A stretch of DNA of 64,000 nt from Pedobacter chitinilyticus (GTDB taxonomy: Bacteria; Bacteroidota; Bacteroidia; Sphingobacteriales; Sphingobacteriaceae), in NCBI RefSeq assembly GCF_003313385.1, contig NZ_QMHN01000006.1, positions 1 to 64,000 of the forward strand, written 5' to 3'. The first letter of the stretch is position 1; each line of letters begins with the position of its first letter. Below are positions 1 through 64,000 of the stretch, in pieces. The position numbers and the translations under genes were made by a program. Under the pieces are notes generated by a model. It did not search any database and was not told where the DNA came from. It worked only from the letters and a program-made list of their open reading frames with translations.

Positions 1-128
1 GTAGGAAAACTTTCACTTTCCGCAAGAAAAAAATAAAACTTTTTTTCTTCCTGTTTGTTGCAGCTTTTCATCAGCCCCTCTTCCTCCGAAGCGGAGTGCA
101 AAGGTAGGAAAATATATCCCGTACGCAA
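1..128 (-). promoter_or_regulatory. Tandem promoters, probably of an rRNA operon leader
   Basis: On the minus strand there is a complete promoter: TTG at 128-126, a 19-nt spacer, and TACCTTTG at 106-99. A second copy starts downstream with TTG at 25-23, again a 19-nt spacer, and TAC at 3-1, where the window ends. The TTG/TAnnTTTG layout is the known Bacteroidota housekeeping promoter. Two strong copies about 100 bp apart separated by an A/T-rich tract resemble 16S rRNA leaders of this group. The rRNA identity is inference, since the transcribed region lies outside the window. Confidence 0.55.
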
Positions 129-1440
129 CACACAAAACCCTTTTTATGGCAAAAATCCACATAAGACCCTGGTAAACAACAGGAAAAAATGCGGTTCAAT
201 GAATAAACATCAAAGAAATAGCCAAAAATGAAAAGAAAGGACCATTTCTTTCGTCCACAAGAAATGAATATGGGAGCTTCAGCACAAGTCACAGATATCA
301 AAGGCAACAGAGGCTTCATCTCCGTATCGCAAATCGAAAAGATAGGATGGCCATAGCTTAATAATAATGCGGGGCAAATAACCTATACAATATCATACAT
401 ACGACAAACCTAATCATATACTACATGCGCGGCCAACATTCCTATTCCATCACTCCCTTCCATGGAGGGAAAATAATACATATATATACATCTATTAATT
501 AAGCTCAACTCTCACACCATAATTAGGCAGACGTGTATCATATATATATTAAAAACTTTACTTGAAAACTAGGCCCACCTTACTATAATACAAAGGAAGC
601 ATTAGCACAAAATGTTTCTTACGGGTCACTTCCAACCTCTTCTTTTTTGCCACAACTCCATCTAACCCTCTGCTTCCATAAGCCAATACCTTCGTCAATC
701 CATCATTTAAGAGCTCACAAAAACAAATCTACCCAACAAAGAGAGTATGCCTGGAAATTCCAGCATACAAATCTTAAATATGCAGCGCACCTCCATCACA
801 CCAAGCTTACACAGAAAAGTTTGTCTGGAACGTCTGGTTTCTTGGGACACGATATACTCCACACATATATTATGGATCATTTAGATATTTTCATGGTCAT
901 GTTTTAGCAATACACATATATATAAAGCCAATTGAGTATAGCTAAAGTAAAGCTACCCTTGATTAAAAGACCAACTACAGTGCAAAATGCATGCACTTAT
1001 ACGGACTTCTACGCACTTGTACGAAGTTTTACGGACTTTTGGAAAGGATATTGATGGAGGTAATACGATAGCAACCCCTAATTTATAAAAATTAATGGAG
1101 AAGCATTGCATCTCTTTTTGATCATCTACCGCTCCACCAGAGCACATGCTCTTTTAACCATTAGCATTTAAGTTGCTTTCTAAACCCGACGGGAATGGAA
1201 ATCCTTTTTGTTTTTTTCTACTCCGAGGAACGCAGAAGCTCTTTTTAGTCTGTATAAGCAACCAGATCCTTTACTAGCGTTCAGGATGACTAATAAAAAC
1301 AAAAAGATTGGAATGAACGGCGGGACTGTCCTTATATAGTAGCGGTGCTATTGCTTTTCAAAAATTGGTTAGCGGTTGTTAAAATTTGTTAAGTATTTTA
1401 AAGCTGCAAAGGGTTTAACTAGTTTAGCCCTTATTATTTA
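129..1440. other. Gene-poor region
   Basis: No open frame here has a convincing start, composition or family resemblance; the longest (about 86 codons near 650-900) looks like chance. The stretch is A/T-rich with short TA runs near 480-550. It contains one short tandem repeat (991-1040). Fragments near 1190-1290 resemble intergenic repeat debris. Confidence 0.6.
991..1040. repeat. Five 10-bp tandem units
   Basis: Five consecutive 10-bp blocks share the consensus ACGnACTTnT: atgcacttat, acggacttct, acgcacttgt, acgaagtttt and acggactttt. The units are degenerate, so this is an old repeat. The period is close to one helical turn. No gene overlaps it. Confidence 0.6.
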
Positions 1441-1441
1441 A

Positions 1442-1472
1442 TTGACGTTGTCGTATTATTACCTTATCTTTG
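1442..1472 (+). promoter_or_regulatory. bamD promoter
   Basis: TTG at 1442-1444, a 20-nt spacer and TATCTTTG at 1465-1472 match the Bacteroidota promoter. The ATG of bamD follows at 1477, only 4 nt after the -7 box, so the transcript would be leaderless or nearly so. Confidence 0.6.
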
Positions 1473-1476
1473 CAAA

Positions 1477-2415
1477 ATGTTTAAAATTAAACACCTTATT
1501 ATTTGTGGCATCGCCGTTCTGCTTATGGGCATGGGGGCGTGCAAAAGTCGTTTCGAAAAATTGCGTTTGAGCAATGACGTGGCCAAGAAATATCAAGAAG
1601 GGATTAGACTTTATAATAAAAAGGATTATAACAAGGCGTTGATCTTATTTGAGGGTCTGGTTCAAAAGTACCGTGGTACTGCTGAAGCGGAAGACTTAAA
1701 CTATTATTATGCTTATACATTATATCGTTTAAAGGATTACACTACTGCTCGTTATAAGTTTAAGGAGTTTGCCGACACTTATCCTGCAAGTAAAAATGCA
1801 GAGGAGTGCCGATACATGGGCGCTTATTGTTATTATCTAGATTCTCCTAAATCGTCATTAGATCAAGAGAATACTTACAAGGCAATTGATGCGTTACAGT
1901 TATTTATTAACCTTTATCCTAAAAGTGACAGGGCTAAACAAGCTGCACAGTATATTGCGAACTTAAGGGACAAACTGGAAACTAAAGCGTTTGACAATGC
2001 TAAGCTTTACTATGATTTAGGTGGTTATGATATTACCAACTACAAATCGGCTGTGGTAGCACTTAAAAATGCTCAAATTGAGTTTCCTGATATTAAGTAT
2101 GCTGAGGAAATGAACTTATTGATTGTTAAGGCTCAATTTATGTATGCTAAAAACAGTTATGCCAACAGACAGGAAGAACGTTTTGAGCAAGCGATTGAGT
2201 ATTATAACGAGTTTATGGAGGCCTACCCTGATAGCAAATATGCCAAAGAGGCTAAACAGTTGAAACAAGATAGCGAGAGTGGCATTGTTAACGCTAAAAA
2301 ACAGCTCGCTGAAAACGCTGCGATGATAGCTAAATACAAAGCGCTAGAAGAAAGCGACAAAAAGAAAAAAGACACTACTACTAACAAGAATTTAGATAAT
2401 AAAACACAAAAATAA
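1477..2415 (+). CDS. bamD: Outer membrane assembly lipoprotein BamD
   Basis: BamD is the essential lipoprotein partner of BamA in inserting beta-barrel proteins into the outer membrane. The 312-residue product starts with a hydrophobic signal ending in the lipobox MGAC (Cys22). TPR-like helical repeats follow, with the sequence GTAEAEDLNYYYAYTLYRLKDY near residues 67-88 being typical of the family. The C-terminus is Lys/Asp-rich and disordered-looking. The ATG at 1477 is the only start that keeps the signal peptide. It is followed immediately by rpoZ and then coaBC and a DUF4835 gene, a gene order I recall from many Bacteroidota. Family assignment is firm. Confidence 0.9.
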   Translation: MFKIKHLIICGIAVLLMGMGACKSRFEKLRLSNDVAKKYQEGIRLYNKKDYNKALILFEGLVQKYRGTAEAEDLNYYYAYTLYRLKDYTTARYKFKEFADTYPASKNAEECRYMGAYCYYLDSPKSSLDQENTYKAIDALQLFINLYPKSDRAKQAAQYIANLRDKLETKAFDNAKLYYDLGGYDITNYKSAVVALKNAQIEFPDIKYAEEMNLLIVKAQFMYAKNSYANRQEERFEQAIEYYNEFMEAYPDSKYAKEAKQLKQDSESGIVNAKKQLAENAAMIAKYKALEESDKKKKDTTTNKNLDNKTQK

Positions 2416-2416
2416 A

Positions 2417-2743
2417 ATGAGTACTCCAAAACCAGCTATACCAAACACTACGGTTACTAGAAATGTTCATGATTTGGATAGGACAACCGACAACATCTAT
2501 GAGTCTTTAGTGGTTATTGCTAAGAGAGCTAATCAGATTTCGAACAACATGAAAGAAGAACTTCATGGCAAGTTAGCGGAGTTTGCTTCGTCTAACGATA
2601 ATTTGGAAGAAGTTTTTGAAAACAGAGAGCAAATCGAGATCAGCAAGCACTATGAGCGTTTGCCTAAGCCTAGCTTAATTGCCATCGACGAGTTCTTAAA
2701 TGACAAGGTTTACCACAGAAACCCTAGTAAAGAGCAAAAATAG
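2417..2743 (+). CDS. rpoZ: RNA polymerase omega subunit
   Basis: This 108-residue protein is the Bacteroidota form of RpoZ/Rpb6, a small subunit that helps assemble the beta' subunit into RNA polymerase. The key stretch is TTDNIYESLVVIAKRANQIS (about residues 25-44), the conserved omega core around the first helices. The C-terminal part is acidic and then basic, as in relatives. The start codon lies 1 nt after the bamD stop, so the two are surely co-transcribed. A hairpin at 2777-2818 separates it from coaBC. Confidence 0.85.
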   Translation: MSTPKPAIPNTTVTRNVHDLDRTTDNIYESLVVIAKRANQISNNMKEELHGKLAEFASSNDNLEEVFENREQIEISKHYERLPKPSLIAIDEFLNDKVYHRNPSKEQK

Positions 2744-2776
2744 TATTATTGCTTAGGCAATACTTTATGATAACTG

Positions 2777-2818
2777 GCCACAGGTATACAGAGATTCCAA
2801 AATCTGTACATCTGTGGC
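2777..2818 (+). other. Long intergenic hairpin between rpoZ and coaBC
   Basis: The left arm 2777-2792 and right arm 2803-2818 are complementary at 14 of 16 positions (one further position is a G.U pair), with a 10-nt loop. No T-run follows directly, so it is not a classic intrinsic terminator. It could be an RNA-processing or attenuation structure. Confidence 0.55.
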
Positions 2819-2850
2819 TAAATGCTTTTTAAGCTATTGGATTTTCTATC

Positions 2851-2858
2851 TATATTTG
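2851..2858 (+). promoter_or_regulatory. Possible -7 box of coaBC
   Basis: TATATTTG lies 7 nt before the coaBC ATG at 2866. No TTG is present at the usual spacing (the nearest is 11 nt upstream), so this is only a partial match. Confidence 0.3.
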
Positions 2859-2865
2859 CTTTCAG

Positions 2866-4080
2866 ATGCTGAAAAATAAAAACATTATCCTTGGCGTTTG
2901 TGGCAGTATTGCCGCCTACAAATCGGCTTTGCTGGTGAGGTTACTGGTTAAAGCTGGTGCCAATGTTAAGGTGATTTTAACCCAAGATGCGAGTAATTTT
3001 ATTACGCCGCTTACTTTGGCTACCCTTTCAAAAAACCCCGTTTATACTCAATATTTTGAGGCCGAAACTGGCGTTTGGAGCAACCATGTTGAGCTTGGCC
3101 TATGGGCCGACTACCTGCTGATTGCACCCGCTAGTGCCAATACACTAGGCAAAATGGCCAATGGTTTATGCGATAATTTACTCACGGCAGTTTACCTTTC
3201 GGCGAAATGCCCAGTTTTGTTTGCTCCTGCAATGGACCTAGATATGTGGAAACATGAAAGCACGCAAGATAATGTTGTCAAGTTGAAACAGATGGGCAAT
3301 ACAATGATTGCTCCTGGTAAAGGTGAGCTGGCAAGTGGCTTGTATGGCGAAGGCAGAATGGCAGAGCCTGAAGAAATTTTAGCCTTTTTAGAAAACGAAA
3401 TCAAAAAAGGTCTTCCTTTATTGGGCAAAAAAGTATTGGTTACCGCAGGCCCAACTTACGAAGCCATTGATCCTGTACGTTTCATTGGTAATCATTCCTC
3501 TGGTAAAATGGGCTTTGCTTTGGCGGAAACGTTATATCAACTTGGTGCTGACGTGACTTTAATTGCAGGACCTACTTCTCTAAAAAGTGGCGATGGCATT
3601 AAAAGAATTGATGTGACTAGTGCTGCTGAGATGCTGAATGCTTGTATTGCTCAATTTAACGGAACTGATATTACGGTGATGAGTGCTGCTGTAGCAGATT
3701 ATACGCCAGTTGAAGTGGCACAGCAAAAGATTAAAAAGAAAGAAGATCATTTTAACATTGAGCTTAAAAAAACCACCGATATTTTAGCTACCCTGGGCAA
3801 ACAAAAATCTGATGGACAGCTGCTGGTAGGCTTTGCCCTAGAAACAACTGACGAAGAAAACTACGCCAAGGAAAAGTTGAAAAAGAAAAACTTGGACTTG
3901 ATTGTACTCAATTCCTTAAATGATAAAGGTGCGGGTTTTAAATCGGAAACGAACAAAATTACTATCTTTAATAAAGCTTTAGAGAAAACTGCCTTCGAAA
4001 CAAAATCGAAAACAGAAGTAGCCAAGGATATTTGTGCTGAAATACTAAAGTTGATGAATATTAATAACGCTAATCTCTAA
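2866..4080 (+). CDS. coaBC: Bifunctional CoaBC, coenzyme A biosynthesis
   Basis: The enzyme joins cysteine to 4'-phosphopantothenate (CoaB) and decarboxylates the product to 4'-phosphopantetheine (CoaC, FMN-dependent). The N-terminal flavoprotein domain (about 1-180) begins with the pattern GVCGSIAAYKSA and holds the FMN-site PASANT motif, a substrate loop written PAMDLDMW, and the GLCDNLL cysteine. The C-terminal ligase domain (about 187-404) starts at LVTAGPTYEAIDPVR and contains the SSGKMG motif. The length of 404 is normal. The substrate-loop motif has Asp where the E. coli enzyme has Asn (PxMNxxMW); I recall this variant in Bacteroidota. The housekeeping cluster continues downstream. Confidence 0.93.
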   Translation: MLKNKNIILGVCGSIAAYKSALLVRLLVKAGANVKVILTQDASNFITPLTLATLSKNPVYTQYFEAETGVWSNHVELGLWADYLLIAPASANTLGKMANGLCDNLLTAVYLSAKCPVLFAPAMDLDMWKHESTQDNVVKLKQMGNTMIAPGKGELASGLYGEGRMAEPEEILAFLENEIKKGLPLLGKKVLVTAGPTYEAIDPVRFIGNHSSGKMGFALAETLYQLGADVTLIAGPTSLKSGDGIKRIDVTSAAEMLNACIAQFNGTDITVMSAAVADYTPVEVAQQKIKKKEDHFNIELKKTTDILATLGKQKSDGQLLVGFALETTDEENYAKEKLKKKNLDLIVLNSLNDKGAGFKSETNKITIFNKALEKTAFETKSKTEVAKDICAEILKLMNINNANL

Positions 4081-4086
4081 AAATCG

Positions 4087-4986
4087 ATGAAAAAAACTAT
4101 TGGCATATTCTTTTTAACGTTGGCCAGCTTATTTGCTCATGCACAGGAATTGAGTACCCGTGTTCAAATTTTGGCCCCAACCATTAACAATGCCAATAGA
4201 CGAAGCTTGGATGTGCTGCAAAATACCATTAGGGATTTTATGAACAATAACAAGTGGACTACCGAAACGTATTTGCCTCAGGAAAAGATTGAATGCAATT
4301 TGGTAATTAACATTACCGCTTGGGATGGCAATGCCAATTACACTGCCGAAGCTCAAATTCAATCGAGCAGACCTGTATATGGTAGCTCCTACTCTACCAC
4401 CTTGCTGAACATGAGCGATAAGGATTTTAGCTTTAATTTCACCGAAGGACAAGCGCTCGACTTTTCTGAACAGAACTTTCTAAGCAATTTGAGTTCTCTT
4501 TTAGGATTTTATGCCTATACGATTATCGGATTGGATAAGGATAGCTTTGTAAAGCAAGGAGGCACTCCTTATTATCAAAAAGCCTTAAACTTGGTGAATG
4601 TTGCACAAACGGCTGGGGCAAAAGGCTGGCGACCTGTAGATGGTTTGCGTAACAGATATTGGTTAAACGAAAATTTACTTAGCAATTCATTTAAAGGGCT
4701 TAGAACCTTTATTTACGAATACCATTTAAATGGGCTGGATAAACTACAAGAAAATGCTAGTGCAGGCACTAAAAATATCTTATCTTCTTTATCAGACCTT
4801 AAACAAACGGACCAGCAAAAGTTGGGGTCTATTTTTCCAAATGTATATTTTGCTGCAAAAGCTGAAGAAATTACCAATGTGCTATCCCTTGCAAATCCAC
4901 AAGACAAGATGAAAGCTTATAACCTGTTGATTGAAATTGACCCTCCTAATAGCGGGAAATACGACGGGCTGACTAAAAGAAATTAA
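4087..4986 (+). CDS. DUF4835 family secreted protein
   Basis: The 299-residue product has a clear signal peptide (MKKTIGIFFLTLASLFAHAQ, cleaved after Ala-Gln) and is predicted to be periplasmic or in the cell envelope. The body contains the patterns YGSSYSTTLLNMSDKDFSFNF and LLGFYAYTIIGLDKDSF, which I recognise as the Bacteroidota DUF4835 family. Its function is not known. The gene starts 6 nt after coaBC and often follows it in this phylum, so it may belong to the same transcript. In many relatives recN comes next; here a BlaI gene does. Confidence 0.8.
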   Translation: MKKTIGIFFLTLASLFAHAQELSTRVQILAPTINNANRRSLDVLQNTIRDFMNNNKWTTETYLPQEKIECNLVINITAWDGNANYTAEAQIQSSRPVYGSSYSTTLLNMSDKDFSFNFTEGQALDFSEQNFLSNLSSLLGFYAYTIIGLDKDSFVKQGGTPYYQKALNLVNVAQTAGAKGWRPVDGLRNRYWLNENLLSNSFKGLRTFIYEYHLNGLDKLQENASAGTKNILSSLSDLKQTDQQKLGSIFPNVYFAAKAEEITNVLSLANPQDKMKAYNLLIEIDPPNSGKYDGLTKRN

Positions 4987-5111
4987 AAAAAACCTTCTCT
5001 ATTCTTATCTAAAATGTGTTTTCAGCTACTTCAACAGTATTAGCTGCAACATTTTCTATCTGCTTGCGTCTTATTGAAAAATCAAGATCGTTAAAATTTT
5101 GTTAAAATATT

Positions 5112-5158
5112 TTGATTATACGAAAATGTTCGTACATTTGAATACGAAAAAATTCGTA
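5112..5158 (+). promoter_or_regulatory. Promoter with two BlaI-type operators
   Basis: TTG at 5112-5114, an 18-nt spacer and TACATTTG at 5133-5140 form the promoter. It is flanked by two palindromes with arms TACGAA/TTCGTA around a 4-bp centre: 5119-5134 and 5143-5158. The -7 box overlaps the first by 2 bp and ends 2 bp before the second. BlaI/MecI proteins bind such inverted repeats, so autorepression is expected. Confidence 0.75.
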
Positions 5159-5164
5159 CAACAG

Positions 5165-5542
5165 ATGAGCAACACAACTTTGAAGCCTACGGAAGGCGAA
5201 ATGGAAATTTTACAAGTGCTTTGGGAAAAGGGCAATTGTACGGTTAGGGAAGTACACGAAGCATTGGATAAAAAGGATTCGGGTTATACCACTACCCTTA
5301 AACTAATGCAGATTATGCATGAAAAAGGATTGGTTGATAGGGACACGAGTTCAAAAACACACATCTACAAAGCGTTAGTGAACAAGGAGACGACACAACA
5401 ACATTTGGTTAAAAAAATGATCGACAATGTGTTTAACGGATCGGCAGCAAGATTAGTGATGCAGGCTTTAGGCAACAAAAGTGCGAGCAAGGAGGAGATA
5501 GATTTAATTAAAGAATATCTAGACAAACTTGAAAACAAATAA
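5165..5542 (+). CDS. BlaI/MecI/CopY family repressor
   Basis: This 125-residue winged-helix protein resembles BlaI/MecI repressors, which bind operators as dimers and are inactivated by cleavage. The N-terminal part has LKPTEGEMEILQVLWEKG and VREVHEAL (helix-turn-helix), followed by the wing residues DSGYTTTLKLMQIMHEKGLV. The C-terminal part is a dimerisation segment. The ATG at 5165 is preferred over an upstream TTG at 5099, because the upstream stretch encodes the promoter and operators. The stop lies 2 nt before the partner protease gene. A typical pair has the protease cleave the repressor upon sensing a signal; the signal here is unknown. Confidence 0.88.
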   Translation: MSNTTLKPTEGEMEILQVLWEKGNCTVREVHEALDKKDSGYTTTLKLMQIMHEKGLVDRDTSSKTHIYKALVNKETTQQHLVKKMIDNVFNGSAARLVMQALGNKSASKEEIDLIKEYLDKLENK

Positions 5543-5544
5543 TC

Positions 5545-7404
5545 ATGGAAGCCATTATCAACAACCTTATTAAAGCTATTGGATGGAGCATTTTACATTC
5601 TTTATGGCAAGGTGCAATTGTATTTGCGATACTATTTATCGCATTATCTGTAAAGCCTAAAATGAGTGCTAGGCTGAAGCATAACTTGGCAATGAGTTCA
5701 CTTTTTCTAATTTTCATTAGTTTTTGTCTAACTTTTGCATCGTTATTTAACTTGCCTTCAAAAGCAACTGATGCTGTTGGCAATGTTCAACTTAGTGATC
5801 ATGCGCTTCAACAACTTTACAACCTAACACATAGCTGGAGCTTTAAAACCGAAAGCTATTTCCCTTATATCGTAAGCTTATATGTTTTGGGAATTAGCTT
5901 CCAATTAGTGGTGCTTGTGTCTGGCTACATCAGACTTAAACAACTGAAAAACAACAATATTTCTAATTTCCCATCAGAGTGGCTCAATGTTGCTCAAACC
6001 ATGTTGCAAAAACTCAACATCAACAAAAAAGTCCAATTTTACCTATCCGAAAAAGTAAATGTTCCATTGGCCATAGGCTTTTTAAAACCTGTAGTTCTTT
6101 TCCCCGTTGCGCTAGTTGCTCAGCTCGACATTAAACAGGTAGAAGCTATCTTGATCCACGAACTTTCTCACATTCGACGAAACGACTATATGTTAAACCT
6201 GATCAAAACTGGTATTGAAACGTTATTGTTCTTCAATCCTTTTGTATGGCTTAGCTCTAGGTTTATCCACATCGAAAGAGAACATGCTTGTGATGATTTA
6301 GTAGTAAAATTTACTGGTGCACCAGTTGCCTACGCCCATGCGCTATTAAAGTTGGAGCTCATCAAAGACAAAACCCAACCTGCCCTTAGCCTAGCTGCTA
6401 CTGGCAATAATCAACACTTGTATCAACGTATTAAAAGAATTACCGATATGAAAACGAACTATATGAATGCGAAGCAAAAAATATTAGCCCTTTGCTTAAC
6501 GCTGGCCACCGTGGTTTCATTGGCCTGGATTAATCCAACTAAAAAAGAAAATACTGCTAAAAAACATCAAAAAACTACTTCTGTTCATCAACTGATAAGC
6601 ACTCCTCCTACTCAATTAGTCAGCTTGAAAGCAGACACAGATACTGTTAAACGTAAAAAAGGTTTCAAAGCCATCATCAAAGATAAAAATGGCAATAATG
6701 TAGTTTACCATTCATTAGAAGAAATGCCAGATAGCGTTAGGATGAAACTAGCGGAAATGGATAAATACTTCAATTCGAAAGAATGGAATGACAAAATAGC
6801 TAAGATTACATTCAATGGGAAAGAACTAGATAAAATGTTTAATTCCAAAGAATGGAAAGATAAAATGGCCAAAATTGAATTTAACAGCAAAGAGCTTGAA
6901 AAAACCTTCAACTCTAAGGAGTGGAAAGACAAAATGGCTAAGATTGAATTTGACGGTAAAGAATTTGAGAAGATTTTCAATTCTAAAGAATGGAAAGATA
7001 AAATAGCCAAGTTTGATTTCGATGGCGTAGAATTGAGCAAAAAATTTGAGTCGGCAGAGTGGAAAAAAAGCATGGAGGATATTAGCAAAATGGGCAGAGA
7101 CATGTCTGAAAAATTCAGTTCTCCAGAATGGAAAAAGAAAATGAAAGAGATGGATGAGCTTAAAAATTCTCCAGAGTATAAAAAGCTTCGTGAAAAATAT
7201 GAGAAGGATTTAGAGGAATTGAAAAAGAAAAAAGGTATAAGTACTGAAAAAGCTTTCCTTATTTACGATGGCTCAAGTCCAATGCAAATTGCTTCATTGC
7301 CACAAAATACTTTAGAAATCATTAACAAAGTTTTGATTAGCCCAAAAAACCTAATTAAAATTGAAAAATCTGTCGAGCCAGTAATGCCAAAACCAGCTAA
7401 CTAA
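5545..7404 (+). CDS. M56/BlaR1-type membrane metalloprotease with 23-residue repeats
   Basis: The product (619 residues) is a BlaR1-like sensor protease. Several membrane helices occupy roughly residues 12-130. The zinc motif is HELSH at 205-209, with EREHACDD further on supplying the expected third ligand. A final membrane segment lies near 310-325. In BlaR1/MecR1 the extracellular part is a penicillin-binding domain; here it is replaced by a highly charged region of six 23-residue repeats (residues 409-546) with consensus FNSKEWKDKMAKIEFDGKEL. The repressor gene is immediately upstream. The family call is secure; the ligand is unknown. A beta-lactam role is not supported by any PBP motif. 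Confidence 0.85.
   Translation: MEAIINNLIKAIGWSILHSLWQGAIVFAILFIALSVKPKMSARLKHNLAMSSLFLIFISFCLTFASLFNLPSKATDAVGNVQLSDHALQQLYNLTHSWSFKTESYFPYIVSLYVLGISFQLVVLVSGYIRLKQLKNNNISNFPSEWLNVAQTMLQKLNINKKVQFYLSEKVNVPLAIGFLKPVVLFPVALVAQLDIKQVEAILIHELSHIRRNDYMLNLIKTGIETLLFFNPFVWLSSRFIHIEREHACDDLVVKFTGAPVAYAHALLKLELIKDKTQPALSLAATGNNQHLYQRIKRITDMKTNYMNAKQKILALCLTLATVVSLAWINPTKKENTAKKHQKTTSVHQLISTPPTQLVSLKADTDTVKRKKGFKAIIKDKNGNNVVYHSLEEMPDSVRMKLAEMDKYFNSKEWNDKIAKITFNGKELDKMFNSKEWKDKMAKIEFNSKELEKTFNSKEWKDKMAKIEFDGKEFEKIFNSKEWKDKIAKFDFDGVELSKKFESAEWKKSMEDISKMGRDMSEKFSSPEWKKKMKEMDELKNSPEYKKLREKYEKDLEELKKKKGISTEKAFLIYDGSSPMQIASLPQNTLEIINKVLISPKNLIKIEKSVEPVMPKPAN
6769..7182 (+). repeat. Six in-frame 69-bp repeats in the M56 gene
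   Basis: Units begin at 6769, 6838, 6907, 6976, 7045 and 7114, each exactly 69 bp (23 codons). Units 1-4 are closely similar; units 5 and 6 keep the F-x-S-x-E-W-K frame but have diverged. Each unit has an aromatic, an EW pair and many Lys/Glu, which suggests a helical or extended charged module. Confidence 0.9.
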
Positions 7405-7440
7405 CCGCATGTAAACCAAACAAACATCAAGTGAAACCTT

Positions 7441-7472
7441 AAAAGGGCAAGAGTAATCTCTTGTCCTTTTTT
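7441..7472 (+). terminator. Terminator after the M56 gene
   Basis: A 13-bp stem (AAAAGGGCAAGAG with CTCTTGTCCTTTT, one G.T pair) with a TAAT loop ends in a T-run. Confidence 0.85.
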
Positions 7473-7627
7473 AATTATTGTGGAGATAAGCGAGGCATTT
7501 TGAAGAACAAAACTTTCCTTGAGAAAAAGAAAGCAAAACTCCTTCGTATTTGTTGTTTGTAAAAAAATCTGCTTACCGAGCTATTTCTCGAATTAAAATT
7601 ACATTTTTGCAAAAATTTTTTGAAACA

Positions 7628-9019
7628 ATGCAGAGTTACTCCGAATTTCTTGATCTTAGTGTGGGCTTTCCTCAAGATGGCTTTAGCATCATAGATGATG
7701 AGCTATATTTCCACGATCTTAATTTGATGGAAATGATTGAAACGTATGGTACTCCCCTACGCTTTACCTACTTGCCCATGGTTAGCAAGAAAATCCAGCA
7801 AGCAAAATTGCTGTTTCAAACTGCTATCATCAAAAACAACTATCGAGGTGACTATAAATACTGCTATTGTACAAAAAGTTCGCACTTTAAGCACATTGTA
7901 GAAGAGGCCTTAAAAAACGATATTCATCTAGAAACCTCTTCAGCTTTTGACATGCCAATGATTGATGCCTTAGAGAAAAAAGGTGTTGTTTCTAAAGATA
8001 TCACAGTAATCTGTAACGGCTTCAAAACCTTTCAATATAAGCAGTATATCATTGACATGCTACACGATGGGTTTAAGAATATCATTCCTGTTTTAGATAA
8101 CAAGGAAGAGTTCAACCTTTATGATGACGAAATAGAAATGGATACTCCTTGTAATTTAGGGATCCGTATCGCCGCAGAGGAACAGCCAGACTCTCAGTTT
8201 TACACGTCTCGTTTAGGTGTTAGGTTAGAGGACGTGATTGATTTTTATAACAGTAAAGTGGCTGCAAATCCTAATTTCAGGGTAAAACTGCTCCATTTCT
8301 TCATCAACTCTGGTATTTCTGATACGCCTTATTACTGGAATGAGCTAGAGAAATATGTAACCCTTTATTGCAAGTTCAAAAAAATCAATCCTGATTTAGA
8401 TACCTTGGATATTGGTGGCGGTATGCCATTTAAAGATAGTTTGGTTTTTGATTTCGACTATGAGTACATGGTGAACGAAATTGTAAAACGTATTAAAGAG
8501 ATTTGTGCTGAACACGATGTGGTTGAACCAGACATCATTACTGAATTTGGAAAATATACTGTAGCAGAAGCTTCGGGTATTTTATACAAAGTATTGGGCC
8601 GTAAACAACAAAACGATCGTGAAAAATGGTTGATGTTGGATGGATCGTTCATTACCAACTTACCAGATGTTTGGGCTTTAAACCAGAAATATATTTTATT
8701 GCCTATTAACAATTGGGATGCGGAATATGAGCGTGTAAACCTTGGTGGTATCACTTGCGATGGCCAGGATTATTACAACCAAGAAGCGCATATGAACAGT
8801 GTATTTATGCCGCGTACCCGTAAAGTTCAATATTTGGGCTTTTTCCATACTGGTGCTTACCAAGAAGTATTAAGTGGTTATGGGGGTATCCATCATTGCC
8901 TATTGCCTAGCCCTAAACATGTGATTATTCGCCGCAACAGAGATGAAACTTTCAACTTTGAGGTTTTTGGCGAAGAGCAAAACAGTAAGCAAGTACTTAA
9001 AATTTTAGGTTATACTTAG
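7628..9019 (+). CDS. speA: PLP-dependent arginine decarboxylase
   Basis: The 463-residue protein belongs to the alanine-racemase-fold (type III) decarboxylases and most resembles the Bacteroidota arginine decarboxylases, which make agmatine for polyamine synthesis. Seen in it: the probable PLP lysine in YCTKSSHF (Lys83), the glycine-rich phosphate loop LDIGGGMPF, EFGKYTVAEASG, and near the end the substrate loop GGITCDGQDYY, containing the conserved Cys-Asp pair. The ATG at 7628 is chosen; an upstream TTG would add 26 residues without family resemblance. It stands alone between two terminators. Diaminopimelate or carboxynorspermidine decarboxylase are related alternatives but fit the length and motifs less well. 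Confidence 0.8.
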   Translation: MQSYSEFLDLSVGFPQDGFSIIDDELYFHDLNLMEMIETYGTPLRFTYLPMVSKKIQQAKLLFQTAIIKNNYRGDYKYCYCTKSSHFKHIVEEALKNDIHLETSSAFDMPMIDALEKKGVVSKDITVICNGFKTFQYKQYIIDMLHDGFKNIIPVLDNKEEFNLYDDEIEMDTPCNLGIRIAAEEQPDSQFYTSRLGVRLEDVIDFYNSKVAANPNFRVKLLHFFINSGISDTPYYWNELEKYVTLYCKFKKINPDLDTLDIGGGMPFKDSLVFDFDYEYMVNEIVKRIKEICAEHDVVEPDIITEFGKYTVAEASGILYKVLGRKQQNDREKWLMLDGSFITNLPDVWALNQKYILLPINNWDAEYERVNLGGITCDGQDYYNQEAHMNSVFMPRTRKVQYLGFFHTGAYQEVLSGYGGIHHCLLPSPKHVIIRRNRDETFNFEVFGEEQNSKQVLKILGYT

Positions 9020-9067
9020 TATTTAGATTAAGGAATAAGTAGCAAGGAATAAAGACCGAGCTGTATC

Positions 9068-9097
9068 AATCCTTTCCATTTTTGGGAGGGATTTTTT
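9068..9097 (+). terminator. Probable terminator of the decarboxylase gene
   Basis: AATCCTTTCC pairs with GGGAGGGATT (with G.U pairs) around a short T-rich loop, followed by a T-run. Confidence 0.5.
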
Positions 9098-9135
9098 GCT
9101 TTTAACATAAGGGACGTTAAGCAACAATCTTTTTT

Positions 9136-9239
9136 AACCACCTAAGACATCTTAGAACATTTTTTCTTTACTACCCGTCTTAATTTCTTAATGTTTGATT
9201 ATTTACCACCTAAGACACCTTAGAGCATTTTAGTTTTTG
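9136..9239. repeat. Two copies of a dispersed intergenic repeat
   Basis: Copy one starts at 9136 and copy two at about 9205; both read ACCACCTAAGACA, then a CTTAGA-CATTTT variant. A third copy lies at 38698-38735. CTAAGACATCTTAG is itself a partial inverted repeat. The 299-bp gap 9020-9318 holds nothing else of note. Confidence 0.7.
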
Positions 9240-9318
9240 AAACCATGAAGATATTAAGTTGCATAAAGAAATAGTTTAGGAAAAAACTAGTAAATTGGAT
9301 TTACCAATCCTCTAATCT

Positions 9319-10032
9319 ATGTTAGAACACATCAAACTCAACAATATCTTTCTCATTGATATTGAAACCGTTCCTCTGTACGAGAATTTTGATGAAATGC
9401 CTGCTCATTTTCAAGTATTATGGGACCAAAAAAGCCAATACCAACGGCCAGCCGGACAAACTGCAGCTGAATTTTATGAACGTGCTGGCATTTGGGCCGA
9501 GTTCGGTAAAATTATTTGCATCAGTATCGGTTTTTTCCATTTAGAAAAAAAGCACATCCACTTAAGGATACGCTCTCTTGCCGCACACGACGAAAAGCTA
9601 TTGTTGTTACAATTCATAGAACTATTGAACAACCAGTCGAACAATTTACAGTTATGCGCACATAATGGAAAAGAATTTGATTTCCCCTACCTGTGCAGAA
9701 GAATGTTGATCAACGGCCTAAAAATTCCAAAAGTATTACAGCTATCAGGAAAGAAACCATGGGAAATCAATCATCTCGACACGCTGGAGCTATGGAAATT
9801 TGGTGACCATAAGCATTTTACTTCGCTTAACTTACTGGCTGCAATTTTTGATTTACCTACGCCTAAAGGTGATCTAGACGGCAGTAAAGTTAGGGAAGTT
9901 TATTATCAACAAAAGGACCTGAATAGGATAGCCCGTTATTGCGAAAATGATGTCATCACTTTAGCCCAAGTTTTATTACGCCTTAAAGGATTACCGATAA
10001 TTCCGCCAGAAAATATTACTTTAGTAGAGTAA
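9319..10032 (+). CDS. Predicted 3'-5' exonuclease, PolB-like exo family
   Basis: This 237-residue protein has the RNase H-like DEDD exonuclease layout: exo I in FLIDIETVP (residues 11-19), exo II in LCAHNGKEFDFPYLCRR (around 112-128) and exo III in RYCENDVITLAQV (around 205-217), where Tyr and Asp supply the final catalytic residues. That matches the family annotated as predicted 3'-5' exonuclease related to the exonuclease domain of DNA polymerase B. It is expected to trim DNA or RNA ends in the cytoplasm; substrate unknown. Its stop overlaps the next start by one base (TAATG), so it is translationally coupled to the ABC gene, with no obvious functional link. Confidence 0.82.
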   Translation: MLEHIKLNNIFLIDIETVPLYENFDEMPAHFQVLWDQKSQYQRPAGQTAAEFYERAGIWAEFGKIICISIGFFHLEKKHIHLRIRSLAAHDEKLLLLQFIELLNNQSNNLQLCAHNGKEFDFPYLCRRMLINGLKIPKVLQLSGKKPWEINHLDTLELWKFGDHKHFTSLNLLAAIFDLPTPKGDLDGSKVREVYYQQKDLNRIARYCENDVITLAQVLLRLKGLPIIPPENITLVE

Positions 10033-11738
10033 TGCTTAACGTAAAAGACCTTGCCGTAAAATTCTACAACCAAGAAGACAAAATTTGGTTGGAAACTGTC
10101 CATAAAGTGAGTTTTAACCTTGAAAAAGGAAAAGTACTAGGTATCGTGGGTGAATCTGGCTCAGGAAAATCGGTTACTTCTTTTTCGATCATGCGTTTAC
10201 ACGACAGTAAAAACACGCAAATAGATGGAGAAATAAAGTTAGACACCATCAATTTGCTTCAACTTGATGATAAGGAAATCAGGAAATACAGAGGCAACAA
10301 AATTTCGATGATTTTTCAAGAGCCAATGACTTCCCTCAACCCAGTATTCACTTGTGGTGAACAAGTAAGGGAAGCGATCATGTTACACCAAAACATCGAC
10401 AAAGAAACAGCAAAGGATAAAACCATTAACTTATTTAAAGAGGTTCAGCTTCCACGGCCTGAGAATATTTTCGAAAGCTATCCTCACCAACTTTCTGGAG
10501 GGCAAAAACAGCGGGTAATGATTGCCATGGCTTTAAGCTGTAATCCAGAGTTGCTGATTGCAGATGAGCCCACTACCGCATTGGATGTGACCGTTCAAAA
10601 AACCATTCTGCAGCTTTTGTTACGTTTAAAAACAGAGCGTAACATGGCCATGATTTTCATTTCGCATGATCTTGGTTTAATGAACGAAATAGCCGATGAG
10701 CTTCTGGTAATGTATAAAGGTGATATTGTAGAACAAGGCAATGCTAAAATCTTATTTGAGAACCCTCAACATCCCTATACTAAAGGTTTGTTGGCTTGTC
10801 GCCCCTCTCCCAAACGATTATTGAAAAAACTACCTACCGTTGCCGATTTCCTTAACGAAAGCAAAGCGGTGGGTTTAAAGCATTTGCTAGAAGAAAATGC
10901 CTATACAAAAGAAGAAGTTAACCAAAGAAGAGAAAAACTCTATCAACAGGAACCACTTTTAAAAGTACAAGAATTATGTACTTGGTATCCTATTAAAAAA
11001 GGCTTGTTTGGAAAAACTCAGGATTTCGTGAAAGCTGTTGACCACGTTTCTTTTGAAGTTTTTCCTGGCGAAACCTTAGGTTTAGTAGGCGAATCTGGCT
11101 GTGGCAAAACCACCCTTGGACGTACTATTTTAAGACTGGTAGAACCAAGCTCTGGTCAATTGATTTTTGAAGGAAAAGACATTACCCATATTGGGAAAAA
11201 AGAATTAAGAAGCTTGAGAAGAGATATACAGATTATCTTTCAAGATCCTTATTCTTCCCTAAATCCAAAAATAACGGTGGGACAATCTATCATGGAACCT
11301 TTGATTGTACATGGCGTTTTTGCTAATGATATGGAGAGAAAAGCCCACGTGATACAGCTCCTCGAAAAAGTGAATTTAGGGGCCGAATATTTTAATCGCT
11401 ACCCTCACGAGTTTTCGGGCGGACAACGCCAAAGAATTGTCATTGCTAGGGCTTTAGCTTTGAAACCTAAATTTATCATCTGCGACGAATCTGTATCGGC
11501 ACTTGACGTATCTGTACAAGCTCAGGTTTTAAACTTGCTCAGGAACTTACAAGAGGAATTTGGTTTGACCTACATATTTATTTCCCATGACTTAGCTGTG
11601 GTAAAACACATCTCTGATCGGATGATCATTATGAATAAAGGAAAAATAGAAGAACAAGGCTTTCCAGAAGAAATTTATGAGCATCCAAAAGCGGCCTATA
11701 CCCAAAAATTGATTGAGGCAATACCTGGGAATTTTTAA
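10032..11738 (+). CDS. Double-ATPase peptide/nickel-type ABC transporter protein
   Basis: Two ABC ATPase domains are fused in 568 residues, like DppD-DppF or E. coli YejF. Domain one has Walker A GESGSGKS (40-47), signature LSGGQKQR and Walker [14 protein letters not shown]. Domain two has [16 protein letters not shown] and Walker [14 protein letters not shown]. The oligopeptide/dipeptide C-terminal extension appears after domain one ([17 protein letters not shown]). It would energise uptake of peptides together with permeases and a binding protein, none of which is in this window. The second Walker B keeps the catalytic Glu (DES). The ATG overlaps the preceding stop codon. Confidence 0.9.
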
Positions 11739-11749
11739 ACAAAAAACAT

Positions 11750-11784
11750 GGGGAATACCTTACTCAAAAATAGAATAATTCCCC
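11750..11784 (+). other. Weak hairpin after the ABC gene
   Basis: GGGGAAT (11750-11756) and ATTCCCC (11778-11784) can pair around a 21-nt loop. No T-run follows; it may stabilise the mRNA end or be chance. Confidence 0.3.
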
Positions 11785-11926
11785 AATACAAAACCACAGT
11801 TCCACAACCATATGCTATAAAGATGACGCATAAAAGGTGTTTAAGCGCATATTCTTAATAGTTTTAGATTTTGGTACAGTTTTTTCATATGGAATATTCA
11901 GATTATATCAATTAAAACTAAAAGAA

Positions 11927-13135
11927 ATGTCAAAAAACAAGTATTTATTAGTTGCCTCGCTCTTATTAACTGCAACTATTTACTCTTGTAAAAAAGAAAC
12001 GCAAGAAGTAGTGGCTAAAGAAGATGGAGCATCAAACATCATCAAAATCAATAGCAATCCTTCAAATCGCGTTGATTTGAGTAATGAAGGTTTAACCTTA
12101 GACTTTCAAGCGGCAACAGAAACTAATGGAAAAGTAGCTACCGCTGCTACAGCTTCTGCTGAATTCCCTTATCAATTGGTTTTCAAAGGAAAAATCAATC
12201 CACTAATTGGAGCTAGCAACAATGCACTTAGCGCATTAGAAGTATCAGCTTATGGTAACTACTACGCAATTGCTTATCAAACACCAGGTGCTGCTTACGG
12301 TGGTGGTGTAGATGTGATCCAAATTCAATCAGGTGCCCCTCAATTAATTTCTTCAGTAAGCACTCCAGATGCTGATGTAACCTGCATTAACAACGGGGGC
12401 GGTCGCCTTTACTTAGGTATGGACCTTAAAACTTTCGAAAGCTATAGCTATCCTGCACCTGCAGTAGTTGGTATCGTTAAAACTAACGGTGGTAGCTTAG
12501 AAGATCCTCAAGTAGTAGGCTTGGAAGGCTACTCAACCAAAGATGTTAAATACAATACTCAAAATGGCAAATTATACGCTGCTTCTTCTACTAATGGAGG
12601 TGTAAGTATCATTTCATTTGCTGGACAAAAAGCAAGCAGAACTGCTTTCCAATCTTACGGTGGAGCTAGATCTATCACTTTCTCAAACAACGATATCATT
12701 GCTACCAATGGTTATAGCTATACTACTTTAGATGCGAATACAGCGGCACAATCAACTTACAAATGGTGGCCAATCCAAAGCAACGAAGTAAATATCGGTA
12801 GCGTTGCTTCTTTAACTAACGGTAATTTCCTTTTTGGAAATAACTACTACCTTATCCACGTAGATAAAACAAATGGTCAGCTTTTAGATCAAGTAGATTT
12901 AGGCGGATGGGTAAATTCAATCTCAATTGTTGCTGACAAAATTTATGTTTCTACTGGAAACAGCTTAGTGGTAGCGCAAATTGAAAACAACAAAATCAAA
13001 GTTCTTGCTAAAACACACTTCTCAAGTACTTTTGGTGGCGACTTTAACGTAATCAGTTCTAGAGTTGCAGGTAGCTATGTATTTGTAGCTTGTGGCAACA
13101 GAGGAACTTACGTATTCAACCTTAAAAAATCCTAG
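11927..13135 (+). CDS. Lipoprotein with propeller-like repeats, function unknown
   Basis: The 402-residue product begins MSKNKYLLVASLLLTATIYSC, with a lipobox Cys followed by Lys-Lys-Glu, as in many exported lipoproteins of this phylum. After a short linker, repeated units with patterns such as KLYAASSTNGGVSIISFAG and NDIIATNGYSYTTLDA suggest a beta-propeller of the LVIVD type. I do not recognise a specific family. The ATG at 11927 is preferred to an upstream in-frame TTG at 11837, since it places the signal peptide correctly. It is monocistronic, followed by a strong terminator. Its role could be surface binding, but this is a guess. Confidence 0.7.
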   Translation: MSKNKYLLVASLLLTATIYSCKKETQEVVAKEDGASNIIKINSNPSNRVDLSNEGLTLDFQAATETNGKVATAATASAEFPYQLVFKGKINPLIGASNNALSALEVSAYGNYYAIAYQTPGAAYGGGVDVIQIQSGAPQLISSVSTPDADVTCINNGGGRLYLGMDLKTFESYSYPAPAVVGIVKTNGGSLEDPQVVGLEGYSTKDVKYNTQNGKLYAASSTNGGVSIISFAGQKASRTAFQSYGGARSITFSNNDIIATNGYSYTTLDANTAAQSTYKWWPIQSNEVNIGSVASLTNGNFLFGNNYYLIHVDKTNGQLLDQVDLGGWVNSISIVADKIYVSTGNSLVVAQIENNKIKVLAKTHFSSTFGGDFNVISSRVAGSYVFVACGNRGTYVFNLKKS

Positions 13136-13160
13136 TTGATATAATTGTTAATTTTTTTTT

Positions 13161-13190
13161 GAAAAGGCCCGAGTAAAATCGGGCCTTTTT
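13161..13190 (+). terminator. Strong intrinsic terminator
   Basis: AAAAGGCCCGA and TCGGGCCTTTTT form an 11-bp stem around GTAAAA, ending in a T-run. Confidence 0.92.
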
Positions 13191-13284
13191 CATTAAACAC
13201 CTATTTGAATCGTAATTATTATTAGATTAAAAAAACCTTTCCTATGGTTACATTTGTTATCTTCGGTACAATTGGAAAACGATT

Positions 13285-15420
13285 ATGGCAAAAAATAAGA
13301 ATGCTCAATTCAAACTTGTTCTCACTCAGCTCATCAGCGATATTTTTGAAAAAAACAAAAACATTGCACTTAATCATAAGCAGGTAGCATCACGTTTAAA
13401 TCTTAGCGATAAAACATCTATCGACACAATTTTAGAGGTTTTGATTGAACAAACAGAAAAGGGAAAATTTGTAAGGCCCGAAAGAGGAAAATTCAAACTT
13501 AAAGACCTTAAAACTTTTATCACGGGTACTGTGGATATGACTGCGGATGGCTCTGCGTTTATTGTGCCTGATGACGAATTTGAAAAAGACATCTTTGTTG
13601 CGCCAAGAAAGCTCAGAAATGCCCTTCATGGTGATAAAGTAAAAGTATATGTTTTTGCTAAGAAAAGTGGCGGCAGAAGAAATGAAGGTGAAATCGTTGA
13701 AATTATTAAACGAGTTAAAACCGAATTTATCGGTGTTGCCAAAATATCTGATCGCTTTGCATTTGTCATCCCTGATGACAGGAAAATGCTACACGATATT
13801 TTCGTACCGCTAAGTGACTTAAATGGTGCCAAAAATGGACAAAAAGTACAAGTGGCTTTAACAGATTGGCCAGAAGGCGCTAAAAATCCAATTGGCAAAA
13901 TCATCCATATTTTAGGAGACCAAGGCGAAAACAATACCGAGATGAACGCCATCTTGGCGGAATATGGTTTTCCATTAAGCTTTCCTTCCGAAGTAGAAAA
14001 AGAAGCTAACGCCATTCCAGAACAGGTTAGTGAAGCCGATATTAAAGGACGAAGAGATTTTAGAGATACGGTTACTTTTACGATAGACCCGATTGATGCC
14101 AAAGATTTTGATGATGCCATCTCTTTCAAAAAATTGGAGAATGGACATTACGAAATTGGCGTACACATTGCCGATGTTTCTCACTACGTACAACCTAACT
14201 CTAATTTAGATAAAGAAGCTTACCATAGGGCTACCTCTGTTTATTTGGTAGATAGGGTAATCCCAATGCTTCCTGAACGATTGAGTAATGGTGTATGCTC
14301 GTTACGTCCAAATGAAGATAAGCTTTGCTTTGCCGCTGTTTTTGAGCTCGACGACCAAGCAAATATCCTTGATCAATGGTTTGGCCGTACGGTAATCCAT
14401 TCGAACAGACGTTTCACTTACGAAGAAGCGCAACAGGTAATTGAGACTAAACAAGGAGATTATGCAGAAGAAATCCTGAAACTAAATGAGCTGGCCTACG
14501 TGCTTAGAGACGCTAAATTCAAAAATGGTGCGATCAGTTTTGAAAGCACCGAGGTGAAGTTCAAATTAGATGAATTTGGCAAGCCCATTGGCGTTTACGT
14601 AAAAGAACGTAAAGATGCCCATAAGCTCATTGAAGATTTTATGTTGCTGGCTAATAAAAAAGTGGCAGAATTTATAGCGAAAAAAGGAAAAGGCAAGCAA
14701 AAATATACTTTCGTTTATCGTACACACGATTCGCCAAATATGGAAAGCTTAACTAGTTTCGCCAGTTTCGCTTCGAGGTTTGGTTATAAAATTAGTACAA
14801 AATCTGACAAGGACATTGCCAAATCCCTTAATTACCTGATGGAAAATGTAGAGGGCAAAAAGGAGCAGAATATTTTGACTTCGTTGGCTATCCGTTCCAT
14901 GGCAAAAGCCATTTATACGACCAAAAAGACAAGCCACTACGGTTTAGCTTTTGATTATTATACACACTTCACCTCTCCTATCCGTAGATACCCTGATGTA
15001 ATGGTGCATAGACTACTTGCGCTATACTTGGATGGTGGAAAATCGGCCAATGCCGAAGAATATGAAGCAGCTAGTGTGCATTCATCAGCAATGGAAAAAC
15101 GTGCGGCAGATGCAGAAAGAGCTTCCGTAAAATACAAACAAGCCGAATACTTGGAAAACAATATTGGTTCTGTGTACACTGGTATAATTTCAGGTGTTAC
15201 CGAATGGGGAATGTATGTAGAAATTGAAGAGAATAAGTGTGAAGGCATGATCCGATTGCGCGATATTAGTGATGACTTCTACGTATTGGATGAGAAAAAC
15301 TATTGCATCATCGGACAGCGCAAGAAACGCAAATACCAGCTTGGTGACGAAGTGCAGATTAAAGTGAAAAAAGTAGACCTTTCTAAGCGACAAATAGATT
15401 TTTCATTGGTACAGGACTAA
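13285..15420 (+). CDS. rnr: Ribonuclease R
   Basis: RNase R is a processive 3'-5' exoribonuclease that degrades structured RNA. The 711-residue protein has an N-terminal helix-turn-helix-like region, two cold-shock OB folds (about 70-230), the RNB catalytic domain with the metal-binding DPIDAKDFDDAISF segment near residue 270 and the HYGLAFDYYTHFTSPIRRYPD signature near 555, and a C-terminal S1 domain (YTGIISGVTEWGMYVEIEEN). Length and order are those of the family. The terminator upstream and a probable one downstream suggest its own unit. Confidence 0.95.
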   Translation: MAKNKNAQFKLVLTQLISDIFEKNKNIALNHKQVASRLNLSDKTSIDTILEVLIEQTEKGKFVRPERGKFKLKDLKTFITGTVDMTADGSAFIVPDDEFEKDIFVAPRKLRNALHGDKVKVYVFAKKSGGRRNEGEIVEIIKRVKTEFIGVAKISDRFAFVIPDDRKMLHDIFVPLSDLNGAKNGQKVQVALTDWPEGAKNPIGKIIHILGDQGENNTEMNAILAEYGFPLSFPSEVEKEANAIPEQVSEADIKGRRDFRDTVTFTIDPIDAKDFDDAISFKKLENGHYEIGVHIADVSHYVQPNSNLDKEAYHRATSVYLVDRVIPMLPERLSNGVCSLRPNEDKLCFAAVFELDDQANILDQWFGRTVIHSNRRFTYEEAQQVIETKQGDYAEEILKLNELAYVLRDAKFKNGAISFESTEVKFKLDEFGKPIGVYVKERKDAHKLIEDFMLLANKKVAEFIAKKGKGKQKYTFVYRTHDSPNMESLTSFASFASRFGYKISTKSDKDIAKSLNYLMENVEGKKEQNILTSLAIRSMAKAIYTTKKTSHYGLAFDYYTHFTSPIRRYPDVMVHRLLALYLDGGKSANAEEYEAASVHSSAMEKRAADAERASVKYKQAEYLENNIGSVYTGIISGVTEWGMYVEIEENKCEGMIRLRDISDDFYVLDEKNYCIIGQRKKRKYQLGDEVQIKVKKVDLSKRQIDFSLVQD

Positions 15421-15456
15421 ATCAGTGTTGATTTCATTTCTGCGGTCTGATTTTTT
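15419..15456 (+). terminator. Possible terminator of rnr
   Basis: AAATCAG pairs with CTGATTT over a 21-nt loop, followed by a T-run. The stem is short. Confidence 0.4.
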
Positions 15457-15480
15457 ACCTTTGGCCTTTCATTCACTTTG

Positions 15481-16665
15481 ATGCGTAACTGCCTTTTAAC
15501 TGTTTTTTTGCTGTTTGTGTTCACCACAATCAAAGCCCAAACCATTCAGGGTAAACTGGTTGATGAGATCACTGGCGAAGCGATTCCTTTTGTTTCTATT
15601 GGTGTGATGGGCACCAACAACACTACCGTAACTAACGATGCGGGAGAGTTTATCCTTAAAAACGTCAATTTTCCAGTTAAATTAAGATACAGCCATGTGA
15701 GTTACTTTATGCTAGAGCAAGAACTCAACGGGCCTGCAAACAATCTAATAGTTAAATTAAAGCCTGCAGCAATCAATTTAAAACCTGTAGTGGTTGACCC
15801 CTATCGCGGTTTAAAACTGGTTAAAGCCGCGCTGGAAAAAGCCGCAGGATTTAGCACCCAACATTTTTACGGCAATGCCTTTTATCGTCAGTTGACTTCA
15901 TTAAATGGCAAACCAAGCCAAGTATATGAGCTTTTCTACGATTTGGAATTTAATCTATCTAAAGTAAAAGGTTGGATCGCCAAGCAAAGCAGATTTGCAG
16001 AAACAAATGATGGGATCGCCTTTTCGATGAGCAATCAATCCTATCTTACCTTTTCTCTGGCAGGCTATCTGTTTGAAGAAAAGAAGACAGGTAAAACAGT
16101 TACCCTAAAAAGCTTGAATGATTTCGAAATCTCTATAGAGAAATACATCGAACAGAAAAATCAGGATATTGCAGTGGTTTCCTGCAAATACAAAGGCAAC
16201 AAAAAGCAATTCTACATCAATTCAACTTATTATATCGGCGTAGAAGACCTTAAAATTTACCGATTGGAGAATAGCATTTTTAATCTACCCATCAAACTTA
16301 GCGGTTCATCCAGCAAAATACCTCCAATAGCAACTACTATAGCTACTTTTAACGGAGAGAAAACACCAATCCCAGTGATTGAGAATATCTCCACCAAGCT
16401 ATATCTTAATTTAATTGCTGGCGGCAGAACATTAACACCCGTCATCAGCTCGATGTTAACCATATATCAGCTAGACAAAACACTCAACACACAAAAATTT
16501 ACTGAACTAACCAAAAACGTAAAAGATAAAGCCATCATCGAATCGATTGCGTACAACCCAATTTTTTGGAAAGACAACCCCTTTGTGAAGCAAACCACTT
16601 TAGAGGAATCTTCCATTAAAATGATGGAAAGCAAATCGGCGTTTGGTACCATGATAGATCCATAA
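15481..16665 (+). CDS. Carboxypeptidase-regulatory-like domain protein
   Basis: The 394-residue protein starts with a signal peptide (MRNCLLTVFLLFVFTTIKAQ) and then a CarboxypepD_reg-like beta-sandwich (IQGKLVDEITGEAIPFVSIGV to about residue 100), as at the start of TonB receptors. The remainder (FYGNAFYRQLTSLNGKPSQVYELFYD) is found in secreted Bacteroidota proteins of unknown role, without a barrel domain. The ATG at 15481 is preferred over the TTG three bases earlier. It ends 2 nt before the prenyl synthase gene, so the two are probably co-transcribed. Function is not known; an envelope location is likely. Confidence 0.7.
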   Translation: MRNCLLTVFLLFVFTTIKAQTIQGKLVDEITGEAIPFVSIGVMGTNNTTVTNDAGEFILKNVNFPVKLRYSHVSYFMLEQELNGPANNLIVKLKPAAINLKPVVVDPYRGLKLVKAALEKAAGFSTQHFYGNAFYRQLTSLNGKPSQVYELFYDLEFNLSKVKGWIAKQSRFAETNDGIAFSMSNQSYLTFSLAGYLFEEKKTGKTVTLKSLNDFEISIEKYIEQKNQDIAVVSCKYKGNKKQFYINSTYYIGVEDLKIYRLENSIFNLPIKLSGSSSKIPPIATTIATFNGEKTPIPVIENISTKLYLNLIAGGRTLTPVISSMLTIYQLDKTLNTQKFTELTKNVKDKAIIESIAYNPIFWKDNPFVKQTTLEESSIKMMESKSAFGTMIDP

Positions 16666-16667
16666 TA

Positions 16668-17630
16668 ATGCACAGCCCTACAGAATTACAACAAATTATT
16701 GAAAACGAGATATTTAAATTAGCTTATCCATCAAAGCCAGCTGATTTATATGACCCCATTAAATACATTATGAGTTTAGGCGGCAAACGCATTAGGCCCG
16801 TTGTTGTATTGATGGCGACAGAGCTGTTTACCGATGAGCCGTTAAAGGCGATTGACGTTGCCTTGGCCATTGAAACCTTCCATAATTTCACCTTAGTGCA
16901 CGATGATATTATGGACAATGCACCACTTAGACGTGGTAAGCAAACTGTACACGAAAAATGGAGCGTAAACAATGCCATTTTAAGTGGCGATGTGATGATG
17001 GTCGAATCCAACAAACACTTATCCAAAGTTGACATAAGCGTGCTAAAACCAGTGCTTGATACCTTTAACCAAACCGCTCAGGGCGTTTGCGAAGGGCAAC
17101 AACTGGATATGGAGTTTGAAACCAGAGATAATGTAAGCATTCCAGAATACATTGAAATGATTCGCTTGAAAACAGCAGTTTTGTTGGGCGGAGCGATGAA
17201 ATTAGGAGCTATTGTAGGCGGTGCCGATGAAAAAAATGCAGATTTACTGTATCAATTTGGAGAAAACCTTGGCGTAGCTTTCCAATTACAGGATGACATT
17301 TTAGATGTTTACGGCGACCCAGAGAAATTCGGCAAGCAAGTGGGTGGTGACATCATCTCCAATAAAAAAACATTCCTACACCTCACCGCGAAGGCACTGG
17401 TACAGCCAGAAGAACTGCCTACCCTTTTGGGCGATCACGAAAACACCGAAATCAAAGTTAAAGCAGTTACTCAGTTATACGACAGTTACCAGGTAAAAGA
17501 ACAAGCGAATGTAGAGATGGAAAAATATTTAAACAAAGCTTATCAAGCACTGTATCAAATCGCCGTTTCGGAAGATAGAAAAAACCTTTTAAGGCAATTG
17601 GCGAAGCAAATTATGGATAGAGAAAGTTAG
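16668..17630 (+). CDS. Trans polyprenyl diphosphate synthase
   Basis: This 320-residue enzyme condenses isopentenyl diphosphate with allylic diphosphates. The two aspartate-rich motifs are visible: DDIMD at 79-83 (in LVHDDIMDNAPLRRGKQTVH) and DDILD at 209-213 (in FQLQDDILDVYGD). The N-terminal GGKRIRP is the usual pyrophosphate-binding stretch. Chain length cannot be read with certainty; a geranylgeranyl/farnesyl or octaprenyl product are the options. It probably supports quinone, carotenoid or cell wall lipid synthesis. It follows the CarboxypepD_reg gene with a 2-nt gap. Confidence 0.88.
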   Translation: MHSPTELQQIIENEIFKLAYPSKPADLYDPIKYIMSLGGKRIRPVVVLMATELFTDEPLKAIDVALAIETFHNFTLVHDDIMDNAPLRRGKQTVHEKWSVNNAILSGDVMMVESNKHLSKVDISVLKPVLDTFNQTAQGVCEGQQLDMEFETRDNVSIPEYIEMIRLKTAVLLGGAMKLGAIVGGADEKNADLLYQFGENLGVAFQLQDDILDVYGDPEKFGKQVGGDIISNKKTFLHLTAKALVQPEELPTLLGDHENTEIKVKAVTQLYDSYQVKEQANVEMEKYLNKAYQALYQIAVSEDRKNLLRQLAKQIMDRES

Positions 17631-17688
17631 CTCTTAAATTTTCTTCTAACCAAGATATAGTCACTAAAAAAATGATTATTATTGGCAC

Positions 17689-20600
17689 ATGAAGAAAACT
17701 ATCTATTCATTATCGATCTCACTTTTACTTTGTTTTTCTGCTAACGCTCAAAACAGTTTAAAAAGTGCATGGGAAAGCTTCTTAAAAAATGATACCGAAG
17801 CTGCCAAAAAAAGCTTTGAGGAACTAGCCAAACAACCTCAATTTGCTAACGATGCCAATCTATCCTTAAGTTTACTTGCCGAGCTTGAGCAAAAAAATGA
17901 TGACGCATTCAACTATTTCCAAAAATTTTATGTAGGCAATAAAAATGTAGAACCTTATCTTTCTGCATTGTGGCGCAGTCCAGCGGTAAACAGTAGCTAC
18001 AGCAAAATACGTCCTGAAGCAATGCTGCTGATGAATGAAATCGTGAAGAACAAATCTTTTGATGGTTCATTGAACGCGATGGCCTCTTCGGTGATCGGGA
18101 AACATTATCTAAATGTTAAAAAAACGGCAGAATCTGAAAAGGCGTTTGCACAAATTGGAAACTTAGACCATTGGCTAATTACGAGCACATTTGAAAACAT
18201 ATCAACCAGCGGCTTTGATAAAAATTATGCTCCGATTAATCATCCGCAAATGGATGCCAAATTTACGGGCAAAAAGAACGTTGAATTCGGCTGGAGAAAA
18301 GTACCATACCTGAAAAGAGAAAAATGGTTTGACTTTACATTTTATGACGATTCGTATAATGCCATCCTATTTGCTCAAACCTTTGTTAACGCCCCTTCCG
18401 AAATAGAAGGTCAGCTTAGAATTGGCGTATCTGGTTCTGTAAAAGTATGGGTTAATGACCAATTGATTATTACCGAGGCTGAAGAAAGAAACAATGACTT
18501 GGACTCATATATCTCTACCTTAAAGCTAAATAAAGGTTACAACCGAATTTTGATACAAATAGGAGAAAGTTATGCAGGCAATTCCAATTTTATGCTAAGG
18601 CTGACCGACAACAATGGCTATCCAATCCCTGGCCTTACCCATATTAATGAATACCAGCCTTACCAAAAAGAAGAAAGTTTTAAGGCGCAAAGCATTACCC
18701 CAAAAGCCTATGCCTATTTTAAAAACCTAGTAGCTGCCGACACCACCAATTACCTTAACCAGCTGCTATTGGCTAAACTCTACTTAAGAGATGATTTCGT
18801 ATTTGAACCAAGAATTATCCTTGAAAAATTAAAGCAAAAATTTCCTGAAAGCACCTACCTAAACACTTTGATGATTACCCTTCATTCTAAAGAAGATAAT
18901 CGTACTGGTGTAGAAACCTTACAGGAACAAATTAAAACTTCGGACCCGCAAAGTACTTATGCATTAAGATTAACCTATAGCGACTATTATAACCAAGAAA
19001 ATTATGATAAAGCAGAGGAAATTATGATGCAATTGGAGAAAAGATTTGGGGAGGATGAAGACATCGTCAGCAAAAAAATTGGTATATCGGGGAAGAGAAA
19101 TGAACAAGATAAAGTTTTCAGTTTAGTAGAAAAGGCTTACAAAAATTGGCCAAATAATAGAAATTTTTCTTACGTCAAGTACATCTTAGAAAAAGAAGTG
19201 AAAAAGAATTCACAAGCAGAAGGCGTACTGGTTAAGTATCTAAATGATAATGAAGATTATGAATATGCTACAGTTTTAGCTAGTGCTTATTTCAATAAGG
19301 GAAATAGCAAAGGCGGTTTAGATGTGTATTTAGAAAAACTAAAAGCAGATCCTGTAAGTACTGGAATTTATAGCGATTTGAGCGAAAAGTTCTATGCGTT
19401 GCAAAAATACGATAAAGCCGAAGAGTACATTAATAAAGCAATAGCTTTAGCTCCTTATATTGGTTCTTATTACCACACACTGGGTAAAATATATGAGGCA
19501 CGCAAAGAAAACACTAAAGCCGAAGAAGCTTACAAAAAGTCCCTAAGCCTTAACCCCAACTATTATGATGCAATAGAACAGTTACGAAGGTTAAAGAAAA
19601 ACAAAGACGTATTCAGTTATTTTGAACAGCCAGATGTTGTTGCCATCATTAAAAATGCTCCAAAAGCACAAGATTACCCAGATGACCACTCGGTTATTTT
19701 AAACGAAGAAGTTCAATCGGTGGTTTATGAAAACGGTGGTTCAGAAGAAAAGCACTTTTTTACCGCAAAAATACTCACTCAAAAAGGACTAGAAACCTAT
19801 AAGCAATATAATATCTCCTATAACAGCGACCAGAATTTAAACGTAGAAATTGCCGAAACCATTAAATCAAATGGCAGTAAAACACCAGCCGAGCAAAGTG
19901 ACAATCAGCTTGTTTTTACTAACCTAGAAGTTGGAGATGTCATCAACATACGATATAAATTGAGAAATTACAATGTAGGCAGCCTAGCATCACACTTTTG
20001 GACTTCGTTTTACTTCTCTCACGGAACCCCGTATGTGAACACCAAATTTTCATTGTTAATAAGCAAGAACAAAAAATTCAATCATAAATTTTCTTTATCA
20101 GAAATACCAGTTCTTAAAACTGATGCAGACGAGTTTGATTTATATACTTGGAAAGCCGAAAAAAATGCAGGCATGACCTACGAAGACAAAATGCCGCCTC
20201 TTGATGATGTTGCGAATATACTTTACCTATCTACCATACCAGACTGGCAGTTTGTTGCCGATTGGTATAACAACCTAGCAACAGCAAAAGCCAGAAGCAG
20301 CTATGAGATTAAAACATTAGTAAATGAACTTTTCGCTGGGCAACAGCTTAATGATACACAAAAAATAAAAAAGATATATCAGTACATTACCCAAAACATC
20401 TCCTACAGTTCTGTCTCCTTTAGACAAAGTGGTATTGTCCCTCAATCGCCAGCTACCGTAATTAATTCTAGAATAGGTGATTGCAAAGACGTTTCCACTT
20501 TATTTGTGGCCATGTGTAAACAGGTGGGAATAGATGCAGAATTGGTATTGGTAAGAACAAGAGACAATGGTCAAAATACCTTATTACTACCTAGTATCGA

Positions 20601-21420
20601 CTTTAACCATTGTATTGCTAAAACCAATGTTAATGGGATAGAAAACTACATAGAACTTACTTCTAACTTTTTACCTTTTTCTTCATTCAACAATCAGGAT
20701 ATAGGAGCTCCCATCCTACCTATCAATAAAAATAGCAATCAACTGATTAAACTACAGCCTAAAAATAGGGTGCAGAACCGCATGAGCTACCAAACTAAAG
20801 TAACTATTAAGGATGCAAACATGTACATTACCGAAACTAATTTCTGTACAGGTTCAATGGCAAGCTCAATACGTTCTAGCTATAAGGATCTTTCGGTTAA
20901 AGATCAATTGAAAAAAATGAAAGAAGAAATTAGTGCTAGATTCCCTGACAACGAAGCAGTTTCTTTGAGCTTTGAGAACTTAGATCCTAAAACATCAGTT
21001 TCCGACACCTTAAAAGCAACTTCAGCTTATAATTTACTAAAAGTATGTAAGCCAGTAGCTGGAATGAATATATTTTCTTTGCCTTGGACAACTGCCATCC
21101 CGCCTTCTTCATTGACCATCACAGATCCTAGGCATTTTGGTATTGATCTAATCCAATTATTTTGGGCAGACAGGACTGACGAGCAAATAGAATTGTCTTT
21201 TCCAGAAGGCAAAAAGCTAATGGAAGGCATCAAGCCTCTTTCCATAGATAATGAGTATTTTAGTTATAAACTCAATAGTTTTCCAAAAGGCAATACCGTT
21301 ATTGTTAAGCGTGAATTGATTTTCAAAAAAGATTTTGTAACCAAAGAGAAAGTAAATGATTTCAATGCTCAGTATAAACAAGCAGTAGAGGCCGACAATC
21401 AGCAGTTAGCTTATAAATAA
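17689..21420 (+). CDS. Large DUF3857/transglutaminase-like TPR protein
   Basis: The 1243-residue exported protein has a signal peptide (MKKTIYSLSISLLLCFSANAQ). The N-terminal half contains TPR repeats, the clearest at about residues 560-640 (KYDKAEEYINKAIALAPYIG, then KAEEAYKKSLSLNPNYYDA). Then comes a DUF3857 domain (about 640-830) and a transglutaminase-like core with GDCKD (Cys932) and FNHC (His974). The third catalytic Asp appears as Glu in YIELT (Glu989), a variant that could alter activity. Such proteins are common in Bacteroidota and of unknown role, probably in the periplasm or on the surface. A terminator follows. Confidence 0.85.
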   Translation: MKKTIYSLSISLLLCFSANAQNSLKSAWESFLKNDTEAAKKSFEELAKQPQFANDANLSLSLLAELEQKNDDAFNYFQKFYVGNKNVEPYLSALWRSPAVNSSYSKIRPEAMLLMNEIVKNKSFDGSLNAMASSVIGKHYLNVKKTAESEKAFAQIGNLDHWLITSTFENISTSGFDKNYAPINHPQMDAKFTGKKNVEFGWRKVPYLKREKWFDFTFYDDSYNAILFAQTFVNAPSEIEGQLRIGVSGSVKVWVNDQLIITEAEERNNDLDSYISTLKLNKGYNRILIQIGESYAGNSNFMLRLTDNNGYPIPGLTHINEYQPYQKEESFKAQSITPKAYAYFKNLVAADTTNYLNQLLLAKLYLRDDFVFEPRIILEKLKQKFPESTYLNTLMITLHSKEDNRTGVETLQEQIKTSDPQSTYALRLTYSDYYNQENYDKAEEIMMQLEKRFGEDEDIVSKKIGISGKRNEQDKVFSLVEKAYKNWPNNRNFSYVKYILEKEVKKNSQAEGVLVKYLNDNEDYEYATVLASAYFNKGNSKGGLDVYLEKLKADPVSTGIYSDLSEKFYALQKYDKAEEYINKAIALAPYIGSYYHTLGKIYEARKENTKAEEAYKKSLSLNPNYYDAIEQLRRLKKNKDVFSYFEQPDVVAIIKNAPKAQDYPDDHSVILNEEVQSVVYENGGSEEKHFFTAKILTQKGLETYKQYNISYNSDQNLNVEIAETIKSNGSKTPAEQSDNQLVFTNLEVGDVINIRYKLRNYNVGSLASHFWTSFYFSHGTPYVNTKFSLLISKNKKFNHKFSLSEIPVLKTDADEFDLYTWKAEKNAGMTYEDKMPPLDDVANILYLSTIPDWQFVADWYNNLATAKARSSYEIKTLVNELFAGQQLNDTQKIKKIYQYITQNISYSSVSFRQSGIVPQSPATVINSRIGDCKDVSTLFVAMCKQVGIDAELVLVRTRDNGQNTLLLPSIDFNHCIAKTNVNGIENYIELTSNFLPFSSFNNQDIGAPILPINKNSNQLIKLQPKNRVQNRMSYQTKVTIKDANMYITETNFCTGSMASSIRSSYKDLSVKDQLKKMKEEISARFPDNEAVSLSFENLDPKTSVSDTLKATSAYNLLKVCKPVAGMNIFSLPWTTAIPPSSLTITDPRHFGIDLIQLFWADRTDEQIELSFPEGKKLMEGIKPLSIDNEYFSYKLNSFPKGNTVIVKRELIFKKDFVTKEKVNDFNAQYKQAVEADNQQLAYK

Positions 21421-21434
21421 CAAGTGCAGCTTGC

Positions 21435-21468
21435 AAAAAAGCGTCAGAACATTATCTGACGCTTTTTT
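21435..21468. terminator. Bidirectional terminator
   Basis: A perfect 14-bp stem (AAAAAAGCGTCAGA / TCTGACGCTTTTTT) with the loop ACATTA lies between convergent genes. Confidence 0.95.
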
Positions 21469-21495
21469 ATTTCCATTTATACTAGTGAAATAAGC

Positions 21496-22089
21496 TTATT
21501 GGTGGCGTTTTAGGTATGGCCACAAAAGTACATCAATAGCATTTTGATATTCGTTGAGTGCATCCTCCCCCACATGTTGATCGGTAAGCTCATTATGGGA
21601 AAGCCAAAAGTCATTAATGATAAAAAACTGCTTTACCAAACCGCTCTTATTAGAAGTGGGAATATCATCTCTAAAAATACCATTGGCGATTAAATTCTCG
21701 AACACCTTTAGAAATTGCTGCTCCCGTTTTCGGATAAGCTGGTAATAAGCATCTCTTATTTCTGGTATCCAATTCCCTATTTCAACGAAGTTGATAAATA
21801 TGAACCTGTATTTATTGACCAATTTAAACGAAGATTCAGTTAAAAAAGCAATCGCACTCAAATCAAGCGGAACACTTTGTGCATTAGCCATCAATCCATC
21901 ATAAGCTAAGGCAAGTTCATCAAACAAAGCCCTTATAATGTCCTCGGTATGCTTAAAATGGTAATGTAAATTCCCTCCGCTCATGCCTATACTCGCCGCA
22001 ATATGTCTGGTGGTGATATTCCTAATTCCTTGCTCATTATAAAGCAATAACGCGGCATTCAGTATTTTTTCTTTGGATTTCACACTCAA
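21496..22089 (-). CDS. TetR family transcriptional regulator
   Basis: The protein (up to 197 residues) has the TetR helix-turn-helix at the N-terminus: KEKILNAALLLYNEQGIRNI followed by TTRHIAASIGMSGGNLHYHF. The C-terminal ligand domain is of the type seen in several Bacteroidota regulators. No ATG is available: in-frame candidates are a TTG at 22089 and a GTG at 22083, and an upstream ATG runs directly into a stop. The start lies inside a 30-bp palindrome (22086-22115), so self-regulation is expected. It is divergent from two small membrane protein genes, which are its likely targets. Confidence 0.82.
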   Translation of the reverse strand: MSVKSKEKILNAALLLYNEQGIRNITTRHIAASIGMSGGNLHYHFKHTEDIIRALFDELALAYDGLMANAQSVPLDLSAIAFLTESSFKLVNKYRFIFINFVEIGNWIPEIRDAYYQLIRKREQQFLKVFENLIANGIFRDDIPTSNKSGLVKQFFIINDFWLSHNELTDQHVGEDALNEYQNAIDVLLWPYLKRHQ

Positions 22090-22115
22090 ATTTAGAACAT
22101 TTGTTCTAAATTTGA
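22086..22115. promoter_or_regulatory. TetR operator, 14-bp arms
   Basis: Perfect inverted arms TCAAATTTAGAACA and TGTTCTAAATTTGA flank a 2-bp centre. The palindrome sits between the TetR gene and the divergent gene at 22138 and covers the start of the regulator. Such symmetric sites are typical operators of TetR dimers. Confidence 0.8.
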
Positions 22116-22137
22116 AAAAAAATAAAAATAACCCATT

Positions 22138-22326
22138 ATGGAAGAAAATAAACAGGGCAATTGGTTTTTCAGAAATTTATACGAAATCAGGACTACGATA
22201 TTTCCTGAAGATGTTAATGACTCCAGGCTGAAAAAAACTGGGAAAAGAATTGGATGGTCGATGTTTTTAATGCTTGTATTATGTGCAGCCGTAGGCGTTT
22301 TAACCGCAGCGTCTTTCGCTCATTAA
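22138..22326 (+). CDS. Small single-span membrane protein
   Basis: The 62-residue protein has a charged N-terminal half (RNLYEIRTTIFPEDVNDSRLKK) and one membrane helix near the C-terminus (SMFLMLVLCAAVGVLTAASF). No family is recognised. The ATG at 22138 is 22 bp past the TetR operator, so it is the first gene of the unit controlled by it. Its 3' end overlaps the next frame. Confidence 0.6.
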   Translation: MEENKQGNWFFRNLYEIRTTIFPEDVNDSRLKKTGKRIGWSMFLMLVLCAAVGVLTAASFAH

Positions 22327-22727
22327 TTCTCATCACCCTCGACAAGTACTTTATATTTTATTGCTGTTCGTGGTTATTGATCAGGTACACCCGAAAACTA
22401 CACTTCCCCATCCCTCTTCTTAACAATTGGCTAACTGATTTTGTATTTGTGCCATTGATTGCACATGTTGCATTTGTATTAGGCTCACTAATCTTTACAA
22501 CAGGTGGAACTTTTAAATACCCTATTTACCAAATCTTAAGCATTTCATTACTCACTGCATTGGTTTTCGAAGGCTTCTTACCATACTATACCCATTACAA
22601 TACGGCCGATTTTTATGATGTATTGGCTTATTTTGCTGGCGGAGTGTTTTATTATGCAGTGCATCAAAACCATACTTCTAAGAAAATCAGGAAAGCTTTT
22701 GAGAGAAAGCTATCGCTTAGCAAATAG
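22281..22727 (+). CDS. Multi-pass small membrane protein, start uncertain
   Basis: The frame encodes about four hydrophobic segments, for example FVFVPLIAHVAFVLGSLIFT and FYDVLAYFAGGVFYYAVHQ. The C-terminal tail is basic (KKIRKAFERKLSLSK). The pattern LLNNWLTDFVFVPLI resembles small Bacteroidota membrane proteins of unknown function. The only in-frame ATGs (22254 and 22281) lie inside the preceding gene in another frame; the part resembling the family begins around 22345, so the true start may be a rarer codon. It is probably co-expressed with the 62-residue protein. Confidence 0.55.
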   Translation: MCSRRRFNRSVFRSLILITLDKYFIFYCCSWLLIRYTRKLHFPIPLLNNWLTDFVFVPLIAHVAFVLGSLIFTTGGTFKYPIYQILSISLLTALVFEGFLPYYTHYNTADFYDVLAYFAGGVFYYAVHQNHTSKKIRKAFERKLSLSK

Positions 22728-22737
22728 CCTAAAAACA

Positions 22738-22767
22738 AAAAAGCCGAACAGTGATGTTCGGCTTTTT
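22738..22767. terminator. Bidirectional terminator between membrane gene and rpmA
   Basis: AAAAAGCCGAACA and TGTTCGGCTTTTT form a 13-bp stem around GTGA, with T-runs on both strands. Confidence 0.92.
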
Positions 22768-22789
22768 CATGTATTTTGTATTACAAATA

Positions 22790-23203
22790 TTATTCAGCAG
22801 ATTCAGCAGCTGGAGCTTCTTCAACTTTAGCAGCTTTTTTTGCTGGAGCTTTCTCCGCTTTAGGAGCAGCAGCTTTCTTAGGAGCAGCTGTTTTTTTAGC
22901 TTCAGCTTTAGGAGCAGCTTCCTTTTTTGCAACAGGAGCAGCATCCTCAACTTTAGGAACTACTGATACATAAGATTTGTTATCAAATTTCTTTTTGAAA
23001 ACAACAATACCTGGTACCAAAGCAAATAAAGTGTGATCTTTACCAATACCAACACCTTTATCTGGGTGGTGTTTTGTACCGCGCTGACGAACGATGATGT
23101 TACCAGCAATAGCTTCTTGACCACCGAAAATTTTGATACCTAAACGTTTACTATGCGACTCGCGACCGTTTTTTGAACTACCGGCTCCCTTCTTATGTGC
23201 CAT
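22790..23203 (-). CDS. rpmA: Ribosomal protein bL27 with long Ala/Lys tail
   Basis: Residues 1-84 are a normal bL27: [20 protein letters not shown], then [19 protein letters not shown] and the [12 protein letters not shown] stretch. The N-terminus begins directly with Ala-His-Lys, so no leader cleavage is suggested. Residues 85-137 are an added tail almost entirely of Ala, Lys, Pro and Glu, similar in style to histone H1-like tails; ordinary bL27 is about 85 residues. It lies downstream of rplU (57-nt gap) in the standard order. Confidence 0.95.
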
Positions 23204-23260
23204 TTTTTATCTTTTTTATAATTAGCTAAGTAGCTAAAAATGAATTTACAAATAAATTAA

Positions 23261-23572
23261 CTACAGAGTGATGCTCTCAATCTGGATTTTGGTGAATGAC
23301 TGGCGGTGACCATTTTTCTTTTTGTAACCTTTTCTACGTTTCTTTTTGAAAACGATTACTTTATCACCTTTTAAATGAGACACGATTTTAGCTGAAACCT
23401 TAGCTCCTTTAACTGCAGGTGCGCCTACAGAAATTTTACCACCATTGTCAACCAACAATACATTGTCAAATTCAATACTAGCGCCTTCATCTCCTTGTAA
23501 GCGATGTACAAAGATGTGCTGGTCTTTTACAACTTTAAATTGTTGTCCTGCTATATTTACTATTGCGTACAT
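23261..23572 (-). CDS. rplU: Ribosomal protein bL21
   Basis: The 103-residue protein begins [18 protein letters not shown] and ends with [19 protein letters not shown], the bL21 hallmarks. It binds 23S rRNA in the large subunit. It is the first gene of an rplU-rpmA operon with its own promoter. Confidence 0.96.
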
Positions 23573-23617
23573 TGTTAAATAATTATTTTATTTCTATTTA
23601 TTTTTTTAATCGAGGTG

Positions 23618-23648
23618 CAAATATAGAACAATTCTTTTTCAAACACAA
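23618..23648 (-). promoter_or_regulatory. rplU-rpmA promoter
   Basis: On the minus strand TTG (23648-23646), a 20-nt spacer and TATATTTG (23625-23618) fit the Bacteroidota promoter, leaving a leader of about 40 nt. Confidence 0.7.
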
Positions 23649-23749
23649 TAGCTTAGCAAAAATATTTAGTTGAACCGCTATACCTATTTCTTCTTTACCC
23701 CTGCTGATTTACCACACTTTACTACATTCTTCTTTCCTCGTTTCTTCAT

Positions 23750-23798
23750 TACGAAACAAATTATTTCTTTTATTACGAATATTTCGTAGATTTACGAA
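23750..23798 (+). promoter_or_regulatory. BlaI-type operators before GLPGLI gene 1
   Basis: A full palindrome TACGAA-TAT-TTCGTA sits at 23774-23788, followed by GATT and a further TACGAA half-site (23793-23798). Another half-site, TACGAA, is at 23750, 24 bp upstream of the full site. The likely -7 box TAGATTTA (23787-23794) lies between half-sites. The same core occurs at 24750 and at the BlaI gene near 31130. Confidence 0.7.
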
Positions 23799-23810
23799 AA
23801 ATAGGTAATT

Positions 23811-24707
23811 ATGAAAAGTCTAATTTTACTCGTATTTAGCTTTTGCACTACTACATTGCTCTTTGCACAAACTTCGGAACGGGCAGTAGCCAAAGCAAAA
23901 TACAGCTATGTCCACGTTAGAGACACCAATAACCGCAGCAATCCCTATCAGGAAGAAATGATTTTGCTGATTGGTAAAAACTCCTCACGATATACCAGTT
24001 ATGTGAAGATGAAACAGCAGGTCGAATTTTATCAGCATGTGAATGAACAGATCAAAAATAATGGAGGAACTTTAAATGGCGCACATATTAAATCTAATAG
24101 AAAAGGTATGACCGTCCCCGAAGATTATTACTTTTTCCATGCTGAAAACCAGCTCATCAGATCTGAGCACTTAGTTAACACTTATTTTATCACCGAAGCC
24201 ATTCCTCAAATTGATTGGAAAATCACCACAGATACTGCCACCTTGTCGGGAGTGAAATGCCAAAAGGCCACTGCGCTTTTTAGGGGAAGAAACTGGATTG
24301 CTTGGTTTGCTCCTGATATGCCTTTCCAAAGTGGCCCTTGGAAATTACACGGCTTACCTGGTCTTATTTTAGAGGCCTACGATTCCAAAAAAGAAGTGCA
24401 ATTCCTTTTTGGAGGTTTAGAAGTTGCCGAAAAAAAGGCAAACGTTAGCAAGGAGCCTTTTATAGGGGAGATGGCCAACGTAGATTTAATGGAGAATGAA
24501 ATCAAAATTCCGAATAAGGCGATCAAGGCGAGTAAAGAAGAATTTCTAAAACTGAAAAGGGCCCAAGCAGAAGATCCTGTAGGTTTTGCAAAAACTCAAC
24601 TTGCGGGAAGCGGCATGTCTGGTCTGGCACAAATGATTAAACAAGCTCCTGGAAGTAGGCCTACACCAGCAGTTAACATTTACAACAACCCCATAGAACT
24701 ACCTTAA
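23811..24707 (+). CDS. GLPGLI family protein 1
   Basis: The 298-residue exported protein has a signal peptide (MKSLILLVFSFCTTTLLFAQ) and the name-giving motif GLPGLI at 181-186, inside WKLHGLPGLILEAYD. Upstream of it is the shared WKITTDTATLSGVKCQKATA pattern. Members are found in Bacteroidota next to TonB receptors; function is unknown, envelope location expected. It is paralogous to the next gene (motif at the same residue number). A BlaI-type operator overlaps its promoter. Confidence 0.85.
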   Translation: MKSLILLVFSFCTTTLLFAQTSERAVAKAKYSYVHVRDTNNRSNPYQEEMILLIGKNSSRYTSYVKMKQQVEFYQHVNEQIKNNGGTLNGAHIKSNRKGMTVPEDYYFFHAENQLIRSEHLVNTYFITEAIPQIDWKITTDTATLSGVKCQKATALFRGRNWIAWFAPDMPFQSGPWKLHGLPGLILEAYDSKKEVQFLFGGLEVAEKKANVSKEPFIGEMANVDLMENEIKIPNKAIKASKEEFLKLKRAQAEDPVGFAKTQLAGSGMSGLAQMIKQAPGSRPTPAVNIYNNPIELP

Positions 24708-24749
24708 ATGGCGTTATGCCGTTAAAAAGTGTTAAATCGGTTTTACATC

Positions 24750-24774
24750 TACGATAATTTCGTAGATTTACGAA
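24750..24774 (+). promoter_or_regulatory. BlaI-type operator before GLPGLI gene 2
   Basis: Full palindrome TACGAT-AAT-TTCGTA at 24750-24764, then GATT and TACGAA at 24769-24774. The likely -7 box TAGATTTA lies at 24763-24770. Confidence 0.7.
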
Positions 24775-24792
24775 AATTTAATTATTAAACGC

Positions 24793-25743
24793 ATGAAAAT
24801 TTTAAAAGCAACCTTAATTATCTCGCTTATTGGATCAACCGCCTTCGCTCAAAGCGCCGATAAAGCATTAGCAAGAGTAAGATATAGTTTTTCGCATATG
24901 CGAGATACCACACAGAGAGATAACTTCTACACGGAAAACATGCTATTAGTGATTGGTAAAAATGCATCTGTTTATACTAGTTATGATAAAATAAACAGAG
25001 ATGAGGAAATGAAGAAGAAACTTGAGGAACAAATTAAAAACCAAGCAGGAACTACTGGCAGCATTAATATTAATGGAAGTTCCTATAAACCTGTTACCCC
25101 TATTGATTATTTCTACTTTATTAACGAAAACAAATTTTTCACCAAAGAGCGAATCATCACCAGCTATTTAATTGAAGAAACTGCTCCTAAAATTAATTGG
25201 AAAATAACGAAAGATACGGCTAGCTTTTCTGGCGTAAAATGCCAAAAAGCGACTACCTATTTCAAAGGCCGCAATTGGATTGCTTGGTTCGCTCCTGAAT
25301 TGCCTTTCCAAAGTGGTCCTTGGAAATTGAATGGTTTACCAGGTTTAATTGTGGAGGCGCACGACGAAAAGAACGAAGTTAAGTTTCAATTTGCAGGCAT
25401 CGATAAAGTTACCGAGACCGCACCTGCAAAAGAAACCGAGCAACCTGTTGCCATGGCGAATGGTGGCACAGGCATTATCAAATTTGCAGGCATGGACGGT
25501 AGTGCTTCTTATTTAGGAAATGAGATCAAACTGCCTACCGATGCAGTAAAAACAACCCAAAAAGAGATAGACAAGCTGAAAGAAGCCAGAGACAAAGATC
25601 CTCAAGGATTTCTTAATGCACAATTAGCCAGCAGAAATACAGGTGGAAGCTTTGGAGTTACCAATACCACAAGAATATCAGCCCCAAGTAGCATAAAAAA
25701 AATGGTTCTCAACAATCCTATTGAGCTTCCTGAGAAGAAATAA
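24793..25743 (+). CDS. GLPGLI family protein 2
   Basis: The 316-residue product has a signal peptide (MKILKATLIISLIGSTAFAQ), the INWKITKDTASFSGVKCQKA region and GLPGLI at 181-186 in WKLNGLPGLIVEAHD. It is clearly related to the preceding gene and probably arose by tandem duplication, with an insertion after the motif (about 215-235). It has its own operator rather than relying on the upstream promoter. It is followed after 65 bp by the outer membrane receptor gene, a usual neighbour of this family. Confidence 0.85.
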   Translation: MKILKATLIISLIGSTAFAQSADKALARVRYSFSHMRDTTQRDNFYTENMLLVIGKNASVYTSYDKINRDEEMKKKLEEQIKNQAGTTGSININGSSYKPVTPIDYFYFINENKFFTKERIITSYLIEETAPKINWKITKDTASFSGVKCQKATTYFKGRNWIAWFAPELPFQSGPWKLNGLPGLIVEAHDEKNEVKFQFAGIDKVTETAPAKETEQPVAMANGGTGIIKFAGMDGSASYLGNEIKLPTDAVKTTQKEIDKLKEARDKDPQGFLNAQLASRNTGGSFGVTNTTRISAPSSIKKMVLNNPIELPEKK

Positions 25744-25766
25744 ACCAAACCAACAAACTATTTATG

Positions 25767-25790
25767 GTGGCCATCGGTCTTGATGGCCAC
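25767..25790 (+). other. Intergenic hairpin before the receptor gene
   Basis: GTGGCCATC and GATGGCCAC form a perfect 9-bp stem around a 6-nt loop. No T-run follows. It ends 18 nt before the receptor ATG, so it could slow or tune translation or mark a processing site. Confidence 0.6.
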
Positions 25791-25808
25791 TTCCTAAACA
25801 CACAAAAG

Positions 25809-28457
25809 ATGAAAAAGGTACTGTTTCTGCTCATTGCTTTAATAGGTATGGGCACTTCAATCGCTTTTGCCCAAAAACAAATAAAAGGGAACGTTAAAGA
25901 CGAAAAAGCCAAGCCAATTCCTTCGGTGATGGTTAGTTTAAAAGATAAGGAAGGAAACACGGTAGCTTTTTCCCGCACTAACGAAAAAGGTGATTTTACG
26001 ATCAATGTTGATCCAGTAGGTACAGGACTTACCCTAGAATTCAGCACCTTGGGATTTGAAAAGAAATCTATTGCTGTTACTGACCTTAACAAGCCGTATC
26101 AAGTGGTTTTGGCCGAAAGCGAAATTGCACTGAAAACAGTTGAAGTAAAGAATCGCCCGAAATTAAGCTCAAACGGTGATACCTTAAATTATAAGACTTC
26201 TGATTTCTCGGACAAACAAGACCGAAGCATTGGTGATGTACTGAAAAAAATGCCTGGTATTGAAGTCGCCGAAAACGGAAAAATAAGCTACAATGGCAAG
26301 AATATCTCCAATCTATATATTGATGGCGATAATTTACTGGAAGATAAATATGGCATAGGCACCAAAAGCATTCCTCATGGAGCAGTTGATAAAGTACAGG
26401 TAATTGAGAATGACCAACCTATAAAAATGCTACGTAAAAACAACACCAGTGAAGATGTAGCACTCAATCTAGTGATTAAAGACGAGGCCAAATTAAAGGT
26501 CATGGGCGATATTAAAGCAGGTGTGGGAACTCCAGAAAGGTTTGATGGCAATTTTAACGCCATGATGTTTAATAAGAAAGTGAAATTTTTGAACAACTTA
26601 AAAGGTAACAATATTGGCATTGACCCAGGAATTGACCTTACTTCGTTCAACCCGTTAGCTACCGACAATAGCAAGCCTTCCAACTTGCTTACCGCAGGGG
26701 CAGCAGGCGTACCTACCCTACCGCAAAGCAGAACCCTGTTTAACAAAGCTGGACAGGCCAACCTTAACAATCTTTTCAAGTTTAATAATGACTTACAGCT
26801 AAGAGCCAATGTTTCCTACTTATATGATGAACGCAAGCAAGTGTACAACAAATCTTCGGAAACCAGATTAGGCGGCCAAACCATTAGTTATCAGGAAAAC
26901 CAAGACAATTTTTTAAACCCTCAAAAATTAAGAGGTCAATTCACTTTAAACGGAAATACAGATGGCTACTTTTTTAATAATGCTCTTGTGGTTGAATATA
27001 ATCCTAATCGTACAAATTCTAATGTATTTATTAACGGCGTAGGCGCTTTTCAATCGCTCAGTCAGGATATGTTTACCTTATCTAATGATTTGGGCTACCG
27101 CAAGAAATTGAAATCAGGGAATATCTTTCATCTTTCTTCAAGCCTCAGCCGTTCTTCGCAACCCGAAACGCTTAGCATCAAACCTGGACTTAATGAAGAC
27201 ATTCTGAACAATGGCATGCCTTATAATAGTTTAAACCAATATTTGAAACTGCCTACGTGGTACACCAACAATGCAATATCCATGGCATTTCCGAAAGGCA
27301 ACTTTGTGCAAACGTATAGGGCTGGCTTTTTACTTCAACAGCAAAATTTAGAAACCGAACTTAACAAAATTCAAAATGACGGTCGTAGTGAATTGGCCAT
27401 AGCAGGTTCCTTAAATGATCTGGATTGGTTTCGTTCAAGAACTTACCTTGAGAACAGCTATGAATACACCACCGACAAAATCACCGCTACGGTTCGCATT
27501 CCATTAAGCTACAATACGATCAGCTACGATGACGCCAATCATGCGGTAAACAAAAAGCTCGAACGATTTTTTGTGAACCCTTCGGTATATTTCAAATATC
27601 AAACCAGTCCCGAAAATTATGTGAGTGCCAATTATGGCTATAGAAATTCTTTAGGCACTATTGATGATGTCTATTATGGAGCTGTTTTACGAAACTACCG
27701 CTCGTTATTTGCCAACAATGCACCTGTTTCCGAAAGCGCTACACATGCCATTGCGGGTTCGTTCAATTTCCGCAAAGCCATACAAATGGTATTCGGAAAC
27801 ATTGGCGTTGCCTATAGCACTACCAATTTAAATACCATTTCAGCCTATACTTTAACCAACAATACACAGCAACGCATTGTACTTCCTTTGGAAAACCAAA
27901 TGAAAACTTTATCCTTAAACAGTGGTTTGAGCAAATACCTATTTGCATTAAGAAGTACTGTAAATGCAGGTTTTAATTATAGCCACAACCAGTACCAGCA
28001 GCTACAGAACAATGAGCTATTACCTTTCGAAAGTGATACTTACACCTACAAAGCTGGTATTGAGGCAAAGCTTACCAAATTCATGAACTTTAGCTACAAC
28101 GGTACTTTTTCAAACAACAAAAACAAAACGGTGAGCAATGGAATTTCAACCAATTACCAACAGCTAAGGCAACAAGCCGGCTTAACCGTAACCATGCTCA
28201 AATCGGTTTTTCTGAATTTCTCAGCGGAGCACATCTTTACCCAACAGTCAAGTCAGCCAGATTTGAAATATTTGTTTGCCGATTTTAATGTGAGGTATAA
28301 AGTATTGAAACTGAAAACTGACCTTGAGTTTGGCATTACCAATTTGGCCAACGTGAAAAGATTTGAAGCCATCAACGTTTCTGCCAACTCTTTAACCGTG
28401 GGCACCTATGAAATTCCTGGAAGAGTAGCCATGGTTAGAGCCACCTTCAATTACTGA
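25809..28457 (+). CDS. TonB-dependent receptor-like outer membrane protein
   Basis: The 882-residue product has a signal peptide (MKKVLFLLIALIGMGTSIAFA), a CarboxypepD_reg-like domain (IKGNVKDEKAKPIPSVMVSL, to about 100), a plug-like region (GDVLKKMPGIEVAENGKISYNGKNISNLYIDGDNLLEDKYG, about 150-190) and a long barrel ending in Tyr (FNY). This is the family paired with GLPGLI genes and probably binds or moves an unknown ligand. The ATG at 25809 is preferred over 25764, which would place the hairpin inside the gene and lacks a signal peptide. It may be transcribed from the GLPGLI promoters. Confidence 0.85.
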   Translation: MKKVLFLLIALIGMGTSIAFAQKQIKGNVKDEKAKPIPSVMVSLKDKEGNTVAFSRTNEKGDFTINVDPVGTGLTLEFSTLGFEKKSIAVTDLNKPYQVVLAESEIALKTVEVKNRPKLSSNGDTLNYKTSDFSDKQDRSIGDVLKKMPGIEVAENGKISYNGKNISNLYIDGDNLLEDKYGIGTKSIPHGAVDKVQVIENDQPIKMLRKNNTSEDVALNLVIKDEAKLKVMGDIKAGVGTPERFDGNFNAMMFNKKVKFLNNLKGNNIGIDPGIDLTSFNPLATDNSKPSNLLTAGAAGVPTLPQSRTLFNKAGQANLNNLFKFNNDLQLRANVSYLYDERKQVYNKSSETRLGGQTISYQENQDNFLNPQKLRGQFTLNGNTDGYFFNNALVVEYNPNRTNSNVFINGVGAFQSLSQDMFTLSNDLGYRKKLKSGNIFHLSSSLSRSSQPETLSIKPGLNEDILNNGMPYNSLNQYLKLPTWYTNNAISMAFPKGNFVQTYRAGFLLQQQNLETELNKIQNDGRSELAIAGSLNDLDWFRSRTYLENSYEYTTDKITATVRIPLSYNTISYDDANHAVNKKLERFFVNPSVYFKYQTSPENYVSANYGYRNSLGTIDDVYYGAVLRNYRSLFANNAPVSESATHAIAGSFNFRKAIQMVFGNIGVAYSTTNLNTISAYTLTNNTQQRIVLPLENQMKTLSLNSGLSKYLFALRSTVNAGFNYSHNQYQQLQNNELLPFESDTYTYKAGIEAKLTKFMNFSYNGTFSNNKNKTVSNGISTNYQQLRQQAGLTVTMLKSVFLNFSAEHIFTQQSSQPDLKYLFADFNVRYKVLKLKTDLEFGITNLANVKRFEAINVSANSLTVGTYEIPGRVAMVRATFNY

Positions 28458-28551
28458 TTGTAATTAGTTATTCATTTAATTGAGATGATTTGAATAGCGA
28501 TGCAATAAAATCTCGATAGGTTAGTTATATATTCTAGAGCGTTAATTTAAT

Positions 28552-28588
28552 AAAGCGGAAGTAGGTTGGATTGACCACTTCCGCTTTT
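28552..28588 (+). terminator. Probable terminator after the receptor gene
   Basis: AAAGCGGAAGT pairs with ACTTCCGCTTT (11 bp); GGT and ACC can extend the stem. A short T-run follows. Confidence 0.75.
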
Positions 28589-28646
28589 CCTTTACTGGAG
28601 CTACTCGTTACAAAACAAGCGAAATACATCTATTTAGAATAGAAAT

Positions 28647-29222
28647 ATGAATAACATCAACATCCTATCTACCGAAGTACTAAGTGATAACTGGTATGTT
28701 TTAAATAAGGTTACCTATGAAATTACGCAGCGTGATGGTTCTAAGCAAATACAAAACCGAGAAGCTTACGACCGAGGCAACGGTGCCGCAATTCTATTGT
28801 ATAATGAAGCAAAGCAAACCGTCATTTTGACCAGACAGTTCCGTTTACCTACGTTTTTAAACGGCAATCCATCAGGCATGCTGATAGAAGCTTGTGCTGG
28901 CCTACTTGACCAGGACAATCCTGAGGATTGCATTAAACGGGAAACTGAAGAAGAAACAGGCTATCAAATTAGCGAGGTGACCAAGGTATTCGAAGCTTAT
29001 ATGTCTCCAGGTTCGGTGACTGAAATTATCTATTTCTTTATTGCTGCCTACGACACATCAATGAAAATACACCATGGTGGTGGTTTAGCACACGAAGAAG
29101 AACATATTGAGGTATTGGAATTTCCTTTCGAAACGGCATTGGGAATGATTGATAGTGGCGAAATCAAAGATGCCAAAACCATGATGTTGATCCAGCATTT
29201 GAGGTTGAAAGGTATTTTATAA
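28647..29222 (+). CDS. NUDIX hydrolase, NudK-like
   Basis: The 191-residue protein has the Nudix box ending in RETEEETGY near residues 100-108, preceded by a Gly-Leu-Leu pattern ([11 protein letters not shown]). The sequence [17 protein letters not shown] after the box resembles NudK, the GDP-mannose/ADP-sugar pyrophosphatase. It would hydrolyse nucleotide sugars in the cytoplasm. It stands alone between two terminators. Confidence 0.85.
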
Positions 29223-29256
29223 AAAAGAGAATCGATTAAAGTTCGGTTCTCTTTTT
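29222..29256. terminator. Bidirectional terminator overlapping both 3' ends
   Basis: AAAAAGAGAA (29222-29231) and TTCTCTTTTT (29247-29256) form the stem. The stop codons of the NUDIX gene and the convergent M56 gene both lie in or at the edge of the hairpin. Confidence 0.8.
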
Positions 29257-30744
29257 AGTTTCTATGCGTATTTGAGGATTATTGCCTCCATCTGCTTTCA
29301 CAACCTGTACGTGTTGAATTTCGTTAGGGTTAAGCCTATTGAAGTCTGTAACATGCGATAATTTACCATTGATCAAATAATCTACTTTGCCTGCATTTTT
29401 TGTGCTGTCGTTAGATCTGAATGCCCTTACCATCACGACCTTATCTTCATCGTTAGGTGCATCTGCAAAGCTGCCAGCTGCTTTAAACTGGATAGATAAA
29501 TTTTTAGCATTGGCCATTTTAGAAGCATCAACGCTGTCAGATTTCACAAATATAATTCGTTGGGTAATTTTCCCCTTGCCCTTTACCAGTTTAGCAGCTT
29601 CAGGCGAGTTAAACGTATTCTTTATTGCAGCAATCATCATCTCCTCAATCTCTTTTGGGCCATGCTTAGTACTATCTCTTTTGATTAAAATATTACTTAC
29701 AAAAACATCCATTTTAGCAACAGTATCTACCGTTGTCTTTTCAGGTGCCTCTTTTTTAACAAATACTTTATGCTGATGCGCTTTTACATGTGCAACTGCT
29801 TTCACTGGTTCTGCGGCTTCCTCTTCTGTGGCAACGGTCACCATTTTCGAAAGCATTGGCAAATGCTGTTTCAGCTCTTTTTTAGATACGGTAAAGGCCA
29901 AAGTAGTCAGCAAAAGTACAGGAAGTGCAAAAAGATATCTACTCAATGTGATTTTTGAAGAACGCTTGGCATTCATCATCTGAATCCGTTTCTTTAAATC
30001 GGAAAGATTAAAGTTGTTTACAATAGCCGCCGAAGGTGTTAATTGTCCTACGCCTAGCAAGCTATATTGATAAACTTTTCGATCCATCCCCTTTTTAAGG
30101 ATATTTTGGTCGGTAATAAATTCCAGATTTTCCTTTACAGCCTTTTTCATCAACCACACCCCCGGATTGAACCAGTAAAACACCACGCTCAGTTCGGCTA
30201 AAATAATATCCAACGAGTGCCATTGCTTTACATGTACCATTTCATGCGCCAAAATGGTATCTAACTCATGGTCGCTATGCAAAGTTGGATTAACATACAC
30301 CGTTTGCCAAAATGAAAAAGGGCTTACACTTTCGTTCAACAAGCGCACATTATAGTTTGCTACTGTACCAGGTTGAGATTTACGATGGATTTTGTAAAGA
30401 GATAAAAACTGCACCCCTAACCTAATAGTCATAAACAAAACCCCTAAATAAAAAAGCGCACTTAGTATAGGCCAGTTATTGATAAAAAAACCAGTAGGCA
30501 CCAATTCAGAAGCCGTTTGGTTAAGCTGTGGTAAATAGGTAACTACGTTGTTGTTGATCTCCTGTCTGTGAAAAAACTCCGTTAAATCTATAAAAGGATA
30601 AGCGGTTGAAAAAACGATCCCCAACATCAAGAAACAACGATTCAACATGTAAAAAGTTAGCCTTCTCAGCACAAGATAATAGGTTGCTGCAAATAATAGC
30701 AGCACCAAGTTTATCTTCAAAAGGATAATGAAAAGATGTGGCAT
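29236..30744 (-). CDS. M56/BlaR1-type membrane metalloprotease 2
   Basis: The 502-residue protein starts with membrane helices (LFIILLKINLVLLLFAATYYL; later ILSALFYLGVLFMTIRLGV), then the zinc motif HEMVH (about 168-172) in LAHEMVHVKQWHSLD and the helper region ENLEFITDQ. A fourth helix lies near 270 (YLFALPVLLLTTLAFTV). The C-terminal 200 residues are extracytoplasmic, without penicillin-binding motifs and without the repeats of the other M56 protein. The start lies 2 nt after the stop of the BlaI gene, so they form a sensor-repressor pair. Confidence 0.85.
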   Translation of the reverse strand: MPHLFIILLKINLVLLLFAATYYLVLRRLTFYMLNRCFLMLGIVFSTAYPFIDLTEFFHRQEINNNVVTYLPQLNQTASELVPTGFFINNWPILSALFYLGVLFMTIRLGVQFLSLYKIHRKSQPGTVANYNVRLLNESVSPFSFWQTVYVNPTLHSDHELDTILAHEMVHVKQWHSLDIILAELSVVFYWFNPGVWLMKKAVKENLEFITDQNILKKGMDRKVYQYSLLGVGQLTPSAAIVNNFNLSDLKKRIQMMNAKRSSKITLSRYLFALPVLLLTTLAFTVSKKELKQHLPMLSKMVTVATEEEAAEPVKAVAHVKAHQHKVFVKKEAPEKTTVDTVAKMDVFVSNILIKRDSTKHGPKEIEEMMIAAIKNTFNSPEAAKLVKGKGKITQRIIFVKSDSVDASKMANAKNLSIQFKAAGSFADAPNDEDKVVMVRAFRSNDSTKNAGKVDYLINGKLSHVTDFNRLNPNEIQHVQVVKADGGNNPQIRIETKKRTEL

Positions 30745-30746
30745 CT

Positions 30747-31112
30747 CTATTGATTTTCTGGTTTCTCAATCAGGTCAATTATCTCTTTAAGTTCGGCCGC
30801 ACTGATCTTTTTGTCTTTGGCAAAAAACGCAACCAGTTCTTTATACGAATTTTGAAAATAGTCGTTCACAAAACCGTTCATAAAACGCTTTTTATAGTCA
30901 GCTTCCTTTACTTTAGCGCTATAGCGAATGGCATTTGCATAACGCTCACCTTTTAGGAAGCCCTTACGTTCCAAATTTTTGATGGTTGAAGCCAAAGTCG
31001 TGTATGGAGTTTTTGGTTCTGGCATAGCATCCATAAAGTCCTTAATAAACCCTGCTCCTACTTGCCAAACGGCTAGCATTGCCTCTTCTTCTTGCTGTGT
31101 TAGTTTCTCCAT
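30747..31112 (-). CDS. BlaI/MecI family repressor 2
   Basis: The 121-residue winged-helix protein has LTQQEEEAMLAVWQVGAGFI and TPYTTLASTIKNLERKGFL (helix-turn-helix and wing). The C-terminal part, DYFQNSYKELVAFFAKDKKI, serves dimerisation. It is the first gene of a two-gene unit with the M56 protease. An operator lies at 31121-31145, 9 nt before the ATG. Confidence 0.88.
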   Translation of the reverse strand: MEKLTQQEEEAMLAVWQVGAGFIKDFMDAMPEPKTPYTTLASTIKNLERKGFLKGERYANAIRYSAKVKEADYKKRFMNGFVNDYFQNSYKELVAFFAKDKKISAAELKEIIDLIEKPENQ

Positions 31113-31120
31113 CAGTTAAT

Positions 31121-31145
31121 TACGAAATAATCGTAAATATACGAA
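31121..31145 (-). promoter_or_regulatory. BlaI-type operator before BlaI gene 2
   Basis: Read on the minus strand: TTCGTA (31145-31140), TATT, then the palindrome TACGAT-TAT-TTCGTA (31135-31121). The likely -7 box TATATTTA sits between half-sites, as at the GLPGLI promoters. Confidence 0.7.
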
Positions 31146-31371
31146 ACTAATTTACAAACATGCAAGGGCTTAGGTGTTAATTTGTGTTAAGGAGAATGCA
31201 AGCTACCCGAACATCTATTTTTCATTTTTGAAGCGCAGTTTTTGTACGGGAGTTAATGGAAAGTCCCGCCATTCGTTTTACTCGTTAGCACGCTACGCCT
31301 GCTAACTCGTGCTCACTACTGTCGGGGCTATCGGGCATTTTTAATGCAATTATCTTCTGAGTTTAAAGATT

Positions 31372-31832
31372 TCTCCTATCGTCGAAATGACAAAAATAAC
31401 GGACAGAAAATAATGGGAAAATCTTGCAACCTATGAATAGAAACAGTTAGAAATGTCACCCTTTCAGGGTTCCTTTATCACTTGCATAGCTTGTTAGAAT
31501 AATTTCACCACTTCGTGGTTAGGTGATACGTTTAAAGGATTAATTTTTCGGATTTGCACGGTCACAAAATCAAGCTCCAAAGAAATGTTAGATTAATAGC
31601 ACCAATCTTGGTTAGGCATAATATCCAAAGTATTGATTTCACGAAATCATAAGACAACAAGTCCGAAGGACTGACATTATTCTAGAAAATAATATTTCAG
31701 TCAATAAACCACGAAGTGGTGACATTATATTTATTGCACATATTCCATTAAGTTTCTTTTAATGTTGTTCGCCTAGCATATCGAAAGATTTTACTTCGTA
31801 GCTGCTACGCGGTCTCCTATCGTCGAAATGAC
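31372..31832. repeat. Two 20-bp direct repeats flanking the hairpin array
   Basis: Identical 20-bp sequences at 31372-31391 and 31813-31832, 441 bp apart. A related sequence with an insertion occurs at 47228-47262, so it is a dispersed repeat. Confidence 0.75.
31451..31727. repeat. REP-like hairpin array with GAA loops
   Basis: Four hairpins share a plan: 5-bp stem, GAA loop, then TGACATTAT (one reads TGAAATTAT). Two lie on the minus strand (31458-31470, 31507-31519) and two on the plus strand (31660-31672, 31708-31720). Stem sequences differ (ACCCT/AGGGT, ACCAC/GTGGT, AGTCC/GGACT) while pairing is kept. Positions are symmetric about 31589. Confidence 0.75.
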
Positions 31833-31881
31833 GAGAAAATAGTACTGTAGAAATGACGGTGAAGGTGATTCGAAATAGCGA

Positions 31882-33249
31882 TTACTTAAATATAAAACTC
31901 CTATTGTCTTTTTTCCAATCAGGACCAATGGCTGTTTCTAACCAGAAAGGCTTTTTCAATTCGGTTTTCTTTTGCCAAATTCCATCCGACATTTGTAAAT
32001 CATTGCCCATTTTTACAAAACCTGCAACAATACTAGCACCTTCTACCTGATTGTTTTGCATTTTCAAGTTTTTCGGTTCATCTTGGGTAACCAATAAAGT
32101 TGTTGGGTTAATAACGTAGTTATTGCTAATGTTAACGCCGTCAGGAGCTACTGTTCTATCGTTATCCTTCCCCGAACCTAACACAAAAGCTTCTCTGGCA
32201 CTTACAATAACGTTGTTTTGAATATCTGCATTTTTCACCTGCCAATAATCGCTTAGTGCTGGTTTTTCATAAGCATTCATCACAGAAATCGCGGAACGTA
32301 ATGTTCTTCCTGCCACTTTGTACAAGTAATTTCCGTGCACTTTTTGGTTTTCACCAATAAGGCGTATTCCGCCGCTGTTGGTGACATTGTTCGCAATAAA
32401 ATAGTTACTGCTCACTTCAGAGTTATTGCCATGTCTAAAAGTAACTGTACCTGCACATTCGTAAAACAGGTTATTCATAATTTTATTAAAACCAGATTTG
32501 ATAGAAATGATTTCTACCTCGCCATCGCATTTATCAAAAATATTGTTCTGCACCGTTGCATAAGAATCGTTCATTGAAAAAGTGCTTGTCCCTATGCGGA
32601 TGGTTTCACCACCATTAGCCCCTAATTCTGGTCTAGGACCAAAATAATTATGGTCTATTTGGTGATAATTTGGTTTATCATCTAACCAAACCACTAAAGT
32701 CGTTCCCTGGTGTGCTTTTCCTGTAATGGAACAATGATCAACCCTATTATGATTTCCGTAAAGCGATACCCATTTATAGTCTAAAGTTTTGTCGCTCGGA
32801 TTATAATTTTCGATGCTGGTATTGGTTAAGCGACTGTTAGAAGTGGCTTTAGTAAAAATCACCACGTCATCTTTTAAGGAAGACCCATTTTTGAAAAAAA
32901 GTCCGTCGACCACTAGCCATTCACCATCAATTTTAAGGTTAGAGTTGCCGGATAGAATCACACTTCCCTTGGTTTCTGCAATCAGTGTAATGGGTTTTTC
33001 GGCTGTTCCTTTTCCTTTAAAGTTAATGATTTGGCTCTTCCATTCGCCCGATTTCATGATCACTTTATCGCCAGGAGCCAATTTTAATTCATTAAGTTCT
33101 GCTGCGTTGGCAATGGTATATGTTTTGTCGCTGTTGGTTGCTTGTTCTTCTACCTTTTTAGTCAGCGAATCTGCCTCAACTGCTTTTGCACAGCTGCTAT
33201 AAGAAAGTCCGCAGATAAGCACTAAACCAGCATAAAAATTCAATTTCAT
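31882..33249 (-). CDS. PL6 family alginate lyase, lipoprotein
   Basis: The 455-residue right-handed beta-helix starts with a lipoprotein signal ([20 protein letters not shown]). The catalytic pair of PL6 is visible: Lys251 in EIISIKSG and Arg272 in TFRHGN, 21 residues apart, the same spacing as Lys220/Arg241 of AlyGC as I remember it. Glu244 and Glu246 (GEVE) are the expected calcium ligands, and [11 protein letters not shown] precedes them. PL6 enzymes cleave alginate by beta-elimination. One-domain architecture. It is the last gene of the SusC-led unit, 12 nt after the beta-helix lipoprotein. Chondroitin B cleavage is a family alternative, but the neighbours favour alginate. Confidence 0.88.
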
Positions 33250-33261
33250 TTTAAAATATCT

Positions 33262-34470
33262 TTAGTATAAATTATCGTAAAAAACGAGCGCTTCATCGTA
33301 AGTAGTGGCTAATCCCGTTGAACTTACCGCCGAGCTGATGCTCACCACACCAGTCCAAGGTGCTGTAGCGCCATACGCTTCCCAACATCTGTAAACTACA
33401 TGAGTGGATAGATTAACATTGTTATTTCCACCGTATAAAATCTTAGTACCGTCTAAGCCTAATTTGCTAGACATGATGGCTCTTTTTTCGGTAACAGTTC
33501 CAGTTCCTAAAGTTGCAGCATCGGCAGCACTTATTAAGTGCGTACGACCAGTTGGATTAAAACCACTGTGGTGAAAAGCCAAAGCAAATCTTGTACTCTG
33601 ATTCCCGACCGTAGCGTAATTAAAATTGTTTTTCGTCACCATAAAACTGGTTCCAAAGGTCTCATCTCCAGGGTTTACATCATTAAAAACAGGCACTTCT
33701 ACAAAAATTGGATTTACACCTATTCCGTTTACGATGTAGGCACCTGTTGAATTAAAAGTATTGCCGTAAACTACGCCATGGGTAGAATTATCGCCCCTAA
33801 ATCTAATGAATGAACCCGAACAATCTGTAAAGGTATTCTCTAAAATTTTCAATCGTTTAACGCCAAAAGCGCCGTAAATCATATGTGCGGTTGAGCCTAC
33901 TCCAATGTTAGAGAATTGGTTTTGCCTGATGATAATATTATTGGAAGTGGCGTAATGGGCTCCAACAGCACCGTAATACAAATTAGGCATATTTTCAAAA
34001 CGACAATAAGCCACCGTTATGTTTGGACTGCGCTGAATTACTAAAGCATATTCTGATACGGCACCAGTAAATTTTAACCGATGAATCAATATATTTTGGC
34101 AGTTGTTTAGCGACATCAGCTTGGCAATTGATCCCGTAAGCACCGCAGCACCCACGGTATTTGCTTTTAACTGAAGTCTTTTAGTGGCACTTCCAATGTT
34201 CGACAAAGTGATGGTAGAAGTGATATTGTAAGTTCCGTCAGCAAAAACCACATCTACAGCGTTCGTTTGCAGCATGGTTTGTATACCCGACCAAAATGCA
34301 GCATCGAGCGTGGTTGATGGCGTTACATTGACTACGGTAGTTGTTGCTTGCGCCAGTGCTTCTTTCTGCACTTCAACCACAATCTTTTCTTCTTTTTGTG
34401 CTACTACGGCATCTTTTTTACACGAAAAAATTGTCGCGATTAGCAAGGACATTAAAGCATATTTTTTCAT
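33262..34470 (-). CDS. Beta-helix lipoprotein lacking PL6 catalytic residues
   Basis: The 402-residue protein starts with MKKYALMSLLIATIFSC (lipobox, then Lys-Lys) and has a parallel beta-helix of the PL6 style (NNIIIRQNQFSNIG, LKILENTFTDCSGSFIRFRG). Aligning the CxGS turn with the neighbouring PL6 enzymes puts Phe where their catalytic Arg is, and no Lys or calcium-binding Glu pair at the right places. It could be a binding protein or a lyase with another mechanism. It lies between the two PL6 genes. Confidence 0.65.
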   Translation of the reverse strand: MKKYALMSLLIATIFSCKKDAVVAQKEEKIVVEVQKEALAQATTTVVNVTPSTTLDAAFWSGIQTMLQTNAVDVVFADGTYNITSTITLSNIGSATKRLQLKANTVGAAVLTGSIAKLMSLNNCQNILIHRLKFTGAVSEYALVIQRSPNITVAYCRFENMPNLYYGAVGAHYATSNNIIIRQNQFSNIGVGSTAHMIYGAFGVKRLKILENTFTDCSGSFIRFRGDNSTHGVVYGNTFNSTGAYIVNGIGVNPIFVEVPVFNDVNPGDETFGTSFMVTKNNFNYATVGNQSTRFALAFHHSGFNPTGRTHLISAADAATLGTGTVTEKRAIMSSKLGLDGTKILYGGNNNVNLSTHVVYRCWEAYGATAPWTGVVSISSAVSSTGLATTYDEALVFYDNLY

Positions 34471-34493
34471 TGTATGGTTATTTAAGGTTTAAC

Positions 34494-36818
34494 CTATAAA
34501 CTTGCACCCACACCTCCTGCAGCTTTTGTTTTTGACGAAAGCGCTGATCCATCCTTTAAATTAAAATTGAATTCTTTGATATTGACAAACTCTGGCTTAA
34601 TCTCGAAAATTTGCTTTCCAAGTGCCTTATTGTAATACGTATCCACTTTTCCAGATTGATAGAAGTTGCAATGATCCACCAAAATATCGTCCCAACGGAA
34701 CTCTCTAAACTCTAAAGATCTGCCTCCCTGACCGCTGTTAACGAAATTTGTATGAAGCACCCTAGCGTATTGAGCACCCAACAAACGAAGCGCTGAACCT
34801 TGCTCTCTGTTATCCACTTCGTTGATGGTACAATTCTCAATGGTTACAAATGGTCCCAAGGTGCTCTCGTCGTTTCCACCACGATATACATTGATGGCAC
34901 TTCCTAAAATATTGGTAAATACACAGTTTTTCACCACGGTATATTCTGCTCCATAAATGCCTTTATCGTCTCTTTCTTCCGCTAAATTGATTCCTGTTCC
35001 TGAAATATTCCTAAACAATGAATTGGTGATGACCAAGCTATCAGCCAAGGTTGATTTACTACCCTTAAAGCCTGCAAAAGAGCCTTCGTTGTAATCGTAA
35101 AATTCACATCTGTCGATAAAAGCTTTGTAGGGCTTGTTCATCGGCAATTCGGTAGAGCGGATACCACAACGCACATCACCCCCACTACCATAAGCTCCCT
35201 TGAAAGCAATGCCACTTACTTTCAATGTTGCTCCGTTATCAATAGTGATGAAAGCTGGCAGGGTTTTACTGCTCCCGTTCACCAAAATAGGTTTGCTTTT
35301 TAGTTCAGCTGCTGCTCTAATGGTAATCGATTTGTCGACGATAATTTCATCATCAACACTATAAAAACCTGTGTCGGTTAGTTCAATGATATCACCATCG
35401 CTTAATTTGGCTATTGCTCGTTGAATGCTATTGCTTTCTTTTGCACTAATTTTTACAATTTTAGGCTGTGTATTGACCGCTTTTATTTCTTGTTGATACC
35501 AAGATGCACCTACATCTTTCTTTTGCACAAACTTCATTTTCTTTAGTGGCGCTCCATAATCGGCCAGATAAGGAAACGAAATGCCGTTAATGGTTACATT
35601 GGTTGTTTTCTTGTTCACGAAACCTTCCTGCGTAGGCAAATCACCTTGTAAAGCATTGTCTTTAATAGCAATACCGCCATCTTTATTTTCATCTACATAA
35701 AGCGCTTTAACAGGCTGAACCAATAAGTTTTTGGAGAAAATCACGCTTTGCGGAGATAAAGTACGTTCAGCATCTTTACCCGTTCCAAACAATGATGGTT
35801 CACAATTGATGAAAGTATTTCGCTCAATTTTTGCATCAACTACTTGATAATAACGATTGATGAGCGAATTTGGCACCCCATTCATGACCGCTAATGGCGA
35901 ACGAAATGCAGTACCTTTTAAATCTTTAAATACATTATCAAACACATGATGACCTGGATTAATGACCCTAACCCCGCCTGTGAATGGCTTATTATTTCCC
36001 AAGAAAAGATTGCCTTGCACTACATTTTTAGAACCATGCCTCAATACCAAACTTCCTTCGCATTCCACGAAAGTGTTGAAGCTGATGTTGTTTTCTCCCG
36101 ATTTGATGGACACGATCTCTACTTCGCCATTGCATCTTTCGAAAAGATTGTGCACAATTTGGGTTTTGGATGCGGTAAGTGAATATCTGGACACGCCAAT
36201 TCGGATCGTCTCTCCTCCATTAGAACCGAAACGCTGACGACCGTTGAAATAGTTAGAATCGATGCTGTGGTAGTTTTGTTGACTACGCTCATCGTTAAGC
36301 TCGGCAATAATTACTGGTCCAGCGTTAAGCTTATTGGTAAAAGTACAATGGTCAACACGGTTATTCTTTCCCCATAAAGTCACCCAAGAATCGCCTTTAA
36401 AACGTTCTGGCTGACTAAAGTCTTCGATTGCAAATTGAGTGATGCGACAGTTATTTGCCAAGTTATCGTTATCTATCCTAAAATTAACCACATGATCTTT
36501 AGGACTGTAACCACTTTTGAAATGTAAACCTTTGATAATGATGAATTCGCCACCAATCTTAAGGTTAGACTTCCCCGAAATTTGCACTTTATCACCGTTC
36601 TCCGGTTTTACCCAAATTGGTTTTTCTTTAGTGCCTTTACCTGAAACAACTAATTGCACATCATTCCAAACTTTATTTTTAAGCAGAATCACATCGCCAG
36701 GTTTTGCTTTGGCAACCGCTGATTTTAATTCTTGCGGAGTACTTACCAGAACATCGGCGGCTTTTGTAAGCGAGGCAATGAACAGAAGGGCTAAAAAAGA
36801 AATAGGGAACTTTGTCAT
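34494..36818 (-). CDS. Two-domain PL6 alginate lyase, AlyGC-like
   Basis: This 774-residue enzyme has a signal peptide (MTKFPISFLALLFIASLTKA) and two beta-helix domains (about 21-430 and 450-770), the layout of AlyGC, an exolytic poly-guluronate lyase. The active site is in domain one: Glu232, Glu234 (calcium), Lys239 (IVSIKSG) and Arg260 (LVLRHGS), again 21 residues apart. The start of the second domain is IVKISAKESNSIQRAIAKLS. Unlike the two neighbouring products it is not a lipoprotein by sequence, so it is probably periplasmic. The precise end-product preference cannot be read from the sequence. Confidence 0.88.
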   Translation of the reverse strand: MTKFPISFLALLFIASLTKAADVLVSTPQELKSAVAKAKPGDVILLKNKVWNDVQLVVSGKGTKEKPIWVKPENGDKVQISGKSNLKIGGEFIIIKGLHFKSGYSPKDHVVNFRIDNDNLANNCRITQFAIEDFSQPERFKGDSWVTLWGKNNRVDHCTFTNKLNAGPVIIAELNDERSQQNYHSIDSNYFNGRQRFGSNGGETIRIGVSRYSLTASKTQIVHNLFERCNGEVEIVSIKSGENNISFNTFVECEGSLVLRHGSKNVVQGNLFLGNNKPFTGGVRVINPGHHVFDNVFKDLKGTAFRSPLAVMNGVPNSLINRYYQVVDAKIERNTFINCEPSLFGTGKDAERTLSPQSVIFSKNLLVQPVKALYVDENKDGGIAIKDNALQGDLPTQEGFVNKKTTNVTINGISFPYLADYGAPLKKMKFVQKKDVGASWYQQEIKAVNTQPKIVKISAKESNSIQRAIAKLSDGDIIELTDTGFYSVDDEIIVDKSITIRAAAELKSKPILVNGSSKTLPAFITIDNGATLKVSGIAFKGAYGSGGDVRCGIRSTELPMNKPYKAFIDRCEFYDYNEGSFAGFKGSKSTLADSLVITNSLFRNISGTGINLAEERDDKGIYGAEYTVVKNCVFTNILGSAINVYRGGNDESTLGPFVTIENCTINEVDNREQGSALRLLGAQYARVLHTNFVNSGQGGRSLEFREFRWDDILVDHCNFYQSGKVDTYYNKALGKQIFEIKPEFVNIKEFNFNLKDGSALSSKTKAAGGVGASL

Positions 36819-37059
36819 GAATGGATGTTTAGTTGATTAGTCGATTGTTTTTCCGCTGATCATCGCAGATTCAAACGCAGATTGCCGCGGATTCTTAGTT
36901 GGTTGGTTATTTTAGAAATTGACCATTGGATTTTTATCATTAGTTATTCAAAACTGACACCTAATTACTAGTTCCTAATCACTAGTTAAAATGTTGCCGT
37001 CCCAATCGGAGGTTCCGACTGAAACGACAAATCATTTTTACATATAAACCAAAAAGCCT
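36819..37059. other. Intergenic repeat debris
   Basis: Contains repeat-like sequence: CGCAGATT copies near 36868-36882, ACTAGT copies near 36967-36985 and a small hairpin TCGGA-GGT-TCCGA near 37004-37016. No gene seen. Confidence 0.4.
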
Positions 37060-38649
37060 TTATTTCTGAATATAGATATCGAATTTTATGGTTGAGTTGC
37101 CTATTGGATTAGCAGCAACACCTTCTTTTACATGGATTATTCCATTTTTTACTATTGATGTAGAAGGATCGGTTATTTTAATGAAGATTACCCTCGCTGT
37201 AGTTGCATTAAAAACAGACGTTGTTGGTGCAGCAGCAGCGTCAAACCTTGGGTTATTTGATGAAGGGTTTGAAATACTATTCGCACTGAAGAAAGCATTG
37301 CTTAAATCATCCAGTTCTCCATTTTCCAACAAATCATAAATGGCTGATTGTCCCGTACTTGCACCATCAATAAGCACCCTAAATTTTGTATCGTGGATAA
37401 CAGAGATATTGGTTGGGCTCCAGCCTACGTTATTACATTTTAAGTTAGAAGCTATTGAACCTGTTGCTGCCGTTGCAGGGTTAAACAATACTGGCCCTGT
37501 GCTTTGTGCACCAAATATCAAATACATATTGGCTTCGTTAGCGTTCAACTCGCAGTTTCCAATGGTGTTGCCATTTTTCAGGAATCCCGTTTTGGTACCT
37601 AGTGTTTGTGCATTCATCTCTACGTCTCTATAAAGCACACTTTGATAGGTGACGTTCAACGGAATAATCAATTCGGTTTGTAAGTCATCATTATCTACAG
37701 CAATGATTTTTAAGTGTTCAGCACGTTTTTTGAATTGATAGTTCTCTGTATAACTGTAATTGGTTTGCCCTGCTAAAGTTTTGGTCGAAAGCAATGCATA
37801 GCTTCCATTTCTATCATCGTAAAGTTCTACTTTTTTCAATCCTGTGATAGAAGTAATTTGCCCGCCAACTGGTGTTGTTCCGCCTACTACTGGAGTGATG
37901 TTCGCCGCAAAACCTACAAATTTAGGCTTGAAGATAGACACATCTACTGGCATATTAATGATCAACTCGTTGGTTTGATTATAAATATCAGTAGCAATGA
38001 TTTTGATATGCTGTGCTGCTTTACGATAGTTGTAGGCATAGTTTAAAGCGTATTGTTTAGCATTGCTGGTATTCGTGATACTGCTGACCAAAACATAAGT
38101 GTTCTCCAGTTGATAATCGTCGTAAATATTTACCTGCTTAATTCCATATTCTGATTGGATATTACCTGCAATGGCAGTTGCACCACCATTAAGATCTGCA
38201 GTGATGGTAGGTGGAAAAGCACTGAATTGTGGTAAAGCTGGATCGAAGTATTTGATATTCACAAAGCCTTCCAAAGAGCTGTTGTTCCCTTGTTTTACCA
38301 TGATTTTCACCCCTTTTACTTTACTCATGTTGTTTACGGGAAAAGCAGTGATAGGGATAGAGAGCTCGTAAGTTGGGGTAATGGCTCCTTTGTTATCTGT
38401 TACGTGAATTAGTGAATCGGTTCCAGTGGTACGTACCAAGTAGCAATACACAAATTTAACTCCTTCGGATGCTGAGATGCTGCTCTTTAGCTCGTTCCCT
38501 AAATCAAATGTTTTGGTAGCTCGGTTAAAGATGTAATCTTGGGCAGTTACCGTGCCATCGCCAACGTCAGAAAAATCATCTTTTTTACAGCCAGCTATTA
38601 TTGCCAGTGCTAAACAGCAGTACAATAATGGGTTTAGGATTTTCTTCAT
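37060..38649 (-). CDS. Surface lipoprotein, SusE-like position
   Basis: The 529-residue lipoprotein begins MKKILNPLLYCCLALAIIAGC followed by Lys-Lys-Asp-Asp. Two similar domains of about 95 residues follow one another (IKQVNIYDDYQLENTYVLVS, then LKKVELYDDRNGSYALLSTK, each followed by a HIKIIA/HLKIIA strand), then a distinct C-terminal domain. The location after SusD is that of surface glycan-binding proteins of polysaccharide loci. No specific family is recognised. Binding of alginate outside the cell is the likely role by context. Confidence 0.7.
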   Translation of the reverse strand: MKKILNPLLYCCLALAIIAGCKKDDFSDVGDGTVTAQDYIFNRATKTFDLGNELKSSISASEGVKFVYCYLVRTTGTDSLIHVTDNKGAITPTYELSIPITAFPVNNMSKVKGVKIMVKQGNNSSLEGFVNIKYFDPALPQFSAFPPTITADLNGGATAIAGNIQSEYGIKQVNIYDDYQLENTYVLVSSITNTSNAKQYALNYAYNYRKAAQHIKIIATDIYNQTNELIINMPVDVSIFKPKFVGFAANITPVVGGTTPVGGQITSITGLKKVELYDDRNGSYALLSTKTLAGQTNYSYTENYQFKKRAEHLKIIAVDNDDLQTELIIPLNVTYQSVLYRDVEMNAQTLGTKTGFLKNGNTIGNCELNANEANMYLIFGAQSTGPVLFNPATAATGSIASNLKCNNVGWSPTNISVIHDTKFRVLIDGASTGQSAIYDLLENGELDDLSNAFFSANSISNPSSNNPRFDAAAAPTTSVFNATTARVIFIKITDPSTSIVKNGIIHVKEGVAANPIGNSTIKFDIYIQK

Positions 38650-38697
38650 TTGTTTAATTTTATTTTTTTACCATTTAAGGCGTTTTAATTCTTTTTT

Positions 38698-38735
38698 ACC
38701 ACCTAAGACATCTTAGAGCATTTTAGTTTTTAAAC
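38698..38735. repeat. Third copy of the ACCACCTAAGACA repeat
   Basis: Nearly identical to the copy at about 9205; lies between the SusD and lipoprotein genes. Confidence 0.7.
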
Positions 38736-38824
38736 CATTAAGAAATTAGAGACATTAAGTTTTGTATCATGTGGTCTTCTTAATTATCTTCATTCCTTAA
38801 TGTTTAATTCTTTTTAAACCTTTA

Positions 38825-40435
38825 TTAATAACCTGGGTTTTGTGGAATTTTTATGTCTGTATTGGTATCTATTTCTCTTTGTGGAATAGGCAATAACAGT
38901 TTATCATTATTAATATTTGCTTGCAACGTAGCTAAAGGAATCGTTGGATTAAATCTGCTATAATACGCACTGTATTCTGTAGCATAGTGATTTTGCATGT
39001 TCGTTACTGCTTGCCCAAAGCGCATCAAATCAAATAAACGTTGATTTTCAAAGGCAAACTCTAATCGTCTTTCTTTCAATATCGCTGTTTGGAAATCGGC
39101 TGCGCTGGCAATTGAACCTGTACCCGAAGCTGGATATTTATAAAATGCCGAGGTAAAATTTCCTGTGATGTAATTACCTGCGCCTGCTCTTTCCCGCACC
39201 TGATTAATTAATCCAACTGAACTTCCTGCAGCACCATCATAACCTTGAGATTCGGCTTTCAATAGCAATACATCAGAGAAACGTAGCACGGTAAAGTCAT
39301 TCTCCGCATCGTTAGCCACCACTACTTTTGAAAAGAATTTGTTCACGTAAAGTGGTGTAGTACTGTTTGAATAAGCTGCAATTGTCACATCCTTACGAGC
39401 ATCAGAAAAACTGGTTGCACTGGTGGTAAATGCGGTATTGATACTGGTTGTTGGGTAATTAAAGCCACCTCCATCACCGTTAATTATGGCATCGCCACTA
39501 CTTGCTGGAGCAAACATATTGGCCATTGGATTACCCAAACCAACCAAGCCTGCTTTGTATCTTACCGCAAATAAAATCTCCTTGTTCATCTCGTTGTTGA
39601 TGGCAAACACGCGGGCAAAGCTATTTTCTAGGCCATATCCACTATTTGCAATCACATCGTTCAATAAAGTTAAAGCATCTGCTGCGCGTGGGGTTGGCAA
39701 GGTTAAATATACTTTAGCTAAAAGTGCCTTGGCCGACCATGCATTTGCCCTACCTAAGTCTGTTGAAGTAATTTGGCCGAAAGGCTTAGCGCTTGCTTTG
39801 GCTACCGCTGCCTCCAAATCTTTAACAATTAAATTATAGCAATCATTTACCGATGAACGATTCACTTTTCTCGCTTGTGCGGCTTCTAAGGGTTCCGTTA
39901 CAATAAATACTCCACCGTATAAACGCACCAAGTTGAAATAATGGTAAGCTCTAATAAACAGGGCTTGTCCAACCAACTCATCGCGTTGTGCATCGGTAAC
40001 AGTGGCTGTAGGCGTACCAAAAACCAACTGACCGCCCTGATAAGTTACGCCTAAACTTCTTAATACGTAATTAACGTTACGGATGTTTTTATATACAGCC
40101 AGCCAATAGTTGTAAATCTGTTGATGTGAGGGGCCCGCGGTATACAGATTTAGCACATTAAGTTCCATATTAACGTTTGTGGTACTATTTACCGAACGTT
40201 GACGGGCATTATCGCTCCTCAATTCTGTAAACTGCCACTCATTGATCAATGGCTCTTGCATCCCATTATAACATCCCGCTAGAGCAACACTAACTTCTTT
40301 GTAATTTTTATAATAGTTTTTAACTGCTTCGTTGGAGATGGGATCTACATCGACCACCTTTTTACATGAGGTAACGGCTGATACCAATGATACCACAATG
40401 ATGAAGCGAGCTGATATTTTTCTGATTTGTTTCAT
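38825..40435 (-). CDS. SusD/RagB family glycan-binding lipoprotein
   Basis: The 536-residue lipoprotein starts MKQIRKISARFIIVVSLVSA with a lipobox Cys (VTSCKK). TPR-type helices near the start (NYKEVSVALAGCYNGMQEP), the FIRAYHYFNLVRLYGGV motif and the C-terminal ERRLEFAFENQRLFDLMRFG are classic SusD. It binds oligosaccharides at the cell surface and passes them to the SusC porin encoded 12 nt upstream. Confidence 0.95.
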   Translation of the reverse strand: MKQIRKISARFIIVVSLVSAVTSCKKVVDVDPISNEAVKNYYKNYKEVSVALAGCYNGMQEPLINEWQFTELRSDNARQRSVNSTTNVNMELNVLNLYTAGPSHQQIYNYWLAVYKNIRNVNYVLRSLGVTYQGGQLVFGTPTATVTDAQRDELVGQALFIRAYHYFNLVRLYGGVFIVTEPLEAAQARKVNRSSVNDCYNLIVKDLEAAVAKASAKPFGQITSTDLGRANAWSAKALLAKVYLTLPTPRAADALTLLNDVIANSGYGLENSFARVFAINNEMNKEILFAVRYKAGLVGLGNPMANMFAPASSGDAIINGDGGGFNYPTTSINTAFTTSATSFSDARKDVTIAAYSNSTTPLYVNKFFSKVVVANDAENDFTVLRFSDVLLLKAESQGYDGAAGSSVGLINQVRERAGAGNYITGNFTSAFYKYPASGTGSIASAADFQTAILKERRLEFAFENQRLFDLMRFGQAVTNMQNHYATEYSAYYSRFNPTIPLATLQANINNDKLLLPIPQREIDTNTDIKIPQNPGY

Positions 40436-40447
40436 GATGTGCAGGTA

Positions 40448-43400
40448 TTAGAAGTTAAAATCAAGACCAAATGTATATGTACGGTTTACTGGGAAACCTC
40501 CTCTTTGATAACCCACAATCACTGGAGAAGCATAAGAAGCAGACGTTACCCTCGCTTCTGGATTAATGCCTCTATATGAGCTCCCAGTAATGAAAAACAC
40601 ATTATCTACCGAAGCGTACAACCTTAAACTACTTACTTTAAGCTTTTTAGCGATAGAAGAAGGCATTGTGTAACCTACAATCACATTTCTTAAATAAGCG
40701 TAAGAGGCACTTTCTACACCGTAATCCGTTAATAGCAAATCTGCTGCGATACCATTAGTGAAATAAGGCGTTTTCCCATCTCCTGGATTGGCTGGACTTA
40801 CCCATCTGTTTTTAATATAGTTTTCGTTTTGTCTCTTTGATTCGTTGTAATATAAATCGCCGTTAATTAATTGTCCACCTTGTGAGCCTTGCATCAAGAT
40901 GTTTAAATCGAAATTTTTATACCTGAAAGTATTGGTGATTCCCCAAGTAAAATCAGGAAATGGCGACCCCATGATTACTCTATCGTTCAAATCAATTTTA
41001 TTGTCGCCGTTGATGTCTTTTAATTTTACACCACCAGCCGCAAAATAACCTTGCAAAACAGAAGTTTGTCCTGAGGCTACGGCTGCATTGGCTTCATCTT
41101 GCGACTTCCAAACCCCATCCGTTTTGTAACCGTAGAATTGTACATAAGGTTGACCTACGATAGAAGCATAAATTTCGCTACGCTCTCCATAGTTGAACAA
41201 ATAAGGTTCATCGCCACCTAGTTTGATCAACTTATTTCTGTTGGCTGAAATGTTAACGGAAGTAGTCCAATTGAAGTTTTTGGTGCCGATATTGTTAGAG
41301 GTTAACTCCACTTCGAAACCTTGATTTCTGATTTTTCCGTTGTTGGTCCAGAAAGAAGATGAACCTGTAATGGCTTGTTGTGATTGCTGTAACAATAAGT
41401 TGTTGGTAATAGAGCGATAGAACTCTAAACTCAGTTGCAATTTATTTCTGAACAAACCGACATCTAAACCAATATTAGTTGATCTCGTTGTTTCCCAAGT
41501 AATATCTCTTCCATAGGTGACCACGTTATTAGGCGATTGGCCTGCCGTTAACTGACCAGTACCTTCCCCGAATACGTAGTTAGACCTGAACAACAAATCT
41601 AAATACGAGAATGGCGTGATTCGATTATTCCCTGTTTCACCGTAACTGGCTCTCAATTTTAAATTTTCCAACCATTTCTTGCTGCCTTTCATAAAAGATT
41701 CACTGGCAATGTTCCAACCTGCTGAAAATGCAGGGAACCACCCTCTTCTGTTACCTGGACCAAAAATCGAACTTTCATCCGTACGTAAACTTGCCGTAGC
41801 TATATATTTCCCTTGGTAATCATAGTTCACACGTCCTAAATAAGAAATCAACCCTGTTTTTACATTGACTGGAATAGCAGGTGCTTGATCGAAATAAGCA
41901 GCTTGGTTAAGCGTGGTAAAGTCATCAGAAGGGAAGTTATAACCCGTTTGCTCTGTGCCTTTTACGGTATTGCTTTGTACGGTAAAACCTAGCAATCCTT
42001 TAAAGTTGTGATTACCGAAGCTTTTAGTGTAGTTCATGGTATTTTCCCACAAAATATCGATGGTAGTGCCGTTAGTAATGGTGGCCATATTCACGTCGCC
42101 ATCTTTACGAGCTTCGCTTCTAATTAACGTTTTATCTTCCCTAGATAGATAATAAGCACCTAAAGAGGTTTTAAACGAAAGGCTTTTGCTTGGGTTATAG
42201 GTTAAATCTGTACCTCCTTGAAAACGATAGCTTTCAGATAAACGATCTTCTCTTTCTGCATGTGACAACGGTGTATTGTTGGTTGATGAAAAAGGAGAAA
42301 CCGCTCCCGAACTTTGCCAAAAAGAACCATCAGGCATGGTACCTGCATAATTAAGATTGGTAAAGTGACGAGCTTGCGCCCAATCGCCAGCCCTTAGGTT
42401 TGCCCATTGCGAATTTTGGTTCACAAATGCCGCTGTAAATGCCGAGTGGTAAACCGGCAAAAACGATGGAAAACGGTAATAATTGGTAAAATTTTCTGCT
42501 GGTCGTTGAATTTTGGTATAGGTTGGGTTGATGTTTACGTTTAACATCAATTTTGGAGAAAGGTTAACGTCCAATTTCACTCGGATGTTTCCTCTATTGT
42601 TCTCGCTATCTTTCATGATGCCCTGATCCTGCTGTAAGTTCCCAGAAACGTAATATCTCAAATCTTTTTTACCTCCCGCTACATTAAGTTGTAGGTTATA
42701 GATTCCTGCATTTCTCAATGACTCTTCCTGCCAATCGGTAGGTGTACCGCTAATTTGGTTTTCGATAATATAAGCAGCACGCTCGTTATTGTTGATGATG
42801 TTTTTAGCATTGGCTGGTACGCTAGGGTCATTTTGCCTTAAAGCCGCCTCTGCAAATAACAATTTTGTGTAATCTGTGGTTGATAAAATTGGATATACCT
42901 TATAAGCTTCCTTTAAACCATAATATGATTTAACCGAGAATTTAGGTTTATCGGCAACCCCTTTTTTGGTAGTTACCAAAATTACCCCGTTAGCACCTCT
43001 TGAACCATAAATGGCTGATGAAGCCGCATCTTTCAACACCTCAATTGATTCTACATCGTAAGGATTGATAAAAGCTAAGCCATCTGCAATGGGATGTCCA
43101 TCTACTACGACTAAAGGATCAGCGTTGGCGTTAATGGAACTTGCTCCTCTGATTCTTAAAGTTGGGTCCGAGCCCACTTCTGAGCTGTTATTTTGTACGG
43201 TTAAACCCGCAATTTTACCAATCAAAGCATTATCCAGCCTCGACGTGGGAATTTCGTCCAAGTTTCTATTCTCGAGCTTACTTACTGCCGAACTAATGGT
43301 GGATTTTTTTTGCGTACCATATCCTACGACCAATACTTCACTCATGGAGTTGACGTCTTCTGCTAAAGTGACATTAATAGTAGTGCTATTTGCTACACCT

Positions 43401-43654
43401 TGTAAATGTATTTTATAGCCGAGCGATTTGAATTCGAGGATTTTACCTTTTTGAACAGAGATTTCGTATTCTCCTTTTTCATTGGTAGAAACGCCTTTAT
43501 TGGTATCCTTAATGGTTACCGATACGCCAGGAATACCTTGTCCGTCTTCAGATTTAACAACGCCTTTGATTTTCACCGTCTGTGCACTTAGCCCGAAGGA
43601 TATTAAGCACAACAGCAAAAAAATGACGCCGCCAACGCGATTTTTTAATGTCAT
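40448..43654 (-). CDS. SusC/RagA TonB-linked outer membrane transporter
   Basis: The 1068-residue protein has a signal peptide ending in SFGLSAQ, a CarboxypepD_reg-like domain (VKIKGVVKSEDGQGIPGVSV), the SusC plug with SEVLVVGYGTQKKSTISSAV and VESIEVLKDAASSAIYGSRG, and a long barrel ending in FNF. It imports oligosaccharides into the periplasm using TonB energy. The first gene of a six-gene unit with SusD, a surface lipoprotein, PL6, beta-helix lipoprotein and PL6. Two FadR-type operators overlap its promoter. Confidence 0.95.
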   Translation of the reverse strand: MTLKNRVGGVIFLLLCLISFGLSAQTVKIKGVVKSEDGQGIPGVSVTIKDTNKGVSTNEKGEYEISVQKGKILEFKSLGYKIHLQGVANSTTINVTLAEDVNSMSEVLVVGYGTQKKSTISSAVSKLENRNLDEIPTSRLDNALIGKIAGLTVQNNSSEVGSDPTLRIRGASSINANADPLVVVDGHPIADGLAFINPYDVESIEVLKDAASSAIYGSRGANGVILVTTKKGVADKPKFSVKSYYGLKEAYKVYPILSTTDYTKLLFAEAALRQNDPSVPANAKNIINNNERAAYIIENQISGTPTDWQEESLRNAGIYNLQLNVAGGKKDLRYYVSGNLQQDQGIMKDSENNRGNIRVKLDVNLSPKLMLNVNINPTYTKIQRPAENFTNYYRFPSFLPVYHSAFTAAFVNQNSQWANLRAGDWAQARHFTNLNYAGTMPDGSFWQSSGAVSPFSSTNNTPLSHAEREDRLSESYRFQGGTDLTYNPSKSLSFKTSLGAYYLSREDKTLIRSEARKDGDVNMATITNGTTIDILWENTMNYTKSFGNHNFKGLLGFTVQSNTVKGTEQTGYNFPSDDFTTLNQAAYFDQAPAIPVNVKTGLISYLGRVNYDYQGKYIATASLRTDESSIFGPGNRRGWFPAFSAGWNIASESFMKGSKKWLENLKLRASYGETGNNRITPFSYLDLLFRSNYVFGEGTGQLTAGQSPNNVVTYGRDITWETTRSTNIGLDVGLFRNKLQLSLEFYRSITNNLLLQQSQQAITGSSSFWTNNGKIRNQGFEVELTSNNIGTKNFNWTTSVNISANRNKLIKLGGDEPYLFNYGERSEIYASIVGQPYVQFYGYKTDGVWKSQDEANAAVASGQTSVLQGYFAAGGVKLKDINGDNKIDLNDRVIMGSPFPDFTWGITNTFRYKNFDLNILMQGSQGGQLINGDLYYNESKRQNENYIKNRWVSPANPGDGKTPYFTNGIAADLLLTDYGVESASYAYLRNVIVGYTMPSSIAKKLKVSSLRLYASVDNVFFITGSSYRGINPEARVTSASYASPVIVGYQRGGFPVNRTYTFGLDFNF

Positions 43655-43715
43655 AGCAAATCAGGTTTTATATATGGTTAGTTTGCGCCAGTTTTCCAAA
43701 AATTGACGGCTTAAA

Positions 43716-43767
43716 TTGGTTTACCAAAAATTGGTTTACCAAATATATCATTATTATTTATATTCAA
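43716..43767 (-). promoter_or_regulatory. susC promoter with two TTGGTnnACCAA operators
   Basis: Minus strand: TTG (43767-43765), 17-nt spacer, TATATTTG (43747-43740). Palindromes TTGGTTTACCAA at 43731-43742 and 43716-43727, 15 bp apart. The first overlaps the -7 box by 3 bp. Confidence 0.8.
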
Positions 43768-43776
43768 AAAAAATAC

Positions 43777-43811
43777 GAGGAAAAGTTTTTCAGCCGATTG
43801 GCTTTTTCCTC
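43777..43811. other. Hairpin upstream of the susC promoter
   Basis: GAGGAAAA and TTTTCCTC pair with an inner AGCC-GATT-GGCT hairpin and an uneven internal loop. Purpose unknown. Confidence 0.4.
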
Positions 43812-43926
43812 AGAGCGAAGGGAATTTTGATTGATAAATCATTACTTATTCTTGCGTTTTATTGGTTCTGGCAAGTAATAAATAGTTTGTTGGTTGTTTG
43901 GATTTTTAGTTGGTTAGTTGCTTTAT

Positions 43927-43969
43927 AAAAAAGGGATGGTCTTTAAAAACCAGTATCCACCCCTTTTTT
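43927..43969 (-). terminator. Terminator of the regulator-to-reductase unit
   Basis: AAAAAAGGG (43927-43935) and CCCTTTTTT (43961-43969) form the outer stem; GGT/ACC strengthens it inside. It ends the unit whose last gene stops at 44021. Confidence 0.75.
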
Positions 43970-44020
43970 GAGTATTTAAATTTAATTAAAACCTTAAATA
44001 AAAACGGTGTATTCTTTCCA

Positions 44021-44773
44021 TTAAGAAAATGCTAAACCACCATTGATATCAATGTTGTTACCTGTTAAGAAGCTTGACTCATCCGAAGCCAAATAAGCTA
44101 CTAAATCCGCAACTTCTTGCGCATCACCTTCTCTTTTTAAGGCAGTGGCATTGGCTACATTGGTTCTTACTTCAGGCTTGCTAAAGGTATCGTGGAAAGT
44201 AGTTGCAATCATTCCTGGTGCCAAAGCGTTTACACGAATATTTTTAGGACCAAATTCTTTTGCCAAAGCTCTGGTGTAAGTCATTACCGCACCTTTTGAA
44301 GTGGCGTAAGCACTTGCACCTGGACCACCACCGTCTCTAGCAGCTAACGAAGAGAAGTTTACAATTGAAGAACCTGCTGGCATGAAAGGAGAAACCGCCT
44401 TAACTGCTAAGAAAACAGATTTCAAGTTCACGTTCATTACAAAATCCCAGAAATTTTCGTCCATTTCTGCAGTAGATTTACGTGCAACTAAACCGCCAAC
44501 TACGTTTACTAAAACATTGATCTCCTCACCAAAAGCTTGTCTAGCATCAGCTACTAAAGCTTCCACTTCGGCTGCTTTGGTCATATCTGCTTTTACAATA
44601 ATGCCTTCTCCGCCTAAATCTTGTATCATTTTTAAGGTTTCTTCGGCTAAATCTTTATTATCAAAGTAATTTACCACCACTTTGGCCCCTTCCTTTGCCA
44701 ACTGCAAAGAAACTGCTCTACCTATGTCTCTAGAGCCTCCAGAAACTATCGCAACTTTGTTTTTTAAACGCAT
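44021..44773 (-). CDS. SDR oxidoreductase, probable DEH reductase
   Basis: A 250-residue short-chain dehydrogenase: nucleotide-binding SGGSRDIGRAV at the start, NVVGG, the catalytic Ser in VNFSS and YATSK (Tyr-x3-Lys), and the usual NGG end. In alginate loci such enzymes reduce 4-deoxy-L-erythro-5-hexoseulose uronate (DEH), made from unsaturated monouronate, to 2-keto-3-deoxygluconate. The substrate is inferred from the neighbours; other SDR roles cannot be excluded. It starts 19 nt after the MFS gene. Confidence 0.82.
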   Translation of the reverse strand: MRLKNKVAIVSGGSRDIGRAVSLQLAKEGAKVVVNYFDNKDLAEETLKMIQDLGGEGIIVKADMTKAAEVEALVADARQAFGEEINVLVNVVGGLVARKSTAEMDENFWDFVMNVNLKSVFLAVKAVSPFMPAGSSIVNFSSLAARDGGGPGASAYATSKGAVMTYTRALAKEFGPKNIRVNALAPGMIATTFHDTFSKPEVRTNVANATALKREGDAQEVADLVAYLASDESSFLTGNNIDINGGLAFS

Positions 44774-44792
44774 ACTATTATTATTTAATTCT

Positions 44793-46070
44793 TTATTTTT
44801 TTGATGAAATATATTTAATACATAACCATGAAACTGGCACTAATACTGCCGCTAATACGAAGAAAGACACATAACTGGTTTGGGTAATTACTGGAACTGC
44901 CCAAGTAGTTAGCAAAGTGCCTGCTACTGCTGCCGTACCGCCCATACCTGCTACTGTTCCTACGTTTTTACCGTTGAAATAATCACTAGGAAGGGTTTGA
45001 ATGTTACCGATCAAGTACTGGAAGCCAAAAAGCGTAAAGCCAATCAGCATCATCGCTAAAGTTGGGGTATCTTTTAAGCTACCTAACTGATAAACGATGA
45101 CAATCAAGGAAGCCAACATGATGACACTACCTACGGCAATAGCATTTTTACGTGCTTTTTGCGGCTCAACGCCTTTTTTTATTTGAACAGATGCATGGTA
45201 ACCACCTACCAAACTTCCTATCGCAGCAAATAGATAAGGCACCCAAGTAAACGCACCAATTTGTTTAATGTCGAACATGAATTGCTCTTTTAGGAAAGTT
45301 GGTAACCAGGTGACGAACAACCACCAAACAGGGTCGATAAAAAACCTACCCGTGATGATTCCCCAAGTATTTCTGAATTTCAAAAGCTCTCTCCAAGTTA
45401 ATACTGGTGCTTCTTCTACTTCAACCGCATTCTTTACTTCTGGCTTAGCCAAAATGTAATTGCGTTCTTCTTCTGTGATCCAAGGGTGTTTATCTGGCGT
45501 TGCCTTGTTGACATAAAGCCATGGGATGATCCAAATCAATCCTAAAATTGCAATGAGTACGAAAGTCATTTTCCAGCCGAAAGCCACATACAAAATGGCA
45601 ATTACGGGTGCAGCCACTACCGAACCTAATGATGCTCCTGCACCAAAAATTCCTTGTGCAATACCTCTTTCTCTAGCTGGAAACCATTCTGCATTGTTTT
45701 TGGTTGCTCCTGGCCAGTTACCTGCTTCGCTAAAACCTAGCATAAATCTAAAGATGTTGAAAGACAGTAAGGACTTTGCAAAGGCGTGTAAAGCAATGGA
45801 AATGCTCCATCCTAAAATAGATAATGTCATACCCATACGCGTTCCAATCGCATCCATCATTTTGCCTGTAAAGGTTTGCCCTAAGGCATACGCGATCATA
45901 AAGAAAGTAGTGATTAACGCTAAGGCACTTTTGTTATCAACATCGGCAATGCCAAATTCTTTATAGATATAAGGCCAAAGAATGTTAATCGCACTTCTAT
46001 CGATGTAGTTGATTACTGTCGCTAATGCGATTAGCGATATAATCCACCATCTTAATCCTTTTACTTTCAT
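44793..46070 (-). CDS. MFS transporter, hexuronate (ExuT-like) type
   Basis: The 425-residue inner membrane protein has about 12 helices and starts with LRWWIISLIALATVINYIDRSAI, the pattern of the anion:cation symporter group (ExuT, GudP). GFSEAGNWPGATKNNAEWFP and RERGIAQGIFGAGASLG are typical for hexuronate carriers. It probably moves unsaturated uronate or DEH into the cytoplasm. It sits between the beta-helix gene and the reductase. Confidence 0.88.
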   Translation of the reverse strand: MKVKGLRWWIISLIALATVINYIDRSAINILWPYIYKEFGIADVDNKSALALITTFFMIAYALGQTFTGKMMDAIGTRMGMTLSILGWSISIALHAFAKSLLSFNIFRFMLGFSEAGNWPGATKNNAEWFPARERGIAQGIFGAGASLGSVVAAPVIAILYVAFGWKMTFVLIAILGLIWIIPWLYVNKATPDKHPWITEEERNYILAKPEVKNAVEVEEAPVLTWRELLKFRNTWGIITGRFFIDPVWWLFVTWLPTFLKEQFMFDIKQIGAFTWVPYLFAAIGSLVGGYHASVQIKKGVEPQKARKNAIAVGSVIMLASLIVIVYQLGSLKDTPTLAMMLIGFTLFGFQYLIGNIQTLPSDYFNGKNVGTVAGMGGTAAVAGTLLTTWAVPVITQTSYVSFFVLAAVLVPVSWLCIKYISSKK

Positions 46071-46124
46071 CTGTTTATTTTTAGTTTTTGATAAATCTTT
46101 AATACTAGTGGTCTTGATCTATCC

Positions 46125-47147
46125 TTATTTGTTAGTCAGTTGAATATTTGTAATGCCTTTAGCATTAATAACTTTGTTATCCTGATACACTTCATTCCCC
46201 ACCGCTTCGCCTTTTGCGCTTTTTAAGCGGACGTTAATACCGTAACCATCCGTATTTAAATGGCTGATATTACCTTTAAACTTGTTATACGAGCCCCAAC
46301 CTTCATAAGCACAATTGACCTGATAACCATCCAACAATATAGACGGTTGGGTATTGTAGCCTGTATTTCCTTCAATCAAATAATGGTTACCTTTTACGTC
46401 AATCCAACTATCAGCGCTGTTCGCACCAGTAATTCCTTGCGCTTCAAAAGTGTTTCCTCTGATAATCCCTCCGGTCGTACCTTCTTTAATATCAATACAT
46501 TCGGCTGCAACGTAAGGTCCCAATTTATTGTTCAGCACTTGGTTCGAATCACATTGATCTGGCTTTCCGTCACTATGCTTGGCCCAATTGCTGTAGGCCG
46601 AACCGATGTAAATAGCTTCTCCGTAACCTGGACTTTTCTTTCCTGTGTGGGTTACTTCGCAGTTTCTAACGATGTTGTGTTTACTGAAAGCCCGAAAGTG
46701 GATTCCTTCTTCACCTAACTGAGTGACCAAAACACCATCGATGATGTTATAATTTGCCCCATCGGTCACAAGGCCTTTCAAGCCATTTTGCAGGGTAAGC
46801 CCTTTGATTTTCCAATAGCTGGCTTTTAAGTGCAGTACATACCCCGTTTGGTTGTTACCTGCATCCAAAATGGCATTTCTACCGCCTGTAAGCACCACAG
46901 GTTGTTTTGATGTGCCACTAACCGAAGCTTCAATCACAAACTTACCTTCGTATACCCCATCTCTTAAGACGATGGAATCTCCAGGCTTTGCAGTAGCCAA
47001 TGCTCTCTTAAGCTGAGTACTGTTTTCCACAATAATTGGCTTTGACGTTTTTTGAAGAAAAGGCTGTATTGCATACCCCAGCCCACTTAAGCAAGTTGAG
47101 ATAGCAATAGCAGCCATAACCAAATATATATTGAAGATCTTTTGCAT
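46125..47147 (-). CDS. Exported right-handed beta-helix protein
   Basis: The 340-residue product has a signal peptide (MQKIFNIYLVMAAIAISTCL) and PL-like beta-helix turns: LKRALATAKPGDSIVLRDGVY, then AECIDIKEGTTGGIIRGNTF and ADSWIDVKGNHYLIEGNTGY. No PL6-type Lys/Arg pair is apparent. It resembles secreted beta-helix proteins of unknown specificity. The ATG at 47147 is preferred: an upstream start at 47180 would be encoded by a palindromic repeat (47168-47261). A polysaccharide lyase or an epimerase-like role on uronate chains is possible. Confidence 0.65.
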   Translation of the reverse strand: MQKIFNIYLVMAAIAISTCLSGLGYAIQPFLQKTSKPIIVENSTQLKRALATAKPGDSIVLRDGVYEGKFVIEASVSGTSKQPVVLTGGRNAILDAGNNQTGYVLHLKASYWKIKGLTLQNGLKGLVTDGANYNIIDGVLVTQLGEEGIHFRAFSKHNIVRNCEVTHTGKKSPGYGEAIYIGSAYSNWAKHSDGKPDQCDSNQVLNNKLGPYVAAECIDIKEGTTGGIIRGNTFEAQGITGANSADSWIDVKGNHYLIEGNTGYNTQPSILLDGYQVNCAYEGWGSYNKFKGNISHLNTDGYGINVRLKSAKGEAVGNEVYQDNKVINAKGITNIQLTNK

Positions 47148-47167
47148 TGATGTTAGTTTATATTCCT

Positions 47168-47261
47168 TCATTTCGATCATAAGGAGAAATCTTTAAGTTT
47201 GCTGTATGAGATCTGTCAAGTTCAAAGATTTCTCCATTTCGCTTCGCTCCAGTCGAAATGA
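47168..47261. repeat. Palindromic repeat element
   Basis: Outer arms TCATTTCGA / TCGAAATGA (47168-47176, 47253-47261) enclose inner arms GGAGAAATCTTT / AAAGATTTCTCC (47183-47194, 47224-47235). The right part resembles the 20-bp repeats at 31372 and 31813. It looks like a small intergenic mobile-type repeat. Confidence 0.75.
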
Positions 47262-47275
47262 CGGGATATTACTAG

Positions 47276-48145
47276 TTATTTGTGAATGCCCAATTCTTTT
47301 AAGAAATCAATGATCGCTTTGTTTACTTCTGAATTTTTCTCCGCTGGAAATTTTCCATGCTCGCCACCTTCAACCGTAATGAATTTGTTTTTCACACCCA
47401 ACTCATCCAACTTCTTTTTCAAGTCTACAGATTGTTGGTAAGGCACTACTGGATCAGCATCGCCATGTACAATAAATACTGGTGGGCTGTTTTTCTTTGC
47501 TTGATACAAAGGAGAAACAGATTGCACAAAAGCTTGGTCATTCGCTCTATCACCTAACCATCTCTTTGCCGAGCTACTAGGCCAATTACCTACGTGGGTA
47601 ATGCCATATTTATCGATAATGGCCGCCACTTTCACGTCTTTCACTCCTGGGCAATTACCATCAAATTTGGTATCGTTACCTAGTAAGCCGCCCATTAAAG
47701 CTAAATGGCCACCTGCCGAACCTCCCATAATTACAATTCTATTTGGGTCGATATTCAGTGTTTTGGCATTTTTGATCAGGTAAATCAAAGCGCAGCGAGT
47801 ATCCTCAACCGCAGCAGGTGCTGGTGCTATTTGCACCAAACGATAAGCAATGTTAGCTACGGCATAACCGTTTTTAAAGAAGCTATTAAAGCCCGTTTGC
47901 GACTCTTTATTTCCTTTGTTAAAACCACCGCCATGGATGTTAATCACAATTGGTGTTGGTCCTTTGTCTGTAGGTGGCAGGTACAAATCCATTTTACCTT
48001 CCCAATCGCCAACTTTAGCATAAACCACATTTAACTGTTCAGAAAAACCTGTTGGGTAGGTTACTTTCTTTACCTCGGCGGTCTCTTGTGCTTGCGTAAA
48101 ACTTGCAGCTACTAATAGTAAGCAGCTTATGATTAATTTTTTCAT
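47276..48145 (-). CDS. Alpha/beta-hydrolase carbohydrate esterase
   Basis: The 289-residue exported enzyme (MKKLIISCLLLVAASFTQAQ) has the oxyanion HGGGFNKG, nucleophile GGSAGG, acid in HGDADPVVPYQQS and catalytic His in GGEHGKFP. It resembles BD-FAE/acetyl-xylan-type esterases. In an alginate locus it may remove acetyl groups from mannuronate; substrate is inferred from context only. Encoded between KdgF and the beta-helix gene. Confidence 0.82.
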   Translation of the reverse strand: MKKLIISCLLLVAASFTQAQETAEVKKVTYPTGFSEQLNVVYAKVGDWEGKMDLYLPPTDKGPTPIVINIHGGGFNKGNKESQTGFNSFFKNGYAVANIAYRLVQIAPAPAAVEDTRCALIYLIKNAKTLNIDPNRIVIMGGSAGGHLALMGGLLGNDTKFDGNCPGVKDVKVAAIIDKYGITHVGNWPSSSAKRWLGDRANDQAFVQSVSPLYQAKKNSPPVFIVHGDADPVVPYQQSVDLKKKLDELGVKNKFITVEGGEHGKFPAEKNSEVNKAIIDFLKELGIHK

Positions 48146-48159
48146 GTTGTCATTTATTT

Positions 48160-48255
48160 TGTTTCCTCCCCCTGCCCCCCTCGAAGAGGGGGATAAACAG
48201 AACGCCTAGGCGAAATGTATCTCCCTTTGGAGGGAGAATTAAAGAGGGAGGAAAA
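48160..48255. repeat. C/G-rich intergenic repeat
   Basis: Contains CCCCCTC-GAA-GAGGGGG and CTCCC-TTT-GGAGGGAG hairpins between the esterase and kdgF genes. Its base composition differs sharply from the surroundings, like a dispersed repeat. Confidence 0.6.
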
Positions 48256-48257
48256 AC

Positions 48258-48593
48258 CTACTTAATAAAATCTTCTCTATGAGGAGCGAAAACATCAATT
48301 AAAATTCCTGGTTCAATACATACGCAACCATGAACTGCGTGAGGTGGCACATAATAACCATCGCCTTTTCTGATGATTTTTTTCTCATCGCCAATGGTCA
48401 TCTCAAAAACGCCACTTTCTACGTAAGTAACCTGTACGTGATAATGCTCGTGCAAGGGGCCAATGGCTCCAGCTTCAAATTTGGCTTTCACCAACATGAT
48501 TTTATCATCATAACCATAGATTTTACGTTGTACGCCGTTGCCTAAATCTTCCCAGGTAGTTTCTGTTTCTATTTGAAATAATTCGCTTTGCAT
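48258..48593 (-). CDS. kdgF: KdgF, cupin for unsaturated uronate
   Basis: The 111-residue cupin converts 4,5-unsaturated monouronates to the linear ketone (DEH/DKI). Candidate metal ligands are His48, His50, Gln54 and His88 (HEHYHVQ and PPHAVHG). The C-terminal DVFAPHRED gives Asp100, Phe102 and Arg106, with the same spacing as the active-site Asp102/Phe104/Arg108 of characterised KdgF as I recall. It has no signal peptide, so it is cytoplasmic. It sits between PL17, which makes the substrate, and genes that consume the product. Confidence 0.88.
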   Translation of the reverse strand: MQSELFQIETETTWEDLGNGVQRKIYGYDDKIMLVKAKFEAGAIGPLHEHYHVQVTYVESGVFEMTIGDEKKIIRKGDGYYVPPHAVHGCVCIEPGILIDVFAPHREDFIK

Positions 48594-48704
48594 ATATAAA
48601 TATTGTTTAATTGCTTAATTGTTAAATTGGTTAGGCCCTCCCATCTGTCCTCCAAAAGGAAAAAAAGCGCCTATGAATATCTTTACTCTTTGTTCCTTAT
48701 TCTT

Positions 48705-50837
48705 TTATCTTAGCGATATGTAATTCTCTTTCTCTGTATAATTGATCTGATAGGTATAAGTCTTATTGTTCAGTTTAAAGCTGATGATGGTTTGTTGCGC
48801 ATCTGATTTCACCAACTTCAGTTCGCTTACTGATGGCAGGGCCGATGAAACCGTTTCATTGATTGGATCTGTGCCACCATGGGTTTCTGTAATGCTCACA
48901 AAGGTTTGGTTTTGGCCACTGCTTGATAGCATGAATGCTTTACCATCTACCAAATTCATTTCTGGATCGTTAGCACCGATAGAAAGCAACTTCACTTCTA
49001 GTGGGTTATCAGAAACAAAGTGATTGGTGTAGAAACGATTTTTATTTAATAAGCCTACCATTCCAGCTTTGTTCTCTAATTTATTGCTGGCATTTAACCA
49101 AATGTGCTGATAGCCATTTTTATCTCCAAGTGCGGTCAATTGATTCGCTTTCGCAGTCACAGGAAAAGAGGTATTCACCAATTGTCCTTTGTACCAAAAT
49201 GGCAAATCATATTGGTGATTTTTAGCCGATTGCGCCTGCATCACATCAATCAACAAAGGTTTTTCTAAACCATCAACTTTTACCAAAGCAGAAGTTCTTA
49301 GCATGGCTACATCGGTATAGGCTTTAGCTTCCTTAGCACTCACCGCCTTTAAATTTGGCTGATTTGAGAAGTATAGTAAGGTTGGGCTGGCTTTATCCGC
49401 AGGTTCCAATTTAGCATTGAAGTGGGAAGTTTGATCTACCACCAATGCATTATGCGCTACGGTTTGTTTTGCCCAAGTGTTATTTTCTGGCAAGTAACCG
49501 CCGCCATTTTTAGTATCGATATTTAAAAATCTGGCAGCTCCGTAATCAGGAAAAATTTCGGTGGTGTTATCGTAAAACAAAAGGTTTAATCGGTCGAAAT
49601 GTCCATGACCCATGCCTTGTGAAGAAGCCTTTAGCACCACACATTGCTGGTCGGTATTGGCACCGCTACGCAGAATACCTAAACCGCCTTCGTCACCTTT
49701 ACCACCATCTCTGATCCATAAAGACTGGTATTTGAACGGAACCGATTTTCCTGCAGCCAAATCTGCCGCTACTTTCAAACCAGCATCCGAAACAATCACA
49801 CGATTTTGTTGCTTGGCAATATCCAATAAATCAACTTCTGCTTTGATATCGGCATAAGCCAAATCAACACCGTACACCAATTCAACCGACTCGTAGGTTT
49901 TGTCTTTAATGGCATCATTTAGGGGAAAGAAAGTTTTATCGGTATAAGAAGTTTGCAAAGAAGTATGGATCGCTTTTGATAGCAGTTTATCACGATATTC
50001 GAAAATTTTGCGTGAAGGCTCATAGTTGTTGATTGCCTTGGCAAACAATACGAAAGGCAACAGAGCATAGCGCTGATAATATGGGCCTTCCATGTAATAA
50101 CCATCAGGTGAAAACAGTTGGTCTATTTGTGCTAAATAACCTGTTTTACCATCTTTTTTAGAACCTTTAATGGCTATTTCTACATACTCACGCTTATTGA
50201 GCACATAACCTGTAATGCCCACAGCCGCCAAGTTCCAAGTACCATGATTGTGAATTTTGTTGAAGACGTCGTACCTATCTTCTGTAAAAAACTTCAAGAT
50301 AGGCACGAACAATTTTTCTTCAATGGTTTTCCTGTCAGTTGCAGGAATCCCGTCATAAACCAAATCATATGCTTGTATGGTGTAAATTTGCCATACGAAG
50401 TCGTTTAAGCTTTGCCAAAAAATACGGCCGCCGTCTTCCTCGCTTTTTCTTTTTGGATGAAGGGGCCATTTTTCGTATTGCGAAGCGTAATTAAGCATTA
50501 CGTTTTTCACGTAATCTGCATATTTCTTTTCTCCCGAGATCTGATACGCTACCCCACAATTGAGCAAATTCGTATAGTTCTTTTTGTGCTGCTCATGCGT
50601 ATAACCGCCGCCACCATCTTTAGGCACAGGTACCACAATAGGTTCTGCCAATGCTTTATCTGCCGCATTTTTAACCGTTTGGTATGATTGGCGCAAAAGT
50701 GGATAGGTATTTACTCCTTTTTTCACGGCCGCCACATTTGCCTTGGTTAGCATAATGCTGGGGTGTGTTTGCGCCATTAACGATAGGCTAAAAAAGGCAC
50801 AAAAAGATACTAATACCACTTTTTTTAAGTAGTTCAT
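48705..50837 (-). CDS. PL17 oligoalginate lyase
   Basis: The 710-residue exported enzyme (MNYLKKVVLVSFCAFFSLSLMAQ) has an alpha-toroid domain with IHNHGTWN (Asn197, His198) and EGPYYQRY (Tyr254, Arg256), followed by a Hepar_II_III beta-sheet domain (GHGHFDRLNLLFYDN). Each residue sits exactly 4 below those of Alg17c (Asn201, His202, Tyr258, Arg260, from memory). PL17 enzymes release unsaturated monomers from alginate oligosaccharides. It follows the regulator gene by 52 nt and precedes kdgF. Confidence 0.93.
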   Translation of the reverse strand: MNYLKKVVLVSFCAFFSLSLMAQTHPSIMLTKANVAAVKKGVNTYPLLRQSYQTVKNAADKALAEPIVVPVPKDGGGGYTHEQHKKNYTNLLNCGVAYQISGEKKYADYVKNVMLNYASQYEKWPLHPKRKSEEDGGRIFWQSLNDFVWQIYTIQAYDLVYDGIPATDRKTIEEKLFVPILKFFTEDRYDVFNKIHNHGTWNLAAVGITGYVLNKREYVEIAIKGSKKDGKTGYLAQIDQLFSPDGYYMEGPYYQRYALLPFVLFAKAINNYEPSRKIFEYRDKLLSKAIHTSLQTSYTDKTFFPLNDAIKDKTYESVELVYGVDLAYADIKAEVDLLDIAKQQNRVIVSDAGLKVAADLAAGKSVPFKYQSLWIRDGGKGDEGGLGILRSGANTDQQCVVLKASSQGMGHGHFDRLNLLFYDNTTEIFPDYGAARFLNIDTKNGGGYLPENNTWAKQTVAHNALVVDQTSHFNAKLEPADKASPTLLYFSNQPNLKAVSAKEAKAYTDVAMLRTSALVKVDGLEKPLLIDVMQAQSAKNHQYDLPFWYKGQLVNTSFPVTAKANQLTALGDKNGYQHIWLNASNKLENKAGMVGLLNKNRFYTNHFVSDNPLEVKLLSIGANDPEMNLVDGKAFMLSSSGQNQTFVSITETHGGTDPINETVSSALPSVSELKLVKSDAQQTIISFKLNNKTYTYQINYTEKENYISLR

Positions 50838-50889
50838 ACGCTTGAATTTATATTTAATTGATTAAGCTAGGAGGACCTATTTTCTCGAA

Positions 50890-51633
50890 TTATCTCTCTG
50901 TTTCGTTGATGATGCTTTGTGCAGCAAAACCTGCTTTACTAATTTGCCATATCTCATCAAGGTGACCAGCCATTGCTTCTTCAGCTTTGGCCATATCCTG
51001 CGATTCGATAGCGGCATAAATCATTCTGTGTTCTTCAATAGCTGTTTTAGCTCTATTGTCGCCACAGATTTTATTTTCTACAATGTTTTTAATCAAGTCG
51101 GGCACTAAAATCAAGATCATGGATTCGATGACCGAATTTTTCGTCGCTTTGGCAATTTTGATATGGAAAACCATGTCTTCCTCTACGGCGTCGCCACCAG
51201 CACTTACTTTACTTTCATAAGCTTCCATCGCTAACCTAAGGCTTTCCAAATCTTCTTCACTTCTGCGTTCGGCAGCCAATTTCACCGCATTTAGCTCCAA
51301 ATGATAACGTGCTTCAATTAAGGCATTGAAATCGTCCTTATTAAATTTGATGATATCTGAAATGATGTTATCAATGACGTTGATACTCAAACCTGCCACA
51401 TAAGTACCACTTTGTGGGTTGGTTTTTAAAAGACCGTAAAACTCTAGTTTTAATATCGCTTCGCGGATGTAGCTTCTTCCTAGGCCAAAACGTTCAGAAA
51501 GGACTCTTTCTGCTGGCAATCTATCTCCTGGTTTTAATTGACCAGAGATGATCAACTGCTTTAATTGACCAATGATTTTATCGACTGGCGACTCCACCTG
51601 TATGGCGGTAATATTTTCTATCAATGACTTCAT
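50890..51633 (-). CDS. FadR-type GntR family regulator
   Basis: The 247-residue protein has the GntR winged helix at residues 14-85 (LKPGDRLPAERVLSERFGLG, then RSYIREAILKLEFYGLL) and an FCD ligand domain with the usual three-helix start (IEARYHLELNAVKLAAERR) and His residues for metal. It is the probable sensor of an alginate breakdown product such as KDG or DEH. Its own promoter and two other promoters of the locus carry the same twin palindromes, so it very likely represses all three. Confidence 0.88.
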   Translation of the reverse strand: MKSLIENITAIQVESPVDKIIGQLKQLIISGQLKPGDRLPAERVLSERFGLGRSYIREAILKLEFYGLLKTNPQSGTYVAGLSINVIDNIISDIIKFNKDDFNALIEARYHLELNAVKLAAERRSEEDLESLRLAMEAYESKVSAGGDAVEEDMVFHIKIAKATKNSVIESMILILVPDLIKNIVENKICGDNRAKTAIEEHRMIYAAIESQDMAKAEEAMAGHLDEIWQISKAGFAAQSIINETER

Positions 51634-51649
51634 TCCTTGGTTTTTCTAT

Positions 51650-51703
51650 TTGGTCGACCAATTAATTGGTTTACCAAAAATAAACATTCAATTGGGTATT
51701 CAA
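51650..51703 (-). promoter_or_regulatory. Regulator gene promoter with two operators
   Basis: Minus strand: TTG (51703-51701), 18-nt spacer, TATTTTTG (51682-51675). Palindromes TTGGTTTACCAA (51666-51677) and TTGGTCGACCAA (51650-51661), 16 bp apart. The first overlaps the -7 box by 3 bp. Confidence 0.8.
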
Positions 51704-51727
51704 AAAGTTATTTCAAATTAAATCATT

Positions 51728-53674
51728 TTATCTTGGAATTACCTCTAAATCAATCTTCCAATTATCCGTTCTAAATGGGCTCATTGGCAAATTTGCTCCA
51801 TTATAGAAGTAACTTTTACCAGGATTATCTGCCCAAGCACAACGTACCGCTACTGGATTTTTCACTTCATTACTCCAAACCACCACTTTATTCCCTTCCA
51901 ATTTAGCTTGCGCCCAAACAAATTTTTGGTCTTTACCTGCAATGATAAAATTGCTGCGTTCGGCTTTGTTATTTACGGTTAAACCTTCTGCATGGTCAAA
52001 TTCCAATATCGCCTTACCCTTTTCAATCTTCATCGATTTAAATACTGGCCCATCAGCTGCTACTTTTTGTCCATAAACCAATTGCTGTACTTTAGCTGCT
52101 ACACGCTCTCCTACTGGAAATTTATCCGTTGGATGGATATCATCTGCCAAGCCTAGATCGATGATATTGACCAAGCCTACATTGGGTTGACGAGCAGCCT
52201 TATCTTGTCCTTCTCTTAACAATGCCCAAGTAGCGTTTACTTCGGGCGTGCTGAGCACTTTTTTATAATTAGGCAATTGTACAATGACAAAATGCAGCTT
52301 TGGCTGATTAAATTGCTTTCTCCAGTCCTTAATCAAGGATTTCAACAAGCCTTCATATTCGTCGGCCCAATTGGCGTTGCTCTCTCCTTGATACCATATC
52401 ACTGCTTTATAGGCTAAACTTTTCAGTGGATTGATCATCGCATTGTAGATGGACGAAGGCACGTCATTTGGATGCACCGCGATATTGATTTCCTGTATTT
52501 TATAGTTCCAATTGCCGTCAATAGCTATTTTATGATTTCCAGCTTTAAAGAACAACTTACTTTGAGGGCCCCAAATACCGCCGTTTCTTCCTTTATTGGC
52601 TACTCGAATCAGAATTTTATTGACTCCGGGCTTTAGCAAACTTTTGGCAACGGTAAATTCCCTGATCAAATCGCGGCTATCAGGCGAAGACCCCAACTTT
52701 TGATCGTTAAAGAAAACCACGCTTTGATCGGCAATTCTACCTAGACTTAAAAAAGCATCCTTCTCACAATCGGCACTGCTTAAATTAACTTCCTTATAAA
52801 ACCAAATCACTCCATCTACATTAGGCAGACCTGCTTTTTCCCATAAGGTGGGCAATTTCATGGTTTCCCAATTCTTGGCATAAACTGGAAGTGTTGGCTT
52901 AATGGTGTCCCAAAGCACCTCGGTATTGGTGTATTGGTTCAACTTACCATGTGATTTCTCTAGCTCAGCAATCTTCTCGGCGATGTATTGTTTTTGGTTT
53001 TTAGTTCCTATTTGATCTAGGATAGGCTTTAATCTGGCAATGGTATCCAACGAAGGCGCACTGATAAAACCTTCAATCACTGTTCCTCCGTAAGCGCTAC
53101 TGACTAAACCAATGGGTACATTCAATTCTTTTTGCAGTTTACGACCCATATAATAAGCCACTGCAGAAAATTTCCCAAGTACCTGCGGACCTGCCACCTG
53201 CCAAGGCGTTTTTTTGGTCAAATCATCCAAAGGTTGAAATTCAATATCTCTGGTCACATTCAACACCCTAATGTTTGGATTGGCGGAATTGGCCAAGTCT
53301 TTCTCTCCACCATCAGCTTTCATGAGCAAAAAGGCCATATTACTTTGACCACTACACAAAAAAACATCACCCAAAAGCACATTATCCAAGGATATTTCGT
53401 TGATTTTCATCGTAAAAGGCCCACCAGCAGGAGCTGCTTTCATTAGCACTTGCCATTTACCATCTGCATTGGCTTCAGTAGTATAATCACTTCCTTTGAA
53501 ATTTACAGTTATCTTCTCTCCCACATTGGCCCAACCCCAAATTCTAATGGGCTCATCCCTTTGCAAAACCATATTACTTCCAAAAATCTGTGGCAATTTC
53601 ACCTTTGCCAGAGCACTAAAGGAAATGCTTAGAAATAAACCTAATGTTAGTACTGCTTTTGAGTGTTTGTTCAT
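51728..53674 (-). CDS. Sialate O-acetylesterase-type SGNH esterase
   Basis: The 648-residue exported protein (MNKHSKAVLTLGLFLSISFS) has the SGQSNMAF nucleophile motif near residue 110 and DDIHPTDK near 530, the Asp/His pair of the family. A beta-sandwich insertion (about 290-390) carries the jelly-roll pattern of GH2-like domains. Enzymes of this class remove O-acetyl groups from sugars. In this context acetylated alginate is a plausible target, although the named substrate of the family is sialic acid. It is the last gene of the 58172 unit. Confidence 0.85.
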   Translation of the reverse strand: MNKHSKAVLTLGLFLSISFSALAKVKLPQIFGSNMVLQRDEPIRIWGWANVGEKITVNFKGSDYTTEANADGKWQVLMKAAPAGGPFTMKINEISLDNVLLGDVFLCSGQSNMAFLLMKADGGEKDLANSANPNIRVLNVTRDIEFQPLDDLTKKTPWQVAGPQVLGKFSAVAYYMGRKLQKELNVPIGLVSSAYGGTVIEGFISAPSLDTIARLKPILDQIGTKNQKQYIAEKIAELEKSHGKLNQYTNTEVLWDTIKPTLPVYAKNWETMKLPTLWEKAGLPNVDGVIWFYKEVNLSSADCEKDAFLSLGRIADQSVVFFNDQKLGSSPDSRDLIREFTVAKSLLKPGVNKILIRVANKGRNGGIWGPQSKLFFKAGNHKIAIDGNWNYKIQEINIAVHPNDVPSSIYNAMINPLKSLAYKAVIWYQGESNANWADEYEGLLKSLIKDWRKQFNQPKLHFVIVQLPNYKKVLSTPEVNATWALLREGQDKAARQPNVGLVNIIDLGLADDIHPTDKFPVGERVAAKVQQLVYGQKVAADGPVFKSMKIEKGKAILEFDHAEGLTVNNKAERSNFIIAGKDQKFVWAQAKLEGNKVVVWSNEVKNPVAVRCAWADNPGKSYFYNGANLPMSPFRTDNWKIDLEVIPR

Positions 53675-53701
53675 TTACATTTTACTGGTTACGAGCTATA
53701 A

Positions 53702-53743
53702 GTTGCGAGTTATAGGAAAAACTTATAACCTATAACTCGCAAC
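53702..53743. repeat. 15-bp perfect inverted repeat
   Basis: GTTGCGAGTTATAGG and CCTATAACTCGCAAC flank a 12-nt A/T loop. No T-run follows. It resembles the GTTATAGG-type intergenic repeats and may be an RNA-processing element. Confidence 0.7.
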
Positions 53744-53754
53744 CCACAACTGAA

Positions 53755-56397
53755 TTATATTTTAATTACTTTCTTAGTGCTTGTTACTTTTCCAGCATTT
53801 TCTATAGATAAAATATAGGTACCTGCTTGGATATTTTGCACATTAATTTCTTGCAATTGGTTACCGCTTACTTTTTTGGTCAACATAACTTGACCTTGAA
53901 TGTTAATAATCTTGATCACATCTCCATTTACCGCACCCGCAACACTGATATTGTTCTGCGTCACTGGATTTGGATAAACTGCCACGGCATTGCCTAATGC
54001 TATTCTTACCGATTTCACCTCGCTAGGATGCTCTGTACCGTCATGATCAACGCCTACCAAACGATAGTAGTTAATTCCTTCTGTTGGGTTTAAATGAGTA
54101 TAATCATAGTTAAAAATCCCTGCTTTATTGTTGGCGGCAACCGAATAGATTTTTTCAAAACCATTAGCACTTTTATGCTGTAGAACATATTCTTTCAAAT
54201 TTACCTCATCGGTAGTTTGCCAAGCCAGTTTCACACTGTTTAAGCTTTCTTTAGCTGTAAAGCTCAACAATCTCAATGGCAAAGTGGTGTTAGCTTCCCC
54301 CACTACAAAAGGAGAAAATGTACTTGTAGTAATTGTAGCGGTATTTGACGTTGCATTTCCTGTACCAGTAAAAGTTCCATAAGCACCCGAAGCATAAGCT
54401 GCAATACCAATTTGCGCATTACCGAAGCCAGCAAAATCAGCACCCTCTAAAGCATTATCCCAGCCTAAGGTTAAGTCTACATTGCCGGTTCCCGAAGTAC
54501 GGTTAATGTTCCAAACAGCATCTACCATTCTCAATTTTTGGGCTGCAGTTAGTGCTGTTCCATTAGAAGTTGCATCTGTCGTAGCACCTTGAAACACATT
54601 GATCTCAAAGTTTGAGATGGCGGTTGGATTTAGGGTTACAGGTGTGTAATGGCCTACTGTACCTACTGGAATCAATGTAGATGCAGATACATCAGCTATT
54701 TTTAGTACTCCTGTATTGCCACCCGCTGCATTAGTGACAATATATGATGAAGCGTTAAATGTACCTGTATTGATACTGGTATTGCTCAAACTCAAATTGT
54801 CACCTTCCCTCACCGTAAGGATGGCATTGTTTAAGGTTAACTTACCGTTAATGGTTACATTTTTGTTTGTGGTGGCAGCTGCATTAAAAGTCACATTTCC
54901 CAACGTATTACCTGTTATTGTAGAAAATGGTGCTAAAGTTGATGAGTTAAAAATAACGTTTGTCCCCGTTGACAATGTCAAACTTCCATTGGCGTTAATA
55001 TTAAATCCTCCATCGATACCATTGGTATTAGCTATTTTTAAAGTTGGTGAATTGCCGATGACTGCAATCGAATTTCCATTTCCTATAGCAGACTTTGATA
55101 AAGTAATGATCCCAGTGCTAGAAGTGCTGATCACATAAGTATTTGGTTGAATTTGCGGTCCAGTAATTAAATGTCCTGGAGCAACATCCAATGTGTTATA
55201 GTCAGCAACATTTGCAAAATTTATAACATTACTACCATCAACTACGGTGGCTGCGTTAGTAGAGGTATTTACCGCTGCCCTAAATTGCACCCTTCCTGTA
55301 TTAGCCGAAACGCCATTCCCTATAATTTGATTACCTTGTAAATCAAGAGTACCATAAATGTAAGAAATTAGCGCTCCGCCTAAATTAATCGACGAATTTA
55401 AAGTAACATTAGCATCATTAGCAATAGATAAAGCACCTAAGTTAAACGTTCCGCTCCCTGAAATACTTTGAGCTGTTGTACCTAACATCATTAGGTTAGA
55501 TGATCCAACTCCATTTACGCCAAGAGTACCATTATTCAATACATTTCCTGATACAGGAGACGGTCCAGTAGGATTTAAAAGTAGTGAAGCACCATTTTCA
55601 ATGGTCAAGTTTTCTACTCCCAAAAAATTTTCCGAGAGGGTAATCACTGCATTGTTTCTCACCATTACGTTTCCGAAATTCTTACCGTTAAAAAGCCCTG
55701 CCACCGAATTGTTCGCTTCCAAAATGTAATTACTGCCCGATTTCATTTCCGCGACATAACCTGTAGAATTATCTCCAAAAGGACTACGTCCACCTTGATA
55801 AATTAACGATGTACCGCTATTAAATACGATAGATTTAGTTCCAGAAGCAGAAATGCTGCTTAAAGGATATTGATTAACAACATTTACATAACACTTACTA
55901 TTGTTAGAAAATACACATGATCCTGTTGTTGGCACTTGAAGACGTTGAGCTCCTGCTGTACCTAGAATATATAACTCACTATTGTTGAAAGTAGCGGTTG
56001 AAGTAGCCGCTACCGAAAGCACAAAACTACCGCCAGCACCATCAATTAATCTAAGTTTGCTATTTCCTGTAACTTCTAAGGCGCTGTTAGTTCCATTGCT
56101 AAGGGCTAAAGTGGTTGTTCCAGAAGAAGCATTCCTAGTAAAACTAACATCGGCCCCATTTTGTAATTGTAGTTTACCTATAGTAGTTCCCCCTATAGTG
56201 AATGCAACAGTTACATTATCAAAGATGAGTACATCAGCAGTATTACTCCTAGAAACTGCTGTACCTCCAGGTGTAAGGCTCCAATTTGTACCCGCAAGAG
56301 AAGTTGCTGTAGCTCCTCCTACCCAGTAATAAGTACCTTGTGCAAAGCCAGTAATGGCCATGCAGCTTAAAATCATTAAAAGTAAAATTCTTTTCAT
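53755..56397 (-). CDS. Large repeat-rich secreted protein with T9SS sorting domain
   Basis: The 880-residue product has a signal peptide (MKRILLLMILSCMAITGFAQ), a long Thr/Ser/Asn/Gly-rich beta-strand repeat region (about 25-700) with repeated patterns like LTIENGASLLLNPTG and LTLNNAILTVREGDNLSLSN, then a fibronectin-like part (LRLLSFTAKESLNSVKLAW). The C-terminus (about 800-880) is a type IX secretion sorting domain with VYPNPVT and a KKV-I-KI end. It is likely attached to or secreted from the cell surface, with adhesion or binding of polysaccharide as the guess. No catalytic motif is seen. Confidence 0.8.
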   Translation of the reverse strand: MKRILLLMILSCMAITGFAQGTYYWVGGATATSLAGTNWSLTPGGTAVSRSNTADVLIFDNVTVAFTIGGTTIGKLQLQNGADVSFTRNASSGTTTLALSNGTNSALEVTGNSKLRLIDGAGGSFVLSVAATSTATFNNSELYILGTAGAQRLQVPTTGSCVFSNNSKCYVNVVNQYPLSSISASGTKSIVFNSGTSLIYQGGRSPFGDNSTGYVAEMKSGSNYILEANNSVAGLFNGKNFGNVMVRNNAVITLSENFLGVENLTIENGASLLLNPTGPSPVSGNVLNNGTLGVNGVGSSNLMMLGTTAQSISGSGTFNLGALSIANDANVTLNSSINLGGALISYIYGTLDLQGNQIIGNGVSANTGRVQFRAAVNTSTNAATVVDGSNVINFANVADYNTLDVAPGHLITGPQIQPNTYVISTSSTGIITLSKSAIGNGNSIAVIGNSPTLKIANTNGIDGGFNINANGSLTLSTGTNVIFNSSTLAPFSTITGNTLGNVTFNAAATTNKNVTINGKLTLNNAILTVREGDNLSLSNTSINTGTFNASSYIVTNAAGGNTGVLKIADVSASTLIPVGTVGHYTPVTLNPTAISNFEINVFQGATTDATSNGTALTAAQKLRMVDAVWNINRTSGTGNVDLTLGWDNALEGADFAGFGNAQIGIAAYASGAYGTFTGTGNATSNTATITTSTFSPFVVGEANTTLPLRLLSFTAKESLNSVKLAWQTTDEVNLKEYVLQHKSANGFEKIYSVAANNKAGIFNYDYTHLNPTEGINYYRLVGVDHDGTEHPSEVKSVRIALGNAVAVYPNPVTQNNISVAGAVNGDVIKIINIQGQVMLTKKVSGNQLQEINVQNIQAGTYILSIENAGKVTSTKKVIKI

Positions 56398-56456
56398 ATG
56401 CGTTTAATATTTGGTATAGGTGAAGGAGCGCTGGTTAAACGCTCCAATTATTTCTT

Positions 56457-57272
56457 TTATAAGTTTCCGTTGATTTCCAGATTATCCATCCAGGCTTTAG
56501 CCATCGTTTCATTACCTTTTGGCGTTACGCCATAAAAAACAAAGCCGTTTAAAGTTTTACCTGATTCTAAACCTCCACTGGTAAATTCACCAGCCAAGCG
56601 CTTACCGTTTACCCAAATGTGATAAGTTCCAGTATTTAATATTTGCTCACCTTCTTTGCTGTATTTCTTAGCTTCTACACTATTATTACTATATACTTCA
56701 ATTAAGTAGTCGGTATTTTTTGAGAAAGAAGTGCCTTTTACCGAAGTCCATTTGGCACCGTTACGGGTATAAAAGTTGATTTCATTAGCGGCAGATAAAT
56801 TCCATCTTAAGCCTGCAAAAATCTCTGTGGAAGTTTCCTTAATCCCACCGTTGCCCTGAAAAAGATCATCGGAATTATCGGAATTGCCATTAGCAAACAC
56901 CCACTGTCCAGCGGTAGCAGCATCTATTTTAAGGTTGAAACTCGTTTTAGCAACACCTTCTAAAGTGAGGTTATAAATAGAAAACTTGCTGGTAGTGGTG
57001 CCTGCTACAATTTCCAAACCTGCACCTTTGATGAAATCAGCACCGCTTTTCACCAAATCAAAAGCACCTGTACCATCTGATGCAGTACGCACCCTTACTT
57101 TGATGGCTTTGCTTAAGACTATTTTAGGCAAAAAAGAAGTAGAAGATGCTCCTGGATTAGGATTGAAAGTAGCTTCTTTATCTCCAAAATCATAATTGAT
57201 TACTGGTGCTTGCGACCAAGCAGAAAATGTAAATGTCGAGAGCGCAATAGTTAAAGCCAAAAGTTTCTTCAT
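56457..57272 (-). CDS. Exported jelly-roll-like protein, function unknown
   Basis: The 271-residue product begins MKKLLALTIALSTFTFSAWS and is all-beta in appearance (AKTSFNLKIDAATAGQWVFA, EFTSGGLESGKTLNGFVFYG). Its shape resembles LamG/concanavalin-like binding modules. No family is recognised. The ATG at 57272 is preferred because it gives a normal signal peptide; an upstream start at 57326 overlaps the preceding gene. It is encoded between the jelly-roll lyase candidate and the T9SS protein. Confidence 0.6.
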   Translation of the reverse strand: MKKLLALTIALSTFTFSAWSQAPVINYDFGDKEATFNPNPGASSTSFLPKIVLSKAIKVRVRTASDGTGAFDLVKSGADFIKGAGLEIVAGTTTSKFSIYNLTLEGVAKTSFNLKIDAATAGQWVFANGNSDNSDDLFQGNGGIKETSTEIFAGLRWNLSAANEINFYTRNGAKWTSVKGTSFSKNTDYLIEVYSNNSVEAKKYSKEGEQILNTGTYHIWVNGKRLAGEFTSGGLESGKTLNGFVFYGVTPKGNETMAKAWMDNLEINGNL

Positions 57273-57292
57273 CAGTTCTTTATTTAAAGGGA

Positions 57293-58171
57293 TTAGTATT
57301 CTGTGATATTGAAATCGTTGAACCAAAGGGTTTCATCTCTTAACATATCTGGTTGAAGTGTTCTTCTGTAAATACCCCACTTCGGGCGACAGCTGGTGGT
57401 ATTTTTTCGCCACATTTCGATATTGGTAAATGCTTGCTTCAACAACACCTTGTTATCACTAATTCGAGTGATCTGTATTTCGTATTTACCGTCGAAAGAA
57501 AAGGTAGCTCTTTCCGTCACCTCCACCCATTGTCCTCTGAAATCGGACAAAGGAACAGTAGCAATATATTTTTGAGAAGTAGCATCTGTATCACCCGTAT
57601 GAATGACCTGTAGGATATCACCGCCAGCTTTATATCTAGGCGTTAGCGTGATGATAGGAAGCGTATTGTCACCATCAATAGGTTTTAGTTGATGAATATG
57701 GGTAAAATCGCTAGAAGGCTTGAAACCTGCATCCAATTTAAATTTCCATTTGTACAGCACCTTTTCATCTTTACTAGCTTTTAAATTTTCTGGAGATCTA
57801 TCATAGGTTTTGATTTCATTGCGTTGCCGATCTGAGTCTTCACATTTATCATTATCTGGAGTCACATGAATTTTAAAAGCGAAAACCGTCCTCTTTAAAT
57901 CCTGATCGTAAACTTGTGTAATATGCTTACCAAAAGCGATGTGACTGCAATCGGGCGCTTCAATCACATCGCCTGTGCCACCAAAAATATTATTGATTAA
58001 CTGATAGGTATCAACAGCTGCATTGGCAGTCAACGTTATTCCCTCTGTATTAGCCGTTTGATTACCACCACCAGCGATCTCCTCTTTTTCAAGGACAGCA
58101 CTTTTTTGTTTACTACAGGCATAGCTGAAGAAACAAATGCATAATACATAAAGCAAGTTTTGCTTATTCAT
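57293..58171 (-). CDS. Putative jelly-roll polysaccharide lyase, lipoprotein
   Basis: The 292-residue lipoprotein starts MNKQNLLYVLCICFFSYAC (Cys19). Three motif-like places match those that make up the active site of jelly-roll lyases such as PL7 or heparin-lyase-I-like families: DRQRNEIKTYD, THIHQL and RPKWGIYR. In PL7 the equivalents are RSELR, QIH and YFKAGxYNQ; the match is partial, so a related family is also possible. It would provide the endolytic step missing otherwise. The ATG at 58171 is preferred as it starts the lipoprotein signal; the operator pair lies 15 nt upstream. Confidence 0.65.
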   Translation of the reverse strand: MNKQNLLYVLCICFFSYACSKQKSAVLEKEEIAGGGNQTANTEGITLTANAAVDTYQLINNIFGGTGDVIEAPDCSHIAFGKHITQVYDQDLKRTVFAFKIHVTPDNDKCEDSDRQRNEIKTYDRSPENLKASKDEKVLYKWKFKLDAGFKPSSDFTHIHQLKPIDGDNTLPIITLTPRYKAGGDILQVIHTGDTDATSQKYIATVPLSDFRGQWVEVTERATFSFDGKYEIQITRISDNKVLLKQAFTNIEMWRKNTTSCRPKWGIYRRTLQPDMLRDETLWFNDFNITEY

Positions 58172-58185
58172 ACACAAGGATAAAT

Positions 58186-58239
58186 TTGGTTGACCAATAT
58201 TTGGTTGACCAAATTTATACAAATAAAGTTATGAAGCAA
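58186..58239 (-). promoter_or_regulatory. Promoter of jelly-roll lyase unit with two operators
   Basis: Minus strand: TTG (58239-58237), 19-nt spacer, TAAATTTG (58217-58210). Palindromes TTGGTTGACCAA at 58201-58212 and 58186-58197, 15 bp apart. The first overlaps the -7 box by 3 bp, as at the other two promoters. Confidence 0.8.
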
Positions 58240-58336
58240 ATTTTTTAGAAAATTTTAACACATAGAATTCCGTAACGTTTTTAATGGGGTAAAAAGAGGA
58301 TCGGGGCCTTGTGATAGGTGATTTTTAGAATGCAAA

Positions 58337-58416
58337 AAACCTCGTAGGTTTTGAAAACCTACGAGGTTTGAGTATCGGTGCTTTAAACTTCGTAAGTTTT
58401 AAAAACTGGTGAAGTT
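58337..58416. repeat. Palindrome plus decayed second copy
   Basis: Perfect 16-bp arms AAACCTCGTAGGTTTT / AAAACCTACGAGGTTT around one G (58337-58369). A decayed version (AAACTTCGTAAGTTTT...) follows at 58385-58416. It resembles a widespread Bacteroidota intergenic repeat. Confidence 0.8.
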
Positions 58417-58460
58417 GATTACTGCATAAGAATTAAAATAGTTTATAAAAACAGCGGATG

Positions 58461-58964
58461 CTATTTCCTAGCGAAGCGTCCCTCTGCCTCGTTGATGGTT
58501 TGTTGCACGAGCTTTTGCAATGCACTGGCTTTGTGACCTATCAAAGGATCTTTGTCGTAATTGGTAAGGTAGATGATATTTCTGGTCGTGTCGTCGTATA
58601 CAAATTGGAATTGATAGCGCAGCACTTTTGGATCTTTAAAATTAGCACCTGCATTCGCTATCGTATCTGGAAGATTAAGCAAATCCTCCTCATCAATTTT
58701 ACTATGCAGATAAATGACGTTATTGGTACGAAGCTTAAAGTTCTCTTTAATTAAGCGATCACGTTGATCTAGGAATTGATAGTTGCCCGTTTTTGAATTA
58801 TAACTGTTCTGCAAGCTATCGCCTACTCCCCATTGATAGTTAAGGCTTACAAATGCCACTGCTTTTTTTCCACCGCTTCTCAGTTTCATCATGTAGTAAC
58901 CGCCAACCACTGCGATTAGCAATACAGAAGCTATTTTTAAGATGAATTTTTGATTGGCATTCAT
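58461..58964 (-). CDS. Membrane-anchored protein, paralogue A
   Basis: The 167-residue protein has one N-terminal membrane helix (ILKIASVLLIAVVGGYYMMK) and a soluble domain with SLNYQWGVGDSLQNSYNSKTG and LPDTIANAGANFKDPKVLRYQF. The next gene upstream encodes a same-length relative. The ATG overlaps the stop of that gene by one base. No known family is recognised; a periplasmic domain is likely. Confidence 0.6.
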   Translation of the reverse strand: MNANQKFILKIASVLLIAVVGGYYMMKLRSGGKKAVAFVSLNYQWGVGDSLQNSYNSKTGNYQFLDQRDRLIKENFKLRTNNVIYLHSKIDEEDLLNLPDTIANAGANFKDPKVLRYQFQFVYDDTTRNIIYLTNYDKDPLIGHKASALQKLVQQTINEAEGRFARK

Positions 58965-59467
58965 TATCTAGCAGCGTTTTCCTTATCGATCAACGTAAGT
59001 TCTATTTCCTTTTGCATTTTACCGATGGCACCTTTCATGCGCTCGCTGCCGCTAAAGTTTGGCAAATAGGTTACTTCTTTAGATTTCTTCTGGTAGTTAA
59101 ATTTGATGAAATAACGCAATTGCTTAGGATTATTGACATCTGCCTCGTTATTGGCTATTATGTTTGGCAGGTTCCAAAATCCCTGAACATCGGCAATGCT
59201 ATCCAAGTATTTAATATCTCTTTGGCTAAGCTTAACGTTACTTTTCACCAAAGAATCGTTCTTATTCAAATATTTGAATTCGCCAGTAGCTGAATTATAA
59301 CTGTTTTCCAATTGCGTACCCGTTCCCCATTTATACTCTAAAGAAACAAAGTATTTTTCTTGAAACGGTGCATTTTTAATCATTGGCGCATAATATATCA
59401 CACTGTATATTACAAATGGTACTACTACGCTTAATGTTAAAAAAATCTTTTTCCCTCTTGAAGTCAT
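58964..59467 (-). CDS. Membrane-anchored protein, paralogue B
   Basis: Also 167 residues: N-terminal helix (IFLTLSVVVPFVIYSVIYY) followed by SLEYKWGTGTQLENSYNSATG and LPNIIANNEADVNNPKQLRY, which align with paralogue A. The similarity shows an old tandem duplication. Starts 2 nt after the symporter gene stop, so the three genes are one unit. Function unknown. Confidence 0.6.
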   Translation of the reverse strand: MTSRGKKIFLTLSVVVPFVIYSVIYYAPMIKNAPFQEKYFVSLEYKWGTGTQLENSYNSATGEFKYLNKNDSLVKSNVKLSQRDIKYLDSIADVQGFWNLPNIIANNEADVNNPKQLRYFIKFNYQKKSKEVTYLPNFSGSERMKGAIGKMQKEIELTLIDKENAAR

Positions 59468-59469
59468 AT

Positions 59470-60891
59470 TTATTCCGCTACAAAATTCTTCGACGCCTCA
59501 TCGTCAAACTCACCCTCCCATTTGGCCACTACTACAGTTGCCAAACAATTACCAATTACGTTTACCGAGGTTCTAGCCATATCCATCAGCTCATCAATAC
59601 CTAAAATAGCAGCAATGATAAACACGGGAAGACCGAACTGCTCGGCAGTGGCAATCAATACAATTAGCGACGCTCTTGGTACTGCAGCAACACCTTTTGA
59701 AGTAATCATCAAGGTAAATGCAATGGCCAATTGTTGTCCTATTCCCAAATGCATTCCTGCCGCTTGGGCTACAAAGATAGACGCTAAAGAAAGATATAAA
59801 GAAGTTCCATCTAAATTAAAGCTGTATCCTGTTGGTATGACGAACGATACAATTTTACGTGGCACCCCAAATTTCTCCATATTGCTCATCGCCTTTGGCA
59901 AAGCCGCATCTGAACTGGTAGTTGCAAAAGCAATAGAAACAGGTTCTTTTACAGCCTGTATAAATTTCTTAATCGATATTTTTAAGAAAAGCATGATCGG
60001 CACAAATACCGCCAATACAAATACAATTAACGCAATGTATAGGGAACCTAAAAGCATGAACAGGTTCTTCAATATATCTACCCCTAAATGACCTACGGTA
60101 TAAGCCATTGCAGCCCCCACACCAATAGGTGCAAAGTACATGATGAGATTAGTGAATTTAAACATTACCTCCGACAAGCTCTCGGCAAAATCTACCAGAG
60201 GCTTTCGTTTCTTCTCTTCTACCATCGCTAAGCCAATACCAAAAATCACCGAGAATACTACGATTTGTAATACTTTGTTCTCGTACATTGATTTCACTAC
60301 GTTTTCTGGAAATAGTTCGTAAAAGAAGTGCGCAAATTTATAAACACCGTGTACGTTTTGTGGTAGTGCCTCTAATTCTGTATCCACTACTTTAGCTGTC
60401 GGCAATTGTTGTTGAGGCATTTTCTGAATATCTACGCCAACTCCAGCATGTGTAATGTTAATTACCGCCAAACCAATGAAAATGGCACATGAAGTAGCGC
60501 AAAAGAAATAAAGCATTGATTTCCACGCCATACGGCCTACTTGTTTCAAATCAGAGTGACCCGCAATACCATATACCAATGTTCCAAAAAGGATTGGACC
60601 TACGATGGTTTTCACTAATTTGATGAAGCCTTTGCTAAGAGGGTGTAATGCCGCCGCGAATTTTGGAAAATCAACACCTACGAATACCCCTAAAAGCATA
60701 CAAACCAATATCCATGTGGTTAAATTCCTTTTTACTAAGGCGTATCCTATCAACACAGCTGCTAGGCCCCATCGTGCCGACATCATCACTAGTTCGGACA
60801 CTTGCACAATCTCGAATTCTTTTAACAAAGTGAGAATTAAAGCAATGGTAATACAAATTACGGTGATGAGACCTATTTTAGTTTTTTTCAT
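59470..60891 (-). CDS. Dicarboxylate/amino acid:cation symporter
   Basis: The 473-residue inner membrane carrier has about eight to nine helices and the DAACS signature motifs: SFVIPTGYSFNLDGTSLYLS, IAFATTSSDAALPKAM (the serine-rich hairpin) and MARTSVNVIGNCLATVVVAKWEG at the end. Members take up glutamate, aspartate or C4-dicarboxylates with Na+ or H+. Substrate is not resolved. First gene of a unit with the two small paralogues. Confidence 0.92.
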   Translation of the reverse strand: MKKTKIGLITVICITIALILTLLKEFEIVQVSELVMMSARWGLAAVLIGYALVKRNLTTWILVCMLLGVFVGVDFPKFAAALHPLSKGFIKLVKTIVGPILFGTLVYGIAGHSDLKQVGRMAWKSMLYFFCATSCAIFIGLAVINITHAGVGVDIQKMPQQQLPTAKVVDTELEALPQNVHGVYKFAHFFYELFPENVVKSMYENKVLQIVVFSVIFGIGLAMVEEKKRKPLVDFAESLSEVMFKFTNLIMYFAPIGVGAAMAYTVGHLGVDILKNLFMLLGSLYIALIVFVLAVFVPIMLFLKISIKKFIQAVKEPVSIAFATTSSDAALPKAMSNMEKFGVPRKIVSFVIPTGYSFNLDGTSLYLSLASIFVAQAAGMHLGIGQQLAIAFTLMITSKGVAAVPRASLIVLIATAEQFGLPVFIIAAILGIDELMDMARTSVNVIGNCLATVVVAKWEGEFDDEASKNFVAE

Positions 60892-61118
60892 TTTTTGTTT
60901 TTTATTGTGTCTATTTATTCAAAAGGCACAAATTCTATTTGGTTTATTTTGGTTTGTACTAAGCTCCCTCAACAACCATAAAAGTTGTATGCTGGGTATC
61001 ATTAGACCGACAAAAATAAATAAATGCATTAAGCACACAAACATTTATTAATTTAGCCAGCGTTTATGGTGTAACAATTTAATGTTGCACTGTTCTAATA
61101 GACATACAAAAACAGTAA
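60892..61118. other. Divergent promoter region
   Basis: This 227-bp stretch separates the symporter gene from the sigma factor gene, which point away from each other. No clear operator palindrome is seen. Confidence 0.5.
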
Positions 61119-61616
61119 ATGGACCGAAAAGATCAGCTTTTTAAGGAAATTTTCGATAAAAATTCAAAGAAGATATTTCACTTGTGCTACGGTTATACTG
61201 GCGACAAGGATTCGGCGAATGATCTTTTGCAGGAAACGTTTTTAAAGGTGTGGCAGAACTTGGATAAGTTCAGAAATAAATCCCTAATATCTACATGGAT
61301 TTATAGGATTGCCGTGAATACCTGTTTAACTTACTTACGCTCCGAAAAAAGACAGGCCAAAGATGAACTTACTGATAATATTATAGAGAATAAGATAGAA
61401 GAATACTCTGAAAAAAATGAACAGGTAGCCTTGTTGTATAAGTCGATCTCTAAATTGGAAGAAAATGACCGTTTAATTATCACGATGGTATTAGATGAAC
61501 TTCCTTACAACGAAATAGCAGATATATCGGGCATTAGTGAGGGAAATTTAAGGGTTAAAATCCACCGCATCAAACAGAAACTTACTGAAATATACAACCA
61601 ACATGCAAGAATTTGA
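61119..61616 (+). CDS. ECF-type RNA polymerase sigma factor
   Basis: The 165-residue protein has sigma region 2 (FHLCYGYTGDKDSANDLLQETFLKVWQNLDKF, about 21-52) and region 4 (DELPYNEIADISGISEGNLRVKIHRIKQKL, about 128-157). No region 3 is present, as in ECF sigma factors. Its end overlaps the next gene by 14 nt, which suggests that the latter is its partner, perhaps an anti-sigma factor. Confidence 0.9.
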   Translation: MDRKDQLFKEIFDKNSKKIFHLCYGYTGDKDSANDLLQETFLKVWQNLDKFRNKSLISTWIYRIAVNTCLTYLRSEKRQAKDELTDNIIENKIEEYSEKNEQVALLYKSISKLEENDRLIITMVLDELPYNEIADISGISEGNLRVKIHRIKQKLTEIYNQHARI

Positions 61617-62202
61617 TCACATAGAAGCATTATGGGCTAAGCATACCGTTGATGTGAAAATATCTGCCGACGAGATGCTAAAGCAGGCCAAAAAGGATGT
61701 AAGCAACATGCGTACCAAGTCGTTACTGAACATTATTGGTATGATGCTTTCTGTTTTTGCGGTAGCGGCCATTTGGCTTTTCTACGATGTAACGTCTATT
61801 TCTACACATTTTGGCATTAGTATAATTATTTTAGCCATAGCAGTTTACACCATTATTTTATACAGCAACCACCGCGTAATTTCCCGCAACGATTTCACAG
61901 AAAACCCCAATATTTTTCTCCAAAAACTAAAAGTGTACCAGTTGCAAAGGCACCAATTGTATAACCGACTATATTGGTTTTACGTGATTGCACTTTCTCT
62001 GGGTATGGCCCTCTATTTTTATGAAATACTACACAATTTCGAGCTTTGGCTACAAATATTGACTTTGATATTAAGCTTTGGCTGGATCATCTTTTGCTCC
62101 ACACTGGTTAGAAAAGCAGTCATTAAAAAGGATAAGGAAAGAATTGCACTTTTAATTGAGAAATTTGAACGCATTAGCGGCCAGTTTAAGGAAACAGAAT
62201 AA
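61603..62202 (+). CDS. Membrane protein, possible anti-sigma partner
   Basis: The 199-residue protein has a soluble N-terminus (about 40 residues, LWAKHTVDVKISADEMLKQA) and four hydrophobic segments (IIGMMLSVFAVAAIWLFYD, IIILAIAVYTIILY, LYWFYVIALSLGMALYF, ILTLILSFGWIIFCS). No zinc-binding anti-sigma motif is evident. The 14-nt overlap with the sigma gene and a cytoplasmic N-terminus make it a plausible anti-sigma protein. Confidence 0.65.
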   Translation: MQEFDHIEALWAKHTVDVKISADEMLKQAKKDVSNMRTKSLLNIIGMMLSVFAVAAIWLFYDVTSISTHFGISIIILAIAVYTIILYSNHRVISRNDFTENPNIFLQKLKVYQLQRHQLYNRLYWFYVIALSLGMALYFYEILHNFELWLQILTLILSFGWIIFCSTLVRKAVIKKDKERIALLIEKFERISGQFKETE

Positions 62203-62233
62203 ATTGGCACAAGTTTCGTTCTTGTATGGTTAA

Positions 62234-62776
62234 ATGAAGCCATTAAAGAAGTATATAATGATGCTAGCAATATTTTTGCTAGCGACCGCTTTTGTACCCT
62301 ATGAGCGTATTTACCCCGAAACGCTCGATTGGGATACTCATTTTAGGGGAACGCCCGATCATAATTCGCAGTATGCCGCGGTAACCAGTACCATTTGGCA
62401 ATATGGCTATACTGCTAAAACCAGAGGAAACAATTTAACGATTGATTTCAGTTTTCTGGGCGGTGTGGATGCCAATAAATCATGGGTAAAGAGGGAGCGG
62501 ATCAGCAATAGAAACACTAGTAAAATTTTATTGAACCACGAACAAGGGCATGTTTACATCAATTTCCTTTTGTTAAAGAATGGAGAAAGGATTTTACGCA
62601 ATCAGCAATACACTGTACAAAATTATAAACGCTTGGTGGACAAAACTGCCAAAGAGCTCAGCAAGTTTTACAACAATATGCAGGACCGATACGATGTAGA
62701 GACTAAACATGGTTCTGATTTGGAAGCTCAAGAACGTTGGAATAGCTTTTTTGAAAGTGAATTGAGCAAGTTATAG
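62234..62776 (+). CDS. DUF922-like protein with HEQGH motif
   Basis: The 180-residue exported protein (MKPLKKYIMMLAIFLLATAF) contains NHEQGHVYINFLL near residue 102, an HExxH metal site typical of DUF922. The rest is consistent with a small metalloprotease-like fold, but no activity is established. It lies 31 nt after the membrane protein and may belong to the sigma unit. Confidence 0.72.
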   Translation: MKPLKKYIMMLAIFLLATAFVPYERIYPETLDWDTHFRGTPDHNSQYAAVTSTIWQYGYTAKTRGNNLTIDFSFLGGVDANKSWVKRERISNRNTSKILLNHEQGHVYINFLLLKNGERILRNQQYTVQNYKRLVDKTAKELSKFYNNMQDRYDVETKHGSDLEAQERWNSFFESELSKL

Positions 62777-63236
62777 TATTTCTACAAACCCAACTCTGAT
62801 TATTTTAAAGCTCTAATAATACTTCACACGAGTTCGATTTTAGAATACTTTCTAGAGATTATGGCCAGATTTTGAGTTTTAAAATATCCGTTTTCTGCTT
62901 CTATGAATGGTTCTGTCGCTTCGCGGACAAACTTTTTTCCTATAGATGAAAAAAGTATGCAAAAAAATCCACGGCTGCGCCCTGTTCTGTTAACGTAACA
63001 ATCAGGGCCAATTTGTGCTTGCCGAACAGGCCAAGGCCGATTTTAGCAAAACGAAGAGGCTTTGCTAAGGCTGGAGATAATGAAAAATCACAAAACGCTT
63101 ATCTCGAATTCAAGTTACTTTAAGCTTTGTCGGTCGTCACTGCAACCATAGCTATGTTTGAAAAGGCAATAATGAAACTCTAGTTAAAAATAAAAGGACG
63201 AGAAATAAAATCCTCGTCCTTTATAGTGACAGCTGT
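62777..63236. other. Gene-poor region with hairpins
   Basis: No credible gene. It holds repeat-like hairpins: GCCCTG/CAGGGC around 62980-63007 and TTAGCAAA/TTTGCTAA (63043-63050, 63061-63068). The style resembles intergenic repeat debris. A terminator lies at 63193-63222. Confidence 0.5.
63193..63222 (-). terminator. Terminator of the lipoprotein gene
   Basis: AAAGGACGAG and CTCGTCCTTT form a 10-bp stem; on the minus strand a T-rich run follows. Confidence 0.85.
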
Positions 63237-63857
63237 TTAATTGGCCTCCCCTGGTTTTACTTCCGAAGAAGAGAAGCTATTTCCAGATAAACGGTATTTC
63301 AAGGTTTTCACCAAAGTGCTTGTTTTTCCTCCTTCTGTTTGTACAATAGGTACTGAACGGAATAAATCTCCATTTTTAACAAAGAATTTATCATCTCCTT
63401 GATAACCTTTCATGGTACTAATGCCTGGGAAACTGATCTTATTAAAGTCGTTCCCAAATTCGTAAACATTCACATCGGTTACATTTTTACGCACCAGTGA
63501 TTGCACATAAATCTCTGGATTACCATCGTTATCCAAATCCATATTCCAAGCATCGGTTATGATACCATTTCGTTCTACAGAAATCGATTTGTAATTATTT
63601 CGGGCAGAGTCAGACATTAAAATCAAAAATCCACCTACACTATCCACTCCTTTTCCCCAGCTTACTACTTCAAAATAATAACCAGGTTTTATTTCTATGC
63701 TCTTATAGAATGGAAATGGGTTAGGTGCCTTTGTTTCTGCTGGAGCCAATTGTGTTTGCGCAGCTTTTTCATTTTCGCTACAAGCCACAAATGCCACAGC
63801 TATTGTAGCTACTACAAATACAGATTTCAAAAAATCTTTTAAAAACATCTTCATCAT
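63237..63857 (-). CDS. Lipoprotein of unknown function
   Basis: The 206-residue product starts MMKMFLKDFLKSVFVVATIA and has a lipobox Cys (VAFVACSENE). The body has MDLDNDGNPEIYVQSLV, a calcium-site-like Asp/Asn loop as seen in FG-GAP/VCBS-type repeats. No specific family is recognised. An envelope location is likely. It may be co-transcribed with the partial gene upstream (63904-64000). Confidence 0.6.
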   Translation of the reverse strand: MMKMFLKDFLKSVFVVATIAVAFVACSENEKAAQTQLAPAETKAPNPFPFYKSIEIKPGYYFEVVSWGKGVDSVGGFLILMSDSARNNYKSISVERNGIITDAWNMDLDNDGNPEIYVQSLVRKNVTDVNVYEFGNDFNKISFPGISTMKGYQGDDKFFVKNGDLFRSVPIVQTEGGKTSTLVKTLKYRLSGNSFSSSEVKPGEAN

Positions 63858-63903
63858 ATTTTAAAAAGCCAATTTATGTGTTTTACACGTTTTATGCAAA
63901 AGG

Positions 63904-64000
63904 CTATTTAACTTTAACATCTGTTGCGCCATTATTTAAAATGGTTTCCACCACTACACTACGCTTTCCGCTAGCAGTAACCACAATGGTTTTTAATACT
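63904..64000 (-). CDS. C-terminal end of a gene running out of the window
   Basis: An open frame of 31 residues from the window edge to a TAG at 63904, ending in VLNN-free text like ETILNNGATDVKVK. Codon use resembles that of neighbouring genes. Too short for identification. Confidence 0.45.
   Translation of the reverse strand, partial: VLKTIVVTASGKRSVVVETILNNGATDVKVK

Follow-up and report, generated by a model that had tools for sequence, protein, structure and literature searches.

Results

An intergenic array of four hairpins

The DNA analyzed here, hereafter the window, is a 64,000-nucleotide stretch (G000:C7:1-64000) of a 5.05 Mb Pedobacter genome (G000). The array that concerns us is intergenic and lies between the start of a minus-strand gene at 31112 and the stop of a minus-strand gene at 31882. 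Three adjoining minus-strand ORFs of 455, 402, and 774 aa occupy 31882-36818; their products appear to resemble secreted polysaccharide-lyase-type proteins, and together they form an apparent carbohydrate-use cluster. The features of the array are listed below, with the sequences of the four hairpins (U1 to U4) given on the strand reading GAA.

31372-31391, minus strand: left copy of a 20-bp direct repeat of CGTC type, a different family; the related genome G017, whose site lacks the element, has one copy there
31446-31522, minus strand: left half-element (module), hairpins 49 bp apart; covariance model R1, E 2.8e-10, 73.6 bits, the sequence itself being in the model
31458-31470, minus strand: U1, outer hairpin of the left half, ACCCT-gaa-AGGGT; tail at 31450-31457
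31507-31519, minus strand: U2, inner hairpin of the left half, ACCAC-gaa-GTGGT; tail GAAATTATTCTAA
31573-31595, plus strand: possible decayed fifth unit at the array centre, AGCTCCAAAGAAATGTTAGAT, suggested by alignment with the related genome G123, which has AATTCCGAAGGACTGCTAGAT
31657-31732, plus strand: right half-element (module), hairpins 48 bp apart; covariance model R1, E 2.1e-13, 89.4 bits, the sequence itself being in the model
31660-31672, plus strand: U3, inner hairpin of the right half, AGTCC-gaa-GGACT; tail GACATTATTCTAG
31708-31720, plus strand: U4, outer hairpin of the right half, ACCAC-gaa-GTGGT; tail GACATTAT
31813-31832, minus strand: right copy of the 20-bp direct repeat, CGTC type; an extra partial copy lies at 31847-31858

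An initial annotation of this DNA had described four units, each with a 5-bp stem, a GAA loop, and a tail, and all four are present. Its account of their layout is likewise accurate, as U1 and U2 point left, U3 and U4 point right, the start spacings are 49 and 48 bp, and the common centre lies near 31589. The tail is found as TGACATTAT exactly in both U3 and U4, as TGAAATTAT in U2, and as TGACATTTC in U1, while the stems of U2 and U4 are identical, leaving three different stems within the array. A strict scan of the 64 kb (perfect 5-bp stem, GAA loop, and a tail with ≤3 mismatches) returned exactly 4 units, compared to a mean of 0.17 and a maximum of 2 in 100 dinucleotide shuffles, and a chance origin of the units was rejected on this basis. 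The tail alone (GAANNNNTGACATTAT, 2 mismatches) occurred 11 times in the window versus 9.8 expected, which is not significant. The significance of the units resides in the combination of stem, tail, and layout, rather than in the tail itself.

When Rfam covariance models were run over 31446-31732, neither Flavo-1 RNA nor any other Rfam family was matched. Elsewhere in the window, Flavo-1 RNA (RF01705) is found at 1178-1331 on the plus strand (57.9 bits, over the Rfam gathering score), and a weaker Flavo-1 match, below threshold (31.6 bits, E 1.2e-4), is located just left of the hairpin element at 31258-31333 on the minus strand and is kept in both G123 and G017. It is possible that Flavo-1 is a dispersed repeat in its own right.

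The half-element recurs as a dispersed module

A covariance model (R1) built upon 33 half-elements from G000, G017, and G123 identified 12 half-elements in G000 and 32 in G123. The genome search for the unit consensus that the initial annotation had proposed found the unit to recur in G000, and its 12 half-elements present a trait of REP/BIME sequences, namely dispersed intergenic multi-copy palindromes. Within each half-element, an inner hairpin is followed by a conserved tail that ends in TTCTAG or TTATAG, then by ~20 nt of intervening sequence and an outer hairpin with a GAYAT tail, and the starts of the two hairpins are 46-52 bp apart. The inverted 2+2 layout occurs in the window, at L014, L084, L095, and at other loci, and solo modules are found as well (e.g., C6:314615-314688). 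The stem assignment of the window array (ACCAC inner and ACCCT outer on the left, AGTCC inner and ACCAC outer on the right) recurs in other complete copies, and the gap between the two inner hairpins measures 8-60 bp in most complete copies versus ~140 bp in the window. On the strand with the TTC loop, the hairpin foot is TNNC (TGTC, TATC, or TTTC), whereas the foot on the GAA strand ends in AA (alignments A1 and A2); the GT[AG]G tetranucleotide is absent from the 5' hairpin foot. A conserved TCTAG/TATAG motif is located 9-13 nt from the inner hairpin, which corresponds to CTAGA/CTATA upstream on the TTC-loop strand. No exact insertion junction was recovered when the window site, L014, and L019 were compared with G017, G141, G144, and G157, or when one G123 locus was compared with G000, because the flanks are mosaics of several repeats.

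A Y1 transposase gene is flanked by similar hairpin pairs

The search for a REP-type transposase, also proposed initially, yielded a Y1/IS200-like gene on C5 that is flanked by similar hairpin pairs, one of two strong Y1 transposase matches in the genome. This C5 tnpA gene (G000:C5:509555-510013) is outside the window and encodes a protein of 153 aa that matches PF01797 at 1.4e-25. An outer hairpin lies 22 bp from its stop, and the flank on this side holds a right-type module and, farther out, degenerate units of the left type. The counterpart of C5 TnpA in G123 is 91% identical and the hairpin arrangement is kept. The second gene, on C2, encodes a subclass-1.2-type protein 59% identical to C5 TnpA, and downstream of it are its own different hairpins (GACCTT-gaa-AAGGTC and others) in ~4 tandem repeats of some 125-150 bp; the gene and its array (L081:875-1860; G000:C2:562374-563359) are possibly a second, independent system in G000. 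Both proteins contain an HUH motif (DHIH and DHVH), WQ, and YIxNQxxHH, with the DHIH, WQ, and YILNQEEHH of C5 TnpA including the Y---Q--HH signature of subclass 1.2. TnpA copy number in G000 is low, as there is no near-identical second tnpA in addition to the one C5-type gene and the gene that is 59% identical. The dispersed stems of G000 (AGTCC and ACCAC) differ from the stems adjacent to tnpA (AACCC and ACCCC), and apart from the tails the two groups share just the ACCCT outer stem.

Paired hairpins flank tnpA in many taxa

We scanned 700 bp on each side of the genes for 80 relatives of C5 TnpA, mostly from Bacteroidota and Chlorobi/Ignavibacteria, together with metagenome-assembled genomes labelled Planctomycetes, KSB1, and Verrucomicrobia (labels as given). 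Y...Q..HH is present in 78 of the 80 proteins. The flanks contain 283 perfect GAA hairpins compared to ~2 in shuffles, and the commonest layout is inner(+), outer(+), tnpA, outer(-), inner(-), with full four-hairpin elements continuing from the tnpA flank at several loci (L093 and L095). Downstream hairpin pairs have a spacing of 46-54 bp in all 36 of the loci having two. The nearest downstream hairpin lies a median of 8 nt past the tnpA stop codon, while the outer hairpin before the start codon, where found, lies at a median of 14 nt; among the flanks L090-L169, outer hairpins are often 5-14 nt before the start codon and 4-9 nt after the stop. This position of the outer hairpins by the ends of tnpA could couple the expression of TnpA to its own substrate. 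At about one third of the 80 loci, mostly those of more distant relatives, there is no perfect hairpin downstream of tnpA. Distant relatives keep the geometry with a different sequence, typically GCTCC-gta-GGAGC, and the loop type (GAA or GTA/ATA) tracks the tnpA tree, requiring 5 changes versus 9.4 in shuffles (minimum 7).

The same arrangement recalls insertion sequences of the IS608 type, whose hairpins are recognized as single-stranded DNA in known systems. IS608-type IS200/IS605 elements share the catalytic family and have subterminal hairpins in one orientation, and IS608 TnpA is the only solved structure found by sequence for the present TnpA and its closest among solved structures. The hairpin pairs could accordingly be the ends of an ordinary IS200/IS605 element, in which case the window copy would be a gutted remnant (MITE): the same-orientation pairs recall left-end and right-end hairpins, and tnpA is bracketed on both sides. 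We nonetheless consider this origin unlikely. Active insertion sequences have near-identical copies, whereas here each genome has a single tnpA of this kind, with a second gene only 59% identical, and the modules are both repeated on either side of tnpA and dispersed alone.

Stem pairing is conserved by compensatory change

The initial annotation had read covariation from the stems of the window array. Part of that variation reflects position-specific hairpin types and the window has only three stems, but covariation itself was confirmed on independent sequences. As a fair set, we used 47 regions downstream of the tnpA genes of closer relatives, in an alignment built blind to pairing. The two helices are paired in 90.3% of cells, 9 of 10 pairs changed on both sides, and pairing falls to 43-51% when the partner is shifted by 1-3 columns. 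Cells changed on both sides number 41 versus 9.1±2.7, a value reached in 0 of 500 shuffles; the relatedness of the sequences inflates these numbers. Covariation in two further sequence sets agrees, both of which favor pairing, as one was picked by hairpin scan and the other lacks the few sequences without a visible hairpin. In the set picked by hairpin scan, compensatory change is also evident within hairpin positions, and one-sided (G-U type) changes occupy 3 cells versus 67 for two-sided changes.

The rarity of one-sided changes indicates that a DNA fold fits better than an RNA fold, which bears upon a reading in which the hairpins, whose spread would be incidental, work as RNA (stabilizers of mRNA 3' ends, attenuators, terminators, or autoregulators of tnpA mRNA). 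The array region does fold well as RNA, with a stability above that of shuffles (z = -3.44), and the outer hairpins are very near both the start and stop of tnpA. Set against this, modules occur dispersed, inverted, and in tandem at sites other than the tnpA locus, a 5-bp stem makes a weak terminator, and no Rfam family covers the element. We therefore doubt that RNA function explains the array.

The element co-occurs with tnpA within the genus

Among 146 genomes of the genus, the element is present in all 10 genomes with a tnpA ≥65% identical, a group including G144 and G079 (broken pieces only) and G048 (one stop), versus 3 of the 136 others. The association has a Fisher p of 3e-13, a statistic that ignores relatedness and includes modules adjacent to tnpA that are inherited together with it. 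The three carriers without a close tnpA are G017 (7 half-elements), G141 (1), and G072 (1, next to a tnpA of its own that is 53% identical). For G017 to have 7 half-elements without a close tnpA, loss of the gene is needed.

The outer direct repeats belong to a separate family

The 20-bp direct repeats reported outside the array are perfect at both window sites (TCTCCTATCGTCGAAATGAC), but they are not part of the hairpin unit, as they belong to a separate dispersed CGTC-type family with 41 copies in G000 at ≤3 mismatches. A role as a target-site duplication or as a part of the unit is therefore unsupported, even though G017, at its site without the element, has one copy. They resemble CGTC-tagged REPs in having CGTC/TGTC followed by AT, a class for which Di Nocera et al. 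(2013, PMC3733652) report no transposase. The CGTC tag and AT of the REP definition were found in the outer repeats, whereas the strict 8-9 bp stem rule missed these copies. By strict search, no CGTC-type repeats occur within 600 bp of the 80 tnpA genes, a weak result given that the stem rule misses the imperfect copies of G000. A palindrome of ~68 bp (CGTCATTGCGAGGCACGAAGCAATCT and its inverse) at L019:771-838 (G000:C6) is a further CGTC-type repeat dimer; it is found in many places in the genus and is abundant in relatives.

At the window site, the element is present in G123 and absent in G017, where the flanks are joined by one 20-bp copy. The G017 state is most simply read as the product of recombination between direct repeats, with insertion in the G000/G123 lineage as a possible alternative. 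G123 also has tandem composites of CGTC-type repeats and hairpin modules (L086, L084, and L265; periods near 163, 358, and 532 bp), which suggests that the two are also co-amplified. Like-oriented CGTC-type repeats enclose 3 of the 8 hairpin loci of G000 and several of those in G123, and, together with the G017 site and the tandem composites, this might indicate that the modules are passengers in CGTC-type composites spread by direct-repeat recombination rather than by TnpA, a quite improbable account, as most tnpA-side loci and several dispersed copies are without CGTC-type repeats and the association with tnpA across phyla would be left unexplained. Recombination at CGTC-type repeats may well be additionally active in local amplification and loss.

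Discussion

The initial annotation had suggested a REP/BIME-like element, and the recurrence in the genome, the hairpin pairs flanking tnpA, and the covariation all support it. The element does not belong to the canonical GTAG type of REP: its stems are 5 bp long, the GT[AG]G foot is missing, and it is built from pairs of hairpins that share one orientation. In our assessment, the array is probably a non-autonomous REP/BIME-like element of two inverted modules, and the subclass 1.2 TnpA-Y1 encoded on C5 is its most likely enzyme. The anatomy of the array, its recurrence, the covariation, the association with tnpA across many taxa, and the co-occurrence in the genus support this reading, and from them we infer TnpA binding, a site of cleavage, and transposition, as well as folding at the level of DNA and not RNA. 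Several observations count against it, namely the low copy number of the element, the mosaic flanks that yielded no exact junction, the difference in G000 between the dispersed stems and those adjacent to tnpA, and the half-elements of G017, a genome without a close tnpA.

Subclass 1.2 as published (PMC6006769) resembles C5 TnpA in its motifs (DH[IV]H, WQ, and Y---Q--HH), its low copy number, its occurrence in Bacteroidota, and its similar length (median of 148 aa versus 153 aa for C5 TnpA). In the classification of Quentin et al. (2018, PMC6006769), this subclass has 'no' REP and generally lacks IS200 end structures, whereas hairpin pairs widely flank tnpA here, which we take as a correction to the published description. 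The automatic screen of 2018 demanded GTAG or GTGG and stems of ≥7 bp (PMC6006769), and would therefore miss the present hairpins. No later description of REPs for subclass 1.2 was found in the openly accessible journal articles searched, and priority is accordingly uncertain. The REPtrons (TnpA-REP/RAYT with REP, BIME, and REPIN sequences; PMC6006769, PMC8266576, PMC3116915) are similar in having small dispersed intergenic hairpins, inverted pairs, tandem copies, a single low-copy Y1 transposase gene bracketed by similar hairpins, and several repeat families per genome. They differ in that the present element has 5-bp stems, a TNNC foot in place of GT[AG]G, and a same-orientation hairpin pair ~50 nt apart as its basic module, and in that the present transposase is of class 1 (subclass 1.2), outside the RAYT subclasses. 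In the case of the CGTC-tagged REPs, the likeness is to the outer repeats, which are separate from the hairpin module.

We propose that when a strand is exposed, e.g., during replication, the hairpins would fold as single-stranded DNA. TnpA, as an HUH single-strand endonuclease/transposase, would then bind the stem, the loop, and the conserved foot bases and cleave nearby, with the conserved TCTAG/TATAG motif near the inner hairpin as the candidate region, and the module would be copied or moved to give rise to dispersed copies. IS608 and TnpA-REP (PMC6006769, PMC8266576) provide models for the recognition of a folded single strand in which 5' foot bases guide cleavage, and by analogy TnpA should recognize the folded strand with its 5' foot guiding cleavage. 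The same-orientation hairpins within each module, as in IS200/IS605 ends, suggest that the module may be a miniature pair of ends. More tentatively, and with somewhat less than even confidence, we suggest that subclass 1.2 TnpA constitutes a separate single-strand-DNA mobilization system of Bacteroidota and neighbouring phyla, situated between IS200/IS605 and REP, whose minimal mobile unit would be a ~75 nt two-hairpin module with a non-GTAG foot and same-orientation hairpins ~50 nt apart serving as miniature left and right ends.

Subclass 1.2 had been described with neither IS ends nor REPs; our data propose for it a specific probable substrate with a conserved geometry. REP-type systems would thereby gain a new architecture and reach many taxa beyond Proteobacteria, and the natural variation in stem, loop, and foot offers material on how HUH enzymes choose their hairpins and cleavage sites.
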